Under the pieces are notes generated by a model. It made no database searches. It saw nothing but the letters and a program-made list of their open reading frames with translations, and was not told the DNA's origin. This document shows positions 1 to 64,000 of a stretch of 64,000 nt of DNA, piece after piece. The translations under genes were made by a program, and so were the position numbers. Numbering within the stretch: the first letter of the stretch is position 1; every line of letters begins with the position of its first letter. The DNA lies in the NCBI RefSeq assembly GCF_000023985.1, contig NC_013156.1, positions 980,363-1,044,362 on the forward strand, read 5' to 3'. The stretch is from Methanocaldococcus fervens AG86 (GTDB lineage: Archaea; AGJL01; Methanococci; Methanococcales; Methanocaldococcaceae).

Positions 1-112
1 GATTATTGTTCATCTCATTATATAAATACATTTTTGACCTCTCAGTTATAAAAATAGGGATATGTTGTATCCCAAAATTGTAGATTTACGATGTAATTGG
101 TATGAAAATAAT

Positions 113-520
113 TTAAAAGATAATAATATTGTCATAAATTTTTCCATTAATTTTTTCAATATTTTCATAAAACTTTGAAATAGTTTTAGAGTTCCCTTCA
201 ACAACAAAAATTTCTACTTTAGCATGTTTTCCACAAGATGTTGTTAAATATGACTGATTTATAGATTTTATAACTTCATTATATTCAAAATACAGTTTGC
301 TCATCTTTTCCATAGCTTCTTTTGTTGGATTATAGACAATAATTACAATCCCACCAATATTTCCCTCTTTATCCAAAGAATTACTTTCCAAAATATGTTT
401 TCTTACAGCATCCCTAATTAATTCACTCCTACTTGAATAACCTTTCTTTTTAACAATCTTATCAATCTCTTTTAAAAGAAATTTTGGGAAAGAAATGCTT
501 ATTCTCTCAGTATTAACCAT
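113..520 (-). CDS. NikR-like ribbon-helix-helix transcriptional regulator
   Basis: About 135 aa. The N-terminal 45 residues form a ribbon-helix-helix DNA-binding domain (RISISFPKFLLKEID, then SRSELIRDAVRKHI), followed by an ACT-like ligand domain (GIVIIVYNP, VEIFVVEG). This is the NikR domain order. The classical nickel ligands (His in the YxHH region, H-x-H, and a downstream Cys) are mostly absent: the corresponding part reads YFEYNEV and TTSCGKHAK. The metal or ligand is therefore unclear. The start was set at 520 because GTGATA lies 4 nt upstream; an in-frame start 39 nt further up would overlap agog. The gene lies 5 nt downstream of the glycosylase gene and probably shares its transcript. 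The family call is fairly sure, a nickel role is not. Confidence 0.75.
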   Translation of the reverse strand: MVNTERISISFPKFLLKEIDKIVKKKGYSSRSELIRDAVRKHILESNSLDKEGNIGGIVIIVYNPTKEAMEKMSKLYFEYNEVIKSINQSYLTTSCGKHAKVEIFVVEGNSKTISKFYENIEKINGKIYDNIIIF

Positions 521-525
521 AATTA

Positions 526-1146
526 TCACTTTAAAATCTTTCCAGTTCTTAAATACCAAATATATAAATCTAACTTAGAGAGCTTTAAATCTACTTCTTC
601 TCCAATATCTCTTAATATATTTTCAATTTTTATGTATTTTTTCCTATTCAATGTTTTTGGAATCTCATCAATATAATTATTTTCATAAAGTTCCCTTAAA
701 ATATGCCTGTCAATGATAGCAACATCGTCGTAACCAACATTCCTTAAAAAATGGCTTGCCTCTTTGTATCCAATTCCTTTTATATTTTTCACCAAAAACT
801 CCCTTGCTATCTTTTCATTTTCAAAACTTTCAACAATATCTTTGATATTTTTAAATTTTCTTGCTAAAACAATATATTCAGCCCTTTTTCTATAAAATCT
901 ATGCCCTAAATTTTTTAATCTCTCTTCCAATTCATCTCTTGGTAGAGTTAAGAATCCATTTCCAATTTCTTTTTGTATTCTTATCCCACCTTCAGCAGTA
1001 AAATTGGCAGTTAAAATGCAAAAGCAGAGTTCTTTAAACCACTCCTCATTAGGTTTATTTTTGAATGATTTAAATTCTTGAATTCTTTTATCAACAATAT
1101 CTTTAATTTCTGATTTTTTTAACTCTTCAATTTTTTTAATTAGCAT
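526..1146 (-). CDS. ogg: 8-oxoguanine DNA glycosylase/AP lyase (Ogg2 type)
   Basis: 206 aa, HhH-GPD superfamily, base-excision repair of 8-oxoguanine with associated AP lyase activity. The helix-hairpin-helix is visible at about residues 122-150 (NIKGIGYKEASHFLRNVG), with the catalytic Lys inside it (GYKEA) and the conserved Asp following (AIIDRHI). The length fits the archaeal Ogg2 family, for which the M. jannaschii enzyme is a reference. It is followed after 5 nt by the NikR-like gene. The reading frame is intact. An oxidative-damage repair gene fits the oxygen-defence content of the next 18 kb. Confidence 0.88.
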   Translation of the reverse strand: MLIKKIEELKKSEIKDIVDKRIQEFKSFKNKPNEEWFKELCFCILTANFTAEGGIRIQKEIGNGFLTLPRDELEERLKNLGHRFYRKRAEYIVLARKFKNIKDIVESFENEKIAREFLVKNIKGIGYKEASHFLRNVGYDDVAIIDRHILRELYENNYIDEIPKTLNRKKYIKIENILRDIGEEVDLKLSKLDLYIWYLRTGKILK

Positions 1147-1170
1147 TATTTCACCAAAAATTAAAAAAGT

Positions 1171-1734
1171 TTAAGGTTTTTGCTTTTTCATCTCTATATG
1201 TTTTAAAATAATCCTTTCAATATCCTCTGGTTTGTCTAAAACTTCAATTCCCTCCATCTTTCTAATCCTTTCGACATTCTCAACATCGACATCTCTAATA
1301 TACAATGTTAGTTTTTTGTTTCCTGGTAGAAGAGTTTCTATTTTTCCTTTTTTGTTATCTGGTGGGAAAATATAGACGGGAACTCTCGCTTTCATTGCTT
1401 GGGCAACTGAGTTAGTTATTAAAGTGTCTGCGATTCCATAGGCAATTTTTGCCGTTGTATTCGCAGTTGCTGGAGCCACTAAAAATAAATCATACTTTCC
1501 TGTCTGCAACTTCCCAACTAAAAATGGAGCATTTGCATTAACTTCAACCCTCAAATCATAAAATTCATCTTCCAAAACCTGCCAGAGTTTATACCACTTT
1601 ACAACAATCTTTGCATTTTTTGAGAGATAAATATCTACATCCAAATTGTATTTGTTTTTTAGCTTCTTCATTATTTCAACAACTTCTGGCAGTTTATCCC
1701 CACATCCAGTTATCCCCCATGCGATTCTTAACAT
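1171..1734 (-). CDS. afpA: Archaeoflavoprotein AfpA-like (HFCD-family flavoprotein)
   Basis: About 187 aa, a single homo-oligomeric flavin-containing Cys decarboxylase-type flavoprotein fold. Visible marks are the N-terminal GITGCGDKLPEVVEIM flavin-phosphate region and the LVAPATANTTAKIAYGIADTL segment (PxTxNT motif). Members of this archaeal family (AfpA, and the related DmrB/DmrX-type dihydromethanopterin reductases) take electrons from ferredoxin or NADH-like donors. Which reaction applies here cannot be told from sequence. The start at 1734 was chosen because GGGGATAA precedes that ATG; the longer frame has four extra residues and no better ribosome binding site. It lies 24 nt upstream of ogg on the same strand. 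Confidence 0.72.
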   Translation of the reverse strand: MLRIAWGITGCGDKLPEVVEIMKKLKNKYNLDVDIYLSKNAKIVVKWYKLWQVLEDEFYDLRVEVNANAPFLVGKLQTGKYDLFLVAPATANTTAKIAYGIADTLITNSVAQAMKARVPVYIFPPDNKKGKIETLLPGNKKLTLYIRDVDVENVERIRKMEGIEVLDKPEDIERIILKHIEMKKQKP

Positions 1735-1770
1735 AATTATCCCCAATGATATTTAGTTGTTTTAGTAATT

Positions 1771-2631
1771 TTATAAATCGCTTAATTTATTTTTACCAGT
1801 CCAATCTCCTTCCCTTAAATATAGATATGTCCATTTCTCATTTGTTGCTTTACTTATTGCTTCACACCATTTTTTAGCAGATATATTTTTATCTGGGACT
1901 TGGATTTCCTCCCTACCTTTGGTTTCTATTAGATAATATCCATCTTCTGCTTTAACTATGAAATCAGGATAAAACTTTCTCCATTTTCTTTCTCTTGAAT
2001 CATAATATGACATTCCTAATTTTGTAACATGTCTAAGATTTTTTATAAAGTATATTACATCTTCTGCCCTTGTTAAGAATCTAACAAAGTCAGCTTCCAT
2101 ATCGTTATCTACTGGTGTGGATGGGATTTTTATCTCATTTCCATTTTCATCATAAGTGATTCTTGCAAATAAACTTTTATCATTATCTACAAAATTTTTA
2201 GACCATGGAAATCCATCTATGTCGCTTAATGATATAAATTCATCTATTTCTACTTTTGATGACATAACAGGATTATTTATAATTCCTTTGGCAATATTTA
2301 ATATATCATTTTTTATTTTGTTAAACCATCCTTTGTATATTAGGAATTTTATCACCTTTTCATTGAGTTCAACTTTTTTATCAAATAGCCTTTCTTCAAT
2401 ATATTCCTCAAGTTTGTTCATTAAGACGGCATAAGAGTTTGGTAGAGGGATTAGTTCTTCCAAATCCCTTGCCAATTTTGAGATTTTTATAATTGGGACG
2501 TTTAGGTCTCCAATTATTGTTCCTCTGTCTAAGGTTGTTCCTTCTAAATCAACAACCTCATACTCATAAATTTTTTTAAGTTCTTCAATTTCAGAGGCAT
2601 TAAAAACATTTATTGGCAATTTTGAGAACAT
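1771..2631 (-). CDS. Type III-like restriction enzyme, C-terminal nuclease part (res fragment)
   Basis: 286 aa, continuous in sense with the helicase fragment upstream, which it overlaps by 22 nt in another frame. It carries the PD-(D/E)xK nuclease core at about residues 222-240: YPDFIV, then LIETKGRE. This is where Res subunits have their endonuclease domain. It starts in mid-domain (MFSKLPINVF) and has no obvious ribosome binding site of its own, so it is most simply the 3' half of one Res gene split by a frameshift near 2631. Alternatively, two polypeptides may assemble, as in some split Res systems. I favour frameshift. Confidence 0.72.
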   Translation of the reverse strand: MFSKLPINVFNASEIEELKKIYEYEVVDLEGTTLDRGTIIGDLNVPIIKISKLARDLEELIPLPNSYAVLMNKLEEYIEERLFDKKVELNEKVIKFLIYKGWFNKIKNDILNIAKGIINNPVMSSKVEIDEFISLSDIDGFPWSKNFVDNDKSLFARITYDENGNEIKIPSTPVDNDMEADFVRFLTRAEDVIYFIKNLRHVTKLGMSYYDSRERKWRKFYPDFIVKAEDGYYLIETKGREEIQVPDKNISAKKWCEAISKATNEKWTYLYLREGDWTGKNKLSDL

Positions 2632-4565
2632 TTCTCAATGATTCTTTCAGTGTCAATTTCTTCAATATAGGATACAAATTCCCCTTTTGGTATTTTAAAG
2701 TCAATATCATCCCTTGGAACAAATGAGATAAAGAATTTATTTGGAGCTTCAGGAATTTTTATGCCTTCAAGTGATTCAAGATTATCTATAACTTTTAATA
2801 AGTTTGGGGGTCCTACAACCTCCAATATATTTATCCATCTTTCCAAGTCAATGCCTTCATTTGGAAAGAGTTTTCTCAATCCCCTACCAATAACTTGTTC
2901 AGGTAGGATTTCTCTTTCTGATGAATAGGAACGGAGACCTAAAATAACTGTAACAGAACGGACATCCCATCCCTCATTTAGCATCATTACGCTTACAACA
3001 ACCTCAACTGGGTTGTTAGGATTGTCAATGTTTCTTACAAGCTCAACAGCAAGGTCTTTGTTAAGTTCTTTTTCTTCTCCATTAATGATAATTTTTGATA
3101 CAATTTCTTTACTTTTTTCTTTGATTTTTACCTTCCATTCATCTAAGTTTGAGTGTATTAAAAGCATGTTTGATGCATCTATATCTGGCTCTTTTAATAG
3201 TTCTTCATATATTAATTCTGCAGTTTCTGTTTCATCTGCCATCACAAATAATACAGATTTTTTTCCAAGTTCTTTTAATTTTTCCTTATGTTTTCTCCAT
3301 CTTTCAAGAGCTGCTTTAATGTATGGTTGGAGGTCTTCTATTTTAAAACCTTTTTTAATTGGTGGGGCATCTTTAACTATAACTTTTGTTGGATATTTTA
3401 TAATCCCTGTTTGGAGAGCTTCTCTTAATGAGAAATCAACAATAATCCATGGGAATAATTCCCCTCTTTCATTTTTTGGAGTAGCTGAAAAGTCAAGCTC
3501 CATAAAGATGCCTTTATTATGTTTGTCTATTAATTTTCTATTGAGTTCCCAAATATATTTTTGCCAGCTACTCTCCTCTCTATGGATATGGTGGGCTTCA
3601 TCCTTTAAAATCATAATATTTGGGTAATTTATTAAAATATCCCAGAGCTTTATAGACGTTGCCTTATATGGGTCTTTTCCTGGGTTTGGAATACCAGTTA
3701 AGGATTCTAATATATCTTCTTTCTTTCTTTTTGATTTTTGGAATCCAATTTGATGGATGTTTGTTATAAATATAACGCCTTCATCTTCTGGGGGAAGGAA
3801 TCTATCTGCATCTGAAAATGTATCTCTTGTGATTATTTGGATTTTGAAATCATTTTTCCAATTTTGGGGAATTAGGTTAAATTCATTAAATATTGAAAGA
3901 TTTTCAATATCTCTTTTTAATCTATCATAGACAATTATATTTGGTGCTACAAATAGGAAAAATCTTGAATAGTTGTTACTTTCATAGAGATAATTAAAGA
4001 ATGACCACACAGTAATTAAAGCCATTGTCAGTGTTTTTCCACTACCAGTTGCCATTCTAAATGCATATCTTGGGTATTTGTCATATTCTTCATAACTAAA
4101 TATTGGGAAAGCTCCATATTTGTTTATAATTTCAGAGACATTTTTTATGCCTTCTACTTCGTAGAGATAGATGAGTGTTTCAACTGCCTCTCTTTGAGAA
4201 AACCAAAATGGTTTGTCTCTTGGATAATTAAACCAAAAATCTAATAGGTATTTTGAGGTTTCTGTTGTGTTTGGGTAGTTGTTTTCTCTCCATTCCTTAA
4301 CTTTTATTCTGATGTTATTCACTGCTAATGCCTCTGATGGAAATCTTGCATAAGGGTTGTTGTTTTTTCTTTCTTGTTTTGCCCAATTTATGCCATTTTG
4401 TATGTATTCTTTGAACATCATAATAGAATTTTCATCATAACTTTTTAATCTTATTTCTTTTGGATAAGGGATGAGAATTGAGTCGGGGAGAATAAATGTT
4501 ATCTCTGAAGGTGGCTTTTTTATATCAATTTTTATTGGTTTTCTTCCTGGCTTTCTTTTTGGCAT
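2610..4565 (-). CDS. Type III-like restriction enzyme, helicase part (res fragment)
   Basis: 651 aa superfamily 2 helicase/translocase. Walker A is MATGSGKT at about residue 171, the DEAH box is LKDEAHHIH at about 321, motif III is LDFSATP, and motif VI is EQVIGRGLRKL near residue 563. The frame ends abruptly with KCSQNCQ. The next frame continues the protein into a PD-(D/E)xK domain, so the two together would be about 930 aa, the usual size of a Res subunit. The start codon overlaps the mod stop (TAATG), showing a mod-res operon. Adding one base or removing two in the GAGAAATG stretch near 2630 restores one frame. Confidence 0.78.
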   Translation of the reverse strand: MPKRKPGRKPIKIDIKKPPSEITFILPDSILIPYPKEIRLKSYDENSIMMFKEYIQNGINWAKQERKNNNPYARFPSEALAVNNIRIKVKEWRENNYPNTTETSKYLLDFWFNYPRDKPFWFSQREAVETLIYLYEVEGIKNVSEIINKYGAFPIFSYEEYDKYPRYAFRMATGSGKTLTMALITVWSFFNYLYESNNYSRFFLFVAPNIIVYDRLKRDIENLSIFNEFNLIPQNWKNDFKIQIITRDTFSDADRFLPPEDEGVIFITNIHQIGFQKSKRKKEDILESLTGIPNPGKDPYKATSIKLWDILINYPNIMILKDEAHHIHREESSWQKYIWELNRKLIDKHNKGIFMELDFSATPKNERGELFPWIIVDFSLREALQTGIIKYPTKVIVKDAPPIKKGFKIEDLQPYIKAALERWRKHKEKLKELGKKSVLFVMADETETAELIYEELLKEPDIDASNMLLIHSNLDEWKVKIKEKSKEIVSKIIINGEEKELNKDLAVELVRNIDNPNNPVEVVVSVMMLNEGWDVRSVTVILGLRSYSSEREILPEQVIGRGLRKLFPNEGIDLERWINILEVVGPPNLLKVIDNLESLEGIKIPEAPNKFFISFVPRDDIDFKIPKGEFVSYIEEIDTERIIEKCSQNCQ

Positions 4566-5854
4566 TATTCCACCTTTATGGTAAGTTCTTTTGATGTTTC
4601 TCCCCCAAAAATATCGATAACTTTTACAACAACTCTATATGTTCCTGGGTTTTCATAAGTGTGTTCTGCTATTGGGCAAATTTTACCTTCTGCAAGTTTT
4701 TTATCAAAACTTACAAAATCATGCTTAAAGATTTTTCCATCATAATCCCAATCTACTGCCCAATAGTTTATTAAAGGTAAGAAATATTTTTTGCCTTCTT
4801 TTATTGATGATTCTATCTTTTTTCTTATTTTTTCTTCAATATCTTCATAGCCATGAGGCAATTTTATCCAAAAGTCCTCTATTTCTATTCTAACATATTT
4901 TTTGTTTTGTGTTACTTTGAGTTTTAGATAACCTGGCTCAATAAACCTTAAAATTTTTCTTATTTCTTCATCAAATGCATATTCAAAGTTTATGACTTTT
5001 GATAAATCAATTTTATACTTTTTAAGGACATCTTGGAGTTTTGAAATTGGTGGGATGTGTAAAAGTTTTATATTAATGCCTAATTTTTCCCATTCATCTT
5101 TTGCTTTTTCAAAAGTATCAGGTGCCCAGTCCCATCCTAAGATTGTTAAAGTCCAGTCATTAAATGGGGAATTTTTAAATTCTTCAATTGTTGTTGAGAT
5201 TTCTGCGGGTGTTATTGGATAGTTTATATGCTCAACATGGATTATTTCTTTGTCTTTTTCTTTTATTCCGTGTAGATATTTGAATGCTCCTTTTATTGGT
5301 GATGCACCATAGAGATTTAAAATTAAATTTATTGTTTCCTTTCTATTTGTTAATTTATCAGTTAAATAATTGCCTATTGTTATTAAATAGAATGGTCTCG
5401 CTGAAAATCCATATTTTGGTCTTTTACTTTCATCTTTAACCTTTATGCCCAATGCTTTTGAGTTTGCAATATCTAAGAGTCGTTTTCTTGTAACATGAAT
5501 GGCATATTTAGACATATCACAACCAATCCATCTCCTTCCTAATTTTTCTGCAACTGCTAAGGTTGTTCCAGAACCGCAGAAAAAGTCAGCAACTATATCT
5601 CCTTCATTTGTTGATGCTAAGATAATCCTCTCTAAGAGTTTTTCTGGTTTTTGAGTTGGGCATCCTAAATTTTCAATTTTGCTTCTTTTTGCTATTGGAA
5701 AATACCACCAATCTTCTGGTATCTTTCCTTTTTTCATGTATTCTTCTGCAGATTTTTCATCTAATCCTCCATGGAATCCCCCAATATGAACTTCTGAAGG
5801 AACTCTAATTAAATCATCATTAAAAGTGTAATTATCACTTTTTGAATACCACAA
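4565..5854 (-). CDS. Type III-like DNA adenine methyltransferase, C-terminal part (mod fragment)
   Basis: 429 aa open frame with an apparent TTG start; in-frame codons open further upstream to about 5876. It contains the AdoMet motif ([17 protein letters not shown], about residues 90-106), which follows the DPPF motif of the upstream fragment. That order is the beta class of N6-adenine/N4-cytosine methylases used by Type III Mod. The first residues ([11 protein letters not shown]) continue directly from the [11 protein letters not shown] end of the upstream fragment. At the C-terminus (about 375-429) a PKD-like beta-sandwich signature is visible ([17 protein letters not shown]), which is unexpected in a cytoplasmic methylase. 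Without its N-terminal part the methylase should be inactive. Confidence 0.75.
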
Positions 5855-5861
5855 AATTACA

Positions 5862-6548
5862 TCATGTATTGAAACATTTCATATTAGGTGAGCCAGGGCC
5901 GTGATATGTCCATATAATCTCATTTCTAAAATTCTCCTTCCCAAAAATCTCATCCATCATTAATTTAACATAATGCACCATTCTATAATCTAAATGCACA
6001 TAGATAGAGCCATCATCTGCTAAAAGTTCCTTCATTAAAACCAATCTCTCATACATATATCTTAAATAAGAAGCAATCCTTTCCTCTGGTGTACTTCCTC
6101 CCCACATGTCTCTATATGCTAATTCTTCTATTATTGATGGTTTATACTCAATATCACTTTTTTTAACAAACTCCTTCCAACTCTCTGGAACCGGCACTTT
6201 AAAGGAAAAATCTGCTCCAGTAGCAAATGGTGGGTCTATATAAATCAGCTTAATCTTCCCTCTTAAACTTAAAATCTTCCCATCTATCTCTATTCCATTT
6301 AGCAAAGAAGACATTGCCAATTTATTATCTCCCCAAATTAGCAAATTTTTCCAATCTTTTGGATAGTTTTTAGGCCATGCATCTTCTGGAAATAATGTTG
6401 TTTGAGTTCTTTTATTTATCCCTAAAAGTTCAATTTTTTGAAATGGTAAGGAAATTTTTTTAACTTCTCTAACTTTTCCATAATATTCATCAACACTTCT
6501 TTTGTAAATGGTTTTTCTCTCTTCCCATCCCATAAAAGTTCTACCCAT
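5862..6548 (-). CDS. Type III-like DNA adenine methyltransferase, N-terminal part (mod fragment)
   Basis: 228 aa carrying the catalytic IYIDPPF motif (about residues 104-110) and the [11 protein letters not shown] segment; it ends by frameshift at PNMKCFNT. Deleting one A near 5873 joins it to the next fragment as [17 protein letters not shown]. The start is also suspect. A strong ribosome binding site (GGGGAGGT) serves an ATG at 6556 in a different frame reading [12 protein letters not shown], and a two-base change in a GAGAGA repeat near 6516-6522 would fuse that to [11 protein letters not shown]. The original gene therefore probably spanned 4565-6556 and now holds two frame breaks. Confidence 0.7.
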
Positions 6549-6739
6549 CCAGTCATATTACCTCCCCTTTATATAAATAAACTTTTAAGTTAAGTAAATC
6601 ATAATTTAGTTTAAATTATGTTATTTACTACTTAGAGAATTAATAAAATAATTAAGAATAAAATAATTTTTAACTATTGTATAATGAAACATTTACAATA
6701 AAATCTTTACTATTTAGTCCTCGCTAATCTAATATTTAT

Positions 6740-7339
6740 TTATTGTAACTTCTTCTTTTCTTTTAAAACCTCATAAAACCTATTAAGTGTCTTCCTCAAA
6801 ACTCTTAATCCCTCTTCATCCTCTTCAACTCCTTTCTTCCCCATATCTTTAGACCAAAACGTAGCTCCTAAATTAGCACCAAAAGAGCCTCCTCCAACAG
6901 GAATCATTTCATTTATTATAAAAAAGTCATGTATCGTTCTTAAAGCAATCTCTTGCCCTCCATTTCTATCCCCACCAACGGCAATTCCCATACCTACTTT
7001 TCCCTTTAAAATTTTTGGATCTTTTGCCAATATTGCTCTACATCTATCCATTAACGTCTTTAACTGCCCAGAAACGTTTCCTTGATAGACTGGAGTTCCT
7101 ATTATAACCCCATCCGCCCATATAAGGTTTTCATAAACTTCTTCCATATCATCTTTATTTATACAACCCTCTTTTTTCCTTACACAGTAATCACAATGAA
7201 GGCAGAAATTGATAGTTTTTCTATTAACTGAAAAGTATCTAACATCAGCTCCTTTCTCCTTTAGATAATTCAAGGCATAATTTACTGCAAAATGAGTCCC
7301 TTGCAATCTTGGACTTCCGCTAATACCAAAAATCTTCAT
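6740..7339 (-). CDS. Iron-sulfur flavoprotein (Isf family)
   Basis: 199 aa NADPH-dependent FMN reductase-like flavodoxin fold with an added compact cysteine motif. The FMN phosphate loop is GISGSPRLQGTHF at the N-terminus. The cluster motif CLHCDYCVRKKEGC (C-x2-C-x2-C-x5-C) is at about residues 47-60. This spacing is the signature of Isf, which moves electrons between ferredoxin and acceptors and has been shown in related proteins to reduce O2 or H2O2. It is the first gene of the minus-strand redox cluster in coordinate order, and lies downstream of fprA with a 17-nt gap, so the two are probably cotranscribed. Confidence 0.87.
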   Translation of the reverse strand: MKIFGISGSPRLQGTHFAVNYALNYLKEKGADVRYFSVNRKTINFCLHCDYCVRKKEGCINKDDMEEVYENLIWADGVIIGTPVYQGNVSGQLKTLMDRCRAILAKDPKILKGKVGMGIAVGGDRNGGQEIALRTIHDFFIINEMIPVGGGSFGANLGATFWSKDMGKKGVEEDEEGLRVLRKTLNRFYEVLKEKKKLQ

Positions 7340-7356
7340 AATTCCACCAAATAAAT

Positions 7357-8523
7357 TTAAATATCTGCCAATCTTTTACCAAACTCATAACATTTTTTCA
7401 AATCATCTTCTTTTGGAGCAAATTTTACCTTTAAGCATTCGTCATCAACTATCTTAAATCCTAAGCTTTCAAATACTCTTTTAATTTTTTCAGTAGCCAT
7501 TTCCATCCAACCATAAGAACCAAAAGCAACCCCTATTTTGTTTGTTGGCTTTAATCCCTCCATATATGTTAGGAATTTACCAACTTCAGGGTAGGGATTT
7601 CCATTTAATGTTGGCGAACCAATTAAAACATACTTTGCATCTAAAATTTCCTTCATTATCGTGTTCATTGGAGTTTCAGATATTCTATACAATTTTACTT
7701 CAACACCGCCATCTATTAAACCCCCTGCAATTGCATGAGCAATCTTTTTAGTTGAATTATACATTGTGTCATAGGCAATAACTGCCTTATTTTCAATTTT
7801 GTCGTTTGCCCAATCTAAATATTTTTTTATAATTTCATCTATCTTTTCTTTCCATATAATTCCATGAGAAGGACAGATAAGCTCTATATCTAAATCTTTT
7901 AGGGAATTTATTGTATTAGGGATTAGCATCTTGTAAGGCATTAGTATGTTTGCAAAATACTCTTTGGCATGTTCAAAAACTTCATCTCCAATTTCATAAT
8001 CAAATTTTTCAGAGCTTGCTATGTGCTGCCCAAATGCATCGTTTGAGAATAAAACTTTATCCTCCTTACAGTAAGTTACCATGTTGTCAGGCCAATGTAG
8101 CATAGGGGTTCTTATAAACTTTAATGTCCTATCTCCAATACTTATCTCGTCTCCAGTATCTACAATAAGGAAATCCCAACCTTTAGTGTCATAATTTAAA
8201 GATAAATGCTCCTTTCCTTTTTCATTTGTTATTATCGTGGCGTTGCTAATTTCAACAATCTTATCAACACAACCGCTGTGGTCTTTTTCCACGTGATTAA
8301 CAACAACATAATCAATATCTTTTGGATTTATTATTTGAGAGATTCCATTTATTAGTTCATCAAACATATAATCCTTTGCAGTATCAATAAGGACAGTTTC
8401 TTTATCTTTTATTAGATAAGAGTTGTAGGTTGAACCGTTTTGTGTTATATATTCATGGAAATTCCTAACTTCCCAGTCGATTACACCAACCCAAAAAATG
8501 TCCTTTTTTATCTCAACTGCCAT
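7357..8523 (-). CDS. fprA: F420H2 oxidase FprA (diiron flavodoxin-like protein)
   Basis: 388 aa A-type flavoprotein. The N-terminal metallo-beta-lactamase-like domain holds the diiron ligands in HVEKDHSG (H-x-E-x-D-H, residues about 78-85), HWPD and CPSHG; the C-terminal flavodoxin domain begins near residue 248 (AVIAYDTMYNSTKKIAHAIAGG). In methanogens this enzyme reduces O2 to water with reduced F420. A second copy lies at 16050. It is flanked by the iron-sulfur flavoprotein downstream and a DsrE-like gene and rubrerythrin upstream, all on the minus strand with short gaps, forming one oxygen-detoxification operon. Confidence 0.92.
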   Translation of the reverse strand: MAVEIKKDIFWVGVIDWEVRNFHEYITQNGSTYNSYLIKDKETVLIDTAKDYMFDELINGISQIINPKDIDYVVVNHVEKDHSGCVDKIVEISNATIITNEKGKEHLSLNYDTKGWDFLIVDTGDEISIGDRTLKFIRTPMLHWPDNMVTYCKEDKVLFSNDAFGQHIASSEKFDYEIGDEVFEHAKEYFANILMPYKMLIPNTINSLKDLDIELICPSHGIIWKEKIDEIIKKYLDWANDKIENKAVIAYDTMYNSTKKIAHAIAGGLIDGGVEVKLYRISETPMNTIMKEILDAKYVLIGSPTLNGNPYPEVGKFLTYMEGLKPTNKIGVAFGSYGWMEMATEKIKRVFESLGFKIVDDECLKVKFAPKEDDLKKCYEFGKRLADI

Positions 8524-8556
8524 AACATCACCTTAAAAATAAAATTTAAAAAAGAG

Positions 8557-8907
8557 TTAGAGTTCAATAATTCTATATCCTTCATCTAAATATTTCTTTA
8601 AGCTCACATGTCCAAATAAATCATTTTCTAATGTTAATTTCCCTTTAATTTCGTCTTTAACGTTAAACATGTCTGAGCATGCTTCACATACTACAAAATC
8701 ATCTTTTAATTTTTCAAAATGGTTTTTTAATGGATGATTCTCACTCAGCAAATCTCTTGCCCATAAAACTGCCTCCCCCTCTAATAGTATTTTTACTTCA
8801 TCCCCTTTTTCCTTCAACTCATTTGCAAACAATAAAGTGTGGAACATTACTGGCATATTTGGCTTATCCTTATGTGAGTATGATAAAATTAGAAATGCAA
8901 CTTTCAT
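8557..8907 (-). CDS. DsrE-family protein
   Basis: 116 aa alpha/beta protein of the DsrE/DsrF-like family (MKVAFLILSYSHKDKPNM start, FANELKEKGDEVKILLEGEA, then VVCEACSDMF). Two cysteines in CEAC sit where the family carries its active or sulfur-carrying Cys. The family moves sulfane sulfur or acts as small redox partners; the substrate here is unknown. It lies between rubrerythrin (8 nt upstream) and fprA (33 nt downstream), which suggests a role linked to redox defence or Fe-S repair. The frame is intact. Confidence 0.75.
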   Translation of the reverse strand: MKVAFLILSYSHKDKPNMPVMFHTLLFANELKEKGDEVKILLEGEAVLWARDLLSENHPLKNHFEKLKDDFVVCEACSDMFNVKDEIKGKLTLENDLFGHVSLKKYLDEGYRIIEL

Positions 8908-8915
8908 ATTCCCAC

Positions 8916-9500
8916 CTAATATTTTTCACATTTAACTTCGAAGTATTTTCTCGGATGACTGCAAGATGGACATTCTTCTGGCGGTTCCTCCCCTATATGA
9001 ACATACCCGCACTTTCTACAAACCCATTCTACAGGTTCATCTTTTTTAAATACTGTTCCCCTTCCTACTTCTTTCAATAATTTTCTAAACCTCTCTTCAT
9101 GATGTTTTTCAGCTACTGCAATAGCCATCAACCTATCTGCAATTTCTTTAAGTCCCTCCTTCTCAGCAATTTCAGCAAACTTTGGATACATCTCTGTATG
9201 TTCAAAATGCTCTCCTTCAATTGATGCCTTTAAGTTATCAGCAGTGCTTCCCAAAACAATTGGAACTTCAACATCACTAACTTTTATTTTGTCTTCAATG
9301 TTATACTTTTTCTTCAGTTCAGTTATTAGATAATAAAGCCATTTAGCATGTTCTCTTTCATTTTCAGCAGTTAATAAAAACACTTCAGCTATTTTTTCGT
9401 ACCCTTCTTGCTTAGCAATTTTTGCGTAGCATGTATATCTATTTCTTGCTAAACTCTCTCCGATATATGCCTTAGTTAAATTTATAATGGTTTCTTTCAT
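8916..9500 (-). CDS. rbr: Rubrerythrin
   Basis: 194 aa. The N-terminal ferritin-like diiron domain has E-x6-Y and two E-x2-H motifs (NEREHAKW at about residue 48 and EKHHEERF at about 131); the C-terminal rubredoxin domain reads CRKCGYVHIGEEPPEECPSC, giving the two C-x2-C knuckles of the Fe(SCys)4 site. Rubrerythrin reduces hydrogen peroxide using electrons from rubredoxin. It is the upstream member of the rbr-dsrE-fprA-isf run. A disrupted rubredoxin gene lies 27 nt further upstream. The length and all ligands are normal. Confidence 0.92.
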   Translation of the reverse strand: MKETIINLTKAYIGESLARNRYTCYAKIAKQEGYEKIAEVFLLTAENEREHAKWLYYLITELKKKYNIEDKIKVSDVEVPIVLGSTADNLKASIEGEHFEHTEMYPKFAEIAEKEGLKEIADRLMAIAVAEKHHEERFRKLLKEVGRGTVFKKDEPVEWVCRKCGYVHIGEEPPEECPSCSHPRKYFEVKCEKY

Positions 9501-9526
9501 AAAATTCCCCTTATTATTTAAGATTT

Positions 9527-9769
9527 TTATTCATCAAATACTAACCATTCATCTAATGGTTCAAAGGATTCTTTTCCTACTTTACCTCTACAAACTGGGC
9601 AAACTCAATCGTCTGGAAGTTCTTCAAATGGAGTTTTTGGAGGAATGTTTTGACTCGAGTCTCCTTTTAATGGATCATACACCCATCAACAAACTCTACA
9701 CTTATATTTTCTATATTTTGGTTTTTCACAGGTATCATCTAATTTGCATGCCATTTTAAGCTCTACCAT
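9527..9769 (-). pseudogene. Rubredoxin gene interrupted by two in-frame TGA codons
   Basis: An 80-codon frame starts at ATG 9769 and ends at TAA 9527. It translates as a rubredoxin: YKCRVC, stop, WVYDPLKGD, IPPKTPFEELPDD, stop, VCPVCRGKVGKESFEPLDEW. Both cysteine knuckles are present. The first TGA (9686-9688) stands where rubredoxins have the Gly of CxxCGW; the second (9605-9607) stands where they have the Trp of DDWVCPVC. Both are single-base changes from expected codons (GGA, TGG). There is no indel. It lies between peroxiredoxin and rubrerythrin, as expected for their electron donor. It is either a pseudogene or a sequence with base errors; selenocysteine at these sites is unlikely. Confidence 0.8.
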
Positions 9770-9809
9770 TACTATCACACTAAAAATTTAAACATAAAAT
9801 TAGAATAGT

Positions 9810-10484
9810 TTATTCTAACTTTTTGTAGCAGAGCCACCAATCTAAGCATTCGATTTCTCCTTTTTCACAAGCTTCTTTTCTCTTTTTAATCTCTTCTACT
9901 GATGATGCTGGAGGAACTATTACCTTATCTCCAATTATATCATTTTCTGGCCAGTTTGCAGGCATAGCCACTCCTTTCTCATCTGAAATCTGGAGGGCTT
10001 TAACTAATCTTACGATTTCGTCTAAGTTTCTACCAACCTCTTGTGGGTAGTAGATGATAGCTCTAATAATTCCCTTGTTATCTACAACAAAAACAGCTCT
10101 AACTGTATTGTTCCCCTTATATGGGCTTATCATTCCCAATTTTTCTGCCAACTCCCCTCTATCATCTGCTATAACTGGAAACTCAATTTCAACATTTAAT
10201 TTTTCTTTTATCCATTCAATCCATTTTAAGTGGCTGAAAACTTGGTCTATACTTAAACCAATTAATTCAGTATTTAGCTCTCTAAACTTATCGTATCTCT
10301 TTTGGAATCCTACAAACTCTGTTGTACAAACTGGAGTAAAGTCAGCAGGGTGGCTAAATAAAACAAACCATTTGCCCTTTTCTACGTAGTAATCTGGCAA
10401 TTTTATAGTTCCATGTGTAGTTTTAACTTCAACTTCAGGAAATTTTTCTCCTATAACTGGCATTTTTTCTTCACACATACTCAT
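9810..10484 (-). CDS. Peroxiredoxin (1-Cys Prx6 type, archaeal)
   Basis: 224 aa thioredoxin-fold peroxidase. The peroxidatic Cys lies in [13 protein letters not shown] at about residues 44-56, and further conserved parts are [15 protein letters not shown] and a C-terminal arm with two cysteines ([14 protein letters not shown]). Archaeal members of this size form decamers and reduce peroxides. The starts [16 protein letters not shown] and MPVIGEKFP are both possible. It sits between the broken rubredoxin and a small rubredoxin-like protein on the minus strand; the 47-nt gap upstream holds no obvious regulatory palindrome. Confidence 0.9.
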
Positions 10485-10531
10485 CCCCTATTTTTGTGAA
10501 TCTATTAAAAAAATTATTAAAAATAAAAAAT

Positions 10532-10717
10532 TTAGAATTTGCTCTCCTCATCTGGTCTTCTTGCAACTAATTTTGGATCATAACCTTGACATCCGCATTC
10601 TGGAGTGTAGCATGTCACATCATAAAATGTGCACGCTTCCCCACAATTTGGACATCTTTCAGGAGGCTTCTCTGCTTCAAAGACATATCCGCAGTTTGAA
10701 CATTTCCACCATGTCAT
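10532..10717 (-). CDS. Small rubredoxin-like zinc/iron ribbon protein
   Basis: 61 aa. It reads [20 protein letters not shown] followed by [14 protein letters not shown], which matches the C-terminal rubredoxin domain of rubrerythrins (C-x2-CGY...P-x2-CP-x-C). Two more cysteines follow in [12 protein letters not shown]. It probably binds one iron in a rubredoxin-like knuckle and passes electrons to a peroxidase. It is placed 47 nt upstream of peroxiredoxin and 8 nt downstream of the ferritin-like gene. The frame is intact. The specific partner is inferred from the neighbourhood only. Confidence 0.8.
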
Positions 10718-10725
10718 ATTATCAC

Positions 10726-11249
10726 CTATAATGAGTTAGATTTATTTTCTGTTGTTGGAACATACACTCTTTGTCCAAGCTCTTTATCAAGCATGAATAA
10801 TCCTCTCTTATCTTCCCCAATTAACTTTAATTTTTCTAAAATTTCTGAAAAAGACGCTTCTTCTTCAACTTGTTCATTTACAAACCATTGTAGGAAGTTT
10901 ACTATTGCATAATCCTTCTCAGAAATTGCTAAATCCATTATATTATTTATCGATTCAGTTATGAACTGCTCATGCCTATATCCATCTTCAAATACTTCAA
11001 TAATTGATTTCCACTCATTTTTTGGTTCTTCTATTTTGTACAATCTTACTCTTCCTCCCCTCCCTATAACGTAGTTGTATATCCTCATTGCATGGTCTAA
11101 TTCCTCCAGACTTTGAACTTTAAGCCATTGGGCGAATCCTTTTAATCCTATGATTCAGCATAGGCAGACATGGATAGGTAGAGATATGCAGAGTAAAACT
11201 CTTTATTTATTTGCTCATTTAATGCATCCAATATTTTTTCTTTAATCAT
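10726..11249 (-). pseudogene. Ferritin gene with a frameshift
   Basis: From ATG 11249 the frame reads [32 protein letters not shown] and stops at TAG near 11150. A shift by one base continues [22 protein letters not shown] and then RIYNYVIGRGGRV, to the stop at 10726. Together this is a normal ferritin of about 170 aa: the E-x-YSAYLYLS helix A, the E-x2-H iron ligands in EELDHA, and the RGGRV turn. The break is a lost A in TCAATAGG. Only the 120-aa 3' part (from 10726 to 11088) is open with an ATG, and it lacks helix A ligands, so it would not mineralise iron. Confidence 0.8.
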
Positions 11250-11267
11250 TAGTATTCACCAAACAAT

Positions 11268-11546
11268 CTAATCTTTCTTTTTAATTAAACATTTGTTTGC
11301 TAATTTCATTGCCAAATCTTCTGGATCTTTTATTGGGAAATCGTTGTCAGTTAGTAATTTAACCAATTCCCCTGCCTCTACTTCCCCACATGGTAAAGAT
11401 ATGCCGCAAGGCAATGCTTCTGCTAACTCAACTTTACTTTTTATAGGGAAAACATCTTTCTTGTCTTTGAAATATTCAACTAACCTTAATTTAAAATCTT
11501 GAATATCCCTTAATGCCTCATAAAGTGGATGATTTGTTGTTATCAT
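11268..11546 (-). CDS. Small conserved hypothetical protein
   Basis: 92 aa, mostly helical, intact. Seen in it: NHPLYEALRDIQDFKLRLVEYFKDKKDVFPIKSKVELAEALPCG, then ISLPCGEVEAGELVKLL, so two Cys-Gly pairs (LPCGISLPCGEVEAGE) stand close together. I do not recognise a characterised family. It lies between the ferritin gene and rubredoxin 2 on the minus strand, with 13 nt to rubredoxin 2, so it is probably cotranscribed with rubredoxin 2 from the palindrome-bearing promoter at about 11790. A role in iron or oxygen handling is inference from the neighbours. Confidence 0.7.
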   Translation of the reverse strand: MITTNHPLYEALRDIQDFKLRLVEYFKDKKDVFPIKSKVELAEALPCGISLPCGEVEAGELVKLLTDNDFPIKDPEDLAMKLANKCLIKKKD

Positions 11547-11559
11547 ATTTTCACCTTTT

Positions 11560-11718
11560 TTACTCTATTTTTCTAAATGCATTTTTTGCTAAGCCACATT
11601 GTGGGCATCTAAACGTATCTGGAAGTTCCTCAAACTTTGTTCCCGGTGGGATATTTTGGGAAGGCTCCCCCTTATCTTCATCATAAATCCATCCACACAT
11701 ACACTGATATTTCGCCAA
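11560..11718 (-). CDS. Rubredoxin (rubredoxin 2, rb2-like)
   Basis: 52 aa with a TTG start preceded by GGTGAT. It reads AKYQCMCGWIYDEDKGEP, then IPPGTKFEELPDTFRCPQCG, giving an iron centre with C-x-C and C-x2-C; the first knuckle is C-M-C, one residue shorter than usual C-x2-C. The position matches M. jannaschii rubredoxin 2, whose promoter is a known target of the Lrp-family activator Ptr2. A palindrome of the right kind lies 70 nt upstream at 11788-11798. This rubredoxin is intact, unlike the one at 9527-9769, and would be the surviving small electron donor here. Confidence 0.88.
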   Translation of the reverse strand: MAKYQCMCGWIYDEDKGEPSQNIPPGTKFEELPDTFRCPQCGLAKNAFRKIE

Positions 11719-11787
11719 CCTTATCACCAAACATACTTATTTGACATTATTTTTATCTCCATAATTTTGATATTTATCATTAACCAT

Positions 11788-11798
11788 ACGAAATTCGT
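11788..11798 (-). promoter_or_regulatory. Candidate Ptr2-type operator upstream of rubredoxin 2
   Basis: The perfect 11-bp palindrome ACGAAATTCGT lies 70 nt upstream of the rubredoxin 2 TTG start and just past the end of the superoxide reductase gene. It is flanked toward the gene by an AT-rich stretch that could hold the TATA box. In M. jannaschii the Ptr2 activator is known to act from sites upstream of the rb2 and fdxA promoters. The same core recurs at 15233 and 18825. The Ptr2 assignment is inferred from position and symmetry. Confidence 0.65.
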
Positions 11799-11813
11799 CA
11801 AAAATCATTAAAT

Positions 11814-12165
11814 TTATCCTAATTTAATCTCCTTTTCATATTTCCATATACCGTGTAGGTTGCATCTCATCAAGGCCCTTAAGGTGAATTTTTCATGACC
11901 TTTTGAAGGAGCTTTTACGACTAATTTAACCTCAGGCTTCATAAATTGGGTGAATTCAACTCTTGCTAAGTAGATATCCCCATGAACAACTCAATCCACT
12001 GGATAAAGTGCCCATCTTCCATAGGATGAGGAATTCCGGCTGATATTTTAATTTCAAAGTATTCATCTGCTTTAACAACATCAGGACATTCAATAAACGG
12101 AGTATGCTTTTTTTTTCAAAATCGTTTCCTTCTTTCATTTTGTTTATTCCACAAAAGTAGTTCAT
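11814..12165 (-). pseudogene. Superoxide reductase (neelaredoxin type) with two frameshifts
   Basis: Three frames in order give MNYFCGINKMKEGNDFEKK, then HTPFIECPDVVKADEYFE through HPMEDGHFIQWIELFMG, then DIYLARVEFTQFMKPEVK to MRCNLHGIWKYEKEIKLG. All the ferrous site ligands are there: His in KHTPF, two His in HPMEDGH, and Cys/His in CNLH. The first break is in a run of nine A at about 12108-12116 and the second in a run of four G near 11985; both are homopolymer length changes. The intact protein would be about 116 aa and reduce superoxide to peroxide with rubredoxin. As written, only a 69-aa nonsense product is made. Confidence 0.8.
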
Positions 12166-12191
12166 AATTCTTCCCCCAACTAAAAAATTAT

Positions 12192-12506
12192 TTAGATTTT
12201 TTCCAAAATCCTCATAGCCTTTGTAAATGCTGGCATTCCACTTGTTAATAGAACAACTCTCAAAACATCTGCAATCTCTTCTTTTGTAATGCCAAGCTCT
12301 TTCATTCCACTAATCATCTGCTTTTCTGTTGCTATTTCATCACATTTTGAGGCAACTATCCCTATAGCTATTAATTTTTGAGTTTTATAATCCAAAACTT
12401 TTCCAGTATATGCAGCTTCATTTAATTTAACAATAGCCTCATACAAATCTGGGTATTTTTCTTTAACTGCTTTAATCCCCTCCCCAAAGAATACTTCATT
12501 TTTCAT
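12192..12506 (-). CDS. Carboxymuconolactone decarboxylase-family (AhpD-like) protein
   Basis: 104 aa all-helical CMD-domain protein. Visible are YEAIVKLNEAAYTGKVLDYKTQKLIAIGI and then ASKCDEIATEKQMISGMKELGITKEEIADVLRVVLLTSG. The family's AhpD redox motif C-x2-C is replaced by SKCDE with a single Cys, and the His-containing helix of AhpD is not obvious, so peroxidase-reductase activity is uncertain. The gene lies between hdrB and superoxide reductase on the minus strand. It has a clear upstream region with no palindrome. The frame is intact. Confidence 0.82.
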   Translation of the reverse strand: MKNEVFFGEGIKAVKEKYPDLYEAIVKLNEAAYTGKVLDYKTQKLIAIGIVASKCDEIATEKQMISGMKELGITKEEIADVLRVVLLTSGMPAFTKAMRILEKI

Positions 12507-12572
12507 ATTACCACCTCAAACTTTACAATAATAATGTCTATTTTTATAGGTATATATCTTTTACCAAATATT

Positions 12573-13449
<877 letters not shown>

Positions 13450-13467
13450 AAAATTCACCTTATTTTA

Positions 13468-14049
13468 TTATTCTGACATGTCTTTCCATTCAATAGGTTT
13501 TAATTGCATCGTTTCGGTGCATATTCCAACCATGTCACAGAATTTTAAATCTTTCATAATTCCCCTTACAACCTCTAACGCATCAGGATACTTGTGTGTT
13601 GTAGGAGGGATTTCACTTAATCCTAAAGATTTTCGTGCCTTTTTTATTTCTTCATTGATTGGAACAGCGTGTCCTGTTTTAAATACATAAAGTGCAGTTT
13701 TTTTATGAGCTTCTGCCATCCTTCCTTCTTTTGCAGCAATATTTCTAATAACTTTGATTATGTCGGTAATTTTTACCTCCCTTGGGCATCTTTCATAACA
13801 CTCATAGCATGTCGTGCACATCCAAAGGTCTTCACTTTCTACTGCCAACTTTCTCATACCAAATTGAGCGTACCTTATCAATTTTCTTGTTTTAAATGCA
13901 GTTATTCTACCACTTGGACAACTTCCAGTGCAAGTTCCACGCTGATAGCATGCTTTAAAAGATGAGACATGCTCTTCTCCTAATATATCTTTTCCATTAT
14001 CTATAATTTCTCCTACAAATGAATTTTTAAAGTCTGACTCTGACTTCAA
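13468..14049 (-). CDS. hdrC: Heterodisulfide reductase subunit C
   Basis: 193 aa iron-sulfur subunit with two [4Fe-4S] motifs: [15 protein letters not shown] (about residues 34-48) and [12 protein letters not shown] (about 79-90). It passes electrons from HdrA to the HdrB active site in reduction of the CoM-CoB heterodisulfide. It uses a TTG start (codon at 14047-14049) with GGTGAAA about 10 nt upstream. It is followed 18 nt later by hdrB. No hdrA is visible in the window, as is usual for methanogens where hdrA lies elsewhere. The upstream region carries an AT-rich stretch at about 14090-14150 suitable for a promoter. Confidence 0.9.
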
Positions 14050-14178
14050 GACTATATTTTCACCAATTATAATGTTTGTATATTGCAGGATATATATCCT
14101 TTATTATTTTTCATTCTCTATATTTAAATATATAAGTAATTATTACAATAAAAAACAATTTTAAAAGAAGGGGAGATT

Positions 14179-14733
14179 TTATTTAATATCAAAAAAGAAT
14201 ATATTTACAAGATTTAAGAATTCCTTTACCAATTTTTCATATTTTATGTTTTTGTTTTTATGCTTAACATCATCATTTAAACATCTTTTCTTCCATTCTT
14301 CACATAATTTTTTATTTATACCTAATTTTTTAAGAAAATTACAATTACCTTTTAAAACACGCTCTTTAAAATAATTATAACCAAAATTATACGTCTTTTT
14401 TAAAAAATAATCAAGATAGGCATATATTTTTAGATTTTCTTCGAGTGGAATGTTGTATTTTAACCTTATATTGTATTTCCATAGATTATCAATTTTTATA
14501 TGTAAATTATGGCCTAAACAAAATGAATATTCAAAAATATTTTTTGGTTTAAAAAATTCAAAAACATCGCCATCATAAAAATGTGTAATCCTCCTCTCTA
14601 AGTTAGAAATATGATTTATGTCGGGAATTACGCAGCCAAAATAAAAGTTGTTTAAATCAACATTTGTTTTTAAATTTTTTAAATACAACTTTCCAAAAAC
14701 TAAGTGGGCATAGGGGTTTGGCATATTTCTCAC
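14179..14733 (-). CDS. Hypothetical protein, zinc-dependent phospholipase-like motifs
   Basis: 184 aa, not assigned with confidence. Seen: NPYAHLVFGKLYLKNL at the N-terminus, then FGCVIPDINH, RRITHFYDGD and CLGHNLHIKIDNLW. This spaced H, D, H, H-x3-H, D pattern resembles the metal-binding layout of the zinc-dependent phospholipase C/S1-P1-like family, which is common in archaea and bacteria as uncharacterised proteins. The C-terminal third is Lys/Asn-rich and ends in an aromatic tail. It stands alone, in a long AT-rich interval between hdrC (130 nt) and the CBS gene (divergent). Confidence 0.5.
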   Translation of the reverse strand: MRNMPNPYAHLVFGKLYLKNLKTNVDLNNFYFGCVIPDINHISNLERRITHFYDGDVFEFFKPKNIFEYSFCLGHNLHIKIDNLWKYNIRLKYNIPLEENLKIYAYLDYFLKKTYNFGYNYFKERVLKGNCNFLKKLGINKKLCEEWKKRCLNDDVKHKNKNIKYEKLVKEFLNLVNIFFFDIK

Positions 14734-14829
14734 GTTTATTATTTTTAAATTATAATTTGTTTTTATACCTTCTCAAAAAATCTTTTATATCAATAACTAA
14801 AAATTTTTAAAATAAAAAAGGATGATACT

Positions 14830-15195
14830 ATGAAGGTTAAAGAAATCATGAATAGGGATTTTGTAAAGGTTTCCCCAAACGATATCGGAGGGGAGGTTAT
14901 TCAATATTTATATAGGGAAAGAAAAAGCTACGCTCCAGTTGTAGAGGATGGAAAATTAGCAGGTTGGATAACAGCTTTGGATTTGCTTGCAGGATGTAAG
15001 CATTCAAAAATTGAAGATTTAATGTTACTTATTGATGAAATAAAGATTTTAAAAGAGGATGATGAGATAAGTGATGAGCTTATAGATGAAATGATAAAAA
15101 ATGAAGATATTGCCTATCCAGTTGTTAATGATAATGATGAAGTTGTAGGAACGTTGAGTGTTTTTGACCTATTAAAATATTACAAAAATAGGTAA
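14830..15195 (+). CDS. CBS-domain protein
   Basis: 121 aa, essentially two CBS motifs forming one Bateman module: VKEIMNRDFVKVSPNDIGGEV to SYAPVVEDGKLAGWITALDLL, and the second ending in DIAYPVVNDNDEVVGTLSVFDLL. There is no other domain, so it is a stand-alone nucleotide (adenosyl-ligand) sensor; such single-module archaeal proteins have been characterised structurally but their cellular role is unknown. It is transcribed divergently from the upstream hypothetical gene. The palindrome at 15233 lies 38 nt after its stop and more likely serves the next gene. Confidence 0.82.
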   Translation: MKVKEIMNRDFVKVSPNDIGGEVIQYLYRERKSYAPVVEDGKLAGWITALDLLAGCKHSKIEDLMLLIDEIKILKEDDEISDELIDEMIKNEDIAYPVVNDNDEVVGTLSVFDLLKYYKNR

Positions 15196-15232
15196 AATCT
15201 TTTTAAGCTCTTTTAATGATTTTTCAATTTTT

Positions 15233-15243
15233 CCGAAATTCGT
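15233..15243 (+). promoter_or_regulatory. Candidate Ptr2-type operator upstream of V4R gene
   Basis: CCGAAATTCGT is a palindrome with one mismatch of the same 11-bp form as the sites at 11788 and 18825. It lies in the 195-nt gap between the CBS gene and the V4R-domain gene. It is followed within about 75 nt by GGTGAT at 15333, the likely translation start region of the V4R gene. Function inferred only from the repeated pattern. Confidence 0.5.
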
Positions 15244-15490
15244 CTATTTTTTAAATATTTTATGCGAAAAAATGACGGTTAAGTTATTATTTACTCTATT
15301 TTTTAAAATATTGTTAATGGTAATTTTTAAAGGTGATATGTTGCAAATACAATATACAATTTAAATTAAATAAAAATACGAGTGAAATTTTTAAAGAATT
15401 ATTGAAAGTAAAGATGATGAGTTTCCAGATGACGATGAAATTGTAAAAAGAACTGTAGAATATCTAAAAAATGGGTTTAATAAGGAGAAA

Positions 15491-15925
15491 ATGAAATTTA
15501 ACGATAAGAAAGATTCTGATAGAAAAATTAAAAAATACATCCCTTTAGAGCTTTTTAAAGTCATGATATACATTGTTATAAAGAAAATTAAAGAGAGGGG
15601 TTCAGAAATAACATTATATGAAATAGGATATGAATTTGGAAGATATTTAAATCCAAAAAATATTAGAGAATTAAAATCATTCTTTAAAAAGAACAATTTA
15701 GGAATTTTAGAGATTGAAAGTAGAAGACCTCTTATTTTGAAAGTAAGAGAGTGTGCAATGTGTGAAGGCTTGGATATTGATGAGCCAATATGTTATTTTG
15801 ATGCTGGTTTAATTGCAGGGGCAATGGAATGCATACTAAAAAAGACTGTCGTAGTTGATGAAATAAAATGCATGGCCCAGGGGGCTGATGCCTGCTATTT
15901 TAAAGTTGAGGTTGTAAGGGGATGA
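15491..15925 (+). CDS. V4R (4-vinyl reductase-like) domain protein, 5' end uncertain
   Basis: 144 aa from the first ATG. The C-terminal two thirds form a V4R domain: YEIGYEFGRYL, then VRECAMCEGL and ICYFDAGLIAGAMECI, ending CMAQGADACYFKVE. Conserved cysteines could bind a ligand or metal. V4R proteins sense small hydrophobic ligands or tetrapyrrole intermediates; the ligand here is unknown. Coding-like sequence (DDEFPDDDEIVKRTVEYL) continues upstream to 15391 without a start codon. Adding one A at 15410-15412 would join it to a frame starting near GGTGAT at 15333, so the real protein is probably longer and this copy frameshifted. Confidence 0.7.
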   Translation: MKFNDKKDSDRKIKKYIPLELFKVMIYIVIKKIKERGSEITLYEIGYEFGRYLNPKNIRELKSFFKKNNLGILEIESRRPLILKVRECAMCEGLDIDEPICYFDAGLIAGAMECILKKTVVVDEIKCMAQGADACYFKVEVVRG

Positions 15926-15954
15926 TTTTGAAAGTATATTTTATATCGATAATA

Positions 15955-15967
15955 CGGATATCGAACC
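15955..15967 (+). promoter_or_regulatory. Weak candidate operator next to fprA TATA box
   Basis: The segment CGGATATCGAACC resembles the palindrome family and shares the run TCGAACCAT followed by an ATATATAC box with the promoter at 17831. Distance to the TATA-like ATATATAC at about 15977 is 10 nt, like at 17831. Symmetry is poorer than at the other sites, so this is a tentative member. Confidence 0.4.
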
Positions 15968-16049
15968 ATAATTGTAATATATACATGAAGTAAAATAATA
16001 AAACTGTAAAAATTGAACTAAAAATTAACTAAACTTGGTGGTGAAGAAT

Positions 16050-17288
16050 ATGAAAGCAGACGCAATTAAAATTGCTGATGGAGTATATTGGGTAGGGGTT
16101 TTAGACTGGGATATTAGGATGTATCACGGATATACATTAAAAGGAACTACATACAACGCATACTTAGTCTTTGGAGATGAAAAAGTTGCTTTAATAGACA
16201 ACACATACCCAGGAACCTCAGCCCAGATGTGGGGGAGAATAAAAGATGCCTTTGAAAAAGAGGGGAGGGAATTCAAAATTGATGTAATCGTTCAAAACCA
16301 CGTTGAGAAAGACCACAGCGGAGCTTTACCAGAGATACACAAAAAATTCCCAGATGCTCCAATATACTGTACTGAAGTAGCAGTTGAAGGATTGAAGAAG
16401 CACTATCCATCATTAAAGAATGCTCCATTCAAAGTTGTTCATACGGGAGACACAGTTGATTTAGGAGGAAAAACATTAACATTCTTAGAAGCTCCATTAT
16501 TGCACTGGCCAGACAGTATGTTCACCTTCTACAATGAGGGAGGAATATTATTCTCAAACGACGCATTTGGACAACACTTATGCTTCCCAGCACACAAAAG
16601 ATTTGATACTGATGTTCCAGAGTATGTATTAATGGATGCAAACAAGAAGTTCTATGCAAACTTAATTACTCCATTATCAAAACTTGTATTGAAGAAATTT
16701 CAAGAAGTTATTGACTTAGGATTATTGGAAAAGATAAAAATGATTGCTCCATCACATGGACAGATATGGACAGACCCAATGAAGGCAATTAAATCATATC
16801 AGGACTTTGCTACAGGTAAAGCAGCTAAGGATAAGGCAGTTATTGTCTATGATACAATGCACTACTCAACGCAAAAGATGGCTCATGCATTTGCAGAGGG
16901 ATTAATGAGTGAAGGAATAGATGTTGTAATGTATTTCTTACACTACGATGAGAGAAGTGAGATTGTTAAAGATATATTAGACGCTAAGGCAGTTCTCTTA
17001 GGAATTCCAACAATTTATGATGAGCCATACCCATCAATTGGGGACATCATCTACTACTTGAGAGGATTGAAATTCAATAGAACTGGATTTAAAAGATTGG
17101 CAGTAGCATTTGGTTCAATGGGAGGTAGAGGGGGAGCAGTAGCTAAGATTGCTGAAGATTTAGCAAACTGTGGATTTGAAGTTATTAACCAGTATGAACT
17201 CTACTACGTCCCAACAGAGGATGAATTAACAAACTGCTACAACATGGGTAAAGAATTGGCTAAGAGAATTAAGGAATTGAAGATTTAA
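16050..17288 (+). CDS. fprA: F420H2 oxidase FprA, second copy
   Basis: About 412 aa, the same two-domain architecture as the copy at 7357. Diiron ligands are visible in [26 protein letters not shown] and APSHGQIW; the flavodoxin domain starts at about residue 267 ([22 protein letters not shown]). The start at 16050 was chosen because GGTGGTGA lies about 10 nt upstream; a longer frame begins 15 nt earlier. It is preceded by a TATA-like ATATATAC and a possible operator. It uses O2 as acceptor and F420H2 as donor. It is followed by hemerythrin in the same orientation, another oxygen-binding protein. Confidence 0.93.
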
Positions 17289-17361
17289 ACTCTTTATTTT
17301 TTATTTTTAGAAATTTATATTTGTATATCCATATATTTGCATAATTTATATGGTGAAAATA

Positions 17362-17802
17362 ATGAAGGAAGTAATAAAATGGAGTAAAGACCTTGAAACA
17401 GGGATTAGGGCATTTGATGAAGAACATAAATTTTTGGTTAAAACATTAAATGAGATTTACAATTTATTAGGGGAAGGAAAAAATGAAGAAGCTAAGGATT
17501 TGTTAAGGAAGAGAGTAATTAATTATGCTGCAAAGCATTTTAAACATGAAGAGGAAGTTATGGAAAAATATGGCTATCCTGACTTGGATAGGCATAGGAA
17601 AACCCATGAAATTTTTGTTAAAACCGTTATAGAAAAGTTATTGCCAAAGATTGAAGAGGGTTCAAAGAATGATTTTAGAAGTGTCTTATCTTTCTTAGTA
17701 GGATGGCTTACAATGCACATAGCAAAACCAGATAATAAGTATGGAAAGTGGTTTAAAGAGAGGGGTATTGTTATTGAAGATGAACCTGTTAATATTGACT
17801 AA
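17362..17802 (+). CDS. Bacteriohemerythrin
   Basis: 146 aa four-helix diiron O2-binding protein. Ligands are all visible: H in FDEEHKFL, H-x3-E in [12 protein letters not shown]-x3-H in DRHRKTHE, and H-x4-D in [13 protein letters not shown]. It binds O2 reversibly, for sensing, storage or delivery to an oxidase such as FprA next door. The start at 17362 follows GGTGAAAATA. Expression may come from the fprA promoter (73-nt gap) or a TATA-like ATATGG region at about 17340. Single domain, normal length, intact. Confidence 0.92.
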
Positions 17803-17830
17803 ATTTTGAATTAATTCATCGAATATATAA

Positions 17831-17841
17831 TGAATTTCGAA
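17831..17841 (+). promoter_or_regulatory. Candidate Ptr2-type operator upstream of the rubrerythrin-like gene
   Basis: TGAATTTCGAA is an imperfect palindrome of the same core, followed by CCATTAATATTATATATAC, whose TATATATAC part (to 17860) is a good TATA box. This arrangement (operator immediately upstream of TATA) matches how Ptr2 is known to act, by recruiting TBP. The operator plus TATA lie 60-90 nt before the gene start at 17922. Confidence 0.55.
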
Positions 17842-17921
17842 CCATTAATATTATATATACGCGACTGCACATATTATTATTGTAAAAAAAATTAAGTAAA
17901 AATAAAGAATAAGGTGGAATC

Positions 17922-18347
17922 ATGGAATTAGAGTTAGTAAATGAACACAAAATAGGAATAACAAAAGGTACAAAATTAGAAAAGATAGTCCAGGCAAACT
18001 TTGAGGGAGAGTGTAAAGAAGTTGGAATGTATTTAGCTATGGCAAGATTGGCTCAGAGGGAGGGGTTACCAGAAGTTGCAGAAGTTTTAAAGAGAATAGC
18101 ATTTGAAGAAGCTGAGCACGCTGCACACTTTGCTGAAATGAATGGAGTAATCTCAGACAACTTGAAAGAGAACCTTGAAATGATGTTAAAAGGAGAATGC
18201 ATGGCAAATAAAGAGAAGAAAGAAGCAGCAACAAAGGCAAAAGAATTAGGAATAGATCCAGCTCATGACTTCTTTGATGAGTCAAGTAGAGATGAAGCAA
18301 GACATGCAAAGATGTTAAAAGGAATATTGGAAAGATATTTCAAATAA
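17922..18347 (+). CDS. Rubrerythrin-like diiron protein without rubredoxin domain
   Basis: 141 aa ferritin-like four-helix protein. Iron ligand motifs are the E in [13 protein letters not shown]-x2-H in [10 protein letters not shown], the E in [11 protein letters not shown], and E-x2-H in [10 protein letters not shown]. The fusion to a rubredoxin domain seen at 8916-9500 is missing, as in sulerythrin-type proteins. It probably reduces peroxide or stores iron with a separate rubredoxin as donor. It has its own promoter with an operator candidate (17831), a GGTGGAA ribosome binding site, and is transcribed separately from hemerythrin. Confidence 0.88.
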
Positions 18348-18394
18348 ATCTTTAATTTTTTAATTTAATAAATTTTTATTTTATTCATATTAGT

Positions 18395-18817
18395 TTATTT
18401 TAGCTGTTCTAAAATAATAGCTGGGCAAATCTTTTTTATACCGTCAATTTTTCCAATCTTATTAAAAATCAATTCTGAAAGTTCTTTTCCGTCTTTAGCC
18501 CAAATCTCAGTCATAATCATGTGGTCTCCTGTAGATGTGAATACTTTTTTAACCTCTTCAAATTTACAAAGTTCTTTAGCAACACTTAAAAACTTATCTG
18601 GCTCGGTGTCAAATCCAGTTAATGCAACAACGTTATATCCAATTTTTGAAGGATCCACTATTGCAGTGTATCCTTTAATAACTCCTTCTTCCTCTAATTT
18701 TTTGACCCTCTTTCTTATGGAGCTTTCACTCGTTCCCAACTCCCTTGCTATATCAGTATATGATTTTCTTCCATCCCTCATAAGAATCTCAATAATTTTT
18801 AAATCTTTTTCATCCAT
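18395..18817 (-). CDS. ptr2: Lrp/AsnC-family transcriptional regulator (Ptr2-like)
   Basis: 140 aa Lrp-family protein. The HTH is at residues about 5-52 ([43 protein letters not shown]), with C-terminal RAM ligand domain ([21 protein letters not shown]). In M. jannaschii the regulator between fdxA and this region is Ptr2, an activator that recruits TBP at the rb2 and fdxA promoters. The start at 18817 follows GGTGATATA; upstream ATG at 18865 overlaps the operator and is rejected. The palindrome CCGAATTTCGG at 18825 lies 7 nt upstream of this start, so autoregulation is likely. It is divergent from the ferredoxin gene. Confidence 0.87.
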
Positions 18818-18824
18818 TATATCA

Positions 18825-18835
18825 CCGAATTTCGG
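18825..18835 (+). promoter_or_regulatory. Ptr2-type operator between ptr2-like gene and ferredoxin
   Basis: The perfect 11-bp palindrome CCGAATTTCGG sits 7 nt upstream of the ptr2-like start and about 86 nt upstream of the ferredoxin start at 18921. It lies in the divergent control region and can act on both. Another AT-rich region with an AATATATAAGG box at about 18893 would be the ferredoxin TATA. This is the best match to the known Ptr2-regulated fdxA promoter of M. jannaschii. Confidence 0.7.
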
Positions 18836-18920
18836 ACAATTAATAATATTAATTATAACATACAATTGTATATTTAGAACATATCTGTTAAAAAATATAT
18901 AAGGATTGTGGTGAAATAGG

Positions 18921-19148
18921 ATGGCAGTTGAAATTATAGTAGATAAAGAAAAATGTATTGGATGTGGAAGATGTTATGATGTATGCCCAAAAGCCCCTCT
19001 TATTTGGAAAAAAGATAAGGATGGGAAGTATTACGCTTATAATTTTGAATACTGCCATAACTGTAAGTTTTGTGCTGGTAGATGCCCTACAAAGGCAATA
19101 TTGGTTAAAGTAGTAAAACCAAAAAATAAAAATAAAGGCAAAGGATGA
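18921..19148 (+). CDS. fdxA: Ferredoxin (2[4Fe-4S], fdxA-like)
   Basis: 75 aa with two cluster motifs: [12 protein letters not shown] (about residues 15-26) and [12 protein letters not shown] (about 45-56). Low-potential electron carrier, a likely donor or acceptor for the flavoproteins and rubredoxins of the island. It has a GGTGAAATAGG ribosome binding site and a divergent promoter region with the palindrome at 18825. The C-terminus is Lys-rich ([10 protein letters not shown]). It is convergent with argD, stops 35 nt before it ends. Confidence 0.9.
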
Positions 19149-19182
19149 TTATTTTTATTAGCTTTTTATTTCTATCTATTTT

Positions 19183-20376
19183 TTATTTTTTTATTTCAGC
19201 GAAAACTTCATCTAATGCATTAACTAAATCATCTATCTGCTCTTTTTCTACAATTAATGGAGGTAAAAATCTCAAAACAACATCAGATGTGCAGTTAATT
19301 AAAAATCCTTTTTCAAGCATTTTCTTAACTATATCTGCCCCATTAAATTCAAGCTCAGCTCCTATCATCAAACCAAGCCCTCTAACTTCTTTTATAAAGC
19401 TGTATTTCTCTTTAAGGTTTTCGAGTTTTCGAATGAAATATTTTCCTTTCTCTATAACTTTATCATCTTTAATAAGCTCTTCTATAACCTCAACTGAAGC
19501 TAAAGCGGCAGAGCAAGCTAAAGGATTACCTCCAAACGTCGTTCCATGGTCTCCAAAACTTAAAGCCTGTGCAATCTCATCCTTTAAAACAACAGCTCCT
19601 ATTGGAACGCCTCCTCCAAGGGCTTTTGCCAACGTTAAGATATCTGGCTTAACACCATAATGTTCATAGGCAAACATCCTTCCAGTTCTCCCCATTCCAC
19701 ACTGAACCTCATCAAATATTAAAACAATATTTTTGTCATCACATAAATCCCTGACAGCCCTTAAATAATCTTTATCAGCTACGTGGATTCCCCCCTCTCC
19801 CTGAACTGGTTCAATCATTATAGCAACGGTTTTATTACTTATTGCTTCTTTTAAAGCCTCTATATTGTTAAATGGGACATGTTTAAATCCTGCTGGTAGT
19901 GGATGATAGCCTTCTTGATACTTTGGTTTTGGTGTTGCCGCCAACGTTGTTAAAGTTCTGCCATGGAATGCATTATACATGCTTATAACTTCTCCTCCAT
20001 CCTTTCCCAATACTTTTGATGCATACTTCCTTGCAAACTTTATAGCCCCTTCGTTTGCCTCAGCTCCACTGTTACAAAAGAAAGCTTTATCCAAGCCGCT
20101 TAATTCAACTAACTTTTTAGCAAGCTTTATTTGTGGTATTGTGTAATATATATTGGATGTGTGAATTAGGGTCTCAGCCTGTTTTTTTATTGCCTCAACA
20201 ACTTTTGGGTGGCAGTGTCCTACATTATTTACTCCAATCCCTGCCAAGAAGTCAAGGTATTTCTTCCCATTAATATCATAAACTTCCATTCCTTTACCTT
20301 CAACCAAAACAACAGGCAATCTTCCATATATTTGGAGATGATATTTTTTTTCTAACTCTATCCAGTTTTCGTTCAT
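19183..20376 (-). CDS. argD: Acetylornithine aminotransferase
   Basis: 397 aa class III PLP aminotransferase. PLP Lys is in LTLAKALGGGVPIGAV (about residue 250); other conserved parts are NSGAEANEGAIKFARKY, GRTLTTLAATPKPKYQEGY and EVQCGMGRTG. It transfers an amino group from glutamate in arginine (and possibly lysine) biosynthesis. The length is normal. Convergent with the ferredoxin gene and divergent from leuB, separated by a 120-nt promoter region with no feature I can name. Substrate could also be LysN/ornithine types; ArgD is most likely. Confidence 0.9.
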   Translation of the reverse strand: MNENWIELEKKYHLQIYGRLPVVLVEGKGMEVYDINGKKYLDFLAGIGVNNVGHCHPKVVEAIKKQAETLIHTSNIYYTIPQIKLAKKLVELSGLDKAFFCNSGAEANEGAIKFARKYASKVLGKDGGEVISMYNAFHGRTLTTLAATPKPKYQEGYHPLPAGFKHVPFNNIEALKEAISNKTVAIMIEPVQGEGGIHVADKDYLRAVRDLCDDKNIVLIFDEVQCGMGRTGRMFAYEHYGVKPDILTLAKALGGGVPIGAVVLKDEIAQALSFGDHGTTFGGNPLACSAALASVEVIEELIKDDKVIEKGKYFIRKLENLKEKYSFIKEVRGLGLMIGAELEFNGADIVKKMLEKGFLINCTSDVVLRFLPPLIVEKEQIDDLVNALDEVFAEIKK

Positions 20377-20496
20377 TCAATCACCAGTAAGATTTATTGG
20401 GAAATCATATATTTGTGTGGTGTATTTATCTTTATTGGAAAAATGTTTTTAAGCAATTTTAATTATTAAGTATTTAACAGTAAAAAAGGTGAAATT

Positions 20497-21501
20497 ATGA
20501 TGCATAAGATATGTGTTATTGAAGGAGATGGAATTGGAAAAGAGGTAGTTCCGGCAACAATACAGGTTTTAGAAGCTACTGGTATTCCATTTGAATTTGT
20601 TTATGCTGAAGCAGGAGATGAAGTTTATAAGAGAACGGGTAAAGCTCTTCCAGATGAAACCATTGAAGCTGCTTTAGATTGTGAGGCTGTCTTATTTGGA
20701 GCTGCTGGAGAAACAGCGGCAGATGTTATTGTTAAATTGAGGCAGATATTAGATACCTACGCCAATGTTAGGCCAGTAAAGGCATATAAAGGAGTTAAAT
20801 GCCTAAGACCTGATATTGATTATATTATAGTTAGAGAAAACACAGAAGGGCTTTATAAAGGAATCGAGGCAGAGATTGATGAAGGAGTTACAATAGCTAC
20901 AAGGGTTATTACTGAAAAGGCATGTGAAAGGATATTTAGATTTGCATTTAACATGGCAAGAGAGAGGAAGAAGATGGGTAAGGAAGGAAAGGTTACCTGT
21001 GCCCATAAAGCAAACGTCTTAAAATTAACAGATGGGTTATTTAAAAAGATATTTTATAAAGTTGCTGAGGAATACGATGATATAAAAGCGGAAGATTACT
21101 ATATAGATGCAATGAACATGTATATCATAACAAAACCACAAACATTTGATGTTGTAGTTACCTCAAACTTGTTTGGGGATATTTTATCAGACGGAGCTGC
21201 TGGAACAGTTGGAGGGCTTGGTTTAGCTCCATCAGCAAACATTGGCGATGAGCACGGATTGTTTGAGCCAGTTCATGGTTCAGCTCCAGATATAGCAGGT
21301 AAAAAGATAGCAAATCCAACAGCTACAATATTGAGTGCTGTTTTAATGCTTAGATACTTAGGTGAGTATGAAGCTGCTGATAGAGTTGAGAAGGCTTTAG
21401 AGGAGGTTTTAGCTTTAGGTTTGACAACTCCTGATTTGGGAGGTAATTTAAATACATTTGAAATGGCTGAGGAAGTTGCTAAAAGAGTAAGGGAAGAGTA
21501 G
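20497..21501 (+). CDS. leuB: 3-isopropylmalate/3-methylmalate dehydrogenase
   Basis: 334 aa beta-decarboxylating dehydrogenase. It shows the N-terminal ICVIEGDGIGKEVVPA, substrate Arg residues in LRQ and VRPVKAY, RENTEGLYKG, KANVLKLTDGLF, the metal-binding DAMNM and GDILSD motifs, and the NAD-binding HGSAPDIAGKKIANPTA. In this genus two paralogs occur, LeuB and the homoisocitrate enzyme AksF. The neighbourhood next to RLI and argD matches the LeuB copy. AksF is the alternative. GGTGAAA precedes the start; an ATG one codon later is equally possible. Confidence 0.85.
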   Translation: MMHKICVIEGDGIGKEVVPATIQVLEATGIPFEFVYAEAGDEVYKRTGKALPDETIEAALDCEAVLFGAAGETAADVIVKLRQILDTYANVRPVKAYKGVKCLRPDIDYIIVRENTEGLYKGIEAEIDEGVTIATRVITEKACERIFRFAFNMARERKKMGKEGKVTCAHKANVLKLTDGLFKKIFYKVAEEYDDIKAEDYYIDAMNMYIITKPQTFDVVVTSNLFGDILSDGAAGTVGGLGLAPSANIGDEHGLFEPVHGSAPDIAGKKIANPTATILSAVLMLRYLGEYEAADRVEKALEEVLALGLTTPDLGGNLNTFEMAEEVAKRVREE

Positions 21502-21588
21502 CTTTTTTAAAATTTCTATTTTATTATTTTGTTTTTTAAAATTTAAAATAAATTAAAATTAAAATTTTTTCATTATGGAGGTGATTTT

Positions 21589-23355
21589 ATGAGATTGGCT
21601 ATTATTGATTACGATAGATGCCAACCAAAGAAATGTTCTTTAGAATGTATGAAGTACTGCCCTGGAGTGAGGATGGGTGAAAAAACCATAGAGATAGATG
21701 AAAATACAGGGAAGCCAGTAATATCTGAGGTTTTATGCTCTGGTTGTGGGATATGTGTTAAGAGATGTCCATTTAAGGCAATATCAATTATTGGATTACC
21801 AGAAGAGTTGAGTGAAGATAAGATAGTGCATTCTTATGGGCAGAACAGATTTAAATTATTTGGTTTGGTTATTCCAAGAGATGGAGTTGTTGGGATTATA
21901 GGGCAGAACGGGATTGGTAAATCTACCGTTTTAAGAATTTTGGCTGGAGAGTTAATTCCCAACTTAGGTAAGCATGATAAAGAGCCAAATTACGATGATG
22001 TTATAAAATACTTTAGAGGAACTGAGTTGCAGGAATATTTTGAAAAGTTAAAAAATAAGGGAATAAAGGCAATTCACAAGGTTCAGTATGTTGATATACT
22101 ACCAAAAGTTGTTAAAGGAAAAGTTGGGGAATTATTAAAAAAGGTTGATGAAAAGGGCAAATTTGATGAAGTTGTTGAGAAGTTGGAGCTAAAAAATATT
22201 TTAGATAGGGAGTTGAGTCAATTATCAGGTGGAGAATTGCAGAGGGTTGCTATAGCTGCAGCTTATTTAAGAAAAGGAGATATTTATTTCTTTGACGAGC
22301 CGTCATCATGGCTGGATATAAGGCAGAGGTTTAACGCTGCAAGATTAATTAGAGAGCTTAACAAGGTTGTTGTGGTTGAACACGATTTAATTGTCTTGGA
22401 TTATCTATCCGATTATATACACATCATGTATGGGGTTCCATCAGCCTATGGTATTGTTTCAATGCCAAAGAGTGTTAGAGTTGGGATTAACGAATATCTT
22501 TATGGAGAGTTGAGAGAGGAGAATATAAGGTTTAGAAAAGAGCCAATTATATTTGAAAAAAGGGCCATTATTGATTTTAAAAATAGACCAATTTTATTGA
22601 GCTATTCCTCAATGAAAAAAACTTTAGGAGATTTTAAATTGGAAGTTAGCGGAGGAACTATTTACAAAGGGGAGGTTATTGGTATTTTGGGACCTAACGG
22701 TATTGGAAAAACAACGTTTGTTAAGTTGTTAGCAGGAGTAATTAAACCAGATGAAGGAGAGGTTACAAAAGAGGAGGATATAAAAGTTTCCTACAAGCCT
22801 CAATACATTGCCCCAGATTATGATGGAACCGTTGAAGATTTATTGAGCTCAATAACCAATATAAACACATCCTATTACAAATCAGAGATAATCAATCCTT
22901 TACAGTTGGAGAAATTGCTGGATAGAGAGGTTAAAGAGCTATCTGGAGGAGAATTGCAGAGGGTTGCTATAGCCGCATGTTTAAGCAGGGATGCAGACAT
23001 TTATCTATTGGATGAGCCATCTGCGTTTTTAGATGTTGAGCAGAGGTTAGTGGTTTCAAAGGTAATAAGAAGGATAGCGGATGAAAAAGAGGCAGGAATG
23101 TTTGTTGTTGACCACGACATATTGTTCCAAGATTACATTTCAGATAGGTTTATTGTTTTTAGTGGAGAGCCAGGGAGGTTTGGTATAGGAAGCAGTCCAA
23201 TGAATAAGAGAGATGGAGCTAACAAATTCTTAAAAGAGATGCAAATCACATTTAGAAGAGATCCAGATACAGGAAGACCGAGAGCTAACAAAGAAGGAAG
23301 TCAAAGAGATATTATGCAAAAAGAAAAAGGAGAATATTATTATGTTGATGAATAA
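21589..23355 (+). CDS. RNase L inhibitor-like ATPase / ribosome recycling factor ABCE1
   Basis: 588 aa with full ABCE1 order. N-terminal ferredoxin-like domain with eight Cys (CQPKKCSLECMKYCP and CSGCGICVKRCP), then two ABC modules with Walker A GQNGIGKST and GPNGIGKTT, two LSGGELQRVAIA signature motifs, and DEPSSWLD and DEPSAFLD Walker B motifs. It splits 70S-like ribosomes after termination with aRF1/Pelota and is essential in archaea. The gene is in the same direction as leuB, 87 nt downstream, with a GGAGGTGAT ribosome binding site, one of the strongest in the window. Confidence 0.95.
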   Translation: MRLAIIDYDRCQPKKCSLECMKYCPGVRMGEKTIEIDENTGKPVISEVLCSGCGICVKRCPFKAISIIGLPEELSEDKIVHSYGQNRFKLFGLVIPRDGVVGIIGQNGIGKSTVLRILAGELIPNLGKHDKEPNYDDVIKYFRGTELQEYFEKLKNKGIKAIHKVQYVDILPKVVKGKVGELLKKVDEKGKFDEVVEKLELKNILDRELSQLSGGELQRVAIAAAYLRKGDIYFFDEPSSWLDIRQRFNAARLIRELNKVVVVEHDLIVLDYLSDYIHIMYGVPSAYGIVSMPKSVRVGINEYLYGELREENIRFRKEPIIFEKRAIIDFKNRPILLSYSSMKKTLGDFKLEVSGGTIYKGEVIGILGPNGIGKTTFVKLLAGVIKPDEGEVTKEEDIKVSYKPQYIAPDYDGTVEDLLSSITNINTSYYKSEIINPLQLEKLLDREVKELSGGELQRVAIAACLSRDADIYLLDEPSAFLDVEQRLVVSKVIRRIADEKEAGMFVVDHDILFQDYISDRFIVFSGEPGRFGIGSSPMNKRDGANKFLKEMQITFRRDPDTGRPRANKEGSQRDIMQKEKGEYYYVDE

Positions 23356-23412
23356 AATTATTTAAAATTTATTAAATTTTAAAATTTATAATAAAAATTT
23401 ATTTTTATTCTG

Positions 23413-24585
23413 GTGAAAAATATGGGATATAATAAACCCTCTGCTTTAAAAATTTTTACTTCTTTTTTAAAATTGGGAATGGTAGCGTTTGGAGGACCAA
23501 CGGCAATTGCATATGTTAGAGAGATGGTGGTAGATGAGAAAAAGTGGATGAATGAAAAAAGCTTTAATAATGGGGTTGCCTTATCCCAAATAATTCCCGG
23601 AGCTTCTGTAATGCAGGTAGCGGCTTATGTAGGATTTTATCTTAGAGGGATTTTAGGAGCTTTTGCCGCTTTCATGGCTTATGCACTACCCGCATTTTTA
23701 ATGATGCTATTTTTAACGATAATTTATATTCACGCCAAATCTATACCAAAAACTGTCTCAATCTTTGAGGCACTAAGAATTATCGTGGTCTCATTAGCTG
23801 CAAATGGGACATTAAACTTTGGTAAAAAAAGCATCAGAACAGTGGCTGATTTAATACTGGTTTCAATAGCGGCACTTTTGTTTATTTTAAAATTTAGCCC
23901 ATTCATAGTTATTTTTGTATCAATAATTATTGGCTTACTCATGTGTAAGGATAAAATTACAAAATCACAATTAAAAATAAACATTCCAAAAGAAAAATTG
24001 AGGGTATATAAATATGTGGCTTTTATAATATTGGGAGTTATTCTATTCAACTCTTTCCTATATATAATTAGCCCAAAGTTGTTTTTACTCTCAACACTTA
24101 TGATGAAAGTTGATGTTTTTGCATTTGGTGGAGGGTATGGTTCAGTTCCATTCATGTTGCATGAAGTTGTGGATAAATATAAGCTAATGGATGCCAAAAC
24201 ATTTATGGATGGTATTGCATTGGGACAAATAACTCCTGGACCAATAGTAATAACAGCGACATTTGTAGGATATCTTGTTGCGGGTTTTATTGGAAGTGTT
24301 ATCGCTACAATAAGCGTTTTTACACCATCATTTATAATATTGCTATCTTCAATCCCAATATTTGACAGTTTAAGGCACAACCCCATTTTTAAAAATATAT
24401 TACATGTAATATTGGTCTCATTCGTTGGTTTGCTGGTGGCGGTAACAATAAGATTTACACTCTTAGTTGATTGGTCAATACCAGCATTGATAATATTTAT
24501 AGTGTCATTCTTATTATTGTATAGGAAGTATAATATATTATTGGTTGTATTACTAAGCTTATTTTTGGGCTATCTGATGCTATAA
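23413..24585 (+). CDS. ChrA-type transporter
   Basis: 390 aa, two homologous halves of the chromate transporter family. Each half begins with the conserved patch: GGPTAIAYVREMVVDEKKWM near the N-terminus and GGGYGSVPFMLHEVVDKYKLM near residue 237, each followed by GVALSQIIPG or GIALGQITPG and hydrophobic helices. About ten membrane segments. Substrate in a methanogen may be chromate, sulfate or another oxyanion; nothing in the sequence decides it. It follows ABCE1 by 57 nt and is probably cotranscribed with the MoaE-like gene (17-nt gap). Confidence 0.85.
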   Translation: MKNMGYNKPSALKIFTSFLKLGMVAFGGPTAIAYVREMVVDEKKWMNEKSFNNGVALSQIIPGASVMQVAAYVGFYLRGILGAFAAFMAYALPAFLMMLFLTIIYIHAKSIPKTVSIFEALRIIVVSLAANGTLNFGKKSIRTVADLILVSIAALLFILKFSPFIVIFVSIIIGLLMCKDKITKSQLKINIPKEKLRVYKYVAFIILGVILFNSFLYIISPKLFLLSTLMMKVDVFAFGGGYGSVPFMLHEVVDKYKLMDAKTFMDGIALGQITPGPIVITATFVGYLVAGFIGSVIATISVFTPSFIILLSSIPIFDSLRHNPIFKNILHVILVSFVGLLVAVTIRFTLLVDWSIPALIIFIVSFLLLYRKYNILLVVLLSLFLGYLML

Positions 24586-24602
24586 ATCTTTTTGGTGAAA
24601 TA

Positions 24603-24962
24603 ATGATTTTTAATAACTATGAAGATTTTTGCAAAAAAATGGATGAATATGTTGAAAAGTACAAAGGGAAGTTTGGATGTATCATAACTTTTAACGGATT
24701 TGTTAGGGAATATGATTTAAAAGATGGGGAAAAAGTTCCTTCAAAGGGAATGCATATAGATGAAAGTATTTTAGAGGAACTAAAATCAATTGTAGAAGAT
24801 GCAAAAGATAAATTTGACCTTATTGAGGTTTTGTTTTACCACAATACTGGATTTTTAGATGTTGGAGAAAGAATAGCTTCAATAGCTGTTTTTGCAAAGC
24901 ATAGAAAAGAAGGATTTGAAGCATTAGAGTATATAATAAATGAGATGAAGAAATATCATTAA
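24603..24962 (+). CDS. MoaE-like protein
   Basis: 119 aa resembling the large subunit of molybdopterin synthase: GCIITFNGFVREY, SILEELKSIVEDAKDKFDLIEV, FYHNTGFLDVGERIASIAVFAKHRKEGFEALEYIINEMKKYH. The HR motif and VGE match MoaE. The usual C-terminal catalytic Lys and PIWK end are missing; the protein stops at KKYH. It may not be a functional MoaE. Such MoaE-like proteins occur in methanogens that do use Mo/W pterins. It is followed 12-24 nt later by hypF, with which it may be cotranscribed. Confidence 0.72.
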   Translation: MIFNNYEDFCKKMDEYVEKYKGKFGCIITFNGFVREYDLKDGEKVPSKGMHIDESILEELKSIVEDAKDKFDLIEVLFYHNTGFLDVGERIASIAVFAKHRKEGFEALEYIINEMKKYH

Positions 24963-24983
24963 ATTATTTCATTTTTGGTGTTG

Positions 24984-27272
24984 ATGATGAAAGTAAGGAT
25001 TAAGGTTAAAGGTATAGTTCAAGGTGTAGGATTTAGACCTTTTGTTTATAGAATTGCCAAAAAAAATAATTTGAAGGGTTTTGTAAAGAATATGGGAAAT
25101 TACGTAGAGATAGTTGTTGAAGGAAAAAAAGAAGATATAGAGAATTTTATAAAGGATTTAAAAAATAAAAAGCCTCCGTTGTCAAGGATAGATAAATTGG
25201 ATATTGAGGAAATAAATGATAATTTAAGTTTTGACGATTTTTACATTATAAAAAGTGAGGACAGCAGAGAGGAAGAAGAGGGGACTATTCCGGCTGATGT
25301 GGCAATATGTGACGATTGTTTAAAAGAAATGTTTGATAAAAATGATAGGAGGTATAGATATCCTTTCACTGCATGCACAACCTGCGGGCCGAGATTTACA
25401 ATAGTTGAAAAACTTCCTTATGATAGGGAAAATACTTCAATGAGAGATTTTCCATTGTGTGAGAAGTGTTTAGAGGAGTATAAAAATCCTTTAGATAGGA
25501 GATTTCATGCCCAAGCTACTTGTTGCCCAGTTTGTGGCCCAAAAGTGTTTTTGAGTGATGGAAAAGAAGTTATCGCTGAGAAGGATGAAGCAATTAAAGA
25601 GGCAGTTAAATTATTAGAGGAAGGAAAAATATTGGCTATAAAAGGGATTGGAGGAACTCACTTAGCTTGTAAGGTTAGTGAAAACGAGCCAGTTTTAAAT
25701 TTAAGGAAGAGGTTGGGAAGACCTACTCAGCCGTTTGCGGTTATGAGTAAAAGGGATTATGTAGATTTATTTGCTGAAGTTGATGAAGATGAAAGGAATA
25801 TGCTATTATCTTTGAGGAGGCCTATAGTTGTTTTAAAAAAGAGTGAGAATTATGATAAATATTTTTCAAAATATGTTTCCAACTTAGATACCATTGGAGT
25901 TATGCTTCCATACAGCGGATTGCATTATCTATTGTTTGATAAAGAGATAGCTTATGTAATGACCTCTGCTAATTTGCCAGGATTACCGATGGTTAAAGAT
26001 AATGATGAGATATTGAAAAAACTTGACGGAATTGCGGATTATTTTTTACTGCATAATAGAAGGATAGTAAATAGGTGCGATGATAGTGTTGTTAAAAAAG
26101 TAGCTAATAGGCTGGTTTTTTTAAGAAGGTCAAGAGGATTTGCTCCAGAGCCCATAAAGGTTGATGTTGAGAATGATAAAAACATTTTGTGTGTTGGAGC
26201 TGAGCTAAACTCAACAGCATGTATTGTAAAGAAAAATAAGTTTTATTTGACTCAATATATAGGAAATACTTCAAAATATGAGACATTTTGCTATTTAAGA
26301 GATGCAATAAACAACATTTTAAGATTGACAAATACAAACAAAATTGACGCAGTTGTTTGTGACTTACATCCTCAATTCAATTCAACAAAATTAGCTGAAG
26401 AGTTGGCTGACAAATTTGGAGCTGAAATTTTTAGAGTTCAGCATCACTTTGCACACGCTTATAGTTTATTGGGAGATAACAACTATTTTGATGATGCAGT
26501 TGTTTTATCTTTAGATGGAGTGGGCTATGGTTTAGATGGAAATATATGGGGAGGGGAGGTTTTATTATTTAAAGATGGTAAGATTGAGAGGGTTGGGCAC
26601 TTGGAAGAGCAGTATCAGTTAGGTGGGGATTTAGCGACAAAGTATCCGTTGAGGATGCTTTTATCTATACTTTATAAGGCAATAGGAGAGGAGGCATTTG
26701 ATTTTATAAAAAAATATAATTTCTTTTCAGAAAAAGAACTTGCGTTATTGAAATTCCAACTTGAGAAAAAGCTTAACTGTCCAATAACAACATCCACCGG
26801 TAGAGTTTTAGATGCTGTTTCAGCTTTATTAGGCATTTGCTTTGAAAAAACATATGATGGAGAGCCGAGTATAAGATTGGAGCCAGAAGCAAATAAGTTT
26901 AAAGGAAATATGGAGATAGAGCCAAAAATAAAAAATAACATCTTAGATACTACAGAACTTATTTATAAATCTTATGAGATGCTTTTAAACGATGAAAGTA
27001 AGGAAAAAATAGCATACTTTGCTCATATCTATATAGCAGATGGATTGTTTGAGATTGCTAAAAAAATGGCTGATAGAACTGGAATAAATGCAGTGGGCAT
27101 TACAGGAGGAGTTTCATACAATAGAATAATAACTGAAAGAGTTATGAATAATGCAAAAAGAGAGGGTTTTGATTTTATTTATCACAATAGAGTTCCTAAT
27201 GGAGATGGGGGAATATGTTTCGGACAGGGCATTGCTTATATCTTAAAGAATAGGGCGGAGCCCTATGGTTAG
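24984..27272 (+). CDS. hypF: Hydrogenase maturation protein HypF (carbamoyltransferase)
   Basis: About 763 aa. Acylphosphatase-like domain first (VKGIVQGVGFRPFVYRIAKK), then two zinc-finger repeats (CDDCLKEMFD to CTTCGPRF, and CEKCLEEY to CCPVCGPK), the YrdC-like domain (AIKGIGGTHLACK), and a C-terminal Kae1-like carbamoyltransferase domain (HHFAHAYSLL, LDGVGYGLDGNIWGGEV, TGGVSYNRI). It makes thiocarbamate on HypE for the cyanide ligands of [NiFe] hydrogenases. Other hyp genes are not in the window. Start chosen among closely spaced TTG/GTG/ATG after GGTG; a shift of one codon is possible. Confidence 0.93.
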   Translation: MMKVRIKVKGIVQGVGFRPFVYRIAKKNNLKGFVKNMGNYVEIVVEGKKEDIENFIKDLKNKKPPLSRIDKLDIEEINDNLSFDDFYIIKSEDSREEEEGTIPADVAICDDCLKEMFDKNDRRYRYPFTACTTCGPRFTIVEKLPYDRENTSMRDFPLCEKCLEEYKNPLDRRFHAQATCCPVCGPKVFLSDGKEVIAEKDEAIKEAVKLLEEGKILAIKGIGGTHLACKVSENEPVLNLRKRLGRPTQPFAVMSKRDYVDLFAEVDEDERNMLLSLRRPIVVLKKSENYDKYFSKYVSNLDTIGVMLPYSGLHYLLFDKEIAYVMTSANLPGLPMVKDNDEILKKLDGIADYFLLHNRRIVNRCDDSVVKKVANRLVFLRRSRGFAPEPIKVDVENDKNILCVGAELNSTACIVKKNKFYLTQYIGNTSKYETFCYLRDAINNILRLTNTNKIDAVVCDLHPQFNSTKLAEELADKFGAEIFRVQHHFAHAYSLLGDNNYFDDAVVLSLDGVGYGLDGNIWGGEVLLFKDGKIERVGHLEEQYQLGGDLATKYPLRMLLSILYKAIGEEAFDFIKKYNFFSEKELALLKFQLEKKLNCPITTSTGRVLDAVSALLGICFEKTYDGEPSIRLEPEANKFKGNMEIEPKIKNNILDTTELIYKSYEMLLNDESKEKIAYFAHIYIADGLFEIAKKMADRTGINAVGITGGVSYNRIITERVMNNAKREGFDFIYHNRVPNGDGGICFGQGIAYILKNRAEPYG

Positions 27273-27284
27273 AGAGGGATAAGA

Positions 27285-28277
27285 ATGATAATTATAACAC
27301 CAAGATATACCATTATAGAGGATGGAGCAATTAATAAATTGGAAGAAGTTTTAAAAAATCTCAACTTGAAAAATCCATTAATTGTAACTGGAAGAAATAC
27401 AAAAAAATACTGTAAATTTTCTTATGATATAGTATATTATGACGAAATATTAAATTCTCAAATAAGGTTTGAATATGATTCAATAATTGGGGTTGGGGGA
27501 GGAAAGGCAATAGATACTGGCAAATATTTGGCTTACAAGTTGGGAATTCCATTTATTAGCGTGCCAACAACAGCATCAAACGATGGTATTGCATCGCCAA
27601 TTGTATCTATAAAACAACCTTCGTTTATGGCTAGTGCCCCTATAGCCATTATTGCAGACACTGAAATAATAAAAAAATCTCCAAAAAGGTTATTGAGTGC
27701 TGGAATGGGGGATATTGTTTCAAACATTACCGCAGTTTTGGATTGGAAATTAGCTTATAAAGAAAAAGGGGAGAGATATAGTGAAAGCTCTGCCATATTT
27801 TCAAAAACAATAGCTAAGGAGTTAATAAGCTATGTTCTAAACTCTGATTTGTTAGAATATCACAGCAAACTTGTAAAGGCGTTAGTTGGTAGTGGTATAG
27901 CAATAGCCATAGCAAACTCTTCAAGACCTGCTTCTGGAAGCGAGCACCTCTTTTCACATGCTTTAGATAGATTAAAAGAGGAGTATAATTTGAATGTCAA
28001 TTCTTTACATGGAGAGCAATGTGGGGTAGGAACGATAATGATGAGCTATTTGCATGAAAAGGAGAATAAAAAATTATCTGGATTACATGAAAAGATTAAA
28101 ATGAGCTTAAAAAAAGTTAATGCACCAACTACTGCCAAAGAACTGGGATTTGATGAGGATATTATTGTTGAGGCATTGACTATAGCACATAAAATAAGGG
28201 ATAGGTGGACCATATTAAGGACTGGGCTGAGTAGAGAGGAGGCAAGAAAACTGGCTGAAGAAACAGGAGTTATTTAG
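27285..28277 (+). CDS. egsA: sn-glycerol-1-phosphate dehydrogenase
   Basis: 330 aa iron-family dehydrogenase (AraM/EgsA). NAD(P) phosphate loop [19 protein letters not shown] at about residue 68, [12 protein letters not shown], and zinc ligands at D150 region and H ([20 protein letters not shown]). It makes sn-glycerol-1-phosphate, the stereospecific start of archaeal membrane lipids. It follows hypF after 13 nt. The stop overlaps the stop of the convergent DUF155 gene by 4 nt. The length is normal. Confidence 0.92.
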
Positions 28278-29242
28278 ACAATTTTTACTAAGGCCAAGAT
28301 TATTTCTAATAATATTAGGGTTACAATAGTTCCTTCTAACAGCAATCCATAAACTTCTGTCAGGCTCTGCCTTATCATTGCATATATATCGTTAATCATT
28401 TCCATTTTTTTCTCCACTCTTTTAATCCACTCTGAAACATAGAATATTTTACACAATCTTTCATACAACTCTGCATAATACCTATCACCATACAACATGA
28501 GGACGTTTTCAATACTATCAAAATATGAGATATAGCTAATCCTTTGCAAATATAAATCTTTAGATAATTTTTTTAATTTAAAATATCCGAGCTTTTCCCA
28601 TTGTAACTTCGTAAAATATTGTATTGCCTCACTTAACATATTGTCAAAAATTCTTAAATTTAAAACTCTAATGCATGCAAGCTCAATGATATCTACTTCC
28701 TCCCAAAAATCTTCATTTTTATCTAATATTATTCCATTATCCCAATCTAATATAATTAAATCTTTTGTGGAGTATTTTATCTTGTTCACCAATATTTCAT
28801 TTACATATTCTTCTGGAACGTCTTCATATTGATTTTTTAAGAGTTTTGCTAATATACTTTTATTTTCTTTAATAAATGAGTCAGGATCTGAATAATCACT
28901 AAAACAATATAATGTATAACTCTCTAAAAATTTATCTGCGTTATATTTTTTTAAATAACCAAAAGCTTCATCGAACAACTCTTCTTTGATTTCAAACAAC
29001 TCTACTAAATCTTTATTCTTAAAATCTTTAACAATCTCTACAATAATGTTTTTTTCATATACCTTTATTGCGATTTCTTTATTTTCTTCGGTAATCCTCT
29101 CTATTAACGAGTATGTTGGTAAAAACTCTTCATAACTATAAATCCTCTTCATCCTTACTTTCATCATTTGTTCAGAGTAGATATTTTCTTTTAAATAGCC
29201 AACGAGTATTTGAACAATCTTACCACTTAAAACACTATCCAT
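28274..29242 (-). CDS. DUF155 (RMD1/YagE-family) membrane-anchored protein
   Basis: 322 aa. A predicted soluble N-terminal part and a coiled-coil region ([21 protein letters not shown]) end in one C-terminal membrane helix ([19 protein letters not shown]), the typical DUF155 layout; LEG.. then LLEIILA resembles LEWIIIxLIxxE of the family. Function is unknown in archaea; mitochondrial members have roles in translation and meiosis. Convergent with egsA. On its other side a 120-nt gap leads to rnpB. Confidence 0.62.
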
Positions 29243-29360
29243 CTTCTCCCGTCTTTAATATCTTTTTAAATTTATTTTATTTTTTGACATATAAAAACCT
29301 TAAAAAATAAAAAAATGATAACCTTTAATTCAAGTCTATAAATCAAAAATAAAAAATGGT

Positions 29361-29626
29361 GCGGGTATGGGGGCTATAGCCCGCCTTCTGTAATTTCGGT
29401 GACATTCGGCTAAGCGCCGAAACCGGCTTGCACCCCGGGCAGGGGAGGTGCCCGTTTCACCGGTTCTCCGGAAGTCCTCAACTTTTACTATCATCGTCAT
29501 CTCTTCCGGAGCCGTGTCGTTTCTGCTGCACCTCCCGCCCCTTCTCAGGGGACGCTGCCCATGAATGGGGTGGGCGGAACTTCCTCCCCTCTTGAAGAGG
29601 GGAAAGTCACCAGCCCCCTTACCCGC
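29361..29626 (-). ncRNA. rnpB: RNase P RNA (archaeal)
   Basis: A GC-rich block 50 nt downstream of 5S rRNA. The ends form a perfect P1 stem (GCGGGTAAGGGGGC with GCCCCCATACCCGC). After the 5' end comes GGAGGAAGTTCCGCC, the conserved CR-I of RNase P RNA, and before the 3' end ACAGAAGGCGGGCTATAG, the CR-V region. Total about 266 nt, the size of the Methanocaldococcus (type M) RNase P RNA. A TTTATATAT box about 25 nt upstream of the 5' end on this strand and a TTTTTT run behind the 3' end mark transcription limits. Confidence 0.9.
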
Positions 29627-29639
29627 TATTTAATATTTG

Positions 29640-29660
29640 AATATATAAATATTATAGTCT
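29640..29660 (-). promoter_or_regulatory. rnpB promoter (TATA box)
   Basis: On the minus strand AATATTTATATATTC lies about 25 nt upstream of the mature rnpB 5' end at 29626, the usual spacing for archaeal TATA to start. Between it and 5S rRNA there is a T-rich stretch that can serve as the 5S terminator. Confidence 0.55.
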
Positions 29661-29675
29661 AAAATAATAAAAAGT

Positions 29676-29792
29676 GGCCGGCGGCGTCGCCCCTTTCCCG
29701 CCAGATGGCAGTACTCGGGGCATCGCTGGGGGGCTTAACTTCCGAGTTCGGGATGGGTTCGGGTGTGGCCCCCCCGCTATGACCGCCGTACC
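29676..29792 (-). rRNA. rrf: 5S ribosomal RNA
   Basis: About 117 nt. The 5' end GGTACGGCGGTCATAGC pairs with the 3' end; the diagnostic CCCATCCCGAACTCGGAAG and AAGCCCCCCAGCG segments are present. It is the last member of the rRNA unit on the minus strand, 60 nt past the 23S processing stem. Followed by a T-rich stretch before the rnpB promoter. Confidence 0.95.
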
Positions 29793-29814
29793 AAGAAATA
29801 AATGGTGCCTCTTT

Positions 29815-29840
29815 CAGGCCATGCATAGGCTTCCACATCC
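29815..29840 (-). other. 23S rRNA processing stem, 3' arm
   Basis: GCCATGCATAGGCTTCCACA here pairs with TGTGGAAGCCTATGCATGGC at 32879-32903, closing a stem around the whole 23S gene. In archaea such stems carry the bulge-helix-bulge cut by the tRNA-splicing endonuclease. Confidence 0.8.
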
Positions 29841-29851
29841 GCTTAGTGTCT

Positions 29852-32868
<3,017 letters not shown>

Positions 32869-32878
32869 AGATTTCACC

Positions 32879-32903
32879 GGGATGTGGAAGCCTATGCATG
32901 GCC
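32879..32903 (-). other. 23S rRNA processing stem, 5' arm
   Basis: Complementary to 29815-29840 over more than 20 bp. It lies between tRNA-Ala and the 23S 5' end on the minus strand. Confidence 0.8.
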
Positions 32904-32962
32904 TTCATGTTTTGTCAGGCCCTTCACCTGCAACTCTTTGGAGTTGCAGGCTGCACATATAG

Positions 32963-33035
32963 TGGACCCGGTGGGATTTGAACCCACGGCCTCCGGCTTG
33001 CAAGGCCGGCGCTCTCCCAGCTGAGCTACGGGCCC
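32963..33035 (-). tRNA. tRNA-Ala (TGC anticodon)
   Basis: 73 nt in the 16S-23S spacer. Acceptor GGGCCCG pairs with CGGGTCC, the D arm GTAGCTCAGCTGGGAGAGC and T loop GGGTTCAAATCCC are canonical, and the anticodon loop reads CTTGCAA. CCA is not encoded. Presence of Ala tRNA in this spacer is typical for euryarchaea. Confidence 0.96.
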
Positions 33036-33046
33036 ACTTCTCCTAT

Positions 33047-33088
33047 GAGGCAAGCCCACGACTGGTTTAGTGCCCCACAGCAACCAGC
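33047..33088 (-). other. 16S rRNA processing stem, 3' arm
   Basis: GAGGCAAGCCCACGACTGGT and the following CAACCAGC pair with 34622-34664, interrupted by a small loop of bulges, as in the bulge-helix-bulge cut sites of archaeal pre-rRNA. Confidence 0.8.
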
Positions 33089-33100
33089 ACCTTTTTTCTC

Positions 33101-34577
<1,477 letters not shown>

Positions 34578-34621
34578 TAAGTGGGAGGTACGGTCGCAAG
34601 AAAGGATAAACCTTTCTTGCG

Positions 34622-34664
34622 GCTGGTTGCTGCGGGGTTTCACCACCAGTCGTGGGCTTGCCTC
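34622..34664 (-). other. 16S rRNA processing stem, 5' arm
   Basis: Complement of 33047-33088: GCTGGTTGCTG, then ACCAGTCGTGGGCTTGCCTC on the plus strand. It lies about 45 nt upstream of the mature 16S 5' end. Confidence 0.8.
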
Positions 34665-34734
34665 AGCCCCAACCTCTTCAGATTGGGGACGCATCCTTCG
34701 AGTGCACCCTATAGCGAGAAATTGTTACATGCAA

Positions 34735-34768
34735 CGTTTTTAGGAATAGAACAATTATGATATAAAAA
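34735..34768 (-). promoter_or_regulatory. rRNA operon promoter
   Basis: On the minus strand TTTTTATATCATAATTG lies between tRNA-His and the 16S leader, with a TTTTATATC TATA-like box about 25 nt before an ACGTTGCATG start region. The T-rich run at 34769-34776 just past tRNA-His may terminate the upstream tRNA unit. Confidence 0.5.
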
Positions 34769-34777
34769 ATAAAAAAG

Positions 34778-34850
34778 GGCCGGGACCGGGAATTGAACCC
34801 GGGTCAGGGGATCCACAGTCCCCCAGGATGGCCACTACCCCACCCCGGCC
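34778..34850 (-). tRNA. tRNA-His (GTG anticodon)
   Basis: Anticodon loop CTGTGGA in a 7-nt loop; acceptor GCCGGGG pairs with TCCCGGC and an encoded G-1 is present at 34850, a hallmark of tRNA-His. T arm CCGGGTTCAATTCCCGG. CCA not encoded. It is the tRNA nearest to the 16S promoter. Confidence 0.95.
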
Positions 34851-34860
34851 ACTTTACCTA

Positions 34861-34948
34861 TGGTGCAGGGGCAGGGATTTGAACCCTGGAACCCCTACGG
34901 GACTGGGTCCTAGGCCCAGCGCCTTTGGCCAGGCTTGGCGACCCCTGC
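34861..34948 (-). tRNA. tRNA-Leu (TAG anticodon)
   Basis: Class II tRNA with a long variable arm (TCCCGTAGGGG). Anticodon loop CCTAGGA flanked by CTGGG/CCCAG. Acceptor GCAGGGG with CCCCTGC. CCA is encoded at 34861-34863. Confidence 0.95.
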
Positions 34949-34980
34949 ACATGTTAAATATTTAAAAATTAGGAAAATGA

Positions 34981-35055
34981 TGCTCCGGCCGGGATTTGAA
35001 CCCGGGTCGCGGGCTCGAAAGGCCCGCATGATTGGCCGGACTACACCACCGGAGC
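34981..35055 (-). tRNA. tRNA-Glu (TTC anticodon)
   Basis: Anticodon loop CTTTCGA; acceptor GCTCCGG with CCGGAGC; T arm CCGGGTTCAAATCCCGG. CCA not encoded. Located between tRNA-Leu and the CAT tRNA. Confidence 0.95.
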
Positions 35056-35068
35056 TAATTAGGGATTA

Positions 35069-35146
35069 TGGTGGGCCCGAAGGGATTTGAACCCTTGACC
35101 ACTCGGTTATGAGCCGAGCGCTCTGACCAGGCTGAGCTACGGGCCC
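35069..35146 (-). tRNA. tRNA with CAT anticodon (elongator Met or Ile2)
   Basis: Acceptor GGGCCCG with CGGGCCC, anticodon loop CTCATAA with stem CTCGG/CCGAG, so it lacks the three G-C pairs of an initiator. CCA is encoded. It may be elongator Met or the Ile2 tRNA whose C34 is modified; the gene sequence alone does not decide. Confidence 0.9.
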
Positions 35147-35176
35147 ATATCGGGCATAAAAAAATAAAAAATTGAT

Positions 35177-35251
35177 GGCGCCCCCAGCAGGACTCGAACC
35201 TGCGACCTACGGATTAACAGTCCGTCGCTCTACCATCTGAGCTATGGGGGC
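35177..35251 (-). tRNA. tRNA-Asn (GTT anticodon)
   Basis: Anticodon loop CTGTTAA; acceptor GCCCCCA with TGGGGGC, discriminator G, CCA encoded at 35177-35179. T arm GCAGGTTCGAGTCCTGC. Confidence 0.95.
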
Positions 35252-35259
35252 ACATAAAC

Positions 35260-35336
35260 TGGTGCCGCGGGGGTGATTTGAACACCCGACAACTGGATCT
35301 TCAGTCCAGCGTTCTCCCAGGCTGAACTACCGCGGC
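35260..35336 (-). tRNA. tRNA-Phe (GAA anticodon)
   Basis: Anticodon loop CTGAAGA; acceptor GCCGCGG with CCGCGGC, discriminator A, CCA encoded at 35260-35262. It is the first tRNA of the six-tRNA minus-strand run; an AT-rich promoter region follows at 35340-35445. Confidence 0.95.
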
Positions 35337-35445
35337 ACCCAATGTTTGCATAATTATGCATTATGTTTCAGGTATATAAACTTTTCGGTTAGGTATTTAA
35401 ATATTTTATTATAATTTAGTTAATTTTTCATAATTATTCATATCT

Positions 35446-36501
35446 TTATACTTTTTTGTAAACATGTATGTGCCTGATAAGACCTTTATGGATATACACC
35501 TTGTAAAGTCCTTCTAATTCCATATCAAGTTCAACTTTTTTTGGATATGCGAAAACAAAGTATCCATTTTCTTTAATAACTTCTGGAAGCATTTTTAATA
35601 TTTTCTCAATTTCTCCTTTTTTTGCTGTAGATATTCCATAAGGCGGGTCTGTTACAACAGCATCTACTTTCTCTATATTTAATTCATTTAAAAACTCTTT
35701 CACATATTTAGCATCTAACTTTTTAACTTTTATCACATTATCCAATAGGTTGTATTCTTCAAGGTTTATTAAAGTTCCAGAAGCCATTCTCCAATCGATA
35801 TCACAGCCAATAAGCTTAGCTCCAATTAAACCAGCTTCAATTAAAAACCCTCCAGTTCCACAAAATGGATCTAAAACAACATCTCCCTCTTTAACTCTTG
35901 CCAAATTTACCATAGTCCTTGCAAGCTTCGGAAGCATACAGCCAGGATGGAAGTATTTTCTTAAATGTGGTCTATTTTTTTGGAAATATTCTCTATCTCT
36001 CATTTCTAACACATTAGAAACGAAAAAATTATTCTCTAAAATAACCACTCTAACCAAAACATCTGGCTTTGTTAAATTTACTTTTGCATTAGTTTTTAAC
36101 TTTATAATTCCTCCGAGCTCTCTTTCAATCTTCAATGAGTTTATGGATTTTGTAAATTCATCTTTATGGAGTTTTAAAACCCTAACAGCGTAAGATTTGC
36201 TTTCGTCAATGTCAGGATAATCCCTATCTTTTATAAATTCTTCAAATGATTTTATAAAATCATCAACAACTTTATCAACTAAATTTACGTTTTTTTCCTC
36301 TAAATCATATTTAAACACTATCCTATGCCCTTCATCAATATAACCACTCCTCTTAACAATTTTTTTAGCTGGGCTATCTTCGGTTATAATGTATCTTTTT
36401 AGTCTCTCAACACTACCATTGTAATTAAAGATTTCCAATAATGCCATGAGTTCTGCATAAGGAATTTCTTCATGTTCTCCGTTTAAAACATATCCAATCA
36501 T
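35446..36501 (-). CDS. trmG10: tRNA (guanine(10)-N2)-dimethyltransferase
   Basis: About 351 aa. N-terminal THUMP-type region, then a Rossmann methyltransferase with AdoMet site VVLDPFCGTGGFLIEAGLIG (about 205-223) and the N2-guanine catalytic motif VTDPPYGIS (about 288). It dimethylates G10 of tRNAs, a modification helping fold stability in hyperthermophiles. It is just 110 nt from the tRNA block. The second ATG was chosen as start because GGGGATGATC precedes it. Confidence 0.9.
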   Translation of the reverse strand: MIGYVLNGEHEEIPYAELMALLEIFNYNGSVERLKRYIITEDSPAKKIVKRSGYIDEGHRIVFKYDLEEKNVNLVDKVVDDFIKSFEEFIKDRDYPDIDESKSYAVRVLKLHKDEFTKSINSLKIERELGGIIKLKTNAKVNLTKPDVLVRVVILENNFFVSNVLEMRDREYFQKNRPHLRKYFHPGCMLPKLARTMVNLARVKEGDVVLDPFCGTGGFLIEAGLIGAKLIGCDIDWRMASGTLINLEEYNLLDNVIKVKKLDAKYVKEFLNELNIEKVDAVVTDPPYGISTAKKGEIEKILKMLPEVIKENGYFVFAYPKKVELDMELEGLYKVYIHKGLIRHIHVYKKV

Positions 36502-36518
36502 GATCATCCCCTCATCTT

Positions 36519-37877
36519 TTAATTGTTTTTATTTTTGAGTAATGCTTTTATTGTCAAAATTCCAAGTAAAAAAGAAAAGATTCCTGCAGTAAAATCACCA
36601 ATAACTAATCCCATGTAAATACCCAACATACCTAAACCCAAAATTACCGCAAAGAGGTATGCGTAGGATATATGGCAAATTAAACATCTAAATATAGAAA
36701 TTATTAGAGATTTTTCTCCCTTACCAATACCCTGAAACATGGCGGATGTTGTTAAGATGAACGGTGTAAATAACAGATATGGTGGGATTGTTCTTAAGGC
36801 TCTAACGAGCTCTTCGTGAATTCCAATAGAAGCTTTAGTGTATGTGAATAAATAAGCTAATATTGGGGCTAACAGCATTATTAAAGCAATAATAACAATT
36901 TCCATTAATACTCCGATTTTTATTGTGTAGAGATAAGCTGTTTTTAATTTATCAAAACTCTTTGCTCCATAAGTAGCCCCTATAACTGATGTTGCTCCGC
37001 TAGCCAAACCCAACATTGGAATAAAGCCAAAGTCAGTTATCCTTAAAGCTCCAGTATATACTGCCAATCCTTCGCTATCCCCAACTATCATAATTATTGA
37101 AGTCATTATAAAAAATGAGACTGCAACACTTATATCTATTAACGCTGAAGGGATTCCAACTCTAATTAAATCAGCAATAATCTTTAAATCAGGTTTAAAT
37201 TTTGATAAATTAACAGTAATGTAACATGATTTTTTTATAAATAGCTCATAAGCTAATATTAAGAAAGCTACTCCTACAGCTGTTAAAGTAGCATAAGCTG
37301 CTCCGACTATTCCTAAGTTTAATAGGTATATGAATATTGGGTCTAATATGATGTTTGTCAATGTTCCTAAAACACTGGCTATCATCACAATTTTTGTATT
37401 CCCCTCCCCTCTAAATATGCCATACAACGCATCACAGATTGTGAATATGAGAGTTCCTAAAACCAATGTGCCCGAATATTTTAAAGCTAATAATTTACAG
37501 CTTCCATAAGTTCCCATTAAGCTAAACAACACATCAAGATTTGGATAAATAGCTAATATATACAAAATTCCAGCAATTAAAGATAAGATAATTGCATGGT
37601 TTGCTACTTTATCAGCTTCTTCTTTATTTCTTGCTCCAACTCTCCGCGCTATTCCAGAACTAATCCCAATACTCAAACCCCAACTAACTGCAAATAAACT
37701 AATTAATATTGGAAAACTTGCTCCAACAGCAGCTAATGCATCGGCCCCTGACCCAGAAACCCAAATGCTATCAACTAAGCTATAAATTGATTCAACAAAT
37801 GTAGCAACAATTATTGGTTTTGAGACTTCAATAACTGCCTTTTTTGGGTCATCTAACAATATTTCAACATTTTTCAT
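36519..37877 (-). CDS. MATE-family efflux transporter
   Basis: 452 aa, about 12 membrane helices. Recognised by [29 protein letters not shown], the family N-terminal helix, and the matching half later ([18 protein letters not shown]). Uses an ion gradient to export drugs or other cationic compounds; the substrate is unknown. It is 11-17 nt upstream of the tRNA methylase gene on the same strand, probably cotranscribed. Confidence 0.9.
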
Positions 37878-37958
37878 TATGTATCACCACAATAACAGTA
37901 AAAAATAAATATCACTTATACAACTTAAATTCTCTTACCATCTAAAATTGTGGTAACA

Positions 37959-38462
37959 ATGCCAAAGCTTTTTATATATCACGCAAATCAGTGCAATCCA
38001 AAAAAATGCACATCTTTGAAAATGGCTAAAATGAATAAAGCCATTTTGTTAAAAAATCCATATAAAGTTCCAAAAAACTCTTTAATATTAAATCCTTATG
38101 CTGAAAAAGCTTTATCTCCAGAGGATAGGGATATAGTTGAAAAGTTTGGCATAACTGCTTTAGATTGCTCATGGAAAGAGGCAGAGCTGATGTTTAAGAA
38201 ATTTAAATTTAAAAATCAAAGGTCGCTACCATTTTTAGTTCCATGTAATCCAATAAATTATGGTAAGCCGTGCATGCTTTCAACATTAGAAGCTTTTATT
38301 GCAGCTTTATATATAACTAACTTTAAGGATGAGGCATTAGATTTAACCTCTTGCTTTAAATGGGCAGAAACATTTATAAAGGTTAATAATGAATTATTAG
38401 AGAGATACTCAAATGCTAAAAATTCAATGGAAGTAGTGGAAATTCAAAAAGAGTTTTTGTAA
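37959..38462 (+). CDS. Tsr3-like 16S rRNA aminocarboxypropyltransferase (DUF367)
   Basis: About 167 aa of the DUF367/Tsr3 family: [21 protein letters not shown] at the N-terminus, [10 protein letters not shown] and [30 protein letters not shown], which are family hallmarks. It transfers the acp group to the small-subunit rRNA near helix 31. The start ATG 37959 follows GTGGTAAC; a TTG nine nt earlier is a less likely start. It is divergent from MATE and followed by L40e. Confidence 0.82.
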
Positions 38463-38482
38463 ATAAGCTTATAGGTGATAAA

Positions 38483-38626
38483 ATGCCATTTGAAGAAGCT
38501 ATGAAAAGATTATTTATGAAAAAGATTTGTATGAGATGTAATGCAAGAAACCCTTGGAGAGCTACAAAGTGTAGAAAGTGTGGTTATAAGGGATTAAGAC
38601 CAAAAGCTAAGGAACCAAGAGGATAA
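38483..38626 (+). CDS. rpl40e: Ribosomal protein L40e
   Basis: 47 aa: [18 protein letters not shown], then [21 protein letters not shown] zinc ribbon (C-x2-C and C-x2-C) typical of L40e. Ribosome binding site GGTGATAAA immediately upstream. It was too short to appear among long frames. It lies 20 nt after the Tsr3-like gene. Confidence 0.93.
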
Positions 38627-38692
38627 ACGAGTTGCTTTTTTATTTTTTATATTTTATTTTTATTTACATTTATTTTAATTTATTATTTTAAT

Positions 38693-39337
38693 TTATGAGA
38701 ACATAATTTTAGCTATTTTAAACGTTATAGTTCCTTCAATAATCCCGGCGATTATAAATAAGATTATAGAAAGCAAAAGTAGCTTTAAAGACTCTTTTAT
38801 GTAATACAAAACCTCTTTTTTCTCTCCAAATTTAATGTTTATTAAAAGATTAACCAACCCTATATTAAATAAAACCCCACTTGATGCTGAAAATATTAAG
38901 GCGGGAATTTCAATAATTCCATGTGGTAAAACTAAGTAGATAAAGCTTTCAACGCCAAATTTATAAAGCACGAAGGATAAAATATAGGAGTTGAATGCAA
39001 CCACAAATAGTGAAAAAATCCCAACAATGTAGTTTAAAATACAGACAATTAAATTGTTTTCCCAAATTGCCAATATTATACTTAAATTATCTTCATCTAA
39101 CGAAATTTTTAGATTTTCAACGTGTTCTTGAAAGTTTTGAAAAACTATATCCCCTAAATAGGAGAAATAATTCACATTGGCAATTAAAACATAAGATATT
39201 GCTAAAGATAATATAAAGACTAAACTAACAAATAAAACGACTTTTTTATTCTTTAAAGGGCTTTTTAAAATCTCCTTTAAATCAAATACTTCCTTCAATG
39301 CGTCTATTAAAACCAGCATTAAATAGGCATCCTTCAT
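38693..39337 (-). CDS. SpoIIM-like (stage II sporulation protein M family) membrane protein
   Basis: 214 aa with about five membrane helices. Signs are NLIVCILNYIVGIFSLFVVAFNSYILSFVLYK followed by YLVLPHGIIEIPALIFSASSGV, the conserved N-x2-G-x-P/H-G-E-x-P part of the SpoIIM family. The archaeal role is unknown (possibly membrane remodelling or transport). It lies 2 nt from the HMG-CoA reductase stop, on the same strand, so cotranscribed. Confidence 0.8.
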   Translation of the reverse strand: MKDAYLMLVLIDALKEVFDLKEILKSPLKNKKVVLFVSLVFILSLAISYVLIANVNYFSYLGDIVFQNFQEHVENLKISLDEDNLSIILAIWENNLIVCILNYIVGIFSLFVVAFNSYILSFVLYKFGVESFIYLVLPHGIIEIPALIFSASSGVLFNIGLVNLLINIKFGEKKEVLYYIKESLKLLLLSIILFIIAGIIEGTITFKIAKIMFS

Positions 39338-39339
39338 AA

Positions 39340-40554
39340 CTATCTACCAAGTTCTTGGTGAGCTTTTCCTAAATGTCCAGCAGCTAAAGCTCCTAATAAA
39401 GATAACTCTCCAGCCAACACAGCCCCTCCAACAATTTCAGCAAACTTTAAAGCTTTATTATCTCCATAACAACCAAGCATCTCTAAGCATTCTTTCTGCG
39501 TCTCTACTCTTGTTCCCCCTCCAACAGTTCCAATTGGCACATCTGGGAGAGTAACTGAGAAATACAATCCATCATCTTCAACTTCAGCCATTGTTATTCC
39601 CAAGCTTCCCTCAACTATATGTGCTTCATCCTGTCCTGTAGCTAAGAATATAGCTCCTATGATGTTTGCATAATGGGCATTGAAACCCATTGAATTGCTT
39701 ATTGCTGAGCCAATGTAATTTTTTAATCTATTTACTTCAGCAATAGCTTGGGATGTGGTTTTTAAATATTTATTAACTTCTTTTTCAGTTAAAAATACTT
39801 CAGCCACAATAGATTTTCCTCTACCATTAATTAAATTCATCCCACTTGGCTTTTTATCAACACATGCGTTTCCACTCACTGCAACTGTTTTAACGTATAT
39901 TCCTTCTTTTTTTAACTCATCCTCTATAAAATTACAAGCCTTTTCTGTGGCAATTGTAACCATATTCATTCCCATGGCATCTCCAGTCTTAAATACAAAT
40001 CTTGGATATAAATTCCTCCCAACGATTAAAATTGGCTCTATCCCTATCAATTTTCCATGTCTTGTTGTTGATTCAGCAACCTCTTTTATCCTTTCAAAGT
40101 TTTCTTTAATCCAGTCTCTAACTTTTAGTGCATCCACAACTGTTTTTGTTTTTAAGCAGGGAGCTCTTGTCATCTTGTCGTCTATAACCCTAACGGTAGC
40201 TCCACCACACTTTGTTATTATTGAACAGCCCCTATTAACTGAAGCCACCAAAGCCCCTTCTGTTGTAGCCAATGGAATATAAAACTCCCCTTTCGCATAT
40301 TCCCCATTAATTTTTAAAGGTCCGGCAAAACCTAATGGGATTTGTATAGCTCCAATCATATTCTCTATGTTTTTTTTCATAGCCATCTCTTCATCTATTG
40401 AGTAATTACTAATATGTTTAAATTCAATTCCAACTTTTTTTTCAATGAATTTCCTTCTAATTTCTGTTGCTATCTTTGAGCCAAACACCTTATCCAATTG
40501 ATATGGCTTTAGCTCTCCATTCAACATTTTTTCAAGAATTTCATCATAGTTCAT
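39340..40554 (-). CDS. hmgA: 3-hydroxy-3-methylglutaryl-CoA reductase
   Basis: 404 aa class I HMG-CoA reductase. Conserved ENMIGAIQIPLGFAGPL, TTEGALVASVNRGC, DAMGMNMVTIATEKAC, and catalytic His in HLGKAHQELGR at the C-terminus. Makes mevalonate, the entry to archaeal isoprenoid lipids; it matches egsA in the same window functionally but not by position. Convergent promoter region with the membrane gene upstream is just 4 nt, so likely operon with it. Normal length. Confidence 0.94.
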   Translation of the reverse strand: MNYDEILEKMLNGELKPYQLDKVFGSKIATEIRRKFIEKKVGIEFKHISNYSIDEEMAMKKNIENMIGAIQIPLGFAGPLKINGEYAKGEFYIPLATTEGALVASVNRGCSIITKCGGATVRVIDDKMTRAPCLKTKTVVDALKVRDWIKENFERIKEVAESTTRHGKLIGIEPILIVGRNLYPRFVFKTGDAMGMNMVTIATEKACNFIEDELKKEGIYVKTVAVSGNACVDKKPSGMNLINGRGKSIVAEVFLTEKEVNKYLKTTSQAIAEVNRLKNYIGSAISNSMGFNAHYANIIGAIFLATGQDEAHIVEGSLGITMAEVEDDGLYFSVTLPDVPIGTVGGGTRVETQKECLEMLGCYGDNKALKFAEIVGGAVLAGELSLLGALAAGHLGKAHQELGR

Positions 40555-40558
40555 TTTA

Positions 40559-42022
40559 TCACCAAATTAATTTAATTACTATTTTGTGTTTATTATTTTG
40601 TGATTCAAGTTCTTTTAGTTTATCTTTGCATTTATTGGTTAATTCTTCAAGTCCTTCTTTTAGTTTGTTAAATATTTCATTACTTAACCTATTTTCGTTC
40701 TTTTCTTTTTCATATTTTTTTAATAATTCATTTAGATGATGCATGAATCTTTCAAGGCATGCTTTATTTTTGAACATCTCATAATTGTCAATGTTATTTT
40801 TTGTCTTATTTAAATAATCTTCAATATCTTTAATATTTTCTGATTTGATTTTTTCTTCAAGAGTTTTATCAAATAATGTTATGTATATTTTTATTATTAT
40901 TTTATCAAAAGTTTCCCTACTTTTTTCATAATACGGACTGTCAACACACGTCCTATTATATTCATCTCTGAGTTTTTTTAATATCCCTAAAAAATCTTTG
41001 AGATATTTTTCACATTTTTCATCTTCAATAAACATCCAATATTTATCAAAATTGTTATATATCTTATTTAGACATTTTATTACGGCATAAACATCTTTTG
41101 CTTCAATCCTCTTTTTAATAATTTCATAAACTGCAAATAATCTCGATTCAGCATCTTTTAAATCATAGTCCTCAGATTTATCTCCAATATCTTTATTTCT
41201 CAAAATTAAATCAACAGCGTGTTTTGGATTAATAACCTTTGCAAATGCTGTTATATACAAACTATACATTAGGAAGTTTAACATTATGATGTAATAGATA
41301 ATTCCATAATCAATTACATACAATTGAACATGCGTTAATGATATGATGATAAGTAGAAACACTGTGGCAAATGAAATTATTACAAATGTTAAAAATCTAA
41401 CATCCCTAATCCACATCCACATTAAAATAGTGCTTAACCTATCTGATGATGTCTGAATAATAACCCAAGATATTGATACGAGTAATGCTGAAATCGTTGC
41501 TAAAATACCTCCTACTGTAAGGAAATTACTGCTATCATGATTATTTGCTAAAGATAATAGCGAATCAAAACTTTTTATTGCAAGAATTATAGCTATGGAT
41601 GCAATCATAGAAAGAATAAAAAGGTAGTTTTGAAAAGTTGTTTGAAATGTTTTAATACCGCACCAATCAAATATTTCAGAAATTTCCTCTTTAAAACCTC
41701 CAAATGTGAATATATAAAAAATAGTAGCGAAAGCAAATAAGAGAAAAGTCGTATAATTATTTAAATCTCCTATAAAATGGTAGTGTAGATAAATAACTAA
41801 TATTATGAAACTTATAAATAAAATTATCGCCAATATAAGAGTCGTATATGGAGATTTTTCACTTAATTTATTCAATTCATTACTGATTTTTGAAGATAAT
41901 GTAATTATGAATAAAGATATTATTGTCAGAAATAATGTAAATGAAGAAATTGTAGCAGTAATTGCACTAATAACAATACCAACGATTGTAATTATTGATT
42001 TAATAACACTTTTACCTTTCAT
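40559..42022 (-). CDS. Unknown multi-spanning membrane protein
   Basis: 487 aa, no recognised family. Residues about 1-290 hold 8-9 hydrophobic helices (IKSIITIVGIVISAITATIS, TLILAIILFISFIILVIYL, FLTVGGILATISALLVSISW, VIISFATVFLLIIISLTHV). The remaining 190 residues are soluble, highly charged and probably helical (LKKYEKEKNENRL, KEGLEELTNKCKDKLKELES). It is placed between HMG-CoA reductase and a decayed nucleotidyltransferase gene. Its stop is 4 nt from the reductase start. It has lower coding similarity to anything I know than its neighbours, which suggests an accessory gene. Confidence 0.7.
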   Translation of the reverse strand: MKGKSVIKSIITIVGIVISAITATISSFTLFLTIISLFIITLSSKISNELNKLSEKSPYTTLILAIILFISFIILVIYLHYHFIGDLNNYTTFLLFAFATIFYIFTFGGFKEEISEIFDWCGIKTFQTTFQNYLFILSMIASIAIILAIKSFDSLLSLANNHDSSNFLTVGGILATISALLVSISWVIIQTSSDRLSTILMWMWIRDVRFLTFVIISFATVFLLIIISLTHVQLYVIDYGIIYYIIMLNFLMYSLYITAFAKVINPKHAVDLILRNKDIGDKSEDYDLKDAESRLFAVYEIIKKRIEAKDVYAVIKCLNKIYNNFDKYWMFIEDEKCEKYLKDFLGILKKLRDEYNRTCVDSPYYEKSRETFDKIIIKIYITLFDKTLEEKIKSENIKDIEDYLNKTKNNIDNYEMFKNKACLERFMHHLNELLKKYEKEKNENRLSNEIFNKLKEGLEELTNKCKDKLKELESQNNKHKIVIKLIW

Positions 42023-42034
42023 AGTACCATCTAA

Positions 42035-42344
42035 CTACAACACCGCCTTTAATATATTTCTATAGAAGTATTTATTTTTTATTTGGCTGAATTCATCAAC
42101 TGATAATACTTTTACAGAGATATAAACACCATATCTAAGCAATATTTCAATAACACTATCAGAAACCAATTTTTGCATTTTAAATGAATCGTAGTTTGTT
42201 ATAATTAAAACATCCTATATTTGAATCTTCTTTACCCCACTTCTTGCTACAGAACCATAAAGAGTGATTTTTACAATTTTATTTCCATAATTTTTTAATT
42301 CATTAACAAAAAGATTTTAGTATAGCTAATTTATCTTTTGACAT
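42035..42344 (-). pseudogene. Decayed minimal nucleotidyltransferase (MNT-like)
   Basis: From ATG 42344, SKDKLAILKSF, then after a frameshift VNELKNYGNKIVKITLYGSVARSGVK, after further shifts EDSNI and DVLIITNYDSFKMQKLVSDS, and then VYISVKVLSVDEFSQIKNKY to TAG at 42035. This includes the GSxARG-type and D-x-D nucleotidyltransferase signature (GSVARSG, then NIDVLII) of the MNT half of MNT/HEPN antitoxin pairs. At least three indels break it. No HEPN gene is adjacent. It likely derives from an old toxin-antitoxin module next to the unknown membrane gene. Confidence 0.65.
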
Positions 42345-42346
42345 TG

Positions 42347-43027
42347 TTAATCACTAAATCTATTAATAATCTCCTCTAAATCTAAAACCCCTTTATGTAT
42401 TGCTGTAGCTATTAAAACTCCACCAACTCCTAAATTATAACAAAGCTCTAAATCTTCAATCCCTTTAATGCCTCCACCAACATATATTGGATTGTTTGTT
42501 TTATCTAAAATATTTTTTATAAGTTTTACATTAACTCCTCTCTGAGTTCCTACTGAGGAGATATCTAAGATTATTAGTGGAGTGTCTTTTTTAACATAAG
42601 ATAAAATCTCATCTAAATTATAATTTAAAAGGTCTCCATTTTTAAAATCCAAGCTAACAACTATATCTTTCTCTTTTAACAACTCAACATCTTCTAATGT
42701 CTCAGTTGCTACTATTGATCTATCATTTTTATTTAAAATTTTTTTAATATCTTCCAAATCTTCTCTTTTTTTAATTCCAGCATCAACGATTTTATTTACA
42801 AAATCTATCTCTTTTATTATATCAAAATTATCTCCATTCCCAATTATAGCGTTTAAATCAGCAATGTAAATGGTTTTAGCTCCTCTTTTTTTATAAGCCT
42901 CTGCCACATCAACAGGATTTGATGAATTGCAGATAACTGATTTTAGTGGCTTGTATTCATCTCTATTTCCACTTTTTCCATGCACAGCTATTTTATCCTT
43001 TAAATCAATAACTGGAATTATCTCCAT
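42347..43027 (-). CDS. HisA/HisF-like TIM-barrel protein
   Basis: 226 aa. IIPVIDLKDKIAVHGKSGNRDEY near the N-terminus, TIYIADLNAIIGNGDNFDII, VSLDFKNGDLL, ISSVGTQRGVN and NPIYVGGGIKGIEDLE show the HisA fold. It is shorter and lacks a clear HisA active-site set, so it is the archaeal HisA paralog group of unknown reaction rather than the main histidine enzyme. It precedes DP1 gene by 18 nt on the minus strand. Confidence 0.78.
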   Translation of the reverse strand: MEIIPVIDLKDKIAVHGKSGNRDEYKPLKSVICNSSNPVDVAEAYKKRGAKTIYIADLNAIIGNGDNFDIIKEIDFVNKIVDAGIKKREDLEDIKKILNKNDRSIVATETLEDVELLKEKDIVVSLDFKNGDLLNYNLDEILSYVKKDTPLIILDISSVGTQRGVNVKLIKNILDKTNNPIYVGGGIKGIEDLELCYNLGVGGVLIATAIHKGVLDLEEIINRFSD

Positions 43028-43045
43028 TCTTACCCCCTTAAAAAT

Positions 43046-44824
43046 TTAGTATCTAACTTCTAAAACTCCTCTATCCCATTCTAAATAATGCCCTTTTTCT
43101 CCAACCTTAGCCATATTTATTATTGGCACAATTGCAGGTGTTGGATTAATTCCCATCCTCTTCTGGAAATCTGTCTGCTCCTGAAAAGTCCCACTGTTAA
43201 CCATAACAACTCCTCTATAAATTCCATAACCATTAATGTGTATGTGTCCTGTATGTAGGATGTCTATATCTCTATCAATAACCAAGTAATCTTTATGTTC
43301 TGGAGCTATAGGGCATCTTCCTCCATAAGTTGGGCATAGCAACCTTCTTTTTATTAACTCTCTCATAATGGTTGTTGGATTTTCATAACTTGCATTTCTT
43401 ATTTGCCCAACTAAGTCGTCAAAGCTTCTTCCGTGATATAATAAAGTGTCAAAGCCGTGTATATTAACTACACATGGATTTCCAACGAAATAAATGTTAT
43501 CTCTATTAAATAGCTTTGTTATTTTATTTGGTAGCTTTGGCTGTGGTTCTGCAGGTCTAACAGCATCGTGGTTTCCTGGGGAGATGATTATGGATATATG
43601 CTCTGGAATCTGCTCCAAATACATAGCAATTTCCTTATACTGCTCAACAATATCTACCTCATACAAATCCTCCTCCTGCCCAGGATAAACACCAACTCCA
43701 TCAACCAAATCCCCAGCAATGCAGATGTATTTTAATCTGCTAACTACTTTTTCCTCTAATTCATTATCAACATCTCCATTTAAAAATCTAACGAATTTTT
43801 CAAACTCTTTGTGTAAAAACTCATTACTTCCAATGTGAATATCTGATAAAAATGCCATGTATATTTCTTCATCAATTCTTCTTGGTTCTTTTGGTGAAAA
43901 TGTTGGTCTTACAATCTCATCAACATATATTGAACTCCCTGATCTGCTAACAGTCCCAATAGCTCCAATAACCTCATCCAATAGTATGTCATCAGGCAGT
44001 TGCCCTTTTTCCATTTTTTCCTTTGGTAAAATTAAGGTTATTTCACCTTCAGTATCTTCAATCCTAACTATTAAATTACCATTTTTTGAAGTGTCAACAT
44101 CGCTAACAATCCCTACAACGAAGATATCTTTCTGACCTTTCATTCTACTTATATCTTTTAGAGGATATCCTTTTCTTTGAGCTTTTCTCTCAATGAATTT
44201 TTTCAATCTTTCAAATCTATCTTTAAAGTATTTGACAAAATCATCTATAGTTCCCGTGCATGTAGATTTCCCAGAAACGTCTGAATCGTCATAAATATCT
44301 ATTATTGCCTCTATATCTTTAGCTATCCATTTTATTCTGCTATTTACACTCTCCCTTATTTTTGTTATTTTTTCGTATCTCTTAGCTCTTTCAGCATTGA
44401 AATCTTTTTTCTCTTCTTTTGAAATTAACTGCTTTAATTTTTCTTCAATATCTTCGTCAGATTTCTTTACAAAACTTTCTTTTTCATCTTTTTTAGTAAA
44501 TTCTACTTTATCTTCAATTTCTTCTTTAATTTCTGTTTTTATTTCTTTTTCTTTTATTTTCTCTTTGTTCTCTTCTTTTTCTCCAGTGTAGTAAAATATG
44601 AAGTCAAAATCTTTATATTCTTTTATTATATTATTCAAATCTTTTTGTAAAAAAATTTCTAAAAACTTTTCATCTAACAAAATAAAGGCATCGTTGTATT
44701 TTTTAAATTCTTTAATTTTTTCAGTTAAATTTTCAATATCCTCTTTATCAAAATTTTTCAGCTTTTCATAAACAGTTGGTGATAGTAAAACCTCTAAATC
44801 TAAAAATTTATTTATTATTTCCAT
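43046..44824 (-). CDS. polB: DNA polymerase D small subunit (DP1)
   Basis: 592 aa. A charged linker (about 80-160), then an OB fold, then a calcineurin-like phosphoesterase domain with LSDIHIGSNEF, AGDLVDGVG, SPGNHDAVR and HTGHIHINGYG metal motifs. It provides the 3'-5' proofreading nuclease of PolD and binds DP2. Start overlaps the primase stop by 17 nt, indicating one replication operon (priL-dp1). The large subunit is not in the window. Confidence 0.93.
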   Translation of the reverse strand: MEIINKFLDLEVLLSPTVYEKLKNFDKEDIENLTEKIKEFKKYNDAFILLDEKFLEIFLQKDLNNIIKEYKDFDFIFYYTGEKEENKEKIKEKEIKTEIKEEIEDKVEFTKKDEKESFVKKSDEDIEEKLKQLISKEEKKDFNAERAKRYEKITKIRESVNSRIKWIAKDIEAIIDIYDDSDVSGKSTCTGTIDDFVKYFKDRFERLKKFIERKAQRKGYPLKDISRMKGQKDIFVVGIVSDVDTSKNGNLIVRIEDTEGEITLILPKEKMEKGQLPDDILLDEVIGAIGTVSRSGSSIYVDEIVRPTFSPKEPRRIDEEIYMAFLSDIHIGSNEFLHKEFEKFVRFLNGDVDNELEEKVVSRLKYICIAGDLVDGVGVYPGQEEDLYEVDIVEQYKEIAMYLEQIPEHISIIISPGNHDAVRPAEPQPKLPNKITKLFNRDNIYFVGNPCVVNIHGFDTLLYHGRSFDDLVGQIRNASYENPTTIMRELIKRRLLCPTYGGRCPIAPEHKDYLVIDRDIDILHTGHIHINGYGIYRGVVMVNSGTFQEQTDFQKRMGINPTPAIVPIINMAKVGEKGHYLEWDRGVLEVRY

Positions 44825-45908
44825 CTTTATCCTCCTTTTTCAGATTCTTAAACTTTTTATTTTTCAGATTTTTATTTATATTATAACAGAGATAATCTAA
44901 AGGATGAATGATAAACCTTTTTTTACACAGCTCATCCGGTTTGCAGTAATAACTTAAGCCCTTTCCTCCATCATCTTTCCAATTTTTACAGTATTCACAG
45001 TGAGTTAATCTTCCATGCCCTACTTTATAGCCAATGTTGTGCATAATGTAATATCTTGTCTTCTGTTCATTAAAATCCTCAACATTTTTGAATAACATCT
45101 CTATAAGCTCGTCTATAAATTTTTCAATCTCTTCTTCGGAGGCAATATCTGTAGCTGAAACATTGACTAAATTTCCATCTTTATCTAAAGGTCTTAAATT
45201 GGGATTAAATTTGGCACAAAACCAATAGACAACAAAACTTCTCCTTGCATAATGGGAAGGAGAGCCACCACTTAAAATATCGTTTAAAATCCCCCTAATA
45301 CATGGAGGATGCCACTCTAACGGGATATTCCCTTTATAGTTTATTGCCTCTATACTCCCTATTTGCTCATACTTAACCTTATCTTTTAGGTAGTTGTTAA
45401 TCTCATTTAATAAACTTTTTATTATGCCCTCTTCTGGAAGTTTTGTTCTCTTAGCTAAATCTCCGAGCTTTTTTAACTCTACTCTAATAAATTCCCTTGC
45501 GTAAATCTCTTTAATTTCAGTTATATCAACATAACCATTTTCCAAATCTAACCTCTCCAAATGCAAATCATTATTTCTTGATTTTGATGCAGTTTTTATA
45601 AATTCCCAGACGGATATTTTATTTGGAAGTTTTTTAATAAGCTCAAATTTTTTAATTTCAGCGTAATTTTTTACGAATGCATTAAAATATGGTGTATGAG
45701 ATAATAAAATAATTAAAAGATAGTCAATTAATGCATCTAACTTTTCTCTCTCTATTTTTTCAATTCTTAAAAAATTTCTTAAATCGCTCTCATACTCATC
45801 ATTATTTTCAAAAATATGCTTTAATTTAGACAATATCAATAATTCATAATCATTTAAAGCTTTTAAGAAATCGATGTCTTTGAATTCATCCAAATATTCT
45901 AAAAGCAT
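44808..45908 (-). CDS. priL: DNA primase large subunit PriL
   Basis: About 366 aa. Fe-S cluster cysteines are visible: WHPPCIRGIL at about 205, HCEYCKNWKD and CKPDELCKK near the C-terminus. It supports primer synthesis by PriS. The start at 45908 follows GTGATTA, overlapping the mscS stop. The C-terminal KNLKNKKFKNLKKEDKDG tail is basic. Operon with mscS upstream and DP1 downstream. Confidence 0.9.
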   Translation of the reverse strand: MLLEYLDEFKDIDFLKALNDYELLILSKLKHIFENNDEYESDLRNFLRIEKIEREKLDALIDYLLIILLSHTPYFNAFVKNYAEIKKFELIKKLPNKISVWEFIKTASKSRNNDLHLERLDLENGYVDITEIKEIYAREFIRVELKKLGDLAKRTKLPEEGIIKSLLNEINNYLKDKVKYEQIGSIEAINYKGNIPLEWHPPCIRGILNDILSGGSPSHYARRSFVVYWFCAKFNPNLRPLDKDGNLVNVSATDIASEEEIEKFIDELIEMLFKNVEDFNEQKTRYYIMHNIGYKVGHGRLTHCEYCKNWKDDGGKGLSYYCKPDELCKKRFIIHPLDYLCYNINKNLKNKKFKNLKKEDKDGNNK

Positions 45909-45913
45909 ATTAA

Positions 45914-46888
45914 TCACGTATTTCTAAACTTATCTTCTAAATCAATAACTGCCTTAACATGTGGATATGCCAACTTTACATCTTTTTCTTTTTCTATTTT
46001 TTCTAAAATTCTTTTATAAATTTCAGTTTTAATTATAGCTTTTTCGTAAGTATTTACTATATAAACCGCTTTTATGTAGAAAGAGCTCCTTGTCATCCCA
46101 ACTCTAATTAATGGCTTGTCACATAAGCTTCTTGATATTAAATATCTTTTCTTTGACCATCTTTCAGCCAATTTTTTCATTAAATCTCCAACAACTTCAC
46201 AAACTGAGGAAAAAACAATCTCCTCAGCTTTCTTTATATCGCTATCGTAGGTAAAATGTATTGCAAAATAATCCCAAATATATGGTGTTCCCTTTGTAAA
46301 ATTGATTATAGATGTTGTGAATATGTAGGAATTTGGAATAACTAAAACTCTTCCAGTAGAATCTAATGTGTCTAAGGTTAATTCACTTAGATAAATGTGT
46401 TGAGTGTCTATATCAAACACATCTCCAGCTCCGACATCTTTAATATAAATTCTATCTCCAATTTTTATTGTTCTTGTGTATAGTATAACAATCCATCCAG
46501 CAAAATTTAAAATTGGCTTTTGCAAAGCGTAGGTTATTGCCGCACCAATTAAACCAACTGAAACAACCAAAGATGATACATTTTGATATAAAACTCCAAA
46601 AATTGTCAAAGCAACGCAAAGATAAACAAAATATTTAAAGATATAGTTTAGAGTTAAATACTCTCCAGCCTTTTCTTCCCTCTTAATTGCATACTTTTTA
46701 AATATCTCAGAGGTAATATCTACAATAATAAGCCCAGATAGGATTATTATGGCAACAATGATTATTTGATTTTGGTATTTGGTAAATAACCCTATATAAA
46801 ACTCTAAATTAAAAACTGATATGAGGCTGTGTAGTAAAATTATTAATAGCAATACCTTTATCCCCAATTTCAGCTTATTGTTGATCAT
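45914..46888 (-). CDS. mscS: MscS-family mechanosensitive channel
   Basis: About 324 aa. Three to four hydrophobic helices ([52 protein letters not shown]) precede the pore helix and beta domain ([35 protein letters not shown]) with the D-x-Y-I-K-D-V. Two MscS channels are known in M. jannaschii; this is one type. Its stop overlaps the PriL start. The start was moved 9 nt inside for a better codon. Confidence 0.87.
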
Positions 46889-46905
46889 AAATCTCAACGG
46901 TGATT

Positions 46906-48024
46906 TTGTTGCTATTGAAAGGGAAATTTTTGTATGGAGAGAATTATGAGCTAAGAAAAGGAACTTTGGTTATTGAAGATGGGATAATTAAAGGTTTTAC
47001 AAATGAACATGATAAAGATGTTATTGAGTTTAAAGGCCTTATTATCCCTCCACTTATAAATGCCCACACACATATAGCTGATAATAGTATAAAGGATATA
47101 GGGATTAATAAAACTTTGGATGAATTAGTCAAGCCACCAAACGGTTTAAAACATAGATATTTGGCTGAATGCAATGACAATATGTTAGTTGAAGGTATGA
47201 AACTTGGTTTAGAGGATATGAAGGAGCATGGAATAAAGTTCTTTTGTGATTTTAGGGAAAATGGAGTTAAAGGAATTAATTTATTAAAAACTGCTTTAAA
47301 ATCTTATGATTATCCTAAGGCAATAATATTGGGAAGGCCTACAAAGGTTGATAAGAAAGAGGTTGAAGAGATTTTAGAAATATCTGATGGTTTAGGGTTG
47401 AGTGGGGCTAATGAATTTGAAAATGATGAATTAAAACTAATATTTAGAGTTTTTAAGAGATTTAAAGAGAAAGATGATAAAAAATTATTTGCTATACACG
47501 CGGCTGAGCATGAAGGAGCTTTAAAATACAGCTTAAACAAATATGGCATGACAGAGATTGAGAGATTAACCTATTTGGGAGTAAAACCAGATTTTATCGT
47601 TCATGGGACTCATCTAACAAACAACGATTTAGAGTTGTTAAAAGAAAATAACATTCCAGTTGTTGCATGTGTAAGAGCTAATTTATCTTTTAATGTTGGC
47701 ATGCCAAAGTTGAATGAGCTTAACGAAAATTTGCTTGTTGGAATTGGGACTGACAACTTTATGGCAAACTCTCCATCAATATTTAAAGAAATGGACTTTA
47801 TTTATAAACTCTACCACATTGAGCCAAAGGATATTTTGAGAATGGCAACAATAAACAATGCAAAGATATTAAAGCTTGAGAATGTTGGATTGATAGAGGA
47901 AGGGTTTAAAGCTATTTTTACCTTTATAAAACCAACTAATGCAATATTGTTTTCTAAAAATATTGTTGCTTCAGTAGTTACGCGATGTGAAAAAGGGGAT
48001 GTTGTGGATTTTAGATTAATATGA
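46906..48024 (+). CDS. Amidohydrolase-family metal-dependent hydrolase
   Basis: About 372 aa TIM-barrel amidohydrolase: metal ligands HTHIADN (after PPLINA), [17 protein letters not shown] and [10 protein letters not shown]. Similar to guanine/cytosine deaminases and other nucleobase deaminases; the substrate cannot be named. Start is one of several TTG codons behind GGTGATT, the ORF itself opens at GTG 46900; a few residues are uncertain. Divergent from mscS with 10-20 nt between. Followed by the hairpin region at 48110-48245. Confidence 0.78.
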
Positions 48025-48109
48025 TGTTTTAGTTAATGGAGGATGGAGACATAACTTTGATTATCGAATAAATTTAATAAATTATAAAATAATAATCAGA
48101 ACCTACTAA

Positions 48110-48245
48110 GAGGCATTGCCAAGCGTAGCGAGGCAATACATCCTGAGGTATCCGAACAACCTTTTAACAAAAGGTTGATCAAAACTTTTGGGGCATGTCA
48201 ATAGGGTGTAAGCCCTATGGGGTCGTATACCAATAGGGGCTTTGC
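48110..48245. repeat. Intergenic multi-hairpin element A
   Basis: Between the amidohydrolase and hisB. It contains ATTGCC-loop-GGCAAT (48116-48140), AACCTTTT-AACA-AAAGGTT followed by GATCAAAA (48161-48184), and ATAGGG-TGTAAG-CCCTAT (48200-48222). The A/T hairpin plus ATCAAAA is shared with elements at 52956 and 56960, so a modular repeated element is proposed; function unknown. Confidence 0.55.
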
Positions 48246-48253
48246 CACTATGG

Positions 48254-48832
48254 TTATAACTTTATTTCTCCTTTGGTGCTTATAATCCCTTTTCTTTCAT
48301 CAATTTTTGTGGCTAAATCTAAAGCAACACCAAATGCTTTAAACAACGCCTCAGCTTTGTGGTGTTCATTTTTTCCAATCACATCATAATGTATATTTAG
48401 CATTCCATAGCTTGCAACTGATTCAAAAAAGTGGTTTATGTTTTCAGTAGCTAAATCCCCAACAAATTCTCTATTAGGTTTGTAATTTCCTACACAATAG
48501 CTTCTCCCTCCCAAATCAATAGCTACAGTTGCCCTTGCATCATCCATTGGAATTATTGCCCATCCAAATCTGAAAATATTTTTCCTCTCAATCTGATTTA
48601 GAGCTAAACCTAAGCAAATTCCAACATCTTCAACGGTGTGATGGTCATCCACTTCCAAATCTCCTCTTGCTTTGACTATCAAATCAAAACATCCATGCTT
48701 TGCAAAAGAAGATAATAAGTGGTCAAAAAATGGAATACCAGTATCTATTTTATATTTTCCAGTTCCATCAATGTTTATTTTTAGATAAATATTTGTTTCC
48801 TTTGTTTCTCTCATTACCTCAAAAACTCTCAT
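48254..48832 (-). CDS. hisB: Imidazoleglycerol-phosphate dehydratase
   Basis: 192 aa. Conserved [39 protein letters not shown], and [15 protein letters not shown] manganese-binding histidines. Sixth step of histidine synthesis; hisG is elsewhere in this window (59263). Start is an ATG preceded by GGTGGGA. Convergent with the amidohydrolase. Confidence 0.94.
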
Positions 48833-48874
48833 ATTCCCACCAACCTTAGGTAAAATTAAAATGATTAGGGTTAT

Positions 48875-49564
48875 TTATCCCTCCCAAACACCAACAAACA
48901 TAATATGGTCTTTTTCAAATGGCTCTATATCAACTTCATCAACTATTTTAAATCCTCCAGATTCTAAAATCTCTTTCTGTTCTTTAAATACTTCTTCTGG
49001 GTCTTTTGTAACATCAATACTTCTTGCCTTTATCGCAATCATTCCATAACTGCCTTTTTTCAAAAACCATTTTGCATTTTTAATTAAAATCTCAGCTTGA
49101 TTTGGTTGAGCAACATCCTCATAAACAACATCCACTTTCTCAACGATGTTTGCATACTCTTGGGGCTTATTTGCATCTCCCAATATTGGGATAATATTTT
49201 CTCTCTCAGCACACGCATCTAAAAGTTCCCTCATGATTCTTGGAGCGTATTCTATGGCATAAACAATGCCTTTATCTGCAATATCCGCAACGTGAGAAGG
49301 TGTTGTTCCAGCTGAAGCTCCTAAGTATAAGATTTTTGAATCTCTTTTTATTGGCATAACCTTTAAACCTTTGAGTATTGCAGCTGCTAACTTACTTTTG
49401 TTTGGATTCCAAATTCTATACTCATCATCACCAATTTTTACTATTTTTTCATCATAAACCTTTTTTCCTTTAACAATGGATTTTGTAGCTATTCTTTTCA
49501 GGCCATCTCCTAAATCAACTTCATAGATGTTTTCAAAAATCTCTTTAATTTTAATATCTTCCAT
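48875..49564 (-). CDS. flpA: Fibrillarin-like rRNA 2'-O-methyltransferase
   Basis: 229 aa. AdoMet binding ILYLGASAGTTPSHVADI, YAIEYAPRIMRELLDAC, DVVYEDVAQPNQAEIL and IAIKARSIDVTKDPEEVF. It methylates rRNA and tRNA guided by C/D box RNAs with Nop5 and L7Ae; L7Ae is also in this window (58767). Intact and normal length, 16 nt from the radical SAM gene. Confidence 0.94.
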   Translation of the reverse strand: MEDIKIKEIFENIYEVDLGDGLKRIATKSIVKGKKVYDEKIVKIGDDEYRIWNPNKSKLAAAILKGLKVMPIKRDSKILYLGASAGTTPSHVADIADKGIVYAIEYAPRIMRELLDACAERENIIPILGDANKPQEYANIVEKVDVVYEDVAQPNQAEILIKNAKWFLKKGSYGMIAIKARSIDVTKDPEEVFKEQKEILESGGFKIVDEVDIEPFEKDHIMFVGVWEG

Positions 49565-49579
49565 TTTATCACCAAAAAA

Positions 49580-50527
49580 TTATTCTCTGCTTTTAATCTT
49601 TTTCATGTAAAAGATTTCTCCATTATATTCCAATTTTATTAATTTTCCTTCTTCAACCATTTTATTTATAATATCAAAGCTAATGTTTCTTTTGTTTAAC
49701 AGTTCTTTAATAACCTCCTCCCTCATAGGATGAACGGAAGTTATAGCCAATATGTCATTTTCAATATCATCGGATAATATAAATTCATAACCTTCAAATT
49801 TCCCTAAGAGTTCAACCTTATCTTTTCCAATAATTTCATTAAATATAGGTAATATTTTATTTAAAATCCCTATTTTAGGAGGTTTTACGTGTTTTTCAGA
49901 TGATGGTCTTATTGGTGTATTTAAATAGCATTTATTTGGCTTTAAGTCTTTTAAAAACTCCGCTGTTTTAACTATAGCTTCCTCTGTATAGTTTACATTT
50001 CCCAAAATCATCGTCTCAGTTATTAACTTTCCTTTATAGCTATCTCTAAAATCCATAATGCCTTCTAAAATTTTATCTAATACTAAATCTTTATGAGGTC
50101 TATTTATTTCCATCCAAAGCTTTTCATCTGTAGAATCTACCTTAAATGATACTAAATCAAAGTTCAATAAATCATTTTTAACATCTTCCTTCCAAATTAA
50201 TGATGAGTTTGTAATTATTGCTATTGGAATGTTAAAATTTCTAAGCATTTCAACCTCTTTTGATAAATTTATGTCCAATGTTGGCTCACCATCTGCGACA
50301 AAGGTAAGATAGTCAATTTTTTCATTGGATAACTTATCTATTTTCTCCTTTACAGATTTAAAAATATTCTCTGGATTATAAAAGTTCCTTCTTTCTGTTG
50401 TTTTGTTTAAGGTTCTTCCAACTTGGCAATATAAACAGTCATAGCTACAAAACTTGCATGGAATATTGTTTATTCCTAAACTCTTTCCCAATCTTCTTGA
50501 TGGAACTGGTCCAAAGGCTATTGTCAC
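49580..50527 (-). CDS. Radical SAM protein
   Basis: 315 aa with cluster motif CKFCSYDCLYCQ at about residue 23 (Cys spacing C-x3-C-x2-C), GEPTLD and SVRP-type downstream part. A C-terminal winged-helix-like region (EEVIKELLNKRNISFDIINKMVEEGKL). Related to MJ-type radical SAM proteins of unknown substrate. Upstream of flpA, same strand, 37 nt from the sugar isomerase-like gene. Confidence 0.78.
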   Translation of the reverse strand: MTIAFGPVPSRRLGKSLGINNIPCKFCSYDCLYCQVGRTLNKTTERRNFYNPENIFKSVKEKIDKLSNEKIDYLTFVADGEPTLDINLSKEVEMLRNFNIPIAIITNSSLIWKEDVKNDLLNFDLVSFKVDSTDEKLWMEINRPHKDLVLDKILEGIMDFRDSYKGKLITETMILGNVNYTEEAIVKTAEFLKDLKPNKCYLNTPIRPSSEKHVKPPKIGILNKILPIFNEIIGKDKVELLGKFEGYEFILSDDIENDILAITSVHPMREEVIKELLNKRNISFDIINKMVEEGKLIKLEYNGEIFYMKKIKSRE

Positions 50528-50564
50528 AATATCACCAAAAAATAAAAAATAAAATAAAAAAGAT

Positions 50565-51404
50565 TTATTCTTTTATTTTACTTTTCTTTATCTCAGCTGC
50601 CTTTTCATTGACAATCTCTAAATATTCACTTAACATCTCCTTGCTTTTTACTGCATCTCTAATATTTTTGTTCTCTATGCTGATTATTCCATCATATTTA
50701 ATTTCTTTTAACTTTTCGAGAACTTCAATAAAGTTAATATTCCCCTCCCCTACTTTCAAATGCTCATCATCATAACCGTTATTATCGTGAGCATGGACGT
50801 GAATAATACCAATTCCAATATTTTGCAGTTTTTCAACAAATTCGGCTGGATTTCCAGCAGTATTTGCATGTCCTATATCAAACGTTATCCCTAAATTCTT
50901 TGAATCAATGTCTTTAACAATTTCCATTAAAGACTCTGGAGTTATTCCTAAAAGTCCTTTAAAGTTTGGCATATTTTCTAAACCAATTTTTATTCCATAA
51001 TCTTCAGCTATCTCTACGATCTCAGAGAGTGTTGAGAAATTATTATCTAACACTTCATTTACATATTCTCCCCAAAGTGGTGGGATATAGCCGGGATGAA
51101 CCACAACAACCTCGGAATCGAGTTCAAAAGCTCCCTCTATAGCATCTCTAATGCATTCAATAGTTAATCTCCTAATCCTTTCATTCATTGATGCTGGATT
51201 TAAATCTGAAAAAGGGGCATGAACTATGATATCAACCTCATATCTCTCTTTCAGTTCCATAAGATATTTTATATTCTTTGGGGATAAATAGTGCGTTCCT
51301 TCACAAACAATTTCCCATGCATCAAAGTTATGTTCAGCAATCTTTTCCAATGAGGATGTTAAGCTCTCTGGTAAAAAGACTAATGATGAGATACCAAACT
51401 TCAT
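50565..51404 (-). CDS. Xylose isomerase-like TIM-barrel protein
   Basis: 279 aa of the sugar phosphate isomerase/endonuclease IV superfamily: FDAWEIVCEGTHYLSP, IIVHAPFSDLNPASM, VVVHPGYIPPLWG, GLENMPNFKG, ITFDIGHANTAGN and HVHAHDNNGYDDEH. The metal-binding E, H, D, H set is visible. The substrate is not recognisable. Divergent from the Nnr gene. Normal length. Confidence 0.8.
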   Translation of the reverse strand: MKFGISSLVFLPESLTSSLEKIAEHNFDAWEIVCEGTHYLSPKNIKYLMELKERYEVDIIVHAPFSDLNPASMNERIRRLTIECIRDAIEGAFELDSEVVVVHPGYIPPLWGEYVNEVLDNNFSTLSEIVEIAEDYGIKIGLENMPNFKGLLGITPESLMEIVKDIDSKNLGITFDIGHANTAGNPAEFVEKLQNIGIGIIHVHAHDNNGYDDEHLKVGEGNINFIEVLEKLKEIKYDGIISIENKNIRDAVKSKEMLSEYLEIVNEKAAEIKKSKIKE

Positions 51405-51517
51405 ACTAACACCTTTTAATTTATTTATTTTTAGTTATGCTTAAGCATTATATATGTTTAATATACATAATTATAAATATTGTTGAGGAATTTTCTATAA
51501 AATTTTGTGGGGAGATT

Positions 51518-52954
51518 ATGGAGCTATTTAATATTTTAAAGGAAAAAATTAAAGAAAAGGAAGTGGTAACTCCAAAAGAGATGGCAATTATTGATGATAA
51601 TGCAGAATTTTTAGGGATTCCGAAAATACTGTTAATGGAAAATGCTGGAAAGGTAGTTTATGAGGAGATTAAGGATATTGAAGCTGAGGAATATGTTATA
51701 TTTTGTGGAACTGGTAATAACGGAGGAGATGGGTTTGTAGTTGCGAGACACCTAGGTAAAGGGGAGGTTGTATTAATAGGGAAGGAAGGGGAGATAAAAA
51801 CCTATGAAGCGAGAGAAAATTTTAAGATATTAAAAAATTTGGCAGAATTTGGAAATATAAAAATTAGAGAGATTAGGATAGCTGAAGAAGTTGAGGATAT
51901 ATTTGAAAGACTAAAAGATAAAAAAGCTGTTGTTGTAGATGCGATGATAGGAACTGGTGTTAAAGGAGAGTTGAGGGAGCCGTTTAAAACAATAGTCAAT
52001 AAAATTAACGAGTTAAAGAAAATAAATAAGGATTTATTTGTTGTTAGTGTTGATGTTGAGACTGGAAACTTAGAGAGTGATTTAACCATAACATTCTACA
52101 AAAGAAAGACGATAAATAAAGAAAATGCTATTGTAAAAGAGATTGGCATACCAAAAGAGGCTGAATATGTCGTTGGATGGGGAGATTTAAAAGCCTTGAG
52201 AAAAAGAGATAGTAGAAGCCACAAAGGGCAGAATGGGAAAGTTTTAATTATTGGAGGAAGTAGGGATTTCTTTGGAGCTCCAATACTTGCAGGATTGGCG
52301 GCATCAAAAATTGCAGATTTGGTTGGAATTTTGTCTGTTGATGATGTTGTAGATAAGCTTAATAATCCAGAGTTTATTATGTATAGGGTTGAAGGAGATT
52401 ATTTAAGCTCTAAACATGTTGATTACGCATTAGATGTAGCTAAGAAATACGATGTTGTTGTATTAGGTAATGGTTTTGGAGTTAATGATGAAACTAAAGC
52501 TTTTGTAAATGAATTTTTGTTAAAATATGATAAAAAAGCTGTAATTGATGCAGATGCGATTAAAGTTATTGATTATAATAACTTTAAATTCTCTGAAAAT
52601 TATGTATTTACTCCACATAGAAAAGAATTTGAATATATGAATATTGATTTAAACAATATAGAGGAAATAAAATCAACGATTGTGTTAAAAGGAAAATATG
52701 ATATAATATTTAATGCCAACAATGTAAAAATAAACAAAACAGGAAATGCAGGTTTAACAAAAGGGGGAACTGGGGATGTGTTAGCTGGCTTAATTGGAGC
52801 TTTGTTTGCTGTTAATGATGCTTTTATATCAGCATGCTGTGGGGCTTTTATAAATGGATATGCTGGAGATTTATTATTGAAAGAGAAGGGCTACTGCTTT
52901 ACCCCTCTTGATTTGATTGAGAAGATTCCAAATGTTTTAAAAATCTTTGAATGA
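51518..52954 (+). CDS. nnr: Bifunctional NAD(P)H-hydrate repair enzyme (epimerase and dehydratase)
   Basis: About 478 aa. N-terminal epimerase domain (LLMENAGKVVYEEI, FCGTGNNGGDGFVVARHLG), followed by C-terminal ADP-dependent dehydratase domain (GQNGKVLIIGGSRDFFGAP, NKTGNAGLTKGGTGDVLAGLIG). It repairs damaged NAD(P)H hydrates, heat-damaged forms being frequent in thermophiles. The start at 51518 follows GGGGAGATT; the longer frame beginning 51437 is unlikely. Confidence 0.93.
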   Translation: MELFNILKEKIKEKEVVTPKEMAIIDDNAEFLGIPKILLMENAGKVVYEEIKDIEAEEYVIFCGTGNNGGDGFVVARHLGKGEVVLIGKEGEIKTYEARENFKILKNLAEFGNIKIREIRIAEEVEDIFERLKDKKAVVVDAMIGTGVKGELREPFKTIVNKINELKKINKDLFVVSVDVETGNLESDLTITFYKRKTINKENAIVKEIGIPKEAEYVVGWGDLKALRKRDSRSHKGQNGKVLIIGGSRDFFGAPILAGLAASKIADLVGILSVDDVVDKLNNPEFIMYRVEGDYLSSKHVDYALDVAKKYDVVVLGNGFGVNDETKAFVNEFLLKYDKKAVIDADAIKVIDYNNFKFSENYVFTPHRKEFEYMNIDLNNIEEIKSTIVLKGKYDIIFNANNVKINKTGNAGLTKGGTGDVLAGLIGALFAVNDAFISACCGAFINGYAGDLLLKEKGYCFTPLDLIEKIPNVLKIFE

Positions 52955-52955
52955 A

Positions 52956-53040
52956 ACTTTAAGAAAGTTTCATCAAAATGATGCATTAGGAGGAGCTAAA
53001 GCCCCTCATAATGTCTCTTAGATAAAGTGGGGAGGAATAA
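52956..53040. repeat. Intergenic hairpin element B
   Basis: Just after the nnr stop: GAAACTTTAAGAAAGTTTC forms a hairpin, followed by ATCAAAATGATGC, then AGGAGG-AGCTAAAG-CCCCTC forming a second loop. Same architecture as element A and that at 56960. It may end transcription of nnr, but the spaced second hairpin is more than an archaeal terminator needs. Confidence 0.5.
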
Positions 53041-53124
53041 CGTGAATTTTAATGCTAAAAATGTTAAAAACCCCAAAAATGTCTTTAGTAGTTTAATTAA
53101 TATTCGGTAAATTAAGGAGATATT

Positions 53125-53994
53125 ATGAAAGCAGATTTGCATATACATACAAAATATTCTGGAATTTGTAAATTTTGGAAACTTAGCTTTCCAGATTCTG
53201 TTGAAGAACCGAGAAATATATTAAAAGTTGCTAAAAAAAGAGGAATTGGTGTTTTGGCGATAACAGATCACAACACTATCAGGGGAGGGGTTGAAACAAA
53301 GAAAATTGAGAAAGAGTTTGGAGTAGAGGTCATTGTAGGTAGTGAAATTATGACAAAAGAAGGGGAGATCATTGGTTTATTTTTAAATGAGGAAATTCCA
53401 AAATATTTGACCCCAGAAGAGACGATAGAGAGAATTAAAGAGCAGGGAGGTTTAGCCATAGCCCCCCATCCATACAGCCCAATATGTAAGGCTCTTGGAG
53501 ATAGGATATTTGATTTAGATTTGGATGGAGTTGAGGTCTTTAACGCCTATCACAGAGACGGGATAGTTAACAACATCGCCTTAAATAAAGTTATAAAAAA
53601 CTACCACAAAAAGCCGTTTGCATTTATTGGAAGTAGTGATGCCCACATAGCGAGGATGGTAGGTAATGCATATACACTATTTGAAGGAAATTCAGCAGAT
53701 GATTTATATAAGGCGATAGTTAAAAAAAGAACGACTTTTGAAGGGAAAGCAACACCTTTATATCAGGCCATATTGTGGAGCTATGACATTGTTTACAACT
53801 CAGAGAAGAAGTTAATAAAATCTTTAATATTTAATGTAGATGATGATATTATAAATTCACTAAAATTCTATAAAAAGATTTTAGGGGTTTTTGGCGGAGC
53901 AATATATATGCTCACACCTCTTCCAATAGTTTCTGGATTTTTGGGAAATTATTATCTTAAAAAGAAAGCAAAGGAGAAAATAAAGGAGGTTTGA
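53125..53994 (+). CDS. PHP-domain phosphoesterase-like protein
   Basis: 289 aa. Metal ligands DLHIHTKYS, ITDHNTIRGG, GSEIMTKEGEIIGLF, APHPYSPICKALG and SSDAHIARMVG are typical of the PHP metallophosphatase domain (histidinol-phosphatase/DNA pol III family). The C-terminal 60 residues include a hydrophobic stretch (IYMLTPLPIVSGFLGNYYLKKK), perhaps a membrane anchor. Substrate unknown. Stands between hairpin element B and the DHH gene. Confidence 0.82.
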   Translation: MKADLHIHTKYSGICKFWKLSFPDSVEEPRNILKVAKKRGIGVLAITDHNTIRGGVETKKIEKEFGVEVIVGSEIMTKEGEIIGLFLNEEIPKYLTPEETIERIKEQGGLAIAPHPYSPICKALGDRIFDLDLDGVEVFNAYHRDGIVNNIALNKVIKNYHKKPFAFIGSSDAHIARMVGNAYTLFEGNSADDLYKAIVKKRTTFEGKATPLYQAILWSYDIVYNSEKKLIKSLIFNVDDDIINSLKFYKKILGVFGGAIYMLTPLPIVSGFLGNYYLKKKAKEKIKEV

Positions 53995-54141
53995 ATTGGA
54001 ATGAAAAACTATATAAATAACAATCAATATTTTACTTTTAAATAATTACATGATGATGCTATTTTTAATATAAAATTAAAAGAGCAAAATAAAACAAATT
54101 TAAAGCTATTAGCCTATTTTATAATTATTTTGAGGGAGAAT

Positions 54142-56424
54142 ATGATAGAAAAATGTCCAATTTGTGATGGAACTGGAAAAAAAGTAGTTAAATATAAAAC
54201 ATGTCCTGTATGTGAAGGAACTGGATTTATAGATGAATTTTCACCAAAACAACACATGAAAAGAGTTTCTAAAAGAGCTACTTATGATTTGGATTATGGA
54301 GAAATACCTTGTCCAAAATGTAAAGGAACAGGAAAAGTTCCTATTTATGCAAAATGTGATTTTTGTGGAGGTAGTGGAAAGGTAGTTAAATGTGACAGAT
54401 GTGGAGCAGTTATTGGTAAGTATCCTGACTTTAAAGATAGAACGTTATGTGATAAGTGTTTAAAAGAGGAAGAGGAGAGGAAAAAAGGATTGAGAAATGT
54501 ATATGTATTCGATGAACTTGCCACGTTCCATGATGTTGAACCAGGTAAATTTTACAAAGGAGTCGTTACAAGAATTGAAAAATATGGGGCTTTTATTAAT
54601 TTAAATGAGCAAGTTAGGGGTCTTTTAAGACCAAGGGATATGATAAGCTTAAAATTGGAGAATTTAAATATTGGTGATGAAATAATAGTTCAAGCAATTG
54701 ATGTAAGGCCTGAAAAGAGGGAAATTGACTTTAAATATATCCCACTAACAACTTATGATTTAGTTAAGTATGAGAAGGAGATTCCTTTAACCAATATAAA
54801 AGATATATCTCAAAATTTAGTTGAGATGAAAGACCAAGTAGTTCATATAAAGGGAGAAGTTGTTCAAATCGTCCAGACTCCAGGACCTACGGTATTTACA
54901 GTAACGGATGGAACGGACTTTGCCTGGGTAGCTGCTTTAGAAATAGCTGGTTTGAGGGCCCATCCAGAAGTTAAGGTTGGAGATATTGTTGATGTTATAG
55001 GGAGAGTTACAATAAGGGATGGAAGATTACAGATTGAAAGGATAAAGCTTCAAAAATTGGAAGGGGAAGAGGCTGAGGAGATTAAGAAGAAAATAGAGGA
55101 AGAGATTGATAGAAGGGCAGAGCCAGCTAAGAATATACCATTCTTAGTTAAAAGCGAAATCTTAGAGAGATTAAGACCAAAAATGGCAGATGTTGCTAAA
55201 AGGATTAGAAAGGCAGTTTTAGATGGGAGACCAATAATTATTAGACATCATGCAGATACAGATGGTTATTGTGGAGGAATTGCTTTAGAAAAGGCTATAC
55301 TCCCAATAATTGATAAATTTGCAATAGATGTTGATGCAATATGGCATTTCTTTAAAAGGAGACCATCAAAAGCACCATTCTATGAATTAGAGGATGTAAC
55401 AAAGGACTTAGTATTCTCCATAGAAGATGCTTTGAAATTTGGACAGAAACTGCCTTTGATTGTATTGCTTGATAATGGAAGTACTGATGAAGATATTCCA
55501 GCTATATCTAAGGCAAAGGCTTATGGTATAGAGGTTATTGTAATAGACCACCACTTCCCTGGAGAGGTTGTTGATGGAAAAGTTGAGGTTGATGACTACG
55601 TAGATGCCCATGTAAATCCATACTTAGTTGGAGGGGATAGCAACTTAACTGCTGGTGTTTTGGGAACAGAGATAGCAAGAATGATTAATCCAGATGTTGA
55701 GGATGAAATTAAACATATTCCAGGAATAGCAGTTGTTGGAGATCATGCTAAAGGAGAAGAGGCAGAGCAGTATATAAAAATAGCATTAGACAGATTGAAC
55801 GAGTTGAGTAAAAAATACGGTAAGGGTAGGGATTACGATAGGGAGTATTTGGAAAAAATAGCTTTATGTATGGACTTTGAGGCATTTTACTTGAGGTTTA
55901 TGGATGGTAAGGGAATTGTTGATGATATATTAGCTACAAATATAAAAGAGTTTAGTAGGCATGAGGAGCTTATAGACATATTATATGAGCAGGCTATGAA
56001 GATGGTTGAAAGGCAGATGAAGGCAGTTATTCCAGCTTTAAAAACAGAATTCTTAGAGAATGGAATTATCTTGAATACGTTAGATGTTGAAAAATATGCT
56101 CATAAATTCACTTTCCCAGCTCCAGGAAAAACCACTGGATTTGCTCACGACTACATAGTTCAAAAATATGGAGAGGATAAGCCAATAATAACTTTATCTT
56201 ACGGTCCTGACTTTGGAGTTGTTAGAGCTACAGATGCAGTTCATGAAAAGTACAACTTCAACTTGAACTTGATAGTTGAGCAGTTAATGGAGGAGATTCC
56301 TGAGGCATCTTTAGATGGGGGAGGGCATGAGTGCGCTGGTAGCTTAAAATTCGTTGAAGGTTTGAGAGATAAGGTTATTGGAAGATTTATTGAAATCATC
56401 AAAAATATGAAACCAAAAGAATAA
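54142..56424 (+). CDS. Zinc-ribbon, S1, OB and DHH phosphoesterase (RecJ-like, archaeal)
   Basis: About 760 aa. N-terminal DnaJ-type CxxCxGxG zinc repeats (CPICDGTGK, CPVCEGTG, CPKCKGTG, CDFCGGSG), an S1 domain (VVTRIEKYGAFINLNEQVRGLL), an OB fold (VVQIVQTPGPTVFTVTD), and a DHH domain with RHHADTDGY, LLDNGSTDE, VIDHHFPGE. Archaeal proteins of this architecture may act as nucleases or nanoRNases near replication or DNA repair. Start at 54142 follows GAGGGAGAA. The combination of zinc repeats with S1/OB/DHH is notable. Confidence 0.85.
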   Translation: MIEKCPICDGTGKKVVKYKTCPVCEGTGFIDEFSPKQHMKRVSKRATYDLDYGEIPCPKCKGTGKVPIYAKCDFCGGSGKVVKCDRCGAVIGKYPDFKDRTLCDKCLKEEEERKKGLRNVYVFDELATFHDVEPGKFYKGVVTRIEKYGAFINLNEQVRGLLRPRDMISLKLENLNIGDEIIVQAIDVRPEKREIDFKYIPLTTYDLVKYEKEIPLTNIKDISQNLVEMKDQVVHIKGEVVQIVQTPGPTVFTVTDGTDFAWVAALEIAGLRAHPEVKVGDIVDVIGRVTIRDGRLQIERIKLQKLEGEEAEEIKKKIEEEIDRRAEPAKNIPFLVKSEILERLRPKMADVAKRIRKAVLDGRPIIIRHHADTDGYCGGIALEKAILPIIDKFAIDVDAIWHFFKRRPSKAPFYELEDVTKDLVFSIEDALKFGQKLPLIVLLDNGSTDEDIPAISKAKAYGIEVIVIDHHFPGEVVDGKVEVDDYVDAHVNPYLVGGDSNLTAGVLGTEIARMINPDVEDEIKHIPGIAVVGDHAKGEEAEQYIKIALDRLNELSKKYGKGRDYDREYLEKIALCMDFEAFYLRFMDGKGIVDDILATNIKEFSRHEELIDILYEQAMKMVERQMKAVIPALKTEFLENGIILNTLDVEKYAHKFTFPAPGKTTGFAHDYIVQKYGEDKPIITLSYGPDFGVVRATDAVHEKYNFNLNLIVEQLMEEIPEASLDGGGHECAGSLKFVEGLRDKVIGRFIEIIKNMKPKE

Positions 56425-56425
56425 A

Positions 56426-56866
56426 TTAGATTTTTTTACTCATCTCATGTAAGAAGATAGCTAAATTACCTAAAGCTCCAATCTCATTCTCCACGATATA
56501 TCTTCCTAAACCTTTTTCCAGTTCTAATTTTGTGAAACCAGTTGAAGCTCCACAGAAAACAACTAAATCATTCTCTCCAACTTCTTCAATATTTAGTTTT
56601 TCATCACAGATACTTTTATTTCCAATTAAAAATACTTTCTCAGGTCTTAAAACCTCTATAGCATCATCCAACTCCTCAAAGAATAAAACATTCTTTCCTA
56701 ACTTGTATGCCATCTTATGCAATATTGGAACTCCACTTTGAGCAGCTGATGCTGTTGCCTTTGTTACGACTATTGTATTAACATCAAACCCATAGGCGAT
56801 TCTTCCGAACTCCTCTACCTGCTTAGCACTGTATGTATTGTGTAAGCAAACAAACATTTTTCTCAC
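56426..56866 (-). CDS. DsrE-family protein
   Basis: 146 aa alpha/beta protein: MFVCLHNTYSAKQVEEFGRIAYGFD, VVTKATASAAQSGVPILHKMAYKLGKNV, VFCGASTGFTKLELEKG. Similar to DsrE/YrkE-like group; sulfur or redox role only inferred. Convergent and one base from the DHH gene stop. Frame intact. Confidence 0.65.
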   Translation of the reverse strand: MRKMFVCLHNTYSAKQVEEFGRIAYGFDVNTIVVTKATASAAQSGVPILHKMAYKLGKNVLFFEELDDAIEVLRPEKVFLIGNKSICDEKLNIEEVGENDLVVFCGASTGFTKLELEKGLGRYIVENEIGALGNLAIFLHEMSKKI

Positions 56867-56959
56867 CTTTAATTTTTTGTTTTTAATTTTTTTGTAGTTT
56901 TTATTTATTTATCTTTTTATCTTAAATTTTCCTTAACTACCTTAACGATAACTCTACTT

Positions 56960-57018
56960 GAATCTTTTAGTAAAAGGTTCATCAAAATCTAACACCTCCT
57001 CGTCTTGCTCGGAGGTGT
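56960..57018. repeat. Intergenic hairpin element C
   Basis: CTTTTAGTAAAAGG(TT) hairpin, then CATCAAAATCT, then ACACCTCC-TCGTCTTGCTC-GGAGGTGT hairpin ending just downstream of the C5 methylase gene stop (57023). Same A/T hairpin plus ATCAAAA plus GC hairpin organisation as elements A and B. Confidence 0.5.
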
Positions 57019-57022
57019 AAAT

Positions 57023-58111
57023 TTATAGATTTTCCTTAACTACTTTGGCTATAGCTCTACTTAAAGCGACTGGAACACTTTCTCCAATTTGATTATAACA
57101 GCTCCTTATGCCTCCAGCAAATAAATGGTAATCAGGATAGCTCATTAACCTTGCCTGCTCTCTTGGAGTTAACAACCTATCTTCATAAGGATGGATGAAA
57201 TATCTTTTCCCCATAACAGTCTCAGCTAATTTAAGTGGATGCAACCTTATATAATTACCCAACCTTCTATTGGCTCCTTTGAAATAGATAAATGCATCTC
57301 CCCATCCTAATTTATGAACCCTCCTCCTGAACCTTGCAGGTAGGGCAGCAAATTCATGATTTGGAACATCCCTGCCCTTATACATCAAATCTCCTATTGC
57401 CTCAATAACAGTTTTTGGTTGAGTTTTTTCAGGCTTTATCTCTATATTTGAAACAAAAACTCTCCTTCTAACAGATGGATTTCCGTAATCTTCTGCATTT
57501 AATGTATTAAAGTATATATCTTCATAACCGACTTCTCTAAATTCCTTAACTATTTCCCCTCTAACCTCTTTAATTCCAGGAACATTTTCCATAACGAATA
57601 TTTTTGGCTGTAATTCCCCAACAATCCTTATATATTCTAAAACTAATCTTCCAGTTTCATCTTTATATAACCTATCATAAGGATTTTTTTCCCTCTTTGG
57701 ATTAGCCCCAGTATATCCTTCACATGGAGGACCGCCAATAATAACATCTACTTTTTTATTTTTGCAGAATTTTTCTATTTCAATTGAATGAATTTCCCTA
57801 ATATCATCGTTTATAACAACAGGACTTAATTTTTCAGTTTTTTCATTTAAAGTTCCCAACTTTTTTAGCCATTTTATATCTTCATCCTCAAATGGAAATT
57901 TAAATGGATATATCCCAACATAACCCTTTAATTCTTTTAATCTAAACTCCCCTGGTTTTATTTTCTCATATATTTTACCATTAAAGTTTAATGCATAAGA
58001 AAAAGCAGCATCTTCATTTAACTCCACAGCCACTAACGGCTCAAAACCCTCTTCTACAAATCCTCTTGAAAATCCCCCACATCCACAAAATAGATCAATA
58101 AATTTCAACAT
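57023..58111 (-). CDS. DNA (cytosine-5) methyltransferase (orphan)
   Basis: About 362 aa. Motif I DLFCGCGGFSRGFVEEGFEP, motif IV GGPPCEGYTGANPKR with catalytic Cys, motif VI ENVPGI, motif VIII region DYGNPSVRRRVF, and motifs IX-X near the C-terminus (LMSYPDYHLF, QIGESVPVALSRAIAKV). The variable region gives target choice, unknown here. No restriction nuclease is adjacent, so it is an orphan or remnant of a Type II system. Start at 58111 follows GGTGATA. It lies between DsrE-like and ribosomal protein genes. Confidence 0.9.
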   Translation of the reverse strand: MLKFIDLFCGCGGFSRGFVEEGFEPLVAVELNEDAAFSYALNFNGKIYEKIKPGEFRLKELKGYVGIYPFKFPFEDEDIKWLKKLGTLNEKTEKLSPVVINDDIREIHSIEIEKFCKNKKVDVIIGGPPCEGYTGANPKREKNPYDRLYKDETGRLVLEYIRIVGELQPKIFVMENVPGIKEVRGEIVKEFREVGYEDIYFNTLNAEDYGNPSVRRRVFVSNIEIKPEKTQPKTVIEAIGDLMYKGRDVPNHEFAALPARFRRRVHKLGWGDAFIYFKGANRRLGNYIRLHPLKLAETVMGKRYFIHPYEDRLLTPREQARLMSYPDYHLFAGGIRSCYNQIGESVPVALSRAIAKVVKENL

Positions 58112-58183
58112 TATCACCAAAATAAGAAGTTATTTAAAAATGTAAATTAAAATTTTAAATAAGTCTTAAAAAAGCCAATTAAT

Positions 58184-58390
58184 TTATTGTTGAGCTTTCT
58201 TTAACTCTGCCTTCAAATCTTGGTAAACTTTAGTCCATTTTAACTTTCTTGGGTTTCTTCCCATTTTGTAGCTTTTCTCACATTTTGATGAGCAGAAGTA
58301 TAATACAGTCCCGTCTCTTTCAACTACCATTTTTCCTTTTCCAGGTTCAATTTCATAACCGCAAAAGCTACATACTTTCCATTCTGGCAT
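58184..58390 (-). CDS. rpl24e: Ribosomal protein L24e
   Basis: 68 aa zinc-ribbon protein: [18 protein letters not shown] and [25 protein letters not shown], giving C-x2-C and C-x3-C. Normal length; third gene of a compact minus-strand run L7Ae, S28e, L24e. Confidence 0.95.
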
Positions 58391-58437
58391 GTTATCCCTC
58401 TAAATTAGTGTTTTAAAAATAATTTAATTAATATTAT

Positions 58438-58665
58438 TTACCTTCTTCTATCTAATGGTCTTGCTTCTCTCTCTGTTTCTCTTAACATGATGATGTCTCC
58501 AACTTTAACTGGACCTTTAACGTTTCTAACTAAAACTCTTCCAGTATCTTTTCCACCTAAGATTTTACATCTAACTTGTAAGATTCCTCCAGTAACTCCT
58601 GTTCTACCAATAACTTCAATAACTTCAGCAGCTACTGCTTCTTTATAAACAAATTCGTCTTCCAT
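58438..58665 (-). CDS. rps28e: Ribosomal protein S28e
   Basis: 75 aa beta-barrel: [30 protein letters not shown], then [29 protein letters not shown]. Start MEDEFVYK at 58665 was chosen since the upstream ATG falls inside the GGTGATGAG ribosome binding site. 47 nt upstream of L24e. Confidence 0.95.
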
Positions 58666-58766
58666 TCTCATCACCTAATAATAATCAAAGGTTTAAAAAT
58701 TTATAAAAAAAGTTGTAAGTGTTTCGTAGCCATATAATAATATAATAGCCAATAGCTTCTAATAAT

Positions 58767-59120
58767 TTACTGTTTCAAAGCATTTATTTTTTCAATTAAT
58801 GCCTTTAACTCGTCAGCGTTTCCTTCGTTAACTATAGCTACTGATGATGCAGCAACTTCTAATCCAGCAGCTTTACCTAAATCTTGTTTTGAAGCTACGT
58901 AAGCGTAAGGAATTCCTTTTTCTTCACATAAGTATGGAAGGTGAGCAACAACTTCTTCTGGTTGAACATCCTCAGCGATAATAACTAATTTTGCAATACC
59001 TCTTTCAACTGCCTTTGTAACTTCGTTAGCTCCTTTTTTAATTTTTTGTGCTTTTGCTACTGCGTCTAATAACTCTTTTTGAATGTCTTCTGGAACTTTA
59101 AATTTTACATAAACTGCCAT
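58767..59120 (-). CDS. rpl7ae: Ribosomal protein L7Ae
   Basis: 117 aa kink-turn binding protein: [49 protein letters not shown]. Also part of C/D RNP with fibrillarin and of RNase P. Start MAVYVKF at 59120 is preceded by GGAGGTTGAAAAT; the upstream MKEVEN start is rejected. Confidence 0.95.
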
Positions 59121-59147
59121 ATTTTCAACCTCCTTCATCTTTTATGG

Positions 59148-59200
59148 GCAATCCGGAGGAATTGCCCACTCCTACAGGGCTTCTGTGCCCTATAGTATCA
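59148..59200. repeat. Intergenic hairpins between L7Ae and hisG
   Basis: GGGCAAT-CCGGAGGA-ATTGCCC and a neighbouring AGGGC-TTCTGT-GCCCT form two strong hairpins in the 140-nt gap upstream of L7Ae. The first hairpin loop has the same ATTGCC arms as the hairpin at 48116-48140. Could be terminator of hisG or leader of L7Ae operon. Confidence 0.45.
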
Positions 59201-59262
59201 TCGTGGCTTATAATAGGTATAACAACATACTGACTTTTAGTATATAAAACTTTTGGATATAT

Positions 59263-60123
59263 TTATAATATCCTTTCAATAGGCACTATCAATATATCTC
59301 TCGCTCCTAAAGCATGGAGTTTAGGAACTAAGGTAAATATCTCTTCCTCATTTACAACTGCATGAATTGCTACCATATTATCATCAGATAAAACTTCAGA
59401 TACTGTTGGGCCACTCATTCCTGGAATTAGTTTTTTAATTTCTTCAACTTTATCTTTTGGAGCGTTCATCATAATTAATCTTTTTGTTTCTGCGAATAAA
59501 ACACTTTTTATGGCTATAACTATTTGGTCTATTTTTTCTTTCTTTTCTTTATCTTTTAAGCTGTTTTTATTTGCTATCAATCTTGTAGTTGAGGAAATAA
59601 TTTCATCTATAATTCTTAATCTGTTTAGCCTTAAAGTTGTCCCTGTAGATGTTAAATCACTAATTAAATCAGCAATTCCTATAAATGGAGCTATTTCAGT
59701 AGCGCCACTAAGCTCAATTATCTCAACTTTCTTGTTTAATTTTTCAAAATACTTCCTTGTTAGATTTGGAAATTCTGTTGCTACTCTCATTCCTTCTTTT
59801 ATGTCATCAACGCTTTTTATCTCTGAGTTTTCTGGAGCAGCTAAAACTAATTTTGCAAATCCAAAGCCAAAATCTAAAAGAAAATCAACTTTATCTTCAA
59901 CATTTCTCTCTAAAACCAAATCATAGCCAGTAACCCCTATATCTGCAACACTATCAGCTACAAATTCTGGAATATCTCTTGCTCTTGCAAACATCACTTT
60001 AATGTTTTCATCTACAGTATTGGCAAATAAACTTCTTCCTTTTACAGTAATCTTCAACCCTGCCTTTTCTAAAACCTTCAATACAGGCTCTGATATCCTT
60101 CCTTTATTTGGTAATGCAAACAT
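59263..60123 (-). CDS. hisG: ATP phosphoribosyltransferase (HisG, long form)
   Basis: 286 aa. [74 protein letters not shown] and a C-terminal regulatory ACT-like domain ([32 protein letters not shown]). First step of histidine biosynthesis with feedback control by histidine. It is the long form, with allosteric domain. Start chosen at the second ATG after GTGATAGG. Confidence 0.93.
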
Positions 60124-60147
60124 TATCATCCTATCACTTAAAGAATT

Positions 60148-60453
60148 TTATATGTTTTTTACCTTGCTTCTTTTCCTTTGAATTTCTCTTTTTATTTTAT
60201 CTCCGCTAACTCTAAGTAAGTTTGAAACACTTCTTGGAATTTTTCCATTATCCGATAAAATTTTTGCTATAATACTTGAAAGTAAAAAGATGGCATAGAT
60301 ATGCTCTGCCTTAGTTCTATGAATATGATGAGGGTAAATATTTAACATATCATACTCTTTAAATTCCTCATCTTCACAGTTGTATTTTTTTTCAATGTAT
60401 TTTCTTAAATATATTAAAAGTTGATGTAGTTGGATTAATTCATCTTTATGCAT
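60148..60453 (-). CDS. UPF0058 family protein
   Basis: 101 aa helical protein: HKDELIQLHQLLIYLRKYIEKKY, HIHRTKAEHIYAIFLLSSIIAKILSDNGKIPRSVSNLLRVSG. An archaea-specific conserved family of unknown function (UPF0058), often near metabolic genes. Overlaps the dnaG stop by 8 nt, so translationally coupled. Confidence 0.85.
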   Translation of the reverse strand: MHKDELIQLHQLLIYLRKYIEKKYNCEDEEFKEYDMLNIYPHHIHRTKAEHIYAIFLLSSIIAKILSDNGKIPRSVSNLLRVSGDKIKREIQRKRSKVKNI

Positions 60454-61669
60454 TTAAATCACCAAAACTAACAACTGATAAATTTATTGGCTTTTTTATA
60501 ATTTTTGCATCCTTACAGAAAAGCAAATTTGTCTTTTCATACAAAACATCAATAAGTTTTTGCGTAACTGTTCCGTTAATTATGATTTTGTCAATGGTTT
60601 CATAGTTATCTATATTGTTAATCAATTCTTCAATATCAACAACTTCTTCCTTATCTCCGACGATAATTAATGCCTTGGAATCTTCTAATTTAATAAGTTT
60701 TTCATAAAACTTTTGGTATTTGTTATATTTAGGAGGCAAGTTAAATAAATTACTTTCAACTTTAACCCCTACTTCATTATTGGCTGTATTTGTTTCAGGA
60801 ATTTCAGTTTCAACCTCTTTAATTTCATTGACTTCAACTTTTTGTTTCTCTTTTAATATCTGAGCCAATATATGTTCAGCAGGAACTTTGCTTCTTAAAC
60901 ATTTCATTATTTCTTTTTTAGACAGCTCCTCAACTTCTTTACCTGGTGGAGCTCTTGCCACAAAATCAACATCACAAACCTGTAAAAGCTCTTTTAAGAT
61001 TAATTCTCCTCCTCTATCCCCATCTGTAAAAACAGTTACTATTCTTTTCTTACTAAGCTCTACAATGGTTTTTGGGACAGAGGTTCCTTCAACAGCTATC
61101 ACATTTTTAATACCACACCTCAACAAATTGAGAACATCTGCCCTACCTTCAACAACTATAATGTCATCTGAGCTATCAACTGCAGGACCTGCTGGCAGTT
61201 TTTCAGATCCATATTCAATAATTTCCCCCATCCTTACGCTTTCTTTGACTTCTTCAACAACTGTATTTATATCGATATTGCTCATCAACTGCTTTAAAAT
61301 CTCTTTAGCCCTCTCAACAATATATTCCCTCTTCTTCTTCCTAACATCTTCAATATCTATTACTTTTACTGTTGCTACACACGGTCCTACTCTATCTATC
61401 GTTTCTAAAGTAGCGGCCAGGATGGAAGTTTCAATCCTGTCCAAACTTGAAGGAACTGTTATCTTAGCTATTGACTTTCCGTTAATGTTGGTTAACTCAA
61501 CATCTATCCTTCCCACTCTTCCCGTCTTTTGCAGTTCTCTCAAATCCAATTCATCTCCTAAAAGCCCTTCCGTTTGTCCAAATATTGCTCCAATCACATC
61601 ATGCTTTTCAACGTAACCATCAGCAATGAGTTCAGCATAAATGATGTATTTAGTAGTTCCTAAATCCAT
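60446..61669 (-). CDS. dnaG: Bacterial-type primase DnaG (archaeal)
   Basis: 407 aa. N-terminal domain, Toprim domain at about 170-260 with IIVVEGRADVLNLLR and TVFTDGDRGGELILKEL, then a variable acidic linker, and a C-terminal region. Archaeal DnaG associates with the exosome and has primase activity in vitro. Normal length, coupled to UPF0058. Confidence 0.93.
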   Translation of the reverse strand: MDLGTTKYIIYAELIADGYVEKHDVIGAIFGQTEGLLGDELDLRELQKTGRVGRIDVELTNINGKSIAKITVPSSLDRIETSILAATLETIDRVGPCVATVKVIDIEDVRKKKREYIVERAKEILKQLMSNIDINTVVEEVKESVRMGEIIEYGSEKLPAGPAVDSSDDIIVVEGRADVLNLLRCGIKNVIAVEGTSVPKTIVELSKKRIVTVFTDGDRGGELILKELLQVCDVDFVARAPPGKEVEELSKKEIMKCLRSKVPAEHILAQILKEKQKVEVNEIKEVETEIPETNTANNEVGVKVESNLFNLPPKYNKYQKFYEKLIKLEDSKALIIVGDKEEVVDIEELINNIDNYETIDKIIINGTVTQKLIDVLYEKTNLLFCKDAKIIKKPINLSVVSFGDLNA

Positions 61670-61902
61670 GAATGATCACCAGTAATAATTCTACCAGTCT
61701 CATTGGTGAGATTAATCTCACAATATCTAATAAAAGAAATCAAAATATAAAAAATTATTTTTTAATTTTTAAGTAACTTATAATTTGGATGAGCTAAGGT
61801 AAGATTATATCAAATTAACTATGGATGTTAATGATATTTTTTCTTAATATTTATCTGTTTTTCAATTTACAGCCTTAGATTGTTTTGTTAAAACCATGCT
61901 AA

Positions 61903-61916
61903 GTTATATATAATGG
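61903..61916 (+). promoter_or_regulatory. cheR promoter (TATA box)
   Basis: GTTATATATAATGG lies 50 nt upstream of cheR start at 61963. The 293-nt gap between dnaG and cheR is AT-rich with the short inverted repeat TCTCATTGGTGAGA near 61687 and no gene; the repeat AGATTAATCT follows. Confidence 0.55.
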
Positions 61917-61962
61917 TTTTAAAAACATAAGATTTGTTTAATCCTTAAAAGAATGGGGTAGT

Positions 61963-62823
61963 ATGGCAATAGGATTAGGAAATAATAATGAGAAACTTGA
62001 TGCCATAGAGCAAATGTATCTTAAAAGGATAATAAACCATATTAAAAATGTGTTAAAAATAGACGTTACTCAATATAAAGATAGTTATGTTATGAGAAGA
62101 ATTAAAGTAAGAATGAAAGCCACAAAATGTAAAACATTTAAGGAATATTATGAATACTTGAGAAATCATAGTGATGAAAATGAAAAACTGGCAGAAACTC
62201 TAACGGTTAATGTTACGGAATTTTGGAGGGATATTACAGTATACAAAGAGATACATAAGATTATTGATGGATGGGTGGCTGATAGAAGAAAAAGAATGAT
62301 AAGGGTATGGAGTGCAGGATGTTCTTCAGGAGAAGAGCCTTATGGTATAGCAATCATCATAAGTGAAGCTATGGAAAAGCATAAGAGGAAATTGTTAAAC
62401 GTTTCAATAACAGCCACGGATATAGATAAGGAAATTCTTGCTAAAGCGAGAAGAGGAGTGTATCATGCAAAACAACTAAAAAACTTGCCTCCAAATATTG
62501 TACAAAAATATTTCATAAAAATTAATGATGATGAGTACATGGTAAGAAATACACTAAAAAAATTTGTAAGGTTTCAATATCACGACCTTATAAAAGATCC
62601 TCCATTAAAAAATATGGATATGGTGTTGTGTAGAAATGTAATTATTTACTTCGATAAAAAAATTCAAGAAGAACTTTTTTTGAAATTTTATGAAGCGTTA
62701 AACCCGGGTGGATTTTTAATACTTGGAAAAACAGAAATACTTCATGGAGAAGCAAAAAAATTATTTAAAACATACAATGCAAGAGAAAGAATTTATCAAA
62801 AACCTGAGAATGATAATAATTAA
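61963..62823 (+). CDS. cheR: Chemotaxis protein methyltransferase CheR
   Basis: 286 aa. CheR N-domain (IDVTQYKDSYVMRRIKVRMKATKCKTFKEYYEYL, NVTEFWRD), then AdoMet site VWSAGCSSGEEPYGIAI, ATDIDKEILAKARRGVYH, LCRNVIIYFDKKIQEEL. It methylates glutamates of chemoreceptors. No tetratricopeptide tail. It is convergent with two CheC-family genes, with only 2 nt between the stops. M. jannaschii lacks chemotaxis genes as far as known, so their presence here marks this strain or species. Confidence 0.94.
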   Translation: MAIGLGNNNEKLDAIEQMYLKRIINHIKNVLKIDVTQYKDSYVMRRIKVRMKATKCKTFKEYYEYLRNHSDENEKLAETLTVNVTEFWRDITVYKEIHKIIDGWVADRRKRMIRVWSAGCSSGEEPYGIAIIISEAMEKHKRKLLNVSITATDIDKEILAKARRGVYHAKQLKNLPPNIVQKYFIKINDDEYMVRNTLKKFVRFQYHDLIKDPPLKNMDMVLCRNVIIYFDKKIQEELFLKFYEALNPGGFLILGKTEILHGEAKKLFKTYNARERIYQKPENDNN

Positions 62824-62825
62824 AT

Positions 62826-63455
62826 TCAGCCAAATATGCTATCCAATCTTTCAAGTGACTCAGGGTCGATAGTAATTATCAGATAACATTTTATTGGAAA
62901 TCTTCCAATAATTTCAACTTTTGTGTCAAATAACATGACTATATCAGTTTTCTCAGCTATTTCAGCAATTAACGATTCAACTATTGTAAAACCAATATCT
63001 TTTATAAATGTTGGGGGAGTTATATCAATAGTGCCATTAAGCCTATTTGCAAAAACGTTTAAAAATGATGATATTACGATATTTCCAACTTCCCCGATTA
63101 ATGCACTTTCCATCTCTTCGTAGTTTGGAAGATCTGTTTTACTAACCATACTGTCCCAGAGAATGTCAATGAGCATTAATTTTTCAAGTTTTACAGAATC
63201 TTTCTCAGGCAATAAAATCAGTCCTTTACCGTCAAGAACCCCACTAAAATCAATTCTTGCGGCTTTATATTGTTCATCCCCAAATTGCTCTGGGACGAAC
63301 TCTACTAATGCAAACCTCAATCCTAAAAAATATACTTCAACATTTTCCCTAGTTAATTCCATAAAAGCTTTTGCCATATTTTCGGTAGCTTCTTTACTAA
63401 TGTCTATTAGCTTATGGATGGGTTGTAGTAAACTCATATTCATCACTTTTGGCAT
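62826..63455 (-). CDS. cheC: CheC-family phosphatase
   Basis: 209 aa. Signature E-x2-N-x22-P is seen as GEVGNIVISSFLNVFANRLNGTIDITPP (about 117-144); RIDFSGVLDGKGLILLPEKDS is the first beta hairpin and EKTDIVMLFDTKVE another. It acts as CheY-P phosphatase. A second E-x2-N seems absent, so a single active site. 36 nt downstream of the second CheC homolog. Confidence 0.85.
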   Translation of the reverse strand: MPKVMNMSLLQPIHKLIDISKEATENMAKAFMELTRENVEVYFLGLRFALVEFVPEQFGDEQYKAARIDFSGVLDGKGLILLPEKDSVKLEKLMLIDILWDSMVSKTDLPNYEEMESALIGEVGNIVISSFLNVFANRLNGTIDITPPTFIKDIGFTIVESLIAEIAEKTDIVMLFDTKVEIIGRFPIKCYLIITIDPESLERLDSIFG

Positions 63456-63491
63456 TATATTGTTAAAATAAAAAGAGTAAAAATAAGAAAA

Positions 63492-64000
63492 TTATTGCCC
63501 TTCATATTTTGCACTTAATTTATCATTAACTTCATTTTTATTCATACTCTCAAATAGTATATTTATTGAATCGTGCGGTAACACAATCAATACATCAAAA
63601 CCAGTTCCTACTTCGCATATATGCAGTGTAGACCTAAAGGCCAGGATTATGTCATCATCCCCTATATTTTTCTCATTGAAAATTTTTTCTAAAAATTCTT
63701 TTCCAGAACCTACAATATAGGATGGAGGGGTCATATTTAATGAAGTATTTATAAAGTTTGCAAATGAATCCACATAGGCAGATATTAATATATTGCATAT
63801 TTCATTAATAGCTGAGATTTTCATCTCATCCATTTCGTCACTATCTGATTCCATTCCCATTCCTAAAAGCATAGCTTTAGAAAGTTCTACAGCAGAATCT
63901 TCAGAGAAGATCAACAAACCTGTTCCGCTAATATCTCCTGAAAAATCAATTTTTGTAAATATTTTTTTCTCTTCCCCATACTCTTCTTTTATCTCTTTTG
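63492..64000 (-). CDS. cheC: CheC-family protein, partial (runs off window)
   Basis: 170 codons visible; the frame stays open to the right end of the window, so the N-terminus is missing. KIFTKIDFSGDISGTGLLIFSED precedes the signature EICNILISAYVDSFANFIN-x-P (E-x2-N...P). It is a paralog of the gene at 62826, same strand. The gene likely belongs to a che operon continuing outside the window (cheA, cheB, cheD, cheY expected). Confidence 0.85.
   Translation of the reverse strand, partial: KEIKEEYGEEKKIFTKIDFSGDISGTGLLIFSEDSAVELSKAMLLGMGMESDSDEMDEMKISAINEICNILISAYVDSFANFINTSLNMTPPSYIVGSGKEFLEKIFNEKNIGDDDIILAFRSTLHICEVGTGFDVLIVLPHDSINILFESMNKNEVNDKLSAKYEGQ

Follow-up and report, generated by a model that had tools for sequence, protein, structure and literature searches.

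Do the two in-frame TGA codons of a rubredoxin gene in Methanocaldococcus fervens AG86 specify selenocysteine, or do they mark a gene that has recently been lost? The gene, rub1, lies in a window of 64,000 bases (NC_013156.1, positions 980,363 to 1,044,362), which is the whole stretch of DNA that was analyzed, and is part of a cluster of redox genes. The features that bear on the question are, in window coordinates:

7357..8523, minus strand: gene with ODP-family beta-lactamase and flavodoxin domains, intact; its product we take to be an FprA-like flavodiiron protein
8916..9500, minus strand: rubrerythrin with a rubredoxin-like C-terminal domain, next downstream of rub1, intact
9530..9769, minus strand: rub1, probable rubredoxin pseudogene; 80 codons, ATG start, TAA stop, six Cys codons kept
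9605..9607, minus strand: in-frame TGA at rub1 codon 55
9686..9688, minus strand: in-frame TGA at rub1 codon 28
9810..10484, minus strand: peroxiredoxin (AhpC/TSA), next upstream of rub1, intact
10532..10717, minus strand: small rubredoxin-like zinc-ribbon protein, intact
11560..11730, minus strand: second rubredoxin, intact, 80.9 bits, 1.8 kb from rub1

Twenty-nine bases (9501-9529) separate rub1 from the rubrerythrin gene. Read from 9769 to 9530, the rub1 frame contains no indels or frameshifts and no stops besides the two TGA codons, the first of which directly follows CRVC (codon 28) and the second of which falls within DD-TGA-VCP (codon 55), so that the frame is not open for a rubredoxin protein. 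With the stops masked, it matches the Pfam Rubredoxin family (PF00301) at 72.5 bits over positions 1-47 of 47, and the codons for the four cysteine ligands of rubredoxin (24, 27, 57 and 60) are all present. A first-pass annotation of this DNA had placed the two TGA codons, at 9605-9688, on a conserved glycine and a conserved tryptophan; the coordinates are exact, and each TGA is indeed a single base away from a codon for the expected residue. The same annotation described the frame as otherwise perfect, which holds for indels and further stops but not for residues 6, 12, 38 and 76, at each of which the relatives are uniform and rub1 differs. An antisense open reading frame at 9487-9759 was set aside as a shadow frame: the same frame carries 0 to 2 stops in nine sequences, and it has no other support. 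A plasmid search with the rub1 region returned no matches.

Orthologues of rub1 were found in 9 of the 13 other genomes of the genus (10 of 14 counting the host); the related genomes include Methanocaldococcus sp. SG1. None of the nine orthologues contains a stop, and in all nine column 28 is glycine and column 55 is tryptophan. Orthologues such as L004 and L010, to which rub1 is 88% and 85% identical, share its position in the cluster, its 80 codons and its six cysteines, but have no stops and keep Gly28, Trp55, Gly12, Pro38, Ile6 and Val76. Across the whole order, 46 rubredoxin matches were obtained from 36 genomes, and the only one with stops is rub1. Likewise, when the whole window was screened for stops, relatives' frames covered ~26 kb, and rub1 was the sole gene with internal stops against four relatives; the other stops, as read from the table, belong mostly to opposite-strand frames of real genes, RNA genes and gene ends.

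Relaxation of constraint was assessed through private changes, meaning columns that are uniform in every species but one; the deeply branching G002 and G012 were excluded, gapped columns were skipped and neighboring genes were trimmed to their BLAST segments. The host lineage carries six private protein-changing differences in rub1 (the two stops and four missense changes, at residues 6, 12, 38 and 76) and no silent ones. This 6:0 ratio contrasts with 28:55 across nine neighboring host genes (Fisher p 0.002) and with 1:6 for rub1 in eight relatives (Fisher p 0.005). Leaving out the stops, the host ratio of 4:0 still differs from neighbors (p 0.016) and relatives (p 0.015), while a generous count that admits three silent changes in rub1 weakens the contrast to p 0.07. 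Judged from these substitutions, the excess of protein-changing differences is the pattern that lapsed selection would be expected to leave. A disrupted frame and relaxed constraint, the marks of a pseudogene, thus coincide in a single lineage, the second less clearly on the count that gives p 0.07.

We consider rub1 to be, with a probability of about 0.92, an ordinary young nonsense pseudogene that was recently inactivated, a reading that rests on sequence comparison. Nonsense mutation was among the explanations offered in the first pass, and it is borne out by stops confined to the host lineage, by the 6:0 private changes and by the lack of a SECIS element described below. In our model, base substitutions in M. 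fervens turned the glycine and tryptophan codons of rub1 into UGA, and with selection on the gene lapsed, missense changes would have piled up as well. Translation would end after 27 residues, by which point only the first CxxC pair has been produced. After the loss of rub1 the cluster keeps the second rubredoxin, the rubrerythrin and the small rubredoxin-like protein; its function is presumably covered by the remaining redox proteins there, the intact second rubredoxin among them, as in relatives that have no such gene. What we infer from these comparisons is that function has been lost, in what order the mutations arose and that other proteins serve as backup. That both stops are TGA needs no special cause: based on the codons of four relatives, ~37-39% of the single-base nonsense changes in rub1 give TGA, and the probability that two nonsense changes would both do so is 0.13 to 0.15. 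In its lineage-specific stops, its relaxed constraint and its absence elsewhere in the genus, rub1 resembles ordinary nonsense pseudogenes of bacteria and archaea and differs from them in nothing essential.

Several observations run against the pseudogene reading. The frame is free of frameshifts and indels, none of the six Cys codons is lost, the match to the family still scores 72 bits, the contrast in private changes falls to p 0.07 on the generous silent count, and synonymous divergence is low. Relative to G001, synonymous divergence is 0.32 for rub1 against 0.69-0.89 for its neighbors. Decay does not explain this value, which may reflect recent recombination or transfer, or simply the shortness of the gene. 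In the rub1 tree, G008 is placed beside G001 with a support of 46, and it is placed differently in the trees of neighboring genes; because the support is only 46, no transfer is claimed for rub1.

Of the rival readings, a fault in the sequencing or assembly of the public genome has a small chance of being correct. The species is represented by one genome, and each TGA is one base off a codon for the expected residue. However, the 80 codons hold six private protein-changing differences, all of them substitutions, the ratios of the neighboring genes are normal, and the assembly (1,507,251 bases in 2 contigs, the larger of 1,485,061) is 99.87% complete. The error that the first-pass annotation allowed for is unlikely because six errors would need to fall in 240 bases.

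The remaining rivals depend on how the host reads UGA. That M. fervens decodes UGA as selenocysteine in some genes, as the first pass supposed, is upheld by a tRNA-Sec (71.6 bits) and by selD and fruA genes with one in-frame TGA apiece; within the genus, 13 of 13 selD and 14 of 14 fruA matches above the family cut-off contain a TGA. The host therefore has the machinery of an archaeal selenoprotein producer. The methanogen SECIS element is described as a stem whose GAA/A internal loop sits between G-C clamps, located in the 3' UTR or, for fdhA1, in the 5' UTR (PMC11881835), and its distance from the UGA is usually 80-1,300 nt (PMC2933860). The selD and fruA genes share with rub1 an in-frame TGA in the same genome, but they have a downstream SECIS with the GAA/A internal loop and a TGA conserved in the genus, neither of which is true of rub1.

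A motif descriptor for this element, applied to the last part of each oriented selD or fruA control locus, detected 27 of 27. On the minus strand of 8401-10500 it had no match; elsewhere in the window, with both strands scanned, it matched at two places, one of them within the rRNA region. Twenty of the 27 control elements served to build a covariance model. In the host genome, with 150 of 285 first-look candidates scored, it identified five SECIS-like elements at 28.9-41.8 bits (E<=1.4e-4); matches to the host selD and fruA are circular because the model was built from these elements, while three matches at 233-238 kb are not, one of them lying just beyond a short hydrogenase frame that contains a TGA. 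L175 (host C1:616921-616954) gave a further SECIS-like match, a weak one at 18 bits (E 0.24). Over the whole window the model gave one match, at 11.6 bits (E 0.82), on the plus strand in the rRNA region; run without filters on 6500-12000 it gave 6.1 and 4.6 bits, the better of the two being partial (E 3). The check for a SECIS near rub1 proposed in the first-pass annotation thus yielded none by either method, and no such element was found in the untranslated regions flanking the gene. Nor do the UGA codons stand at cysteine positions or recur as UGA in relatives; the 45 other rubredoxin matches in the order are free of stops.

Low-level read-through of UGA without a SECIS, for example as tryptophan, could yield traces of full-length rubredoxin, and a Methanococcus maripaludis reporter lacking a SECIS is reported to show above-background activity in two UGA variants (PMC9622424). 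This reading is very improbable for rub1: both stops would have to be passed, glycine at codon 28 is not expected to be restored, and the remaining coding changes point to lost selection. Also highly improbable is recoding in M. fervens only, independent of a SECIS or signalled from a distance, which would give a rubredoxin with altered residues beside the metal-binding cysteines. The first-pass annotation leaned away from selenocysteine because these positions are never cysteine in rubredoxins; in M. maripaludis, a 3' UTR SECIS is reported to have driven selenocysteine insertion at a serine site besides cysteine sites (PMC9622424), so a non-cysteine site is no mechanistic bar. A rubredoxin with selenocysteine at both UGA codons, even in a host with a tRNA-Sec, TGA-containing selD and fruA genes and five SECIS-like elements, can be all but dismissed, as the best score at rub1 is 6.1 bits against 28.9-41.8 for the host elements, the sites are glycine and tryptophan in all relatives and the TGA pair occurs in one species only. 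A literature search, at the level of search results, gave no rubredoxin selenoprotein and nothing relevant on M. fervens with rubredoxin, and the main text of PMC11227280, in the portion available, makes no mention of rubredoxin. The wider caution is that, even where a genome decodes selenocysteine, a redox gene with an in-frame TGA does not by that fact alone encode a selenoprotein.

Returning to rub1 as a probable pseudogene, the distribution of the gene across the genus bears on its loss. It was absent from G006, G010, G011 and G012, the case of G011 being uncertain because that genome is 89% complete. A contig scan with the peroxiredoxin as query gave 80 loci, of which only L026 and L028 are drawn on here. 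Directly after the peroxiredoxin, G006 and G010 have rubrerythrin, the matched segments lying 48 and 113 bases apart, and inspection of these gap sequences revealed no rubredoxin. The G012 cluster is without both rub1 and rubrerythrin. Since rub1 appears to be decaying in M. fervens and is missing from the corresponding position in three further species, it is evidently dispensable in the genus. In G002 (L012), a rubredoxin gene is present with no rubrerythrin match passing the filter in the surrounding 3.2 kb locus; the make-up of the cluster varies across the genus.
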